IMG/VR virus record: IMGVR_UViG_3300036770_001646
Coordinates: 1-32,824 of that record
DNA length: 32,824 nt
Source: a virus
Reading direction: 5' to 3' (one strand)
The notes under the pieces: model-generated
Database searches by the model: none
The model's input: only the letters and a program-made list of their open reading frames with translations
Told to the model about the DNA's origin: nothing
Translations under genes and position numbers: made by a program
Shown: piece after piece, positions 1 to 32,824 of the stretch
Layout of the letters: the number at the start of each line of letters is the position of its first letter
Position numbering within the stretch: position 1 is the stretch's first letter

Positions 1-859
1 TACGGCTGGTTATGACAGGGATTCAATCTGTGGACAGTTGTATAACTATGGCAGGCAGATTATTTCTGGTCAGACTGTTGATGAGCGTTTTGGGTTTTGG
101 TGGTGGGAAGCACCTGATGGTTGCGCTGTTCATGACCGAGATGCTTGGGCGCAAGCGAACCCGAACTTGGCTGAAGGTTTGCTTGACATGGAAGACATGG
201 AAGTCAGCATGAACCAGACAGCTGAGGTGCCGTTTCGTAGATACAAACTCAATCAATGGGTCAGGCAGGAGGACTCACCTTGGCTTCCGGCTGGCGGTTG
301 GGAACAATGCCAATCAGAACTTCAGGTTGACCCAGCGTTGCCGATGTTCGTGGGGATTGACATGGCGTTGAAGCATGACTCGATTGCTGTGGTGTTGTGC
401 CAACCTCAAGGTCATCGTCTGGTGGTTCGTGCGAAGATTTGGATTCCTGATGGGGCGATGACTGACATCGCAGCTGTCGAGCAATATCTGCGTGGTTTGC
501 ATCGTGAGTTCAATGTCCGTGAGTTTGCTTATGACCCAGCGTTCTTTCAGCGTTCGGCTGAGGCTTTGGCTGATGATGGTTTGCCAATGGTCGAGTTCCC
601 GCAGTCTGCTCAACGCATGGTGCCTGCTATCGGAACACTCTATGAGTGCATTGTGAATCAGCAGTTGGCTCATGATGGCGATCCGATGTTCACCGATCAG
701 GTGTTGTCAGCTGTGCCACGTCAGACTGATGCTGGACTTCGGTTGTCTAAGGGCAAGTCGCGCCGCAAGATTGACGCTGCTATCGCGTTGGCTATGGCTG
801 TGGATCGTGCGACTCGACGTGAAGAGGTAGCACCTGTGCCTGGGTTCTTTGTAGTCTAG
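1..859 (+). CDS. terL: Large terminase, 5'-truncated copy (nuclease domain)
   Basis: This is the C-terminal 285 codons or so of the terminase that is complete at 31324-32739; the reading frame is open from base 2 and ends at a TAG at 857-859. It carries the second half of the ATPase domain and the whole RNase H-like nuclease domain, with the GIDMALKHDS acidic motif and the later DAAIALAMAVD motif. The truncation is only the window edge, not a biological break. Joined to the right-hand copy it gives one gene, so it should be counted once. Confidence 0.95.
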   Translation, partial: TAGYDRDSICGQLYNYGRQIISGQTVDERFGFWWWEAPDGCAVHDRDAWAQANPNLAEGLLDMEDMEVSMNQTAEVPFRRYKLNQWVRQEDSPWLPAGGWEQCQSELQVDPALPMFVGIDMALKHDSIAVVLCQPQGHRLVVRAKIWIPDGAMTDIAAVEQYLRGLHREFNVREFAYDPAFFQRSAEALADDGLPMVEFPQSAQRMVPAIGTLYECIVNQQLAHDGDPMFTDQVLSAVPRQTDAGLRLSKGKSRRKIDAAIALAMAVDRATRREEVAPVPGFFVV

Positions 860-944
860 AGTCATGCTTATTTTCCTGCTAGAAGTTTTCTCAATCCTGC
901 TCATCGCTTATGGACTATTCTTGATAGCAATTCCATTAGGGCTG
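1..944. repeat. Left copy of 944-bp exact terminal repeat
   Basis: Bases 1-944 match 31881-32824 at a constant offset of 31,880. The repeat begins and ends inside genes (large terminase, then a small membrane protein), which is an odd place for true fixed terminal repeats. It is better explained as assembler redundancy of a circular or concatemeric template, from either circularly permuted headful DNA or joined cohesive ends. Confidence 0.97.
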
Positions 945-1010
945 ATTTTTGTCGGCCTGTCAGTTCTATTGTTCACGGCTGCTTATGAGCGTGGTCGGAA
1001 AGGTAAGTGA
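864..1010 (+). CDS. Small hydrophobic membrane protein (48 aa)
   Basis: A 48-codon gene starts five bases after the terminase stop and ends in a TGA that overlaps the portal ATG (ATGA). Residues 3-40 are almost entirely hydrophobic (LIFLLEVFSILLIAYGLFLI then IPLGLIFVGLSVLLFTAA), enough for one long or two short membrane spans, followed by a basic tail ERGRKGK. Very small membrane proteins occur here in some actinophages, but no function is known to me. The start has no clear Shine-Dalgarno; a TAGTCT sits six bases upstream of the ATG. The tight fit between terL and portal supports it as real. A truncated second copy begins at 32744. Confidence 0.65.
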   Translation: MLIFLLEVFSILLIAYGLFLIAIPLGLIFVGLSVLLFTAAYERGRKGK

Positions 1011-2359
1011 TGTTGTCAAGACTGTTGGGTGATGGCAACGAAAGCCGAGCAATATCTACACAGTCTTTGTTCGCATTAGGTGACGGATTTAGTGTCACCA
1101 CAAATAGCGGAACTGTTATCACGGAAAAAGATTCGCTCAAGATTGAAGCGGTCTATGCGTGTGTGCGCATGATTTCGGATTCAATTTCTACGCTACCTGT
1201 TGACACGTTCCTTCGCCTTGATGGGACTCGTAGACCGTTCCGTCCTCGCCCACAATGGTTAGATATACCTGAGTCTGGTGTAACCCGCATCGAGCATTTC
1301 CAGCAGGTGTTAGTTTCGTTGATGTTGAACGGTAACTCGTTCACTCGTATCGTGCGCGACGATCAGGGGATTGCTGCGCTAGTTGTGTTGAACCCTCAGA
1401 GGGTCGAGTGCAGTCGTGACCGTGTAACTCGTCGTCCGATTTATGTGTATGAAAGTCGTGATGTGATTTCGGCTGAAGACATGATTCATATCACCGAGCT
1501 TCGTTTGCCTGGTGAAATGCGTGGCATTTCGCGCATTGATTTCATGAAGGAAAACTTGGGTCTTGCGAAAGCGTTGGAGGAGTTCGCTGCACGGTTCTTC
1601 GGTCAAGGCTCATCGGCTTCCGGCATCATCGAGTTCCCTGGCAACCTGACCCGTGAGCAGGCTAAAGATTTGGTGTCAGGGTTTGAAGAAGGCCATAAAG
1701 GTTTGCGTCGCTCGCATCGTCCAGGTGTGTTGTTCGGTGGAGCAAAGTTCACGAAGACAACCGTTGACAATGATTCGGCACAGTTCCTAGAGTCACGTCG
1801 TTTCGCTGTAGAAGAGATTGCCCGCATCTTCCGTGTGCCTCCGAGCATGCTTGGGGTAACTACGCCTGGTGCGATGTCGTATGCCTCCGTTGAACAGAAC
1901 GGCATCCAATATGTCACCCATACGCTCAGGCCTTACATCGAAAAGATTGAGGAAGGGTATTCCCGTTTGCTTGAGGGTCGTGCCTTCATGAAGTTCAATG
2001 TGGATGGATTGTTGCGCGGTGACCAAGCGTCACGGTACACATCGTTCTCAACAGGTCTCCAGTCAGGCTTCTTGTCAATCAACGACATTCATCGCCTAGA
2101 GGACATGCCTCCTGTGGATGGTGGAGATTCGTACCGTGTGCCTTTGGCGAACGTGGACATCAATGCTGCGAACTTGGCTGAACTAGACCGAAAGAGTCTT
2201 ATTGCACAGCGTCTAATTCTCGCTGGCTTTAATCCTGCTGATGTTTTGAAGTCGCTCAATCTTCCTGCGATTGCTCACACAGGTCTCCCATCAACTCAGT
2301 TACAACCGATTTCTACTGTTGATCCTGAAGACCCACAGTCAGCCTATGAGGTTGACTGA
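1010..2359 (+). CDS. Portal protein, HK97 family
   Basis: The product (449 aa) forms the dodecameric ring at the capsid vertex through which DNA enters and leaves. The N-terminal stretch LKIEAVYACVRMISDSISTL is typical of HK97-type portals, and the central region has the family's long alpha/beta body (EEFAARFFGQGSSASGI, FRVPPSMLGV). Length is normal for the family. The ATG at 1010 overlaps the upstream stop; a GTG one codon earlier (1007) is also possible. The TGA overlaps the next ATG at 2359, so the gene is translationally coupled on both sides. Position between terminase and prohead protease agrees with the call. Confidence 0.93.
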   Translation: MLSRLLGDGNESRAISTQSLFALGDGFSVTTNSGTVITEKDSLKIEAVYACVRMISDSISTLPVDTFLRLDGTRRPFRPRPQWLDIPESGVTRIEHFQQVLVSLMLNGNSFTRIVRDDQGIAALVVLNPQRVECSRDRVTRRPIYVYESRDVISAEDMIHITELRLPGEMRGISRIDFMKENLGLAKALEEFAARFFGQGSSASGIIEFPGNLTREQAKDLVSGFEEGHKGLRRSHRPGVLFGGAKFTKTTVDNDSAQFLESRRFAVEEIARIFRVPPSMLGVTTPGAMSYASVEQNGIQYVTHTLRPYIEKIEEGYSRLLEGRAFMKFNVDGLLRGDQASRYTSFSTGLQSGFLSINDIHRLEDMPPVDGGDSYRVPLANVDINAANLAELDRKSLIAQRLILAGFNPADVLKSLNLPAIAHTGLPSTQLQPISTVDPEDPQSAYEVD

Positions 2360-2628
2360 TGGCGTTTGATGTTCAAGCATTTTCATTGGGAACGGCTGCT
2401 TCGCTGATTGCTCATGCGACGTTTAACCCGATGAGGGTTTTGGTTCACAATCACGATCACGCAAACAATCATGATATTTATATTGGTGGTTCTGCTGTAA
2501 GTGTTTCGACTGGTTTACATATTAACGAGACTGAAACTTTTGAAATAATTATTGCTGCTGGCGATATGTTGTGGGCTTGTGCAAATACCTCTGATGTTCA
2601 ATGCCGTGTATTTAGGGCGGTTGTGTAA
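2359..2628 (+). CDS. Small virion protein, possible capsid decoration/fibre-base protein
   Basis: An 89-aa protein coupled by ATGA overlaps to portal upstream and prohead protease downstream. The C-terminal two thirds (VLVHNHD..IYIGGSAVSVSTGLHINETETFEIIIAAGDMLWA...) has the alternating beta pattern of small jelly-roll-like or head-fibre-type structural proteins found in many phage head operons. No catalytic motif is visible. The gene is more AT-rich in its second half than its neighbours. The virion role is inferred from operon position and pattern only; it could also be an assembly factor. Confidence 0.6.
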   Translation: MAFDVQAFSLGTAASLIAHATFNPMRVLVHNHDHANNHDIYIGGSAVSVSTGLHINETETFEIIIAAGDMLWACANTSDVQCRVFRAVV

Positions 2629-4133
2629 TGCCATATTTTATTTCCGAATCAAACCCTGATTGCGCTGGTTGGGCTGTGGAGAAGGAAGATGGCGAAGTGA
2701 TTGGATGTCATCAAACGAAGCAGGATGCGATTGACCAGATGGTCGCTGTATCGATTGCTGAGGAGATGGAACCTGGTGGTGAGCGGGCGTTGCCGGACAA
2801 CTATCGTCCGGCATTATCTGAGGATGTGCCTGAAGGCCGTGCGTGTGGGAACTGTGTGTTTTACGATGAGTCACGCCAGAACGATGATGGGACTAAAGCG
2901 TGGTGCGAGAAGTGGGATGACTTCGTTGATGGTGCGTTCTATTGCAACGCCTGGCAGTCCACCGATGTTGAGGTTGAAGATGAACAGGAAATCGGTGTCG
3001 ATATTCGTGAGGTCAATCTTGACTTGCCCGAGTACATCAAATCGGCTGCGCGTAAAGGCTTGGACTATTACGGGAAGAAGTTGGCGGGTGCGGGAATCGT
3101 TGCCTCGACTGTTCGTGAGGCTCGTGAGATGGCTGCTGGTCGGATCACAGAAGACAAAGTAATTCGCGCTAACGCTTGGGCTGCACGACACATGGTTGAC
3201 TTGGATGCTGCAAAGAACTCGAACGCTGATGATGAGGAGTTCCCTGGTGCTGGTGCTGTGGCCTTCTATCTTTGGGGGATTAACCCGTTGAATCCTGAAC
3301 CTGCGATGAATTGGTTCGCTGAGAAGGTTGAACAAATCAGAGATGAGCAGGAAGACGATGATGAGTCATCGGATCGGGTGTTCTCATTTAATCGCACCGA
3401 TGAACCTGAGTTTGGTAATGTTTCAGGTATGGCTGAACAAGTTGAGACACGTCGCATCACATTCAATGACTTTGAACTTCGTGCAGCCCCACAAGGAAAC
3501 GGCATGACCTTTAGCGGTTATGCAGCAGTATTCAACTCTGACTCTGAGCCACTACCGTTCATCGAGCGCATTATGCCTGGCGCGTTCGCTAAGTCTTTGA
3601 AGTCCCGAAACAATATCCGCATGTACATGAACCATGACTCGTCAATGCTGTTGGCTACCACTAGGGCTAAGACGATGCGTTTGGTTGAGGATTCTAAAGG
3701 TTTGTTTGTTGAGGCCGATTTGCCTGACACAACCGTTGGACGTGACCTGTCGGTTTTGATGCAACGCAAAGACGTTGACTCGATGTCGTTCGGTTTCACA
3801 GTTCCTCAAGGTGGTGACCGTTGGTCTGATGACGGTATGACCCGTGAGTTGCGTCAAATCAAACTCTATGAAGTTTCGGTGGTTACTGGTTTCCCAGCGT
3901 ATGCAGCGACATCGGCTTCGGTTCGTTCGTTTGATGCGCTTGCTACTCGCACCGGTATCGATGCCGATCAGCTTGCGGTTGCGATAACAGCATTGGAATC
4001 AGGTCAAACCTTGGCACCTGACCATGCTGCGTTGTTGCGTGAAACAGTTGCGAAACTAGAACCAACACCACAGTCCGCTCCTGCGAGCGTTGGTGTGTTG
4101 GCGAAGCATCTTGAATTGCTGAAGAACTTCTAG
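2628..4133 (+). CDS. Prohead protease (HK97/U35 type) with long extra N-terminal region
   Basis: The C-terminal half, from about residue 275 (ETRRITFNDFELRAAPQGNG) to 430, is a clear HK97-type prohead serine protease: His336 in MNHD and Ser387 in DSMSFGF are the likely catalytic residues, followed by LYEVSVVTGFPAY. It matures the capsid by cleaving the major capsid N-terminus. At 501 aa it is over twice the usual protease length. The extra N-terminus holds a Cys-rich block (CGNCVFYD, WCEKW, FYCNAW, residues 70-110) and a helical domain (residues 130-235: PEYIKSAARKGLDYY to GAVAFYLWGINP) that occurs in other phage proteins. The last 60 residues are helical and may act as scaffold. The capsid protein follows and no separate scaffold gene is present. 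Confidence 0.9.
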   Translation: MPYFISESNPDCAGWAVEKEDGEVIGCHQTKQDAIDQMVAVSIAEEMEPGGERALPDNYRPALSEDVPEGRACGNCVFYDESRQNDDGTKAWCEKWDDFVDGAFYCNAWQSTDVEVEDEQEIGVDIREVNLDLPEYIKSAARKGLDYYGKKLAGAGIVASTVREAREMAAGRITEDKVIRANAWAARHMVDLDAAKNSNADDEEFPGAGAVAFYLWGINPLNPEPAMNWFAEKVEQIRDEQEDDDESSDRVFSFNRTDEPEFGNVSGMAEQVETRRITFNDFELRAAPQGNGMTFSGYAAVFNSDSEPLPFIERIMPGAFAKSLKSRNNIRMYMNHDSSMLLATTRAKTMRLVEDSKGLFVEADLPDTTVGRDLSVLMQRKDVDSMSFGFTVPQGGDRWSDDGMTRELRQIKLYEVSVVTGFPAYAATSASVRSFDALATRTGIDADQLAVAITALESGQTLAPDHAALLRETVAKLEPTPQSAPASVGVLAKHLELLKNF

Positions 4134-4267
4134 TAATCTTTTCGTTACTGCGTCGAATGCGAGGAGCCTCCTTCGATGTTGCTGTGTACGGAGCCGTACC
4201 AGATTTGAGTTAAATCTCCTGCGTATCCAAACATCAACATCATCCCTACGGGGAGAAGGAAAACATC
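4134..4267 (+). promoter_or_regulatory. Leader of the major capsid gene with two hairpins and strong SD
   Basis: This 134-base gap is among the longest non-coding stretches in the genome. It contains a palindrome GTACGGAGCCGTAC at 4186-4199, then a perfect 6-bp hairpin AGATTT/AAATCT with a five-base loop at 4201-4217, and a strong ribosome-binding site GGGGAGAAGGA at 4250-4260, seven bases before the capsid ATG. It may stabilise or regulate the capsid message. I saw no convincing -35/-10 pair and no T-run that would make either hairpin a terminator. Confidence 0.5.
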
Positions 4268-5446
4268 ATGAAAGAATATATTGACCGTCAGGTTGAGATT
4301 CGCAATCGTGCATGGAATGAAGCCAAGTCAATCTTGGATGCAGCCACCGCAGAGAAGCGTGACCTCACAGCAGAAGAAACCCAAACCTACGAGCGCATCT
4401 CGAAGGAATTGGACGAGCGTGCGCAGACCATCGCGAAACTTCGTGAAGACGAAGCTCGCGAATTGCGCATGGACTCAGCAACCCGTGAAATTGCCGATCA
4501 GGTTCGTCCTATTGCGGGCGCACCAGTAAGCGACGATGTAGCGCAACTGCGTTCATTGTTCACAGGTGAAAAGCGTAACCACACGTTTGAAAAGCGTGAC
4601 ATCTTGAAGTCAAGCACCGGTTCGCCTGTGCCAACTTCGTTCTACGATCAGGTCATCATGCGCGCGCGTTTGATCGCACCTGTATTGCAGACTTCAACTG
4701 TGTTGAACACCGCAGGTGGAGAGAACCTCCAAATCCCATCGTTGTCAACCTACTCGGTTGGAACTGTTACTGGCGAAGGTTCAGCAATCGGTGAATCCGA
4801 TCCAGTATTCAACTCGTTCATCACTTTGAGCGCGTACAAGTACAGCTTCCTCACCCAAGTATCAACTGAACTGCTTGAAGACTCAGGCGTGGACATGCTG
4901 TCATTCTTGGCTGACCAGGTTGGTAACGCACTCGGTTACGCTGTTGGTTCAGCGTTGACTGTTGGTTCGGGAACTGACACAGCAAACGGAATCGTCACGG
5001 CATCGTCCGTTGGTGGTACCGCAGGCACCGCAACAGCGTTCACCGCAGACAACCTCATCGACCTCCTCTACTCCTTGGATGGTGCAGCTCGCAACCTTCC
5101 AGGTGTTGGTTGGATGATGAACGGAAAGTCCGTTGGTCAGGTTCGCAAGTTGAAGGACACCGCCGGAAATTATGTTTTCCAGCCTGCCCTCTCAATGGAC
5201 AGCCCAGACATGTTGCTTGGTAAGCCAATCTACGAGAACCCTTCAATGGTTGACGTAGCAACGGGAACCAAGTCTGTCATCGTTGGTCACCTACCTTCGT
5301 ACTTCGTGCGCACGGTTGGTGGACTTCGTTTGGATCGTTCAGATGACTTCGCCTTCAATCAAGGCCTCGTCACCTTCCGCGCAACATTCCGCGCTGACGG
5401 CGATCTGCCACAGACATCACACATCAAGCACCTCCTCCAGCCATAA
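4268..5446 (+). CDS. Major capsid protein, HK97 fold
   Basis: A 392-aa protein with the two-part layout of HK97-type capsid proteins. Residues 1-75 are a highly charged, helical delta/scaffold region (EIRNRAWNEAKSILDAATAE...ELDERAQTIAKL), presumably removed by the preceding protease. The rest is the shell domain, with typical segments SFYDQVIMRARLIAPVLQTS, GEGSAIGESDPVF and YKYSFLTQVSTELLEDSG, and the C-terminal P-domain strand FRADGDLP. A strong Shine-Dalgarno and a following terminator suggest high expression. Family and position make this call secure; the exact cleavage site cannot be read from sequence. Confidence 0.95.
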   Translation: MKEYIDRQVEIRNRAWNEAKSILDAATAEKRDLTAEETQTYERISKELDERAQTIAKLREDEARELRMDSATREIADQVRPIAGAPVSDDVAQLRSLFTGEKRNHTFEKRDILKSSTGSPVPTSFYDQVIMRARLIAPVLQTSTVLNTAGGENLQIPSLSTYSVGTVTGEGSAIGESDPVFNSFITLSAYKYSFLTQVSTELLEDSGVDMLSFLADQVGNALGYAVGSALTVGSGTDTANGIVTASSVGGTAGTATAFTADNLIDLLYSLDGAARNLPGVGWMMNGKSVGQVRKLKDTAGNYVFQPALSMDSPDMLLGKPIYENPSMVDVATGTKSVIVGHLPSYFVRTVGGLRLDRSDDFAFNQGLVTFRATFRADGDLPQTSHIKHLLQP

Positions 5447-5464
5447 TTGGTTTGAGGTAGTGCA

Positions 5465-5482
5465 ACCGATAGCAATATCGGT
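5465..5482 (+). other. GNRA-capped hairpin after capsid gene
   Basis: ACCGATA and TATCGGT form a perfect 7-bp stem closed by GCAA, a GNRA-type tetraloop in RNA. It lies 18 bases after the capsid stop and just upstream of the terminator. It could protect the 3' end of the capsid mRNA or act as a processing or protein-binding site; this is inference from structure only. Confidence 0.55.
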
Positions 5483-5490
5483 GTAAGTTT

Positions 5491-5536
5491 GAGGGTAGGT
5501 CGAACACGCAGGGCGACCTACCCTCATTCTGTTTTT
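5491..5536 (+). terminator. Intrinsic terminator after major capsid gene
   Basis: GAGGGTAGGTCG (5491-5502) pairs perfectly with CGACCTACCCTC (5514-5525), a 12-bp GC-rich stem with an 11-base loop, followed by a T-rich run ATTCTGTTTTT. This is the best-looking intrinsic terminator in the window. It separates the head operon from the glycosyltransferase cassette, so the latter probably depends on read-through or its own promoter. Confidence 0.88.
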
Positions 5537-5562
5537 ATACCCTGCGACCTGCGAAGGAGAGA

Positions 5563-6864
5563 ATGGTGGGAAAGAATGCTCGTAATCGTAAAGAACACTC
5601 CAATCGAGTTACCAGACTTGGAAGCAGAGATATTACTCCGCAGGGGAATAGCGCATTTGCCAGAGCAAGCAGACCTTCCTCTCCCGAATCGTTACGAATC
5701 CTCTGGTACTCGAACGCCCCGTTCGCCCCAACAGGGTACGGAACCCAAACAGCGCAAGTCGTCCAAAGGCTCATCAAAGAAAAACACGAAGTAGCCATCC
5801 ATGCCATGTATGGCATCGAGGGTATGGCTTCGATGTGGAATGGGATAAAGCTTTATCCGAGAGGTATGTCACCTTATTCGGATGATGTGCTTGTTGCGCA
5901 TTGGATGGATTGGGCGAATGGTAATCGTGATATTTCTGCGATGTTGATGACGTTGTTTGATGTGTGGGTGTTGAAGTCACCTTCGTTGGATCAGGTTCCG
6001 AATATCGCTTCGTGGGTTCCGATTGATCATGCGCCTTGCCCGCCAGAGGTTGTGTCGTGGTGTAAGCGTCCGAATGTGAAACCGATTGCGATGTCTAAGT
6101 TTGGTTTGGACATGTTGCAGAATGCGGGTGTTGATGCGATGTATGCGCCTCATGCGTTTGAGGATGTGTTTGTTCCTACACATAAGTTGAACAATGGTCG
6201 TGGTGAGTTCACCGGCAGACAGCTGATGGAGGTGGATGAGGACAGGTTCGTTGTCATGATGAATGCTGCGAACAAAGGTCAGAACCCTTCACGCAAATCT
6301 TTTGGTGAGAACATTCTGGCGTTCGCTATCTTCGCTCAAGACCGTCCTGATGCTTTGCTGTATCTGCACACGGAGCGTGATGGTGCGATGGGTGGTATCA
6401 ATCTTGTGCATCTACTGGAGGCGTGTGGTGTTAAGAAGGAGCAATACAAGATTGTTGACCCTTACGCCTATCGGACTGGTTTCCCCCAGCAAGCGTTAGC
6501 AGCGCTGTACACCGCTTCGGATGTGCTGTTGGCTTGCTCAATGGGTGAGGGTTTCGGTATCCCTGTTATCGAGGCTCAGGCCTGTGGTACACGGGTCATC
6601 GTTTCCGACTACACCGCTCAGCCTGAGTTAGTTGGCGTTGGGTCAGCTGTGGCAATTCAACCGTTCTGGGATAGCCATCAGAAGTCTTGGTTCTGCACTC
6701 CACAGGTGCCATCCATCGTAGAGGCTCTGATTGAGGCCTACGAAGCCCCTAGAGGCGTGTCAGACGAGGCTGTGGCCTTTGCTAGCCAATACAGGGCTGA
6801 CAGCGTGTATGAGGCTTACTGGAAGCCAATCATGAAGCATTTGTCTGAGTGGTGTAGAGCATGA
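5563..6864 (+). CDS. Glycosyltransferase, GT-B fold (family 4-like)
   Basis: The product (433 aa) should transfer a sugar from a nucleotide-sugar donor to an acceptor that cannot be read from sequence. The conserved part begins near residue 44 with RILWYSNAPFAPTGYGTQ, a usual start for this phage family. The donor-binding C-domain has Glu329-Gly-Phe-Gly...Glu337 (EGFGIPVIEAQACG), the E-x7-E motif of GT4 enzymes. The first 43 residues look unlike the family and coincide with another gene in a different frame. ATG 5563 and GTG 5566 are the only canonical starts upstream of the domain, and a GGAG lies only three bases before the ATG. It is followed by three coupled genes and lies directly after the capsid gene, so virion proteins are plausible acceptors. 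Composition shifts from A/C-rich to G/T-rich near base 5815. Confidence 0.85.
   Translation: MVGKNARNRKEHSNRVTRLGSRDITPQGNSAFARASRPSSPESLRILWYSNAPFAPTGYGTQTAQVVQRLIKEKHEVAIHAMYGIEGMASMWNGIKLYPRGMSPYSDDVLVAHWMDWANGNRDISAMLMTLFDVWVLKSPSLDQVPNIASWVPIDHAPCPPEVVSWCKRPNVKPIAMSKFGLDMLQNAGVDAMYAPHAFEDVFVPTHKLNNGRGEFTGRQLMEVDEDRFVVMMNAANKGQNPSRKSFGENILAFAIFAQDRPDALLYLHTERDGAMGGINLVHLLEACGVKKEQYKIVDPYAYRTGFPQQALAALYTASDVLLACSMGEGFGIPVIEAQACGTRVIVSDYTAQPELVGVGSAVAIQPFWDSHQKSWFCTPQVPSIVEALIEAYEAPRGVSDEAVAFASQYRADSVYEAYWKPIMKHLSEWCRA
5576..5794 (+). CDS. Small protein out of frame inside glycosyltransferase 5' end (72 aa)
   Basis: The first 30 residues, MLVIVKNTPIELPDLEAEIL then LRRGIAHLPE, look like a natural small phage protein of the kind often encoded right after the capsid gene (a beta-hairpin followed by a helix ending in a Gly-Ile/Leu-Ala turn). 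The tail is basic and low-complexity (K/S/T/Q-rich). It starts 13 bases after the glycosyltransferase ATG in a different frame and lies wholly within that gene. GGTGGG lies five bases before its ATG. Two genes competing for the same bases make one or both start assignments uncertain; function unknown. Confidence 0.5.
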   Translation: MLVIVKNTPIELPDLEAEILLRRGIAHLPEQADLPLPNRYESSGTRTPRSPQQGTEPKQRKSSKGSSKKNTK

Positions 6865-7487
6865 ATAGTGGCATATACCGCATTGACCTAGGCAACGGCT
6901 GGTTCTACATCGGATCTGCCGTTAATCTTTCAAGACGCGAGGCGGTACATCGCAGCACATTAAATCACGGCAAGCACAGCAACATAAAAGTGCAAAGGTG
7001 TTGGAATAAATATCGTGTTTTTGTTTTCAATGTTTTAGAGATATGTGAAAAATCTGAGCTTATATCTCGTGAACAGTTTTATTTAGATAAATATTTTAAT
7101 AACAAAAAAAATACAAATATTGCTCCTACAGCTGGTTCAACATTGGGTCGTATTTTTTCTGATGAAACAAAAGCAAAAATGTCAAAAGTCCAAAAAGGTA
7201 AAAAGGGCTATGTTCGTTCGGCAGAGACTTTAAAGAAATTATCTCTTTCTCAAAAAGGAAGAATTATTTCTGCAGAGCATCGAGCAAAATTATCTAATGC
7301 CAACAAAGGCAAAACCCTGTCAATTGAAACACGACAAAAAATATCTGCTGCTGGTAAAGGCAGAGTATTTTCAGATGAACATCGTGCAAAAATATCGGCT
7401 GCTCATAAAGGAAAAGTTCATTCTGTTGAGCATCATAAAAAAGTAACCGCTACTAAAAAATTACGTCGTGAACAGTCTGGTCAATAA
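6861..7487 (+). CDS. GIY-YIG homing endonuclease with NUMOD3 repeats
   Basis: A 208-aa nuclease. GIY at residues 4-6 and YIG at 16-18 define the catalytic module, continuing with the RREAVHR region and the REQFYLDKYF helix. The rest is an array of about five NUMOD3 DNA-binding repeats of the form FSDETKAKMSKVQKGK / SAEHRAKLSNANKGK / FSDEHRAKISAAHKGK. Such enzymes cut unoccupied alleles so that their own gene is copied in. The gene is much more AT- and Lys-rich than its neighbours, which fits recent arrival. It sits between two glycosyltransferase genes, coupled by ATGA and TAATG overlaps without disrupting either, so it is free-standing rather than intron-borne. Confidence 0.93.
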   Translation: MNSGIYRIDLGNGWFYIGSAVNLSRREAVHRSTLNHGKHSNIKVQRCWNKYRVFVFNVLEICEKSELISREQFYLDKYFNNKKNTNIAPTAGSTLGRIFSDETKAKMSKVQKGKKGYVRSAETLKKLSLSQKGRIISAEHRAKLSNANKGKTLSIETRQKISAAGKGRVFSDEHRAKISAAHKGKVHSVEHHKKVTATKKLRREQSGQ

Positions 7488-8152
7488 TGATTCCCGTCAT
7501 AATCGTTCCAGTATTAAACCGTTACGACCTTTTAGAACGCTGTTTGCAATCCATTGATTATCCGGTGGAGACACTTATCGTGGTTGACAACGGTGGGCAA
7601 TCCACACTTCACGACTGGCCTTGGGTGATTGACCGTCGCCATGTCAAGAACTATCACGTCTGGTCAATGCCAACCAACCTTGGAGTTGCAACATCGTGGA
7701 ACCTAGGGATTAAGGCAACGCCATTGGCTAACGGCTGGATACTTCTTAACTCGGATGCTTACTTTTTGCCAGGGCAGTTACAGGTTTTCTACAATGATTG
7801 TCAGCCTGATTCGGTGACATTGACTCAGGCGCAGCCTGGTTGGTCTTGTGCGTGGGTTGGTGAGGAGCCGATTGCCAAGGTTGGTCTTTTTTGTGAGGCT
7901 TTTTATCCGGCGTACTTTGAGGATACGGATTGGCAGGAACGGGCTAAACGGTTGAACATACAGTTTTTCACTTCTGATGCTGGAATTATTCATGACAATT
8001 CTTCTACGATTCTGTCTGCACCAAAGTTAATGGAAAAGAACAATAAAAGTTTTGCTGCTAATGGTGCGCTTCATGCGATGCGTTGGCAGTCAGGGTTGCC
8101 TGATGCGGGTCATTGGGATTTAACACGACGAAGGGAACTCGGATGGGACTAA
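7487..8152 (+). CDS. Glycosyltransferase, GT-A fold (family 2-like)
   Basis: A 221-aa enzyme with the start of GT2 proteins: PVIIVPVLNRYDLLERCLQS, then IVVDNGGQ and the metal-binding region ILLNSDAYF (D-x-D-like, near residue 91). A later acidic block AYFEDTDWQERAKR resembles the ED motif that supplies the catalytic base. It is shorter than many GT2 enzymes but holds the whole catalytic core. Its ATG overlaps the homing endonuclease stop, and its own end overlaps the next start, so the cassette is probably translated together. Donor and acceptor cannot be read from sequence. Confidence 0.85.
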   Translation: MIPVIIVPVLNRYDLLERCLQSIDYPVETLIVVDNGGQSTLHDWPWVIDRRHVKNYHVWSMPTNLGVATSWNLGIKATPLANGWILLNSDAYFLPGQLQVFYNDCQPDSVTLTQAQPGWSCAWVGEEPIAKVGLFCEAFYPAYFEDTDWQERAKRLNIQFFTSDAGIIHDNSSTILSAPKLMEKNNKSFAANGALHAMRWQSGLPDAGHWDLTRRRELGWD

Positions 8153-8808
8153 GAGAATACGACCCAATGGACGACTATGAGAATCTGCATGAAGGCGAGA
8201 CCATCTATGTTCTCGGCTCAGGAGCAACACTCGACTATCTGACACCCGACTTCTTTGATGACAAGCTCACGATTGCGGTGAACTTCGTTGGCTCAGTATT
8301 CGGGTTGAAGGGTTACTACTGTTTCAGTCATTACCATCAGGACGCTAAGCATGAGGCAATGCGTGAAGACTGTATCGGTGTGTTTACCCCTGAGAGGGAG
8401 CATGGTACGGATGGGTCGTTTGGTGGGTTTATGCCGAACATCACCACGTTCGGTACTCGTACTGGCAGACCTGGTGCGTCGTTTGACCCGCACGATAAAG
8501 ATTGGCCTTGCTTGTCGGGGCAGTTGACTATCGGATCATCGAGCATTCATGGGGCGATGCACCTTGCAGCGCACATGGGAGCGAAGTTCATTGTTTTGGT
8601 TGGGGCTGACTGTGGTTCGTTGGGTGGGCGTGACAGGGTTGACGGTTATGTGTCAGGTGATTCGCCTTGGGGTTTGTATGAGATGCACCTTCGAGCGATG
8701 AAGCAACGGTTGTGGGATGTGTACTCATGCCAGGTGTATTCGTTGAACCCGTTTGTGAACTATTCGCTTGAGGGTGTTCAGTATCGTGGTGCTGCTTCAA
8801 TCAACTAG
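8143..8808 (+). CDS. MptE-like/DUF115-like protein of the glycosylation cassette
   Basis: A 221-aa protein starting MGLREYDPMDDYENLHEGET. The N-terminus has a Rossmann-like phosphate loop (IYVLGSGATLDYL) followed by LTIAVNFVG, and mid-protein segments LSGQLTIGSSSIHGAMHLAA and FIVLVGADCGS, a pattern seen in the 6-hydroxymethylpterin pyrophosphokinase MptE-like / DUF115 group that often lies beside glycosyltransferases. Its chemistry here is unknown; a nucleotide- or sugar-transfer role is inferred from neighbours. I chose ATG 8143 because AAGGGAAC precedes it by four bases; an in-frame ATG at 8113 lies deeper inside the upstream gene. It ends the cassette before the connector genes. Confidence 0.65.
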   Translation: MGLREYDPMDDYENLHEGETIYVLGSGATLDYLTPDFFDDKLTIAVNFVGSVFGLKGYYCFSHYHQDAKHEAMREDCIGVFTPEREHGTDGSFGGFMPNITTFGTRTGRPGASFDPHDKDWPCLSGQLTIGSSSIHGAMHLAAHMGAKFIVLVGADCGSLGGRDRVDGYVSGDSPWGLYEMHLRAMKQRLWDVYSCQVYSLNPFVNYSLEGVQYRGAASIN

Positions 8809-8820
8809 AATCGGAACACC

Positions 8821-9447
8821 ATGACGATCACCAATGGCTACGCAACCAGAAACCAAGTGAAGGCAGCTCTCCGCATTGGAACGGCTGACACCCTTGACGA
8901 TGAATTGATTGACTCTTGTGTTTCTTCAGCGTCTCGTCTGATTGATGGTTATTGCAACCGTCGCTTCTGGCAGACTGGTACTGCTGAGGCTCGTATCTAT
9001 CAGGCTGAGGATTCGTTCTACTGTTCCATTGATGACATCGCTGGGACTGCCATCACACTCAAAACTTCGTCACAGGCTGACGGAACTTTTGATGTGACAT
9101 GGAAGGTTTCTGATTATCAACTTGAACCGTTGAACGGAAACCTTGATGGGTTGACGTGGAGTTACGACAAGATTCGTGCTGTTGGTGATTATTTGTTCCC
9201 GACTGTTAATGCGAACTATGGTGAGCAGGCTTTGGTTCAGGTGACTGCTGTGTTTGGTTGGCCGGCTGTTCCTGATGCAGTAACTCAGGCAACGATCATC
9301 CAATCATCAAGACTTTTTAAGCGTCTGGACAGTCCACTAGGCGTAGCCGGATTTGGCGATCTCGGTGCTATCCGTGTGTCTCGATACCTTGACCCTGATA
9401 TGGCTCAGTTGGTTGAACCGTATCGTCGTATGCGGATTTTTGCATGA
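8821..9447 (+). CDS. Head-tail connector (gp6/adaptor-like)
   Basis: A 208-aa protein. The N-terminal helical block (TRNQVKAALRIGTADTLDDE...CVSSASRLIDGYCNRRFW) is the standard layout of gp6-like head-tail connectors that bind under the portal. The middle is beta-rich, and the C-terminal half returns to AVTQATIIQSSRLFKRLDSP, typical of these proteins. There is no strong Shine-Dalgarno; TAGAAT formed on the previous stop codon lies nine bases before the ATG and could be a -10 element. The end overlaps the next gene by ATGA. Confidence 0.85.
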   Translation: MTITNGYATRNQVKAALRIGTADTLDDELIDSCVSSASRLIDGYCNRRFWQTGTAEARIYQAEDSFYCSIDDIAGTAITLKTSSQADGTFDVTWKVSDYQLEPLNGNLDGLTWSYDKIRAVGDYLFPTVNANYGEQALVQVTAVFGWPAVPDAVTQATIIQSSRLFKRLDSPLGVAGFGDLGAIRVSRYLDPDMAQLVEPYRRMRIFA

Positions 9448-9851
9448 GTTATTCTGTCACCGATATCAAGACTGGTATTGCTAACGCGCTTGCCACGATC
9501 CCAGGCTTGAGGGCTTATGCCCAGCAACCGGACAATCTGAATGCTCCGTTCGCTTGGCCTATGTTGGATTCAATTACCTATAACGGGGCGATGCGTGGCG
9601 GGTTGGTGACCCATATTTTCGTGGTGTCTGTGGTTGTCGGTAGGTCTGCGGAGCGTACAGCTCAGACTGCTTTGGATGGGTATTTGTCTTATGAGGGTAC
9701 GACTTCGGTTCGTGCAGCGTTGGAAGCTGACAGGTCGTTGGGTGGGGTGGTTCAGAACTTGCTGGTTGAGTCTGCTTCAAATATCTCCACGATGGATGGC
9801 AACGATGCGACCTATCTGATGGTTGACTTCCGTGTGGTGGTGTACGCTTAG
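9444..9851 (+). CDS. Tail terminator/tail completion-like protein
   Basis: A 135-aa protein coupled to the connector by ATGA. It begins with a helix that includes IANALATIPGLRAYA, followed by beta strands with two hydrophobic blocks (THIFVVSVVVG and TYLMVDFRVVVYA) and a central helix AQTALDGYLS. This order and length match small neck or tail-terminator proteins that cap the tail tube and join it to the head. Position between connector and tail tube supports the call; the exact neck role is inferred. Confidence 0.7.
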   Translation: MSYSVTDIKTGIANALATIPGLRAYAQQPDNLNAPFAWPMLDSITYNGAMRGGLVTHIFVVSVVVGRSAERTAQTALDGYLSYEGTTSVRAALEADRSLGGVVQNLLVESASNISTMDGNDATYLMVDFRVVVYA

Positions 9852-9881
9852 TTGATACACATTCCTGCGAGCGTGTAGAGT
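9852..9881 (+). promoter_or_regulatory. Possible promoter upstream of the tail tube gene
   Basis: TTGATA (9852-9857), an 18-base spacer and TAGAGT (9876-9881) resemble a sigma-70-type promoter and lie about 45 bases before the tail tube ATG. The match is moderate (five of six and four of six to consensus). The 74-base gap is unusually long for this operon, which is why I looked. The gene itself has a good Shine-Dalgarno (AGGCAGGAG, 9910-9918). Confidence 0.35.
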
Positions 9882-9925
9882 TTCAGTAGTAAATCTTCGA
9901 GTGCCGGAAGGCAGGAGTCACAAAC

Positions 9926-10351
9926 ATGGCAAAGCAAGTTCTCACTAACGTGGCGGTCACCTTCGGTACAGCTGCAACCGACATCACTTCATACGTTGCA
10001 TCAGTAACGCTCAACCTGTCAAAGGCTGAGGTCGCTACAACTTCGTTCGGTTCATCGGGTGCGGTTACCCGTATCGCAGGTCTTGCAGACAACTCAATCA
10101 CACTTGATTTGCATCAGGATTACCCAACGATTGAGAAGTTGTTCTACGATGCTTGGGCTAACGGTACTGCTGTACCGATGACGGTGAAGCCAAACGGAAC
10201 TGCTGCTGCTTCAAGCACAAACCCACAGTACGCATTCAATGTGCTTCCTTTGACTTGGACTCCTGTTGCTGGTGCTGTTGGCGATCTTGCAACTGCTTCA
10301 GTCACCTACCCAATCGATGGTGCTGTAACTAAGACTGGTACTGGCGCATAA
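9926..10351 (+). CDS. Major tail tube protein
   Basis: A 141-aa, Ala/Thr/Val-rich beta protein with no charged enzyme-like motifs. Segments TNVAVTFGTAATDITSYVAS, TRIAGLADNSITLDLHQDY and a C-terminal hairpin fit the tail tube fold, which stacks in hexameric rings to form the tail shaft. The final residues (AVTKTGTGA) are flexible. It has its own strong ribosome-binding site and is followed by the tail chaperones, the usual order in long-tailed phages. Confidence 0.85.
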   Translation: MAKQVLTNVAVTFGTAATDITSYVASVTLNLSKAEVATTSFGSSGAVTRIAGLADNSITLDLHQDYPTIEKLFYDAWANGTAVPMTVKPNGTAAASSTNPQYAFNVLPLTWTPVAGAVGDLATASVTYPIDGAVTKTGTGA

Positions 10352-10380
10352 CTTTTAACCCTTAACCCTGCGGAGGAAAA

Positions 10381-10671
10381 ATGAAAATAGCGTTAGAAAT
10401 AACTTCTGCTTTGGATTCGTCCAAGCGAACCATCATGGCAACATTCCCAGACTTTATTGCGTTTGAAAAAAAGTTCAACAAGAGTGTCGCCAAGTTTGAA
10501 GCCGAACTAACTTTGACTGACCTTGCATATATCGCATGGCATTCTGAACATCGTCAGAAGAAGACGGGTCTTGATTTTGATTCGTGGATTAACGATGTTG
10601 AGACTTTGGAGTTGGGGGATCAAGCTAACGCTGTGATCGTCCCTTTGGAGACCAGTCAGCGCATTGGATGA
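10381..10671 (+). CDS. Tail assembly chaperone, short form (gpG-like)
   Basis: A 96-aa protein with strong ribosome-binding site CGGAGGAAAA. Segments FPDFIAFEKKFNKSVAKFEA and LTDLAYIAWHSEHRQKKTGL are typical of actinophage tail assembly chaperones that coat the tape measure during tail building. It lies between tail tube and tape measure, as expected. Near its end is a CCCTTTG heptamer in the right phase for a -1 frameshift, which would yield a longer fusion with the next small reading frame. Its TGA overlaps that frame's ATG. Confidence 0.88.
   Translation: MKIALEITSALDSSKRTIMATFPDFIAFEKKFNKSVAKFEAELTLTDLAYIAWHSEHRQKKTGLDFDSWINDVETLELGDQANAVIVPLETSQRIG
10641..10647 (+). other. Probable -1 programmed frameshift site CCCTTTG
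   Basis: The heptamer is read C-CCT-TTG in the chaperone frame, a perfect X-XXY-YYZ slippery sequence. Slippage back one base leads into the downstream frame as ...F-GDQSAHWMMAYLSVETG..., which stays open to 10790. The downstream frame has a TAA at 10626-10628, so any shift must happen after that point, and this heptamer fits the short allowed window. The predicted fusion is 89 plus 47 residues, 136 aa. Confidence 0.8.
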
Positions 10672-10790
10672 TGGCGTACCTGTCCGTCGAGACAGGGATC
10701 GCTCCATCGGTGTTGCTGGCAGAAGACCCTCGAATGTTGTTCACGATGTTTGCTTATTTGCGTTGGAGAGCAATTCATCTCAACAAGTAG
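10668..10790 (+). CDS. Tail assembly chaperone, frameshift extension (gpT-like)
   Basis: An open frame of 40 codons from its first ATG, encoding MAYLSVETGIAPSVLLAEDP then RMLFTMFAYLRWRAIHLNK. This is the typical second half of the gpG-GT chaperone of long-tailed phages (short helical domain, ETG...P turn, ML..M..YLR helix). It is probably made mainly as a -1 frameshift fusion to the preceding protein rather than from its own ATG, which has no good ribosome-binding site. It is too short to be found by usual length cut-offs. Confidence 0.8.
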   Translation: MMAYLSVETGIAPSVLLAEDPRMLFTMFAYLRWRAIHLNK

Positions 10791-10799
10791 TCTGTTGTG

Positions 10800-11318
10800 A
10801 TGGCGGTTTTTGGTAGAGCAGGTCAAGTCACAATTACTGGTGGCAATCAACCGGTAGAGATTGTTGGTCTTGCAAACTTTTTGCGTGACGCTGCGAAGGC
10901 TGACGAACGGTTCAATACTGAGATGCGTAAGGCTGCCCAGCAGGTCGCAGAGAATCTGAATGAGAAGGCTAAGGCTGAGGCTACGACTGTCACCCGTTCC
11001 CGTCAGGCAACTGAGGTGATGAAAGGGATGCGGGCTAGGCGTGACCGTATCCCGACAATTAAGTTGAGTGAGAAGTCTGCGTTCGTTTCTAAGTCGAATC
11101 CGAACAGGAAGCGCAAGCGCAAGGTGACTAGGGGTGACGTGTTCTTTGGTGCCGAGTTCGGTGGTCAGGCTAGGCCTCGGACTCAGCAGTTCTTGCGTCA
11201 TCGTGGCAGGTCAGGTTATTTCTTCTGGCAGACCGTCCGTAAAGAGAAGGGCAACATCGCCAAAGAATATCTGGATGCAATCCAGAAGGTTCTCAACACT
11301 CTGAAGGATGGTTCTTGA
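10800..11318 (+). CDS. HK97 gp10-like minor head-tail/tail protein
   Basis: A 172-aa, strongly basic protein. It starts with beta segment GQVTITGGNQPVEIVGLAN, then a helical region FLRDAAKADERFNTEMRKAA followed by more helix, and a C-terminal FFGAEFGGQARPRTQQFLRH motif (hydrophobic 'F.G.EFG' region) seen in HK97-gp10-like proteins of the head-tail junction. Here it lies between the chaperones and the primase-like gene rather than beside the connector. ATG 10800 is preferred; GTG 10797 is one codon earlier. No Shine-Dalgarno is visible; TAGTCT on the previous stop lies six bases upstream. Confidence 0.7.
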   Translation: MAVFGRAGQVTITGGNQPVEIVGLANFLRDAAKADERFNTEMRKAAQQVAENLNEKAKAEATTVTRSRQATEVMKGMRARRDRIPTIKLSEKSAFVSKSNPNRKRKRKVTRGDVFFGAEFGGQARPRTQQFLRHRGRSGYFFWQTVRKEKGNIAKEYLDAIQKVLNTLKDGS

Positions 11319-11338
11319 CTTTGATTTAGTTTCCTGTA

Positions 11339-11355
11339 CCCTCTAGGTAGGAGGG
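11339..11355 (+). promoter_or_regulatory. Hairpin that could mask a ribosome-binding site
   Basis: CCCTC (11339-11343) can pair with GAGGG (11351-11355) around the loop TAGGTAG. The right arm contains most of the Shine-Dalgarno AGGAGG of the gene starting at 11359, so folding would hide it. The stem is only five pairs but all but one are G-C. Inference from sequence pairing only. Confidence 0.45.
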
Positions 11356-11358
11356 CGT

Positions 11359-12069
11359 ATGGCTGTTTTATTTGCTAACACTAAGTCGATATATCCGAAG
11401 CGGTTCGCTTCGTCTTGGGAACAACTCAAAGAGCTGTTGTCGTTCCATGAGGAGAATGCTGTCAAGGCTGCGGGGGCGTTGTGGTCTCCGGTTGAGTATG
11501 ACCAGGGTACGACTAGAGGTAACCGTAACGTCAGGTTTGTTGAGGCGTTGGTTGTGGACATGGACGGTGAAGCGTTTGATGAGGCGCGGTTGGATGGGTT
11601 GGAATGGTTTGCGTATTCCACCTATTCGCATCGTTTAGATGACCCTCACTATCACCTCGTTTTGCCGTTAGCGGAGAAGGTGCCTGCTTCGTTGTGGCGG
11701 GTTGTGTGGGCTGAGTTGCATGACCGTATCGGGTTGGTCGGTGACCCTCAGACTAAAGACCCTGCTCGTATTTTCTATCTACCTCAACATGCACCCGATC
11801 AGCCGTTTGAGTTCCATGAGGGTCATGGTGTGTTGTTGGATTCGTCGTTCAGGTTGGATGTTGAACCTGTCATCAATCCTGTGTCGCCTCGCTCAAAGCA
11901 GGTTCGTCAGCCTCGTGCGCGTCGTGCTGGTTCAGAGATGATGAGTGAGGCTTGGTGGAATGCGCCTGTTGATATTTCTCGTTGGGATGGCCTGACAGGG
12001 AAGGCTTTGTATTCTGCGATGCTGGATGAGTTCAACGCTTTACTGAATGGGTTGTCTGTTATTGAGTAG
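11359..12069 (+). CDS. Orphan primase-like (archaeo-eukaryotic primase type) protein
   Basis: A 236-aa protein whose core matches the replication-initiator/AEP primase pattern: a metal-binding D67-M-D69 in ALVVDMDGE, then Y-S-T-Y-S-H91, HYH99LVLPL, and a KDPAR137IFYLPQ block. These correspond to the DxD, sxH and basic motifs of the nucleotidyl-transfer site. The C-terminal 60 residues are basic then helical and lack any helicase motif. The prim-pol at 28335 is a different protein. Its place between a minor tail gene and the tape measure is very unusual for a replication enzyme. It could be a primer-making enzyme, a nicking or initiator relative, or a repurposed fold; activity is inferred from motifs alone. 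Confidence 0.62.
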   Translation: MAVLFANTKSIYPKRFASSWEQLKELLSFHEENAVKAAGALWSPVEYDQGTTRGNRNVRFVEALVVDMDGEAFDEARLDGLEWFAYSTYSHRLDDPHYHLVLPLAEKVPASLWRVVWAELHDRIGLVGDPQTKDPARIFYLPQHAPDQPFEFHEGHGVLLDSSFRLDVEPVINPVSPRSKQVRQPRARRAGSEMMSEAWWNAPVDISRWDGLTGKALYSAMLDEFNALLNGLSVIE

Positions 12070-12078
12070 AATCGTCGC

Positions 12079-14169
12079 ATGGCTGGTGAGCGGACGTTCG
12101 TTGTTAAGTTTATTTCCGATGTTGCAGGTGCCACCAAAGGCATCAAATCGGTTGGCGGGGAACTAGGCGCATTAGGAAAAAAACTTGGGTTAAGCCTTCC
12201 ATCGTTCAAACAGGTTGCTATTGCTAGTGCTGCTGCCACCGGTGCTATCGCAGCGGGCTTATTCAAAGCATCTCAAGCAGCAGCCGAAGACCAAAAATCT
12301 CAAGCCCTGTTAGCCGATCAGTTAATCAAAACTACTGGAGCAACCACAGCACAGATTCGCCAGGTTGAGGAATACATTGATGTCACTCAACGTGCTACTG
12401 GTATTGCTGATGACCAGTTGAGGCCTGCTATAGCCACGTTGACTCGTGCGACTGGAGATTCGACTAAGGCTCAAGAGTTGCTTGGTTTGGCGTTAGACAT
12501 CTCTGCTGGTTCAGGTAAGGAACTTGAGACTGTAACTTTGGCTTTGGCTAAGGGCGTTAACGGTAACGTCGGTGCATTCACCAGGCTTGGTATTCCACTT
12601 GATGCCAACATTATTAAGACAAAAGATTTTGCTGCAGCTCAAGAAGTTTTGAGCAAGCAGTTTGGGGGTGCTTCGGCTGTTGCTGCGGGAACCTTTGAAG
12701 GTCAGATGAAACGATTGAATATCGTTATTGGTGAAGCGATTGAGTCTATCGGTTATGCGATTCTTAATAGTGACAGGTTCAAGGATGTGATGCAGAACCT
12801 TCCAAACGCTGTTCAGGCTGCGATTGATGCTTTCGGAACTGGTGGATTCTCAGGTGCTTTGAATGCCTTTGCAGATAATTTGGGATACACCGGTGCGCAA
12901 GTGAAGCTGAAATTGCTTGCGATGAAGGCAGAGTTCTTTGACTTTGTTGATGGTGTGACCCGTGCGCTTCAACTGATAAGCCTTCCAATCAACCTTCTAT
13001 TCGGGACGATCAACTCAATCGCTGGTACGGAACTTCGTATTTCTACACCAGCAGATACCAAGAAACAGTTAGATGATGCGAACGCTGCTTTGGCTGAGCA
13101 AAAGAAAGTTGTTGAAGAGTTAGGCATCATCTACAACGAAAACACCCGTAAGACTAGAGCTACTGGCGCTGAGTCTTCTCGATGGACAGATATCGCTAGA
13201 TCGCTTGGTTCAACTATTGAGGTGACCACTTCTAGTGTTAATGGGCTTGGTGGCGGTGTTAAGAAAACTGGTGATGCACTTAAGACTGCTAGTGAAAAAC
13301 TGAAGTCTTATAGTGATTCTTTGAAGTCCACGACTTCGGCACAGAAGTCATTCAATGATGCTCAGAGGGGTGCTGTTAAGGCCACTAGATCAAAGGCTGA
13401 TGCTGATCTTGCTGTTGCTGATGCTCAAGCAAAATTGGCTCAGATTTCGCAAGGCTTCGGTGTGGGTTCACCGGAGGCGTTGGCTGCGCAGGCTCAGTTG
13501 GCTAGGGCGCAACGTGCGCAGGAGCGGGCTGTGTATGCGATTGAGGAGGCTGTTTTCTCGGTTGCTGATGCTGAGAAGAATCTTGCTGAGGTTCGTAGTG
13601 ATCCTGAGTCTTCGCCTATGGATATTCGTCGTGCGGAGATTAGTTTGGCTGAGGCCAAGTTGGCTGTTTCTGACGCTACTGATTCTCAAACGGAATCCAC
13701 TAAAGAATTGAATGACCAACAACGGTTGTTGAATGAAGCAATTTTTGGTGCCACGATTGGTTCGATTGTTTATGATGACGCTTTGGAGGCGGTCAATAAT
13801 GCGAAGGAGCGTCAGGCTGAGGCTGCTGAAGCTTTAGCTGATGCGCTTGAACGTGAGAAGGATGCGCAGAATAGGTTGAATGATTCCATCAAAGCGACTA
13901 TAGATTTGATGGCAAAGTATCCGAAGGTTTTGGGTGGGATGCCTAACCCGATGGCAAACCTTGTTCCTGATAGCACTTTGGCAAATAATGCTTCAAGCCT
14001 CTTTAATGGTGGCGGTATGGGGAATGTCAACATCGAGGTCAACGCTGGGTTGGGTGCTAGTGGGATTGAGATTGGTCAGGAAATTGACCAGTACTTGCGT
14101 GAATATCTTGGCTTCTCTGGTCAGACGTTCTCGTTCGGTTCTATCGGGAACTTTGTTGGCGTTAGATAA
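12079..14169 (+). CDS. Tail tape measure protein
   Basis: A 696-aa protein that sets tail length and is ejected into the cell. The N-terminus (FVVKFISDVAGATKGIKSVG) and an Ala/Gly-rich hydrophobic stretch (residues 45-65) are typical. Residues 75-230 form the conserved helical domain (ALLADQLIKTTGATTAQIRQ..., ALAKGVNGNVGAFTRLGIPL). Residues 400-620 are long coiled coils rich in Ala, Glu, Lys and Gln. I see no peptidase or muramidase motif. At the usual 0.15 nm per residue the tail would be about 100 nm. Its TAA overlaps the next ATG; TAGAAT lies six bases before its own ATG and no Shine-Dalgarno is visible. Confidence 0.92.
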   Translation: MAGERTFVVKFISDVAGATKGIKSVGGELGALGKKLGLSLPSFKQVAIASAAATGAIAAGLFKASQAAAEDQKSQALLADQLIKTTGATTAQIRQVEEYIDVTQRATGIADDQLRPAIATLTRATGDSTKAQELLGLALDISAGSGKELETVTLALAKGVNGNVGAFTRLGIPLDANIIKTKDFAAAQEVLSKQFGGASAVAAGTFEGQMKRLNIVIGEAIESIGYAILNSDRFKDVMQNLPNAVQAAIDAFGTGGFSGALNAFADNLGYTGAQVKLKLLAMKAEFFDFVDGVTRALQLISLPINLLFGTINSIAGTELRISTPADTKKQLDDANAALAEQKKVVEELGIIYNENTRKTRATGAESSRWTDIARSLGSTIEVTTSSVNGLGGGVKKTGDALKTASEKLKSYSDSLKSTTSAQKSFNDAQRGAVKATRSKADADLAVADAQAKLAQISQGFGVGSPEALAAQAQLARAQRAQERAVYAIEEAVFSVADAEKNLAEVRSDPESSPMDIRRAEISLAEAKLAVSDATDSQTESTKELNDQQRLLNEAIFGATIGSIVYDDALEAVNNAKERQAEAAEALADALEREKDAQNRLNDSIKATIDLMAKYPKVLGGMPNPMANLVPDSTLANNASSLFNGGGMGNVNIEVNAGLGASGIEIGQEIDQYLREYLGFSGQTFSFGSIGNFVGVR

Positions 14170-16061
14170 TGTCTAGGCAAGCGATATGGGGGGAAACCCT
14201 TAAGGTCAATTTGGATGTCGGATTTAAGACCAACATCTTCAAACTCGACTCCAGCCTCCTTGATGGTGAGGACACCCTTGAAGGTTCAACAGAGTTCGTA
14301 GATATTACTGAGTATGTTCAGAACATCACGATCAATCGTGGACGCACCAACCAGCTCGACACATTCAACACCGGAACCCTTGCCATCCTCGCTGATGACC
14401 GCGCATCTAGCAGGTCATTCGACCCGTTGAACACAGACTCACCTTGGTATCAGGGAGACTTGGGTATTGCCCCACGTCGAGCGATTGAGGTTTATGGTGG
14501 TTCGGCTGGAACGGCTGCGATGTTTAAGGGATATATCTATGACTTAAACATTGAATATGATGAGCCACAGTTGTCGTCAGCACAGATTCTCGCTGTTGAT
14601 GCTTTGGCACAGTTAGCCCAAACCAACCTTGTCGGATTCAACCCATCACAACAGCTCACCTCTGAGCGGGTTGACGCAATCTTGTCTAGGAATGAGGTGT
14701 CGTGGTCGACTGCGTTGCGTGAGATTAATACTGGTTTGGCAACGGTTGGGACTGTTGCCTATGAGGATAACGCAAACGCTTTGGAGGCTTTGCAGGCTTT
14801 GCAGGTTTCGGAGAATGGTCGGTTCTATGCGTCCCGTGATGGGATGCTGGTGTTTGATCCTCGTGTGCAGGTTTCGTTTGGGACGGCTGTGGCGGTGTTG
14901 GGTGGAACTGCTGCGACTGATGTTCCGATTCGTTCGTTGAATAACTTGTATGGTGCCGAAACTGTGTTGAATCGTATTTCGGTTCAGGTTGAGGGTTCGA
15001 GTGTGTTGAGTGTGGTGAATGGTACGGCTTCGCAGGCTGAGTATGGGATTAAGAACTTTGCTCTAAACAATTTGCCGTTGGTGAATGATGCTGCTGGTTC
15101 GGCTTTGGCTGTCGCTTTGCTTGATAGGTATCAGACACCGCAGGTGGTGTTCAATGAGACAAGCGTGTTGATGAACGGGTTGTCTTCGGCTCAGCAAGAG
15201 TTGATGGCCTCGTTGGAGATTGGCGATATTTTGGCGGTGGAGAAACGGTTCGCTGTTGGTACGCCTTCGGTGGTTCAACAGAATGTGGTGGTCGAGTCCA
15301 TTCGTCATCAGATCGCCCCGTCACGTCATGAGGTGTTTTTGGGGTTGGGTCAGGTGCAGTTGGTGTCACCATTCATCGTTGGCGGTTACACGACCACAAC
15401 AACACGCACCAACCTTGTCACCAACCCAAACTTTGAGACAAACACAACAGGCTGGTCACAAAACGCACAAGTAACAATTGCTCGTAGTACGGATTGGTCA
15501 GCATCAGGTTCAGCATCAGTAAGAGTGAGACCATCAACGGGAAGTGGTGATGGTTATGCCGCTTTGCTAGATGGCGGCAGTACGAATAATATTACTGTTC
15601 TCAATGCTGGGAAAACTTATACGGTTTCTGCCACCTGCTATTTGCCGATAGCACAAACAGGTTCTATTGATAATCGTGCTCGCAGGATTTTGATTTATTA
15701 CCGAACAGGTGCAGGTTCATTTTCTAATGTTGCAAGCGCACAAGCAGCGACTACGGGCGAAACACGGGTTTCAGTAACGATAACTATCCCAGTTGGAACA
15801 ACCGAAGTATTGGTGAGGCTTTACAACGGTGCTACTAACAGCGCAACTAATGATGTTTTTTGGGATGCGGTGCTCGTTGAAGAAACATCAACCTTGTTGC
15901 CATATTTTGATGGTACTTATGCTGACACCTATACGGGTTACACGCTCACAGAACAGGCTTGGAACGGCACAGCGAATGCTTCAACCAGCACAGCCACATG
16001 GGGACTGACATCAAGTTTCGTTGGCTCACCGCTTGATGACACCGATTTTGCTGTCGCCTAG
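14169..16061 (+). CDS. Tail hub/baseplate protein with carbohydrate-binding C-terminus
   Basis: A 630-aa minor tail protein. Residues 1-390 form a beta-rich tail-hub type region (VDITEYVQNITINRGRTNQL, GTLAILADDRA, FKGYIYDLNIEYD) common after the tape measure in actinophages. After a Thr-rich link (TTTTTRTNLVTNPNFE) comes a galactose-binding/CBM4_9-like jelly roll, residues about 415-610, with NFETNTTGWSQ, SVRVRP, KTYTVSATCYLP, FWDAVLVEE and LPYFDGTY. The second part probably touches host surface sugars. Codon composition changes to A/C-rich near 15390, exactly where the binding domain begins, suggesting a separate origin for this domain. Confidence 0.83.
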   Translation: MSRQAIWGETLKVNLDVGFKTNIFKLDSSLLDGEDTLEGSTEFVDITEYVQNITINRGRTNQLDTFNTGTLAILADDRASSRSFDPLNTDSPWYQGDLGIAPRRAIEVYGGSAGTAAMFKGYIYDLNIEYDEPQLSSAQILAVDALAQLAQTNLVGFNPSQQLTSERVDAILSRNEVSWSTALREINTGLATVGTVAYEDNANALEALQALQVSENGRFYASRDGMLVFDPRVQVSFGTAVAVLGGTAATDVPIRSLNNLYGAETVLNRISVQVEGSSVLSVVNGTASQAEYGIKNFALNNLPLVNDAAGSALAVALLDRYQTPQVVFNETSVLMNGLSSAQQELMASLEIGDILAVEKRFAVGTPSVVQQNVVVESIRHQIAPSRHEVFLGLGQVQLVSPFIVGGYTTTTTRTNLVTNPNFETNTTGWSQNAQVTIARSTDWSASGSASVRVRPSTGSGDGYAALLDGGSTNNITVLNAGKTYTVSATCYLPIAQTGSIDNRARRILIYYRTGAGSFSNVASAQAATTGETRVSVTITIPVGTTEVLVRLYNGATNSATNDVFWDAVLVEETSTLLPYFDGTYADTYTGYTLTEQAWNGTANASTSTATWGLTSSFVGSPLDDTDFAVA

Positions 16062-16073
16062 ACTGTAGGAACT

Positions 16074-16108
16074 ATGGCTGGACTTGGAAGAAAAGAATGG
16101 TCGCCTGG
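16074..16108 (+). repeat. Direct repeat, copy 1 (gene start of fibre-base protein)
   Basis: Thirty-five bases starting at this ATG are identical to 16296-16330, the start of the next gene, and similarity continues at lower level for the full 200 bases. It marks a tandem duplication of a coding module. Confidence 0.95.
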
Positions 16109-16283
16109 AGACACGCTCACCGCAGCAGATGTCAACGGCTATCTCATGGATCAGATGGTGATGGTGTTTTCTGGTACAGCTGAACGAGACTCAGAGATAC
16201 CTTCACCTTCAGCAGGAATGGTTTCGTATTCAACAGCAACAGGAGTGGTCGTGTACAACGGCACAGCCTGGGTGAGCGTGTAA
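16074..16283 (+). CDS. Short tail fibre-base protein, duplicated module (69 aa)
   Basis: The product MAGLGRKEWSPGDTLTAADV...YNGTAWVSV is a small module often found at the start of tail fibre or tip proteins. It is closely similar over its full length to residues 1-68 of the next gene, but stops after the YNGxAWV motif with no fibre domain. It may be a trimming remnant of a duplication or a separate subunit that assembles with the longer paralogue. An AGGA ribosome-binding motif lies before the ATG. Confidence 0.75.
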   Translation: MAGLGRKEWSPGDTLTAADVNGYLMDQMVMVFSGTAERDSEIPSPSAGMVSYSTATGVVVYNGTAWVSV

Positions 16284-16295
16284 AGTAGGAGCATC

Positions 16296-16330
16296 ATGGC
16301 TGGACTTGGAAGAAAAGAATGGTCGCCTGG
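16296..16330 (+). repeat. Direct repeat, copy 2
   Basis: Identical to 16074-16108, 222 bases upstream. See the first copy. Confidence 0.95.
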
Positions 16331-17204
16331 CGACACTTTAACTGCATCGGATGTTAATGGTTACCTGATGGATCAATCGGTGATGGTGTTCGCAGGCACC
16401 GCAGCACGAGCCTCAGCCATCCCAACCCCATCAGCAGGAATGGTTGCATATTCAACTGCAACAAGTTTGCAGGTCTATAACGGTTCAGCTTGGGTTGATG
16501 TGTCAACTGGATATGGTTCTGCTTCTGGTGGATCAGCTTCAAGTATTACCGTTGCTGGTACTGCTTATACTTTGTTGACATTTACAGCATCAGGAACATT
16601 AACTGTTGGTAAATCTGGTTTGTTTGATGTGTTGATTCAATCAGCATCTGGTGGTGGTGGTGGAACATCGACAACACTTCACGCTTCTGGTGGTGGCGGT
16701 GCAGGTTCGGTTACTGAAGCAACCGTTTATTTAACAGCAAATCAAACCATAACTTTGGGTGCTAAAGGTTTGGGCGGTGCTGGTGGTGCAAACGGAACTA
16801 ATGGTGGTAAAACAACTTTTGGTTCCTTGCTTGTTGGTGCTGCTGGTGCTGGTGGTGCAGCAAGAGCAGAACCAACTCGTAACGGTGGTTGTGGTGGTGG
16901 GGCTTCAAATGGCACGAACCTTACTGGCGGTGTTGGTTTTGTTGGGGGTAATGGTGGAAACGGTGTACAGGATGCTGGTTCCGGTGCTGGTGGTGGTGCG
17001 GGTGGAAACGCAACTACAACAACTCCTGGTGTGGGTATCACAACATCGTTTACAGGAGCTTCTGTAACTTATGGGACTGGTGGTGCTGCAAGCGGTGGTG
17101 CTGCTGGGACTAATGGTGATGGTGGTGCTGGTCGAAGTACGGCAGCATCGGGAACTGGCGGGGATGGTTCGGATGCGAAAGTATTTGTGAGGTTTAAGGT
17201 ATGA
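16296..17204 (+). CDS. Glycine-rich tail fibre/tail tip protein
   Basis: A 302-aa protein with two parts. Residues 1-68 are the duplicated fibre-base module (SPGDTLTASDVNGYL, VYNGSAWVDV). After a Ser/Gly linker and a beta segment (TLLTFTASGTLTVGKSGLF) the rest, about residues 115-300, is extremely glycine-rich with runs such as SGGGGG, GGAGGANGTNGG and GGVGFVGGNGGNG. Such sequences form polyglycine helix bundles in phage adhesins and usually bind the host receptor at loops. The gene ends with FVRFKV and overlaps the next ATG. It is a likely host-range determinant. Confidence 0.8.
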   Translation: MAGLGRKEWSPGDTLTASDVNGYLMDQSVMVFAGTAARASAIPTPSAGMVAYSTATSLQVYNGSAWVDVSTGYGSASGGSASSITVAGTAYTLLTFTASGTLTVGKSGLFDVLIQSASGGGGGTSTTLHASGGGGAGSVTEATVYLTANQTITLGAKGLGGAGGANGTNGGKTTFGSLLVGAAGAGGAARAEPTRNGGCGGGASNGTNLTGGVGFVGGNGGNGVQDAGSGAGGGAGGNATTTTPGVGITTSFTGASVTYGTGGAASGGAAGTNGDGGAGRSTAASGTGGDGSDAKVFVRFKV

Positions 17205-17413
17205 CCGCATATGCAGCACAGTTAAACAACAACATGGTTGAAGATGTCATTGTTGGAAATTTTGAATGGGCAATAGAAAATCTTGGTGGCGAATGGGTGG
17301 ATTGCACTTGTGGCGACAAACCATGCGCAGGTATTGGTTTTACCTACAATCCAATAACCCAAACATTTACTCCTCCTCCTGTGTCTGTCTATCCTGAAAT
17401 ACCTGAACCATAG
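17201..17413 (+). CDS. Small fibre-associated protein (70 aa)
   Basis: The product MTAYAAQLNNNMVEDVIVGN...GGEWVDCTCGDKPCAGIGFT resembles short proteins that commonly follow tail fibre genes in actinophages (pattern: V..VIV.....W......G.WV......AGIGxTY). It has three Cys residues and a Pro-rich tail (TPPPVSVYPEIPEP). It may be a fibre subunit or assembly chaperone; this is inferred from position. ATGA overlap couples it to the glycine-rich protein. Confidence 0.6.
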   Translation: MTAYAAQLNNNMVEDVIVGNFEWAIENLGGEWVDCTCGDKPCAGIGFTYNPITQTFTPPPVSVYPEIPEP

Positions 17414-18788
17414 TCGCTGGTTAATCCTTGTTCCTGCGTTACTAGGTTTTTTAATCACTTCATCTTCAGCGAACGCTGATGCGTTTGGTGTTTGGGAGTT
17501 CTCTAAGTCTTGTCTTGCTGTTGAGGGTGGGCAGGTTGTGTTGGTTGAGGGTGGGTTTAGGCTGACGGGTGCTGATGGTGGTACGTGTGCTGGTCAGGCG
17601 CATTGGGTGAAACTTGAGGCCATCATCCCAGAGGAGACAACTGAACTCGGTTTCCAATGGCAATATCAGACTAATGATGGGGCTTGGTATGACCCGCCAC
17701 AAATCATTCTGAACGGGGTGATCACACAGTTGACGGATCAGAGCAGCGCAAGTGGTTCAGGTTTGGTGACGGTTGAGGCTGGTGATGTGTTTGCGTTTCG
17801 GCAGTACTCAACTGATTCATGTTGCCAACCAGGTCTGCTGACGATAACTAATCTGACATTAGGCTTGGGTGAATGGGTATCTACAACCTCATCCACAACA
17901 ACGACGACGACCTCTACTACTACTGTCCCGTCAACGACTGTCCCTGTCACCAACCCGACTACTACGACAGTTCAAGAAACAACTTCTACGACTTCGAGTC
18001 TTCCTCAAACATCCGCCCCATCAACCACAACGGAACCACCACAAACGTCAATAACAATCCAAGAAACAGTTTCACCGGTTACCTCAACTAGTTCAACGAC
18101 GACAAGTACCTCAACGACTGTAGCCCCAACTACGACCACGACGGTTTATGTTCCACCGGCAACGACAACTACTGTTCCCGAAACAACAACGACAACCACC
18201 ACAACGGAACCAGCACCAATCCCCACCACAACGCTCCCGCCTCCGTTACAAACAACCAGCACAACCACAACAAATCCACCAACAACGACATCAACCCTGC
18301 CTCCCGTGACCACATCTGAACCTGATGTGACCACAACGCTACAAGCCCCCACAGACGAGCCGAAACCGCTCACCCAAACAGAACTACTGAACACCCTAGA
18401 AGCCCTCTCAGAAGCGTCCACAGAGGCCATAGAAGCCATCGTGGATGAAGTCCTCACCAAAGAACTAAACACCAGCCAAGCAACCCTCCTCATCACCAGC
18501 CCAGCCGTACTCAACCACATCACCCCCACCCAAGCCGAAGAGCTCTTCACCCAAATCACCCCAACCGAACTCAGCCCTGATGAAGCCGAAGCGGTAGTTG
18601 AAGCGGTGCAGGAAGCACCTGATTCTGTGCGTAAAGCGTTTGAATCTGTGTTGAACATTTTTCAAGGTTTCGCTGACACTTATGTTCCACTCAACTCGAC
18701 TGTGCCTGTTGGTACTCGTCGTGCGTTGATTGCGTTAGGTGCTGTATTCTTGACGGTAGCCCCTGCACCGAGTCGAAGGATTAAGTGA
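17394..18788 (+). CDS. Secreted Thr/Pro-rich mucin-like protein with no canonical start
   Basis: The frame is open from 17358. From CTG 17394 it reads LKYLNHSRWLILVPALLGFL followed by ITSSSANA-DA, a convincing signal peptide with an A-N-A cleavage site. No ATG, GTG or TTG precedes it in frame; the first canonical start is GTG 17538, which would remove the signal. So the start could be CTG 17394 or 17403, or translation may enter another way. After a beta domain (mature residues about 1-120, four Cys) comes a 150-residue Thr/Pro/Ser stalk with TTTTTSTTTVPSTTVP runs, then an acidic helical region, then a hydrophobic C-terminal helix (RALIALGAVFLTVAPAP) ending in RRIK. It may be anchored in the membrane and exposed outside the infected cell. 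Function unknown; the stalk style resembles Acidimicrobiia surface proteins. Confidence 0.7.
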   Translation: MKYLNHSRWLILVPALLGFLITSSSANADAFGVWEFSKSCLAVEGGQVVLVEGGFRLTGADGGTCAGQAHWVKLEAIIPEETTELGFQWQYQTNDGAWYDPPQIILNGVITQLTDQSSASGSGLVTVEAGDVFAFRQYSTDSCCQPGLLTITNLTLGLGEWVSTTSSTTTTTTSTTTVPSTTVPVTNPTTTTVQETTSTTSSLPQTSAPSTTTEPPQTSITIQETVSPVTSTSSTTTSTSTTVAPTTTTTVYVPPATTTTVPETTTTTTTTEPAPIPTTTLPPPLQTTSTTTTNPPTTTSTLPPVTTSEPDVTTTLQAPTDEPKPLTQTELLNTLEALSEASTEAIEAIVDEVLTKELNTSQATLLITSPAVLNHITPTQAEELFTQITPTELSPDEAEAVVEAVQEAPDSVRKAFESVLNIFQGFADTYVPLNSTVPVGTRRALIALGAVFLTVAPAPSRRIK

Positions 18789-18949
18789 TGAAGTTTTGGG
18801 GTGAGTTCCATGCGCTGATATGGACAATCGCAGCATCAATCACCACCATCCTGACGCTCTCTGGTGGGCTACAAAAGATCGTGATCTGGCTCACTATCGC
18901 AGCTCTCGTTCTTCACTTCATCGGCGCACTAACCAATAAGGACAACTAA
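18788..18949 (+). CDS. Small two-span membrane protein, candidate holin 1 (53 aa)
   Basis: MKFWGEFHALIWTIAASITT followed by a second span IVIWLTIAALVLHFIGAL and a short charged tail NKDN. Two hydrophobic helices joined by a short polar turn (SGGLQK) in under 60 residues, placed right before another holin-like gene and the endolysin, suggest a holin or holin partner. Overlaps by one base at both ends with its neighbours (TGATG and TAATG), so it is part of the lysis transcript. Too short for typical gene finders. Confidence 0.6.
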   Translation: MKFWGEFHALIWTIAASITTILTLSGGLQKIVIWLTIAALVLHFIGALTNKDN

Positions 18950-19176
18950 TGGAAACCCTCAAGACCCTCATCCTTCGTATCGTTGCAGTATTCGGTTCAT
19001 CAGCTTTGGCTGCTGTTGCCGGTGGTGCAGTACTTGACGTGCAACTGTGGAAGGCAGCAGCGATTGCTGGCATCGTGGCTGCAGCCAAAGTGACTGAATC
19101 GTTGCTTCGTGCATGGTCTTCTGATGGTGTTCTTACCAAAGAGGAAATCGCTGAAGCGTTCGGCAAGGCTAAGTAA
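18949..19176 (+). CDS. Holin, r1t-like (75 aa)
   Basis: A 75-aa protein with two hydrophobic segments (LRIVAVFGSSALAAVAGGAV and LWKAAAIAGIVAAAKVTESL) and a polar C-terminus ending DGVLTKEEIAEAFGKAK. The 'LT.EEI..AF' ending is typical of actinophage r1t-like holins. Holins open the inner membrane at a set time so the endolysin can reach the wall. It directly precedes the endolysin, overlapping by one base. Confidence 0.78.
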   Translation: METLKTLILRIVAVFGSSALAAVAGGAVLDVQLWKAAAIAGIVAAAKVTESLLRAWSSDGVLTKEEIAEAFGKAK

Positions 19177-19733
19177 TGGCTTCTAAGAAGAAGCAGGGTG
19201 ACCTCCCCATCATCCCTGTTGTGCTGTGTTCATGTTTGAAGAAGGCTAAGCCTGGCAAGTTGCCACCGAAACTCCTTCGAGAGGTTGAAGGGAAAGGCAA
19301 ACTTCATCATTGTGCAGCCGATGCGTATGAGGCTATGGATGCTGCTGCGAACGCTGAAGGTATTGACTTGTCTCCCAGTAGCCGAGCCGACACATATCGC
19401 AGTCTTGAAACACAGGAGTACGGCTTCTACCAACGCTATACAACCAATGTGATCGCTGGTCAAAAGCCAAAGGTCTACAAGGGTCAAGCGTGGTATCTCA
19501 AGAAGGGTATGGCACCGCTTGCTACACCTGGCACATCAAAGCACAACCTCGGTATCGCCATTGATATCGCTAACGCCAACGGTAAACGGCTTGAGTGGTT
19601 GAAGAAGAACGCTGTGTCGTTTGGGTTTTCGTGGGAGGTTGTCCCTCAGGAACCTTGGCATCTTCGTTATGTTGCTGGCGATAACAAGCCGGAGCGTGTG
19701 AAGGCTTGGCTGGCTTCGAAGGCACAGGCCTGA
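19176..19733 (+). CDS. Endolysin, M15-family D-Ala-D-Ala carboxypeptidase/VanY-like
   Basis: A 185-aa peptidase. Zinc ligands are visible as His123 and Asp130 in SKHNLGIAID and His162 in EPWHLRY, with Glu159 the likely catalytic base, the M15B arrangement. It should cut peptide bonds in the stem or cross-bridge of peptidoglycan. No signal peptide is present, consistent with release through the holin. The N-terminal 60 residues have CSC and a single further Cys and a basic face (KKAKPGKLPPKLL) that may bind the wall. It lies in the lysis operon between holin and a DUF2746-like membrane protein. Confidence 0.9.
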   Translation: MASKKKQGDLPIIPVVLCSCLKKAKPGKLPPKLLREVEGKGKLHHCAADAYEAMDAAANAEGIDLSPSSRADTYRSLETQEYGFYQRYTTNVIAGQKPKVYKGQAWYLKKGMAPLATPGTSKHNLGIAIDIANANGKRLEWLKKNAVSFGFSWEVVPQEPWHLRYVAGDNKPERVKAWLASKAQA

Positions 19734-19734
19734 T

Positions 19735-19959
19735 GTGGATTGGGGTGTCGTCATCGCAGCTCTCGTTACAGCAGTTGGCGGTATTGTCACTACGCTTCTG
19801 CTGAAGGTGCGTAAAGAGAACACGAACGACCATGCAAACGTCATGGAAATCCTGCGGTCAGTCGGTGGAAATGTAGAGCGAATTGATAGTAAGTTAGATT
19901 CGCATATCGACTGGCATCTCAAGGAGGCAACACGTGGGGAAGTTCCTAAACGAAATTAA
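19735..19959 (+). CDS. DUF2746-like small membrane protein (74 aa)
   Basis: GTG start one base after the endolysin stop. Residues 3-24 (WGVVIAALVTAVGGIVTTLL) form a single membrane span followed by charged, helical sequence (EILRSVGGNVERIDSKLDSHIDWHLKEATR). This N-out span plus short coiled coil is the usual form of the actinophage DUF2746-like proteins found next to lysis genes, and it may tune holin timing. An ATG at 19733 is in another frame and does not give a long protein. Overlaps the next gene by 26 bases. Confidence 0.65.
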   Translation: MDWGVVIAALVTAVGGIVTTLLLKVRKENTNDHANVMEILRSVGGNVERIDSKLDSHIDWHLKEATRGEVPKRN

Positions 19960-20161
19960 AGGTCAGGCCGTTGGTAACAGCGGAAGCATTGACTTCATTC
20001 TCGCCAAACTCGGTGAAGCCGATGGACGAGACCTGCTCGATGCGTTAAACGATCCAACGATTCGTCCGACACAAATCATTAAAGCGTTACAAGCCCGACA
20101 GATAAAGCTCTCTCCGTCAGTCATCACACGATACAGGGCTGCCAATGTCATTACTCAATGA
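19934..20161 (+). CDS. Small helical, probable DNA-binding protein (75 aa)
   Basis: GTG start with a strong AAGGAGG six bases upstream (19921-19927). The sequence MGKFLNEIKGQ...SIDFILAKLGEADGRDLLDA...QIKLSPSVITRYR looks like a compact helical bundle ending in a recognition-helix-like SPSVITRYR. Similar small proteins are common in actinophages, and a DNA-binding or regulator role is inferred only from the helix-turn-helix-like end. It overlaps the following metallophosphoesterase gene by 17 bases. Confidence 0.5.
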   Translation: MGKFLNEIKGQAVGNSGSIDFILAKLGEADGRDLLDALNDPTIRPTQIIKALQARQIKLSPSVITRYRAANVITQ

Positions 20162-21140
20162 AATTAGGCACAACTATTATCCTGCGTGGCCTGTTGTACA
20201 ACAAGGCAAGAAGTATGCGCTCCCTGCAACGAAGGCAACGAAGACAACACAACGAGACTATGCAGTCGCAGTCATCCTCCCCGACATGCAACTCGGATAC
20301 TTCAGAACACACGACAACGCACTCGAACCAATCCACGACGAGCAAGCCTTAGACGTAGCACTACAAATTGTCAAAGCATCCAAACCCGACCAAATCGTTC
20401 TAGTCGGAGACAACCTAGACCTCTGTGAGTTTGGCAAATACCGGTACACCCCAGCGTTCGCCAGAACTACCCAGGCTGCAATAGACCGTGCCAGTCTGCT
20501 CTGCGCACAGCTCCGCAAACTAGCCCCAGATGCTCGAATAGTTTGGATTGCAGGCAACCATGAGGAACGGCTCGGCAACTTCATCCTTGACGGTGCTGGT
20601 GCAGCGTTCGGGTTGAGGCGTGGTTTGCGTCCTGATGAGTGGCCTGTGATGTCGGTGCCGTATCTCTGCAACCTTGACGACTATGGGGTTGAGTATCTGC
20701 CTGGATACCCGACGGGTGCGCATTGGATCAACAACAGACTGAAAGTTATTCACGGCGATAAGGTCGCATCTGGCGGTTCAACAGCTCACAAATACTTAGC
20801 AACGGAAAAAACTTCTGTCATCTACGGTCATGTTCATCGCAGAGAATGGGCTGAGCGGACTAGGGACGATCACGATGGGGCTTATACGATTATGGCTGCT
20901 TCACCTGGTTGTTTGGCTAGGACTGACGGTGCAGTTCCATCGACTAAAGGTGGTCATGACCTAGATGGAAGACCACTCTACCGTTCTGAAGACTGGCAGA
21001 CTGGCTGTGGTATAGTTACATACGAACGTGGAGATGGGAAATTCGTATATGAACAAATCGCAATTGATAACGGCTGGGCATTCTGGAGAGGAAAAGATTA
21101 CTTCTCTACCTACTCAAATAATCCAGAAAATAAAGATTGA
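20145..21140 (+). CDS. Calcineurin-like metallophosphoesterase
   Basis: A 331-aa hydrolase with the ordered metal-binding motifs of the family: D47 in LPDMQLGY (D-x-Q rather than the usual D-x-H), GD89N, GNHE (137-140), HGD (203-205) and GHVH (228-231). Substrate could be a phosphodiester in nucleic acid or a nucleotide; it cannot be deduced. Phage members are often encoded near replication or DNA-processing genes. Codon composition flips within the gene near 20570 from A/C-rich to G/T-rich. The final 30 codons overlap an HNH endonuclease gene in another frame. Confidence 0.87.
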   Translation: MSLLNEIRHNYYPAWPVVQQGKKYALPATKATKTTQRDYAVAVILPDMQLGYFRTHDNALEPIHDEQALDVALQIVKASKPDQIVLVGDNLDLCEFGKYRYTPAFARTTQAAIDRASLLCAQLRKLAPDARIVWIAGNHEERLGNFILDGAGAAFGLRRGLRPDEWPVMSVPYLCNLDDYGVEYLPGYPTGAHWINNRLKVIHGDKVASGGSTAHKYLATEKTSVIYGHVHRREWAERTRDDHDGAYTIMAASPGCLARTDGAVPSTKGGHDLDGRPLYRSEDWQTGCGIVTYERGDGKFVYEQIAIDNGWAFWRGKDYFSTYSNNPENKD

Positions 21141-21618
21141 TCCGATCACACAATGTTGGGACTGGACGGGGACAATCAGGTCGGATGGATATGGTCTTGT
21201 ACACGTTCGAGAACTAAACAAGCAACAAAGAATCCATCGAGTTGTCTATGAGCTTCTTGTCGCCAAAATACAGACGGGGTTGGTCATTGACCACCTGTGC
21301 AGAAATCGCAAATGCGTCAACCCACAACACCTTGAACAAGTTTCAATCAAGACCAATACGTTCAGGGGAATCTCGCCGGTTGTACAAAAAAGAAACCAAA
21401 CGCATTGCAAATATGGTCACGAACTCACGGGTGAGAATCTGTACATTCACCCCAAACGCAGCACTAGACATTGCAGAAAATGTCAAAACATCAAATCCCA
21501 AATGCGTAGGGACGGTCTCATTGCAACCTCAATTTGCAGTTGCGGGAAAACTTCATATGCAAAGGGTAAATGCCAATCCTGTTATATGCACGAATATAGA
21601 AAATCAAAGAGGGGGTAG
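21049..21618 (+). CDS. HNH homing endonuclease
   Basis: About 189 aa from ATG 21049 (ATG 21028 and 21034 are in-frame alternatives). The region CWDWTGTIRSDGYGLVHV followed by RIHRVVYELL and IDHLCRNRKCVNPQHLEQVS is the HNH_3 type nuclease, with the metal-binding His pair and Cys residues typical of free-standing phage homing enzymes. The C-terminus has two more Cys clusters (HCRKCQ, CSCGKT..CQSC). It overlaps the metallophosphoesterase 3' end by 92 bases, suggesting insertion at that gene's end. More AT-rich and different in codon use from neighbours. Confidence 0.88.
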   Translation: MNKSQLITAGHSGEEKITSLPTQIIQKIKIDPITQCWDWTGTIRSDGYGLVHVRELNKQQRIHRVVYELLVAKIQTGLVIDHLCRNRKCVNPQHLEQVSIKTNTFRGISPVVQKRNQTHCKYGHELTGENLYIHPKRSTRHCRKCQNIKSQMRRDGLIATSICSCGKTSYAKGKCQSCYMHEYRKSKRG

Positions 21619-21620
21619 AT

Positions 21621-21905
21621 ATGAGCGATGAGATGCGAACGATGGTGGTGGTCATCTGGCATGACGCTCACGCAGCCACCGACTCATGGACACCGATAGA
21701 CGAAATAGGTCAAGACCCATGTGTCGTCGTTAGTGCAGGCTTCCTGCTTCCGATTAGCGATGGTGGCAAAGAAGGCCATATCACGATATTCCAGTCGAAG
21801 ACGGACTCTGATGACGTGGATGGGGTTCTGTGCATCCCAGCCGAAATGGTGCAAAGCATGAAGGTCATGACCAAAAACATCCCAGGACTAGCACCGAGCA
21901 GGTAG
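21621..21905 (+). CDS. Conserved hypothetical phage protein (94 aa)
   Basis: The product starts MSDEMRTMVVVIWHDAHAAT and contains DSWTPIDEIGQDPCVVVSAG, then SDGGKEGHITIFQSK and DGVLCIPAEMVQSMKVM. This pattern (V.W.DAH....W..l.ei...PC.V.S.G.l) recurs in small proteins of many phages, but no function is known to me. It has a strong GAGGGGG before its ATG. Soluble, acidic, no membrane span. Confidence 0.6.
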   Translation: MSDEMRTMVVVIWHDAHAATDSWTPIDEIGQDPCVVVSAGFLLPISDGGKEGHITIFQSKTDSDDVDGVLCIPAEMVQSMKVMTKNIPGLAPSR

Positions 21906-21951
21906 ACTTTACCTCGGATCGTTCGCCCGCCTTCATTGGGCTTGAACATCC

Positions 21952-21989
21952 CGCACACCTCCCCCTCCTTGGGTGTGCGATATATATCG
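21952..21989 (+). promoter_or_regulatory. Hairpin with anti-SD-like loop and adjacent palindrome
   Basis: CGCACACC (21952-21959) pairs with GGTGTGCG (21972-21979) around a pyrimidine loop containing CCTCCTT. That loop can pair with AAGGA of the ribosome-binding site GGAAGGA at 21997-22003. A 12-bp palindrome CGATATATATCG overlaps the right arm (21978-21989). The arrangement could control translation of the secreted lysozyme-like gene; untested. Confidence 0.4.
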
Positions 21990-22009
21990 GACAAACGGAA
22001 GGAAACAAC

Positions 22010-22480
22010 TTGCACATAATCACAGCAAGCCTCATCACCCTATCCACCCTCCTCGCAGGCACCGCCTACACGAGCCAACCAAACCCCACCCAAACCCACC
22101 CAGCCACCCAAACCCAACTACCCCGTGAACCGATGCCAACCGTCATCGAGATACTGCCTGCGGGAGTCCCCAAAGACAAGACGAAGCGATGCCCACAATG
22201 GGAACCCAAGTTCGCTCAACACGGCCTACCTGTTAAAGCGTTCTCGTATATCGCTTGGCGCGAGTCGCGCTGCCGAATTAAAGCCCACAACACGACACTC
22301 AACCGGAACAAAAGCCAAGACCTCGGACTTGTCCAAATCAACTCCAGCTGGAAAACCGTGACATCCAAAGTATGCAAATCCCCATACGGAGATTTGACTG
22401 TTCTGTTCAACGTGGACTGCAACCTCAAGGTAGCCAAATATCTTTACGACAATGGCGGTCTAGGTCATTGGTCTTTGTGA
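22010..22480 (+). CDS. Secreted lysozyme/transglycosylase-like protein
   Basis: I place the start at TTG 22010, seven bases after GGAAGGA, because it gives a signal peptide (LHIITASLITLSTLLAGTAY); longer in-frame starts reach far into the upstream gene. The 156-aa product has a Thr/Pro/Gln linker and then a lysozyme-like core: AFSYIAWRESRCRIKAHN with the likely catalytic Glu in WRESR, and DLGLVQINSSW, the usual G-L-x-Q-I-N substrate motif. It should cleave the glycan strands of peptidoglycan. It is separate from the holin-endolysin group by over 2 kb and would act from outside the membrane, perhaps released at lysis or exported. Confidence 0.78.
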   Translation: MHIITASLITLSTLLAGTAYTSQPNPTQTHPATQTQLPREPMPTVIEILPAGVPKDKTKRCPQWEPKFAQHGLPVKAFSYIAWRESRCRIKAHNTTLNRNKSQDLGLVQINSSWKTVTSKVCKSPYGDLTVLFNVDCNLKVAKYLYDNGGLGHWSL

Positions 22481-22541
22481 CCATCCACCACATCGCTCCA
22501 GTCTTGTCCTAATGTCATGAATGACCCAAAAGGAGGGCATC

Positions 22542-22823
22542 ATGACAAACAGACAAAAGCAAGCAACAGTTGGGATAGGTATGGCGATTATGTGGGGGTT
22601 CTGGTTGTTACCAACAGCCGAAGACCTACCAGATGCACAGCCAGCAACCTCGCTCGAATGGAAACTATTCTTCGCACTTAACTTCGTTGCAATTATTTAC
22701 GTCCATATCTTGAATGTGCGTGAGCATCAACGACAGCTGCGAATCGAAGCACAGGAACGCCATTGGCAACGCATGGAAACACGTGCGCGTCACAACCATC
22801 CAACCAACCGTGACTACCAATGA
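22542..22823 (+). CDS. Two-span membrane protein (93 aa)
   Basis: ATG 22542 follows AAAAGGAGGG by four bases; an earlier ATG (22521) has no such site. Residues 8-26 (ATVGIGMAIMWGFWLLPTA) and 45-64 (LFFALNFVAIIYVHILNV) are membrane spans, and the C-terminus is a charged amphipathic helix rich in Arg, His and Gln. Function unknown; it immediately precedes and overlaps the WhiB gene (ATGA). Confidence 0.6.
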   Translation: MTNRQKQATVGIGMAIMWGFWLLPTAEDLPDAQPATSLEWKLFFALNFVAIIYVHILNVREHQRQLRIEAQERHWQRMETRARHNHPTNRDYQ

Positions 22824-23110
22824 GTAGTGGTCATGTAGTTGACCTGTGGTCAGATGGTGACAACACCTTCAGACCTCAACGCCCAGACTGGCAAGAGATA
22901 GCACGATGCAAAGGTGAAACCGAACTGTTCTTCAATGAAGGTTCGCCACACGCAATCGCTGATGCGAAACTGTTTTGTGCTGGTTGCAACGTGCGTCGAA
23001 TCTGTCTCAAGTTCGCGTTAGACAACGACGAGGTAGGCATCTGGGGTGGTACGACTACGATGGAGCGTCAAAGGTTGAAACGGTCTAGGAGAAAACAAAT
23101 AGACTTATAG
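22820..23110 (+). CDS. whiB: WhiB-family iron-sulfur transcription regulator
   Basis: A 96-aa Wbl protein. Four Cys ligands of a 4Fe-4S cluster are visible: one in IARCKGE, two in FCAGCNV (C-x2-C) and one in RRICLKFA, followed by the G-I-W-G-G turn (EVGIWGGTT) and a basic tail (RQRLKRSRRKQ) that contacts DNA. Wbl proteins bind the primary sigma factor and are found only in actinobacteria and their phages. A phage copy may turn off host genes or switch the phage program, and it is placed just before the replication promoter at 23773. Confidence 0.93.
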   Translation: MSSGHVVDLWSDGDNTFRPQRPDWQEIARCKGETELFFNEGSPHAIADAKLFCAGCNVRRICLKFALDNDEVGIWGGTTTMERQRLKRSRRKQIDL

Positions 23111-23114
23111 TCGT

Positions 23115-23759
23115 ATGCCAAAACCTGCAAAACCTTGTGTGCGATGTGGTGGAGTCAAGGACGAAAAACGCCAAGGTGCTAGGTATTGTTCGTCATGTCG
23201 TGTTGACCCGACTTTCATTCAGTTACAAAAAGAACGGGACATGATAACGGAGCGAACTAAAGCTGCTAAGTATCGCCGTCAAAAAGGCATCCAACCTAGA
23301 GCAAAAAAAATAGATGACAACGGATTTGTTTGGTGTAAGTCATGTCACGAATACTTATTGCCGAATAGATTTAAGAAGAGAAGCGGTAGAGAAGGACAGT
23401 TTGAGGCTAAGTGCAAAATCTGCACTAAGCAGTATCAGCATGAACATCGCCTAAAAACCGTATTCGGAATTGACTCTATTGAGTATCATAGGATGCTTCA
23501 AATCCAGGATTATCGTTGCGCAATTTGTAGAAACAAACCCCAATCTCGAAGACTGGCGGTTGATCATTGCCATAAAACAGGGATTATAAGAGGATTATTG
23601 TGTACTCATTGCAACCATAAATTGCTCGGTGCAGCTCATGATTCCATTGAATTACTGGAAAGGGCAATCTGTTACCTGGAATCACCTCCTGCCCAGACTG
23701 GCGTTCCAGTCATGCTTCATGAGGATTATTCCCATAAGAAACCCCGTAACACCCATTGA
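23115..23759 (+). CDS. Recombination endonuclease VII-like nuclease
   Basis: A 214-aa protein with a C-terminal endonuclease VII-type domain: YRCAICRNKPQSRRLAVDHC, then HKTGIIRGLLCTHCNHKLLG, carrying the zinc-binding C-x2-C pairs and the catalytic D-H. The N-terminal 100 residues hold two more Cys pairs (CVRCGG/CSSC and CKSC/CKIC) and a basic helix, probably for binding DNA. The family resolves branched DNA or acts as homing nuclease. It is more AT-rich than surrounding genes. It starts four bases after the WhiB stop. Confidence 0.85.
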   Translation: MPKPAKPCVRCGGVKDEKRQGARYCSSCRVDPTFIQLQKERDMITERTKAAKYRRQKGIQPRAKKIDDNGFVWCKSCHEYLLPNRFKKRSGREGQFEAKCKICTKQYQHEHRLKTVFGIDSIEYHRMLQIQDYRCAICRNKPQSRRLAVDHCHKTGIIRGLLCTHCNHKLLGAAHDSIELLERAICYLESPPAQTGVPVMLHEDYSHKKPRNTH

Positions 23760-23772
23760 CTAGAAGTAATGC

Positions 23773-23800
23773 TTGACAAAGCAATTCAACCTGCTACTGT
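23773..23800 (+). promoter_or_regulatory. Probable promoter of the replication operon
   Basis: A perfect TTGACA (23773-23778), 16-base spacer and TACTGT (23795-23800) lie in an 82-base gap before a gene with strong AGGAGG (23828-23833). The -10 match is weak (three of six), yet the -35 is exact, and the location upstream of the exonuclease-SSB operon is where an early promoter is expected. Confidence 0.5.
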
Positions 23801-23841
23801 CAAACACCTAACAATTCCCAAGCACTTAGGAGGCCTGCGAA

Positions 23842-24993
23842 ATGACAACATCAGACGAGTTCAGCCTGTTGGCTGAAGCACCAAAAGACCGTTGGGGTCG
23901 CTACAAAATTAGTGATCCAGCAACAGGAAAAGAACGTGGTTACACACGTGTCACAACAATCGCAAAAGTGTTGGACGATTCATCGTCGCTTGCTGATTGG
24001 AAAACACGGATGGCAATCACCGGCATCGTTCAACGAGCCGATCTGCTTGCTCAAGCATCAACATCGTTGGATGATCGAAGCAAACTGAACAAGATTGCGA
24101 ACGATGCGATTGAAAGTGCTGGCGCATATAGTCGGGCGAATTTAGGAACCGCCCTCCACAGTTTGACCCAGCAACTTGACCTTGGTATGAAGCCACAAAT
24201 CCTTCAAGGATTACAGGCAGATATTGAAACCTATGTCACCTCAATCGCAGCGTGGGACTTTGGTATGCGCAAAGAATGGATTGAAGTTCTGCTCATCAAC
24301 GACGAGTATGAATACGCTGGTACAGCAGACCGAATCGTCACCACCCGTGACGGCAAAATCTGCATCTTCGACCTAAAGACTGGAACAGACCTGTCCTACA
24401 GTTTTGGATCAATTAGCGTCCAGCTCGCCATGTATGCCAGAGCAGACTGGATTTACGACTGGAAAACAGGCGAACGCACAGCACTCCCAGCAGGCTTAGA
24501 CATGAAAGAAGGCATCATCTGCCATCTTCCAGCAGGCGAAGCAACCTGCAAGTTCTACACAGTAGACCTCGAAGCAGGATGGGAAGCAGCGAAGATGTCG
24601 TTCGCAACCCGCGACTGGCGTAAGCGTAAAGACCTATTCAAGCCATACACGTTCTCTGACGAGAAGCGGAGAGTCGTCGAGCCTGTGGCAAATCCGATGC
24701 CACAGGCAGACGATGCCGGTTCCCTAGCCCTCACAACCCGACAGGACTGGATGAAGGCTCGTATCTCAGCCTTACCGAAAGAAGCACAGAAGCTACTGAT
24801 TCTGATGTGGCCTGATGATGTGCCGAAGTTGCAGAACTGCACGATGGAACAGATTGACAAACTTATTGAAGCCATCACAACTGTAGAGGCTGAGCATTCC
24901 GCACCATTCTTTGCACCTGACCCAACGGTGAAGAAGGTGGTCAAGCGTAAGTTGAAGGCATTCGATACTGCTGAAATCGGAAGCATCCAATGA
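23842..24993 (+). CDS. PD-(D/E)XK exonuclease, RecB/Cas4-like
   Basis: A 383-aa nuclease. The N-terminal helical part leads to ANLGTALHSLTQQ (His of the G-x-x-x-H motif), EYAGTADRIV (metal Asp), and KICIFDLKTGTD (D-x-K core), then VQLAMYARAD (Q-x3-Y), the standard order of RecB-family exonucleases. It probably processes DNA ends for recombination or replication. The C-terminal 100 residues are basic and helical and may bind a partner. It begins the operon with the SSB-like protein and overlaps the next ATG by four bases. Confidence 0.85.
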   Translation: MTTSDEFSLLAEAPKDRWGRYKISDPATGKERGYTRVTTIAKVLDDSSSLADWKTRMAITGIVQRADLLAQASTSLDDRSKLNKIANDAIESAGAYSRANLGTALHSLTQQLDLGMKPQILQGLQADIETYVTSIAAWDFGMRKEWIEVLLINDEYEYAGTADRIVTTRDGKICIFDLKTGTDLSYSFGSISVQLAMYARADWIYDWKTGERTALPAGLDMKEGIICHLPAGEATCKFYTVDLEAGWEAAKMSFATRDWRKRKDLFKPYTFSDEKRRVVEPVANPMPQADDAGSLALTTRQDWMKARISALPKEAQKLLILMWPDDVPKLQNCTMEQIDKLIEAITTVEAEHSAPFFAPDPTVKKVVKRKLKAFDTAEIGSIQ

Positions 24994-25415
24994 ACGCCAT
25001 CGAAGGACGAGACCTCACGTTGCCAGGTGACGAGCAAGCGGTCACCTACATTCGGGAACGACTTAACAGCATCCAAGGCCGTAACAGGGCGAAGATGGCA
25101 ACAGTTATCACACAGGCTGAACTTGCTGGTCGCAGCATCAGCCTGAAACAAACAAAATCTCACCGAAGATACGAAATCGCCAGAGGGATGTTCCTTCTGT
25201 TTGATTCCGGCAACTTCGATGAAGACTTGGTGAAGGACATCTGTTCCCAAATCACCATGCAGAAATACACTAAACCAGGTGAAGCACTCGCCAAACTTGA
25301 CTGGAAACAAGCACAGCGTTTCGCTAACGCTTGTCACGGCATAGCACGAGACACACTAAACCTGATTTATATCCCAGAAACCAATCAATTCCACATAGAG
25401 GAGAAAGCATCATGA
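24990..25415 (+). CDS. Unknown protein of the exonuclease-SSB operon (141 aa)
   Basis: A soluble mixed-charge protein. No family was recognised. The middle (GRSISLKQTKSHRRYEIARG) is basic, and DFxx-type hydrophobic helices follow (EDLVKDICSQITMQKYTKPG). Coupled by four-base overlaps to the exonuclease upstream and the SSB-like protein downstream, so it probably takes part in DNA recombination or replication, possibly as an annealing or loading factor; that is inferred from operon position only. Confidence 0.55.
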   Translation: MNAIEGRDLTLPGDEQAVTYIRERLNSIQGRNRAKMATVITQAELAGRSISLKQTKSHRRYEIARGMFLLFDSGNFDEDLVKDICSQITMQKYTKPGEALAKLDWKQAQRFANACHGIARDTLNLIYIPETNQFHIEEKAS

Positions 25416-25813
25416 CAGACATATTCCTTAGCGACGGGGGCAGTAAATATCCTGCCCTCAAGTTTGAGAATGTCAACGACACCCACACAGGCACAGTCAT
25501 CGAGGTAAAGAAACTTGAAGACCGTGACCCTGCTGGGACAGTCAAAACTTGGGACAACGGCGACGTGCGATACGTCTTCGTGTTCACCATGAACACAGCC
25601 GATGGCATCGGAAACCTTTGGGCGAGAGGCAACATGGTTAAAGCAATCCGTGAAGCAGCTCAAGCCATCGGAGCAACCACAATGGTTGGAACGAAACTGA
25701 CCGTCAAGTACACCGGTGATGGCGAAAAGAAATCAAAAGCCTTCAACGCACCGAAGTTGTACAAGGCCAAGGTTGAACCAGCCGTGAAGGATGACTCAGA
25801 ATCAATGTGGTAA
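25412..25813 (+). CDS. Single-stranded DNA-binding-like protein
   Basis: 133 aa from ATG 25412 (an in-frame start at 25331 would overlap the upstream gene heavily and has no ribosome-binding site; AGAGGAGAAAG precedes 25412). It has the beta-strand pattern of an OB fold: HTGTVIEVKKLEDRD, VRYVFVFTMNTADG, TKLTVKYTGDGE and KLYKAKVE. The C-terminus is acidic and ends with an aromatic residue (KDDSESMW), like the partner-binding tail of bacterial SSB. It sits downstream of an exonuclease. The SSB role is inferred from shape and context. Confidence 0.65.
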   Translation: MTDIFLSDGGSKYPALKFENVNDTHTGTVIEVKKLEDRDPAGTVKTWDNGDVRYVFVFTMNTADGIGNLWARGNMVKAIREAAQAIGATTMVGTKLTVKYTGDGEKKSKAFNAPKLYKAKVEPAVKDDSESMW

Positions 25814-25829
25814 ATCCACAGTAAATCGT

Positions 25830-25883
25830 GACAGGTTGGGTATCGAGCTGACCCCCTCAGCCCCCTGCGGTACCCAACCTGTC
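25830..25883 (+). other. Long nested hairpin between SSB-like gene and minigene operon
   Basis: GACAGGTTGGGTA (25830-25842) pairs perfectly with TACCCAACCTGTC (25871-25883), a 13-bp stem. The 28-base loop holds an inner hairpin GCTGA-CCCCC-TCAGC (25847-25861). No T-run follows, so it is not a standard intrinsic terminator. It could be an RNA processing or stability element, a regulated attenuator or a replication structure. Confidence 0.7.
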
Positions 25884-25906
25884 GCACTTATCAACTAGGA
25901 GAACAA

Positions 25907-26038
25907 GTGACTATCCAAGATTTAAAGAACGCTATTGCGTTTCTTGAGAAAAGTTTCGTCGGTCAAGGTGACCAAGAACGACTCTTCAAAACCATTGAAG
26001 CACTCAAAATTGAAATTGCTAGGAGGCAAAAAAAATGA
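25907..26038 (+). CDS. Small protein (43 aa)
   Basis: GTG start preceded by AGGAGAA at 25897. The product MTIQDLKNAIAFLEKSFVGQ then GDQERLFKTIEALKIEIARR looks helical and charged. It ends in a TGA overlapping the ATG of the next gene, with the next gene's AGGAGG embedded in its final codons. No family recognised. Confidence 0.5.
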   Translation: MTIQDLKNAIAFLEKSFVGQGDQERLFKTIEALKIEIARRQKK

Positions 26039-26244
26039 TTGACATCAACCAGTTCGCAGAGTTAGAGCTGCGAGTCAACGACCTACAAAACGCCCTCGCA
26101 CGAGTCACCGAGGAACGTGACAACCTGAAAGACACAGCAGACTCACTCTTTCGAGAACTCGAAGCCTGCCGAATGACACTCACCCAAGCCAACTCAGACA
26201 TCTCACGCCTACGCATCTACCTAGCCCAAGGAGCCGAACTGTGA
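26035..26244 (+). CDS. Coiled-coil small protein (69 aa)
   Basis: A single long heptad-like helix (INQFAELELRVNDLQNALAR...LKDTADSLFRELEACRM...) with a good AGGAGG upstream (26021-26026). Such short coiled coils are frequent in early regions of phages and may be oligomerisation partners or inhibitors of host proteins. No specific function is visible. Confidence 0.5.
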   Translation: MIDINQFAELELRVNDLQNALARVTEERDNLKDTADSLFRELEACRMTLTQANSDISRLRIYLAQGAEL

Positions 26245-26717
26245 GTTCTGAGGTCTTGGAGCGCACTACATATATTCTTCGGGATGTTTTTCCGATGGAC
26301 TGTATTCAGTACTTTCATTGGTTCAACGATGATGAGACCCGGAAATACTCAAATCAACCTGACGTTATTGAATGGTCTGAACATAAAGAATGGTTTACGA
26401 ACAGCATCAACAACCCAAATAAAAAGATGTTTATGTTCATTCAAACAAACCCTTACGCTGCGGTGGGTCAAATACGGTTTGAATTAACAGACAACGAGTG
26501 GTGGTTAAATTATTCTATTGACTCGTCTTTTCGTGGCAAAGGTTTATCAAAGTTAATGATTACTCAGGGGGTAGAAAAACTTCAATCCGATAATCAAATC
26601 GGTGTGTTTAAAGCACAAGTTAAACCTGAAAACATTGCATCAAACAAAGTTTTAACCAGTTTAGGTTGGCAAAAAGAATCAGATATTTACGAACTAATGA
26701 AAGGGAACCCATCATGA
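26241..26717 (+). CDS. GNAT-family acetyltransferase
   Basis: A 158-aa enzyme with RimJ/RimL-like order: VLERTTYILRDVFPMDCIQY, then MFMFIQTNPYAAVGQIRFEL and the acetyl-CoA loop in YSIDSSFRGKGLSKLMITQG (R-G-K-G-L-S), ending with PENIASNKVLTSLGWQKESD. It should transfer an acetyl or similar group to an amine on a protein, sugar or small molecule. GTG start at 26241 overlaps the preceding stop. It is clearly more AT-rich and uses different codons from its minigene neighbours, so it may have been acquired separately, perhaps for surface sugar modification or host-protein inactivation. Confidence 0.85.
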   Translation: MSSEVLERTTYILRDVFPMDCIQYFHWFNDDETRKYSNQPDVIEWSEHKEWFTNSINNPNKKMFMFIQTNPYAAVGQIRFELTDNEWWLNYSIDSSFRGKGLSKLMITQGVEKLQSDNQIGVFKAQVKPENIASNKVLTSLGWQKESDIYELMKGNPS

Positions 26718-26893
26718 ACCCAATGATTCTCTCAGACAAGGTTGCCGGCATCATCAAAGGCCTTGAGGTGCAGGTAGGTATCAAAGACGTTCAACTCAAC
26801 TCAGCGATGCGACGCATCGAAGACTTGAACAGCCAAGTTGAAGAACTGGTTATTCAGGTTGCCGAATTACAGGAAAGGCTGCGAGAAGGATGA
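26714..26893 (+). CDS. Coiled-coil small protein (59 aa)
   Basis: ATG 26714 overlaps the acetyltransferase TGA; a longer in-frame start lies inside the upstream gene. The C-terminal 40 residues (MRRIEDLNSQVEELVIQVAE LQERL) form one amphipathic coiled coil. Function unknown. Confidence 0.5.
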   Translation: MNPMILSDKVAGIIKGLEVQVGIKDVQLNSAMRRIEDLNSQVEELVIQVAELQERLREG

Positions 26894-27129
26894 ACACCAC
26901 CGAAAACTTCCCAGACGCACCCCACACCATCTCAGTCCTCACCCACCGAGACCAGTCAGCGAACTGGGTGGCACACATCGCCAACCATGACATCATGAAC
27001 GCCAAAGACAGCAACGGCCTCTACCTACTCGTCAGCCTTGACGAAGACGGTACCGTCACCATCGCAACCAAACCAGGTAGCGCTTGGGATGCTCGCTGGT
27101 CATCACCAATCAAACTGGAACGACGATGA
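26890..27129 (+). CDS. Hypothetical small protein (79 aa)
   Basis: An acidic mixed alpha/beta protein (HTISVLTHRDQSANWVAHIA, LYLLVSLDEDGTVTIATK) coupled by ATGA on both sides. No family was recognised. Codons are strongly C-ending, as for the rest of this region. Confidence 0.5.
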   Translation: MNTTENFPDAPHTISVLTHRDQSANWVAHIANHDIMNAKDSNGLYLLVSLDEDGTVTIATKPGSAWDARWSSPIKLERR

Positions 27130-27359
27130 GGTTGCGTCAACTTTGGTGGGACTGGAACCCTAAACGGCTCCGCAGACTGCTCAGCATGAAAGACGGTCAG
27201 ATCAATGCGAACGCCAATCTCGCTGCAAGGTATTATCAGGAAATGTTTGCAGCGAAGTTAAGCCTCGATAAAGCGAACGAGATGCTTGATGTGGTTATGA
27301 GGGAACTCAAGGTGCTTAGATACGAACTGGAAGCCACAGAGGACGCACAGAATGACTAG
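27126..27359 (+). CDS. Hypothetical helical small protein (77 aa)
   Basis: The start ATG 27126 overlaps the previous TGA. A Trp/Arg-rich N-terminus (MRLRQLWWDWNPKRLRRLL) is followed by a long helix with heptad-like spacing (AARYYQEMFAAKLSLDKANE...). It might bind a membrane or nucleic acid; nothing more can be read. Confidence 0.5.
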   Translation: MRLRQLWWDWNPKRLRRLLSMKDGQINANANLAARYYQEMFAAKLSLDKANEMLDVVMRELKVLRYELEATEDAQND

Positions 27360-27498
27360 GGACAACGAGTTAGCCCTAGACCTATTCATGCTCGGCTATG
27401 AACGCAACGAACTCGTACACATGCTGAACGAAGCCAATCAGCTCATCGAATCATTACGCAACGAATTAGAAACCCTTAGAGAAGAGTTAGGAAAATAA
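27352..27498 (+). CDS. Small coiled-coil protein (48 aa)
   Basis: MTRDNELALDLFMLGYERNE then LVHMLNEANQLIESLRNELE is a single amphipathic helix with regular Leu spacing. It overlaps the previous gene by eight bases and shares TAATG with the next. No function recognised. Confidence 0.45.
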   Translation: MTRDNELALDLFMLGYERNELVHMLNEANQLIESLRNELETLREELGK

Positions 27499-27560
27499 TG
27501 GAAGCCATGATTGCACTCATCATCATCCTGTCAGCATATTTTTATTGGTTGACCCGATGA
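27498..27560 (+). CDS. Tiny single-span membrane peptide (20 aa)
   Basis: The whole product is MEAMIALIIILSAYFYWLTR, one membrane helix. TAATG and ATGA overlaps tie it to both neighbours, which is the main reason to accept it. It resembles toxic or regulatory membrane minipeptides, but its role is unknown and it could be chance. Confidence 0.4.
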   Translation: MEAMIALIIILSAYFYWLTR

Positions 27561-27727
27561 TCTACCGTGTCCAATGCAACAAGTGTGGGTCAATGGTCAG
27601 ACATGACACACAAATCCTTCAAGGCTGCCTCTGTGACCCTGACGCGCCAACATGGATCGCCATCCAACCAGACGGACGAATGCTCAAGATGAGCCACGCC
27701 GACTACACAGTCTTCGAGCAAGCATGA
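27557..27727 (+). CDS. Small zinc-ribbon-like protein (56 aa)
   Basis: ATG 27557 overlaps the upstream stop. The product starts MIYRVQCNKCGSMVRHDTQI and has a second Cys pair GCLCDPD, so a four-Cys zinc site (C-x2-C ... C-x-C) is plausible. A C-terminal part ends SHADYTVFEQA. Function unknown; could bind nucleic acid. Confidence 0.5.
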   Translation: MIYRVQCNKCGSMVRHDTQILQGCLCDPDAPTWIAIQPDGRMLKMSHADYTVFEQA

Positions 27728-27816
27728 GAGTCGCTGAACTCTGTCTCTGCATACCTCAACCACCCATCCCACAGAACCCGTCATGCGGTGAAAAGATGGA
27801 TGACTTTGACGAATGA
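27724..27816 (+). CDS. Possible minigene (30 aa)
   Basis: An open frame coupled by ATGA to the upstream gene, encoding MRVAELCLCIPQPPIPQNPS then CGEKMDDFDE. Support is only the coupling; it overlaps the next gene's start by 17 bases. Low confidence. Confidence 0.25.
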   Translation: MRVAELCLCIPQPPIPQNPSCGEKMDDFDE

Positions 27817-28051
27817 CTATGAAGACCCAATCGCAGAATACATAGAAGCCAACGCAGAAGGACTCTGCACCTCCTATGTAGTCATCGCCAACATCGAACG
27901 CATCTCAGGAGACCAATCATTCTGGGTGACAACCATGCGGAACCAAACCGCGTCAACCAGCCTCGGCCTACTCGAATCAGCGAGCGCAGCAGAGAAGTAT
28001 CGGATCGCCAGGTCATTCAACAACAGGTATGACGAAGACGAAGACGAATAA
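27800..28051 (+). CDS. Hypothetical acidic small protein (83 aa)
   Basis: From ATG 27800 (GTG 27788 and TTG 27806 are possible). NDYEDPIAEYIEANAEGLCT then SYVVIANIERISGDQSFWVT and a C-terminal DEDEDE. The acidic character is marked and may mimic DNA. I recognise no family with confidence. Confidence 0.5.
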   Translation: MTLTNDYEDPIAEYIEANAEGLCTSYVVIANIERISGDQSFWVTTMRNQTASTSLGLLESASAAEKYRIARSFNNRYDEDEDE

Positions 28052-28086
28052 CAACTACACTCACAACACTCAATCCTTGGAGGGAT

Positions 28087-28338
28087 ATGAAAACTAAACG
28101 ACGCACACGCAACGGATACATCTATCCGGCTTCAGCCTTACTCAAACAGTTCCCCGATGATATGTGGGCATCAACAATCGGTGAACGTCTTGGCGTTGGT
28201 AGAGCTGCAATTCAAACATGGCGAGAAGGCAACACATGTCTAGATCAATGGCGAGCCGATAAGTATGCGTGTCTGCTGGGGAAACATCCGTCAGAGATTT
28301 GGGCTAACTGGTTTGATGAAGTGGAGATTGCCTCGTGA
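28087..28338 (+). CDS. Helix-turn-helix DNA-binding protein (83 aa)
   Basis: A short basic protein with strong ribosome-binding site TTGGAGGG. The core ASTIGERLGVGRAAIQTWRE is a helix-turn-helix followed by RADKYACLLGKHPSEIWANW, a pattern also seen in small phage regulators and excisionase-like proteins. It lies just upstream of the prim-pol and overlaps it, so it may control replication gene expression or mark the origin. Not an integrase partner, since no integrase is present. Confidence 0.7.
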   Translation: MKTKRRTRNGYIYPASALLKQFPDDMWASTIGERLGVGRAAIQTWREGNTCLDQWRADKYACLLGKHPSEIWANWFDEVEIAS

Positions 28339-30362
28339 CCATGCGTGAAGAAGCCATCAAGCTCGCAGAGTTAGGTATCAGGGTTATCCCGATTAAGCCT
28401 GGTCAGAAGTATCCACCGATGGCACAATGGCAGAACAAAGCCAGCAACGACATCCACGTTGTCAATGACTGGTTCACGAGCCAATACTCAGGCTACGGAA
28501 TTGGTATTGCTACAGGAGCAACACGACACGGACGCATCTTCGTACTCGACGTGGACGATAGGGAAGAATACAAAGGCTCAGACACCCTGCATGACCTACA
28601 AGAAAAGTACGGTCAACTACCAGAGACCGTCACAGCCATCACAGGTACCGGTGGACAACACCTGTACTTCTACTGTGACCAAGACATCCGCAACGACGCA
28701 GGCTCACGCCTCGGTGTCGGACTCGACATTCGTGGTGAAGGAGGACAAGTCCTCGCAGCCCCAACCATCCACCCCAACGGACGCACCTACGAATGGGAAC
28801 ATGGCCTCAGCCCACACGAACGCAAACCAGCCAAAGCACCAGACTGGCTCGTCAAACTCTTAACCAAACAACCAGAGATGGTCAAACCCGCAGGACAACC
28901 CGACAATTTCCTCACCGACCCCAACACCCCATCAGCCCGATACAACGCCAAAACAACGTGGGAAGAACTCCTCATCCCCGACGGCTGGACACTCGCCAAG
29001 ACTGACCGGCATGGTGAACAGCATTGGGTTCGCCCAGGCAAAGACCCCCGTGACGGAACCAGCGCAACGATTGGTCACAACGGCAACGACGCACTCATCG
29101 TCTTCACCAGCTCTATCCCTTGGCTACCAGAAGGCGGATACAACCGCTTCGGATACTATGCAGCGTCAAAGCATGGAGGAGACTGGAAACAAGCCTCACA
29201 AGCCTTCCTAGCCACCAATGAAGGCAAACCCGAACCCATCACCCCAATCCCCACACCCGACGAAATGCTGTCGATGCTAGTGGACTGGAAAACATTCTGG
29301 TCACTCGAACACGCCACAGAAGAATGGTTAGCCAAACCACTCATCGCCAAAGGCCGTCAGACAGCCCTATTCGCTGGAGCCAAAACAGGTAAGTCATGGC
29401 TGACTTTGAATGTCACCGCAGCACTTGCCACCGGCAAACCCATCCTCGGACAACCAGCACAACCACCAGTCCACGTCCTGTATTTGGATTACGAGATGAT
29501 TGAATCAGACCTCTACGAACGCCTAGAACAATTCGGCTACACAGAAGACGACGACCTCTCCCACCTCCACTACGCACTCATCCCCAACCTCCCCCCACTC
29601 AACACCACCGAAGGTGCCTCAGCCATCATGAAACTCGTAGAACTCACCAAGGCTGAGGTCGTAGTGATAGACACCACAGGACGAGCCATCGATGGTGAAG
29701 AGAACTCAGCTGACTCATATCGTGAGTTCGCACGAACCACAGGCCTAGCCCTCAAACGAGCCAACATCTCCTGCATCCGCACAGACCACGCAGGCAAAGA
29801 CGGAGGAAAGAAACAAGGACAACGAGGCTCCTCAGCCAAGAACGACGACGTAGACATCGTCTATCGCCTCGACAAATCCGATGACGGCCTCACACTCAAA
29901 CGAACCCACACACGCATCAGCTGGGTACCAGAAACCGTCAGCCTCATAGTCGAAGACCTAGACGACACCATCACCATCCGACTCCGCACCAAAGAACTCA
30001 AAGGCTGGACACCCGCAGAAATCGCCCTCGCCAAACGCCTAGACGAACTCGGCATCCCACGAGAAGCAGGAGTCAACGAAACCCAACGCATCGCCAAAGA
30101 ACGAGGCATCACACTCGCCCGCAAATCAATCCTCGGACGAGCCATCCAATGCAGACAACAACCAAGACCAGACCCACTAGAAACGGGAACCACCCTCGGG
30201 AACCACTTCACAGAACCCAACACGGACAAGGGAACCACCCCCCGTACCGTAAGGTACGGTGGGGTTCCGTCCCAGCCCCAGCCGTCCTCAACCATCATCA
30301 ATCAAGACAACAATCAAGACAACGACCAAGACAACGCCAACCTCGAATCAGAACTCTGGTAG
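28335..30362 (+). CDS. Primase-polymerase fused to RepA-like hexameric helicase
   Basis: A 675-aa fusion. Residues 1-180 are a bifunctional primase/polymerase domain (Prim-Pol): IPIKPGQKYPPMAQWQ, D72-V-D74 in VLDVDDR, and GGQH109LYFYC, then GLDIRGEGGQVLAAPTIHP. Residues 330-560 form an AAA-type helicase: Walker A GAKTGKS (348-354), VLYLDYEM, Walker B VVIDTTG with D446, and a later D-H-A-G-K-D. The last 60 residues are low-complexity with QDN repeats. It should synthesise primers and unwind DNA and is the main replication protein here. GTG 28335 overlaps the upstream gene; ATG 28341 is two codons later. The 3' end also holds DNA repeats and a hairpin. Confidence 0.88.
   Translation: MTMREEAIKLAELGIRVIPIKPGQKYPPMAQWQNKASNDIHVVNDWFTSQYSGYGIGIATGATRHGRIFVLDVDDREEYKGSDTLHDLQEKYGQLPETVTAITGTGGQHLYFYCDQDIRNDAGSRLGVGLDIRGEGGQVLAAPTIHPNGRTYEWEHGLSPHERKPAKAPDWLVKLLTKQPEMVKPAGQPDNFLTDPNTPSARYNAKTTWEELLIPDGWTLAKTDRHGEQHWVRPGKDPRDGTSATIGHNGNDALIVFTSSIPWLPEGGYNRFGYYAASKHGGDWKQASQAFLATNEGKPEPITPIPTPDEMLSMLVDWKTFWSLEHATEEWLAKPLIAKGRQTALFAGAKTGKSWLTLNVTAALATGKPILGQPAQPPVHVLYLDYEMIESDLYERLEQFGYTEDDDLSHLHYALIPNLPPLNTTEGASAIMKLVELTKAEVVVIDTTGRAIDGEENSADSYREFARTTGLALKRANISCIRTDHAGKDGGKKQGQRGSSAKNDDVDIVYRLDKSDDGLTLKRTHTRISWVPETVSLIVEDLDDTITIRLRTKELKGWTPAEIALAKRLDELGIPREAGVNETQRIAKERGITLARKSILGRAIQCRQQPRPDPLETGTTLGNHFTEPNTDKGTTPRTVRYGGVPSQPQPSSTIINQDNNQDNDQDNANLESELW
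30185..30270 (+). repeat. Iterated GGGAACCAC repeats and strong hairpin in the prim-pol 3' end
   Basis: GGGAACCAC occurs at 30185, 30198 and 30230. Just after, CCGTACC (30242-30248) pairs with GGTACGG (30253-30259) around GTAA, a GNRA-type tetraloop, and the arms extend outward with GGGG and TTCC against CCCC and GGAA. Codons here encode a weakly constrained tail, so the DNA itself may be selected, for example as a replication origin or protein-binding site. Confidence 0.65.
30300..30335 (+). repeat. Three tandem 12-bp repeats at the prim-pol C-terminus
   Basis: Units AATCAAGACAAC, AATCAAGACAAC and GACCAAGACAAC follow each other, encoding repeats of (N/D)-Q-D-N. They lie near the end of the gene and may come from slippage. 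Confidence 0.9.
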
Positions 30363-30368
30363 CCCATC

Positions 30369-30680
30369 ATGCCTATCCAACGCCCCTGCCTCGTATGCAG
30401 AAAACTCACCACCAACATCCAAAGATGCGAACAATGCCAAGCAGCATGGCAAGCCAACCGAAACAAGAAACGCATTCACTACCAAGGCGACTACGCAACA
30501 CGAGCAAAGCGAGTACGGGAAACAACCCTCCTCTGCTGGCTGTGTGGAAAAGGTTCAAACCCCGACGACCCTTGGCAAGCCGATCACGTCACGCCAGGTG
30601 ACCCCAACTCTGAACTTCGTGGCGCTCATCGATCCTGCAACGCCAGCCGAGGCAACCTAGGCAACCGAGGCAAGGCATGA
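30369..30680 (+). CDS. HNH endonuclease of the packaging region
   Basis: A 103-aa nuclease with a Cys-rich N-terminus (CLVCRKL...CEQCQ) and the HNH core CWLCGKGSNPDDPWQADHVT then GDPNSELRGAHRSCNASRGN. A small HNH protein right before the terminase genes is characteristic of cos-type phages of the HK97 group, where it acts together with terminase in cutting DNA. Followed by the terminase subunits after a 117-base gap. This suggests cohesive-end rather than headful packaging. Confidence 0.87.
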   Translation: MPIQRPCLVCRKLTTNIQRCEQCQAAWQANRNKKRIHYQGDYATRAKRVRETTLLCWLCGKGSNPDDPWQADHVTPGDPNSELRGAHRSCNASRGNLGNRGKA

Positions 30681-30797
30681 ACCCCCCACCGGCACCTCGG
30701 GGGGTGGGGTCAAACTCAAAAAGCCCGACGACGAAACTACCCATGCCGTGCGCAAGACACGCCTCGGTTGTGAAGGGGGTACGGCTACCATTGGGGC
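30681..30797 (+). other. Gap before terminase with G/C hairpin and skew switch
   Basis: The gap begins with ACCCCCC (30681-30687) that can pair with GGGGGGT (30699-30705); an alternative pairing is CCCCACC with GGTGGGG. There is no T-run, so termination is doubtful. Base composition switches here from A/C-rich upstream to G/T-rich downstream on the + strand. A cos site or origin could lie here; neither is proven. Apart from the hairpin I see no gene: the long frame across this gap reads a different frame from terS and looks like a shadow. Confidence 0.45.
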
Positions 30798-31340
30798 ATG
30801 GCAACACCGAGGACTGGAGTTGGGCGTGGCAAGAAGGCCGAGCCTGTCGAGCGCAAACGTGCGAGAGGTGCGGAGATTCGTGGTGGGTTGAAGGCGCAGC
30901 CGATGCCGGAGTCTGCGTTGGCGTTGGTGGATTTGGCGACGATTCCGCAGGCACCGAAAACTTTGGGTCAGGTTGGGTCTGCGTATTGGGGGATTTTTTG
31001 GACGGCTGGTCGGAGACATCTGAGCGAGTTGCACGACACTCCGCTCATGACCAGGTTGTGTTCAAACTTCGACAGGATCGCAGAGCTGGAGAGTTGGTTG
31101 GGGTCGGATGTCGAGCGTCGTTGGTATACAAGTCCGAATGGTCAGATTGTGACTCATCCGGCGGTGAAGCAGATAGATCAGATGGATGCTCAGAACACAG
31201 CGTGGATGAGTTTGCTTGGTTTCACACCAAGCGACAGAGCCAGGTTGGGCTTGGCAGAGATTCGGGTTGCCAATGAGCTTGACCAGTTCAGGCAGCGCAA
31301 GGCCAACGTGGTCGACACCGAGGTTGTATCCGAAGTCTGA
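30798..31340 (+). CDS. terS: Terminase small subunit, P27 family
   Basis: A 180-aa protein. The basic N-terminus (GRGKKAEPVERKRARGAEIR) is DNA-binding-like, and the helical core (AYWGIFWTAGRRHLSELHDT, FDRIAELESWL, QMDAQNTAWMSLLGFTPSDR, ARLGLAEIRVANELD) matches the P27-type small terminase. It recognises the packaging site and recruits the large subunit, whose gene follows directly. It starts ATG 30798; an overlapping longer frame from 30677 is a shadow. Its 3' end overlaps terL by 17 bases. Confidence 0.88.
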   Translation: MATPRTGVGRGKKAEPVERKRARGAEIRGGLKAQPMPESALALVDLATIPQAPKTLGQVGSAYWGIFWTAGRRHLSELHDTPLMTRLCSNFDRIAELESWLGSDVERRWYTSPNGQIVTHPAVKQIDQMDAQNTAWMSLLGFTPSDRARLGLAEIRVANELDQFRQRKANVVDTEVVSEV

Positions 31341-32739
31341 TGGTGCGCTGGTCAGCGACTTTGCAAGAACTTTTCTGCACGTGTCGAAGGGTGTTCGTGC
31401 GGGTGAGCCATTGGTGCTTACTGGTTGGCAGTCTGATTTATTGGATAATCTTTTTGAGCGTCGTCCTGATGGTCTCCTTCGTTACCGACGCTCGCTGATT
31501 GGTCTTGCGCGTAAGAACGGTAAATCACTTTTAGGTTCTTTGGTTGGTCTTTACAATTTGATTGAGGGCGAACCTGGTGCTGAGGTGTATTCCGCAGCTG
31601 GTGACCGCAAACAAGCACGGGTTGTTTTTGATGAGGCGAAGTGGCAGGTGTTGCAGTCGCCAGCTTTGTCGGGTGTATGCAAGGTGTATCGGGATGTGAT
31701 TGAAGTTCCGTCTACGGGTGCGGTGTATCGAGTGCTATCTAGCGATGCGAAACTTCAGCAGGGTTTGAATCCGTCGTGTGTGGTGTTTGACGAGTTGCAC
31801 GTTCAACCCAATAGCGAGTTGTGGGATGCGTTGACGTTGGGTTCGGGTGCGCGTAAAGACCCACAGATTATTGCTATCACTACGGCTGGTTATGACAGGG
31901 ATTCAATCTGTGGACAGTTGTATAACTATGGCAGGCAGATTATTTCTGGTCAGACTGTTGATGAGCGTTTTGGGTTTTGGTGGTGGGAAGCACCTGATGG
32001 TTGCGCTGTTCATGACCGAGATGCTTGGGCGCAAGCGAACCCGAACTTGGCTGAAGGTTTGCTTGACATGGAAGACATGGAAGTCAGCATGAACCAGACA
32101 GCTGAGGTGCCGTTTCGTAGATACAAACTCAATCAATGGGTCAGGCAGGAGGACTCACCTTGGCTTCCGGCTGGCGGTTGGGAACAATGCCAATCAGAAC
32201 TTCAGGTTGACCCAGCGTTGCCGATGTTCGTGGGGATTGACATGGCGTTGAAGCATGACTCGATTGCTGTGGTGTTGTGCCAACCTCAAGGTCATCGTCT
32301 GGTGGTTCGTGCGAAGATTTGGATTCCTGATGGGGCGATGACTGACATCGCAGCTGTCGAGCAATATCTGCGTGGTTTGCATCGTGAGTTCAATGTCCGT
32401 GAGTTTGCTTATGACCCAGCGTTCTTTCAGCGTTCGGCTGAGGCTTTGGCTGATGATGGTTTGCCAATGGTCGAGTTCCCGCAGTCTGCTCAACGCATGG
32501 TGCCTGCTATCGGAACACTCTATGAGTGCATTGTGAATCAGCAGTTGGCTCATGATGGCGATCCGATGTTCACCGATCAGGTGTTGTCAGCTGTGCCACG
32601 TCAGACTGATGCTGGACTTCGGTTGTCTAAGGGCAAGTCGCGCCGCAAGATTGACGCTGCTATCGCGTTGGCTATGGCTGTGGATCGTGCGACTCGACGT
32701 GAAGAGGTAGCACCTGTGCCTGGGTTCTTTGTAGTCTAG
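31324..32739 (+). CDS. terL: Terminase large subunit (ATPase-nuclease)
   Basis: The DNA-packaging motor, 471 aa from TTG 31324. The ATPase domain has a Walker A variant RKNGKS (residues 63-68 in GLARKNGKSLLGSL) and Walker B VVFDEL with D156-E157. The nuclease domain has D306 in GIDMALKHDS and D444 in IDAAIALAMAVD. I chose TTG 31324 (LYPKSDGALVSDFARTFLHV) because the N-terminus then resembles other actinophage large terminases; the in-frame ATG 31216 is deep in terS and its first residues are shadow, and GTG 31381 would cut conserved sequence. The right half duplicates 1-859 because of the terminal repeat. Confidence 0.92.
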   Translation: MYPKSDGALVSDFARTFLHVSKGVRAGEPLVLTGWQSDLLDNLFERRPDGLLRYRRSLIGLARKNGKSLLGSLVGLYNLIEGEPGAEVYSAAGDRKQARVVFDEAKWQVLQSPALSGVCKVYRDVIEVPSTGAVYRVLSSDAKLQQGLNPSCVVFDELHVQPNSELWDALTLGSGARKDPQIIAITTAGYDRDSICGQLYNYGRQIISGQTVDERFGFWWWEAPDGCAVHDRDAWAQANPNLAEGLLDMEDMEVSMNQTAEVPFRRYKLNQWVRQEDSPWLPAGGWEQCQSELQVDPALPMFVGIDMALKHDSIAVVLCQPQGHRLVVRAKIWIPDGAMTDIAAVEQYLRGLHREFNVREFAYDPAFFQRSAEALADDGLPMVEFPQSAQRMVPAIGTLYECIVNQQLAHDGDPMFTDQVLSAVPRQTDAGLRLSKGKSRRKIDAAIALAMAVDRATRREEVAPVPGFFVV

Positions 32740-32824
32740 AGTCATGCTTATTTTCCTGCTAGAAGTTTTCTCAATCCTGCTCATCGCTTATGGACTATTC
32801 TTGATAGCAATTCCATTAGGGCTG
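31881..32824. repeat. Right copy of 944-bp exact terminal repeat
   Basis: Matches 1-944 at offset 31,880. See the left copy. Confidence 0.97.
32744..32824 (+). CDS. Small membrane protein, truncated by the window end
   Basis: The first 27 codons of the 48-aa membrane protein that is complete at 864-1010, cut off by the window edge. Confidence 0.6.
   Translation, partial: MLIFLLEVFSILLIAYGLFLIAIPLGL

Follow-up and report, generated by a model that had tools for sequence, protein, structure and literature searches.

A predicted stand-alone AEP primase with a conserved promoter-like site, fixed among the tail genes of freshwater actinobacterial phages

The window, that is, the whole stretch of viral DNA analysed here (IMG/VR record IMGVR_UViG_3300036770_001646, 32,824 nucleotides), is bounded by a 944-base direct terminal repeat. 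As its two copies, at 1-944 and 31881-32824, are identical, the window represents a complete genome, of 31,880 bases. The presence of a gene for a WhiB protein (22820-23110) suggests that the phage has an actinobacterial host. The gene of interest, hereafter PRIM, is located at 11359..12069 on the plus strand and encodes a stand-alone primase of 236 residues that belongs to the archaeo-eukaryotic primase (AEP) superfamily, as argued below; its open reading frame is real and its ends are exact. The genes around it are arranged in the order tail terminator (9444), major tail (9926), small tail-chaperone-like (10381), MIN (10797), PRIM and tape measure (12079). MIN, the upstream neighbour (10797..11318, plus strand, 173 residues, start uncertain), is a putative minor tail gene without PHROG or Pfam match. 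It occupies the place of minor tail genes in related phages, and its label and that of the chaperone-like gene were given from position and from the equivalents in Pontimonas phage phiPsal1. The tape measure gene, TMP (12079..14169, plus strand), has PHROG tape-measure matches at 1e-9; it starts 10 nt past the PRIM stop codon, with a weak Shine-Dalgarno (SD) sequence and no promoter-like site. Near the end of the chaperone-like gene, a slippery-like CCCTTTG (10641-10647) and a possible -1 extension (10671-10790) make up a candidate G/GT frameshift.

Two other loci are relevant to the interpretation of PRIM. An exonuclease gene (23842..24993, plus strand; phrog_466, PDDEXK_1) is the first of a putative replication/recombination set. 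The second AEP of the genome, a Prim-Pol fused to a RepA-like AAA_25 helicase, is encoded at 28335..30362 on the plus strand (PF09250, E 8.5e-39; PF13481, E 5.7e-22), and thus far from PRIM, as an earlier sequence-only reading of this DNA had pointed out.

That same reading had proposed that PRIM is primase-like and has no helicase part, and profile searches bear out both proposals. Residues 31-169 of the 236 match phrog_9765, a DNA primase family (9e-17), and the N-terminal part of phrog_256 (6e-9), and both families are matched by 69 out of 69 members of a diverse PRIM alignment. The two profiles are 939 and 798 positions long, of which only about 120-140 are matched by PRIM, the helicase part being absent. 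PRIM has no Pfam match, including none to PriCT-1, PriCT-2 or a helicase domain, and PDB sequence searches gave nothing significant. Among known phages, primase- or helicase-type proteins were retrieved by tblastn at 25-32% identity to PRIM. In profile-profile comparisons, the PRIM family matches six replicative phage AEPs with an E-value of 3e-22 and a probability of 99.5%. The possibility that PRIM is a recent duplicate of the window's own Prim-Pol was rejected, as the profile-profile comparison of the two gives no match (probability 0.5%).

Structure prediction, which had been suggested as a check, yielded an AEP fold and not an unrelated one. The AlphaFold2 model built on the 69-sequence alignment has a mean pLDDT of 83.6. 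Its predicted parts, all on the plus strand, are an AEP catalytic core (residues 1-166, 11359..11856, pLDDT mostly above 90), a low-confidence linker (residues about 167-195, 11857..11943), and a conserved C-terminal element, WWN.P.DxSRxxG..., followed by a helix at residues 215-235 (11947..12063). The Foldseek and VIA matches are headed by the AEP domain of phage S-2L PrimPol (Z 8.9, rmsd 3.4 A, 135 residues), the only match above Z 8. RepB', CAPP, PriS and LigD PolDom come next at Z 5-6.3; because HP0184, an unrelated chain, scores Z 7.2, those AEP matches carry weight only as a consistent group. The solved structures of RSF1010 RepB' and cyanophage S-2L PrimPol resemble the PRIM fold over 132-135 residues (Z 6.3 and 8.9), with just 11-14% identity to PRIM in these comparisons. 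The matches among viral predicted structures comprise an uncharacterised protein with 61% identity to PRIM as well as numerous primase-helicases. By its sequence matches and its model, PRIM is a stand-alone AEP domain.

AEP catalytic motifs have been defined as hhhDhD/E (motif I), sxH (II), hD/E (III) and Rh (IV) (PMC5862659, PMC4538821). Their counterparts in PRIM, on the plus strand, are D67-x-D69 in the sequence VVDMD (11557..11565), H99 (11653..11655), D129 (11743..11745), which aligns with the Asp of known primases, and R137 with Q143 six residues on (11767..11787), all of them invariant in the 69-sequence alignment. The residues of motifs I to IV are kept down to about 35% identity and are invariant across clades that are about 47% identical. 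In most members the 's' position of motif II is H97, which is not small, and the residue that precedes D129 in the window protein is a Gly, which is not hydrophobic. Motif II is known to vary between AEP families, and in RepB' it carries a Gln (PMC5862659). A motif IV followed six positions on by a nucleotide-binding residue is the spacing of the PrimPol-PV1 supergroup (PMC5862659). PRIM has this arrangement, with R137 and Q143 invariant and a hydrophobic residue at position 138, and it lacks the PriCT-1/PriCT-2 or helicase domain of that supergroup. The active site proposed in the first reading was partly right: DMD corresponds to motif I, the latter His of HYH (H99) to motif II, and DPAR contains R137, whereas YSH (S90/H91), albeit conserved, does not hold the canonical motif II His, and D129 had gone unnamed. 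Two natural variants were observed, H91N in lineage L181 (L181:780-1571), where D67, D69, H99, D129 and R137 are kept, and D69E in lineage L149 (L149:1524-2255), where the acid is retained. Conservation of the two aspartates, on which the first reading had staked its proposal, thus holds in the 69 aligned homologues, with a Glu at position 69 in L149.

Relative to the window gene, the median dN/dS of PRIM is 0.135 (79 comparisons), with values of 0.113 for the major tail gene and 0.325 for TMP. Together with the PHROG matches of all 69 members and the invariant AEP residues, this ratio puts the observation well outside what chance would give. The invariance of the motif I-IV residues and this low ratio suggest that PRIM is catalytically competent. 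They bear on a repurposed fold, one of the options initially raised, according to which a dead AEP would serve as a tail-assembly or nucleic-acid-binding factor. The location of the gene and the H91N and D69E variants might be taken to favour it. However, D69E is still acidic, the motif II His is H99 and not H91, L181 retains its catalytic residues D67, D69, H99, D129 and R137, and all the catalytic motifs, invariant in the 69 sequences, are under purifying selection, so that we regard this option as very improbable. The H97-Y/W-H99 arrangement also looks like that of HUH proteins, and the fold list contains weak Rep matches at Z about 3, as if PRIM might be an HUH endonuclease or a Rep initiator instead of a primase. 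Yet H97 is replaced by Ala in the PRIM-family member L189 and by Arg in L088 while H99 is kept, which leaves no conserved pair of His residues; moreover, the DxD motif is invariant, and the sequence families and the fold list consistently indicate an AEP. An HUH or Rep identity is scarcely conceivable on these grounds.

Far from being a one-off oddity, PRIM is part of the core gene set of freshwater actinobacterial phages that make up a large and widespread group. The first scan alone gave 340 related viral contigs in IMG/VR, and iterated searches collected 143 distinct PRIM proteins, down to about 35% identity, which form 19 clusters at 80% identity. The position between a minor tail and a tape measure gene that had drawn attention in the window, and for which a search of the tail operons of related phages had been advised, is found throughout: the order MIN-PRIM-TMP occurs in 228 of the 228 loci with both neighbours readable. 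PRIM is also present in all 80 loci collected through MIN, an anchor that avoids selecting loci by PRIM itself. Scans of bacterial and archaeal genomes, with only two short peptide patterns each, found no relatives of PRIM. The Prim-Pol/helicase is encoded by the window and also by the four longest PRIM-carrying records (G001-G004). The idea that PRIM is the sole primase of some phages is unsupported, as the contigs devoid of a Prim-Pol gene (G005-G009) end before its place in complete genomes.

One stand-alone member of the PRIM family, L189 (L189:3859-6077), is found beside a tyrosine integrase gene and outside any tail operon; its contig, which also bears genes for a small terminase and a capsid protein, may come from a temperate phage or from a satellite. 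Because L189 keeps both the PRIM-family domain and the C-terminal motif away from tail genes, neither of them is specific to tails. In a tree, the tail-operon members and L189 are parted from the replicative AEPs by a branch of moderate support (83/87), with L189 and L088 on long branches.

Phage AEPs are already known, including stand-alone ones near helicases. Those of the phrog_9765/phrog_256 type, such as gp43 of Corynebacterium phage Adelaide and the 'DNA helicase' of Blautia phage NatCom_24097, share with PRIM the AEP domain, motifs I, III and IV and the N-terminal layout. They differ in being long proteins with an N-terminal AEP, encoded in the replication module and 25-32% identical to PRIM, and the related replicative phage AEPs that we compared have an Arg where the PRIM family has H99. 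Single-domain AEPs of about 290-315 residues with a PRIM-like core are found in Vibrio phage V6Aob (102), Vibrio phage 2.058.O (095), phage C48C1 (39) and PT1028 (ORF003), but they are encoded near replication or helicase genes, have another C-terminal sequence and carry an Arg at motif II. A protein of an uncultured Caudovirales phage, UniProt A0A6J5S580, is 61% identical to PRIM over its full length; it belongs to the same family and is devoid of annotation. The nearest cultured relative, phiPsal1, has the same order of structural genes as the window and a 45% identical MCP. In contrast, it has no AEP, its MIN gene is directly followed by TMP, and it harbours RepO in place of the Prim-Pol. 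L083, a relative of phiPsal1, likewise has MIN directly followed by TMP and no AEP.

Immediately upstream of PRIM there is a conserved promoter-like site, TTGACT-N16-TACCCT (11315..11342, plus strand), followed by the SD sequence AGGAGGG (11349..11355, plus strand), the strongest predicted among the 24 window genes checked. Across relatives, the MIN-PRIM gap shows TTGAC(T/A)-N16-TACCCT and then a strong SD. The site is not listed by a standard promoter scan, since the rule of that scan wants a closer match to the E. coli consensus than TTGACT/TACCCT. With a rule set after the site had been seen (TTGnnn-N16/18-TAnnnT within 80 bases of the gene), it was found upstream of PRIM in 114 of 117 distinct sequences and upstream of TMP in none of 102. 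By clade, the numbers are 80 of 81 in clade I, with 6.8 expected in shuffles, and 34 of 36 in clade II, with 0.4 expected; as upstream sequences from clade I are close relatives of one another, counts of distinct sequences do not represent independent events. Clade I sites have a spacer of 16, and those of clade II usually have one of 17. The central positions of the -10 element vary (TACCCT, TACGCT, TAGGGT, TAGAGT, TAGGCT, TAGTCT, TAAGGT) while TA...T is constant; papers on transcription starts in mycobacteria reportedly deal with TANNNT as a form of the -10 element. The -35 element of clade II overlaps conserved MIN codons, and its conservation there may be protein-driven. We also considered a hairpin that would sequester the SD (CCCTTCT/AGGAGGG), a candidate that was discarded because in the three clade I leaders able to form it folding is no better than in shuffles (z +0.06 to -0.66).

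Close matches to the site were sought in ten PRIM-carrying records, and only those of PRIM and of the exonuclease gene recur, the PRIM sites of G005 and G006 appearing only under the looser rule given above. In the window, the exonuclease site is TTGACA-N16-TACTGT (23773..23800, plus strand). The spacers of the two sites agree, both being 16 in clade I and both 17 in clade II. For each of the other tail-region genes, such a site is present in 0-16% of the upstream sequences, except for the major tail gene, where the count is 40 of 78; in the window the latter has TTGATA-N18-TAGAGT at 9852-9881. As this similar site is partly conserved at a tail gene, the type of promoter does not prove early timing. 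We take the PRIM site to be a probable promoter.

In the strongest ordinary rival to our interpretation, this promoter would drive TMP and the distal tail genes, and PRIM would simply be the first cistron, coding for an enzyme of late replication or of packaging-linked DNA processing. The gap of just 10 nt between PRIM and TMP, in which a terminator scan found nothing, and the partly conserved site of the major tail gene agree with this scenario. Conversely, TMP has neither a site of its own nor a strong SD, the nearest equivalent of the PRIM site, with clade-matched spacing, is that of the exonuclease gene, and phiPsal1 and L083, which lack PRIM, have TMP right after MIN, so that a promoter here is tied to PRIM. 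We consider this rival unlikely.

It is also tempting to speculate that PRIM is made late and travels in the tail or is ejected with the DNA, to prime, fill in or repair the genome as it enters, ahead of any phage gene expression. The N4 virion RNA polymerase and the plasmid primases transferred by conjugation are analogues for such a virion-borne primase. As with virion-packaged early proteins, namely polyvalent proteins and the N4 vRNAP, PRIM is encoded among virion genes. That fixed position between two tail genes is, in our overall weighing, the sole point in favour of a place in the virion; the strength of the PRIM SD and the precedent for early-acting enzymes encoded among virion genes (PMC5512222) would also fit. 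Against it stand the conserved promoter-like site of the exonuclease-gene type and L189, in which this domain and this C-terminal motif are found outside a tail context; furthermore, we identified no packaging signal. A virion-borne PRIM is in our opinion distinctly unlikely. If true, it would be a novel way for a phage to begin replicating its DNA, and PRIM would be the first phage primase shown to be so delivered, as far as the literature surveyed goes.

We favour, with moderate confidence, the interpretation that PRIM is an active intracellular primase of replication or recombination, with its own promoter, lodged among late tail genes. It would then be a catalytically competent stand-alone AEP that acts on phage DNA in the infected cell and lays primers for a host or phage polymerase. 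A replication-type gene would have been inserted once or rarely between the minor tail gene and TMP, in an ancestor of the PRIM-carrying phages. Its transcription would start from its own promoter of the housekeeping-sigma type and not solely come from the late tail transcript, probably together with that of the exonuclease-led replication genes. We infer this intracellular role because the promoter-like site is deeply conserved and of a type common to the exonuclease gene. The known relatives of PRIM that we examined belong to replication modules, where they are either joined to a helicase or encoded close to one, and early expression, a role in replication and a helicase or polymerase partner are presumed for PRIM. 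PRIM is probably an early enzyme of an ordinary kind that happens to be encoded at an unusual location, and not a part of the tail. There are counterpoints to this proposal. The promoter-like site would also transcribe TMP, 10 nt on, and may hence serve late genes; an early gene would not need a strictly fixed position in a late operon; and the proposal does not account for a second primase in a genome that already encodes the Prim-Pol/helicase.

The setting of PRIM had appeared to be undescribed, and in a non-exhaustive literature search, with most subscription journals outside its range, we found no description of a core AEP gene that is fixed in a tail operon, has a replication-type promoter dedicated to it and shares its genome with a second Prim-Pol. 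Our analysis gives a specific, predicted enzymatic assignment to a core protein, previously uncharacterised, of freshwater phages that form an abundant group (>340 IMG/VR contigs). Position in a tail operon need not imply a structural role, as a gene of the replication type can persist among tail genes with a conserved promoter-like site of its own. Why a 32-kb phage with a Prim-Pol/helicase retains a second, differently built primase is a testable question.

Other features of the window deserve mention. Between the capsid and glycosyltransferase genes, a long inverted repeat, GGGTAGGTCG/CGACCTACCC, at about 5490-5540 is followed by a T-rich stretch. It shows paired changes in relatives (GGCCA/TGGCC), and a conserved terminator is therefore likely at this place. 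The glycosyltransferase-type genes come directly after the capsid gene, at 5563-8808 (PF00534 at 5563), and are interrupted by an open reading frame (6861-7487) that looks, by eye, to be of the GIY-YIG homing type. Finally, the starts of the consecutive genes 16074-16283 and 16296-17204 are near-identical over about 69 residues, which by sequence is a tandem duplication of the start of a distal tail protein.
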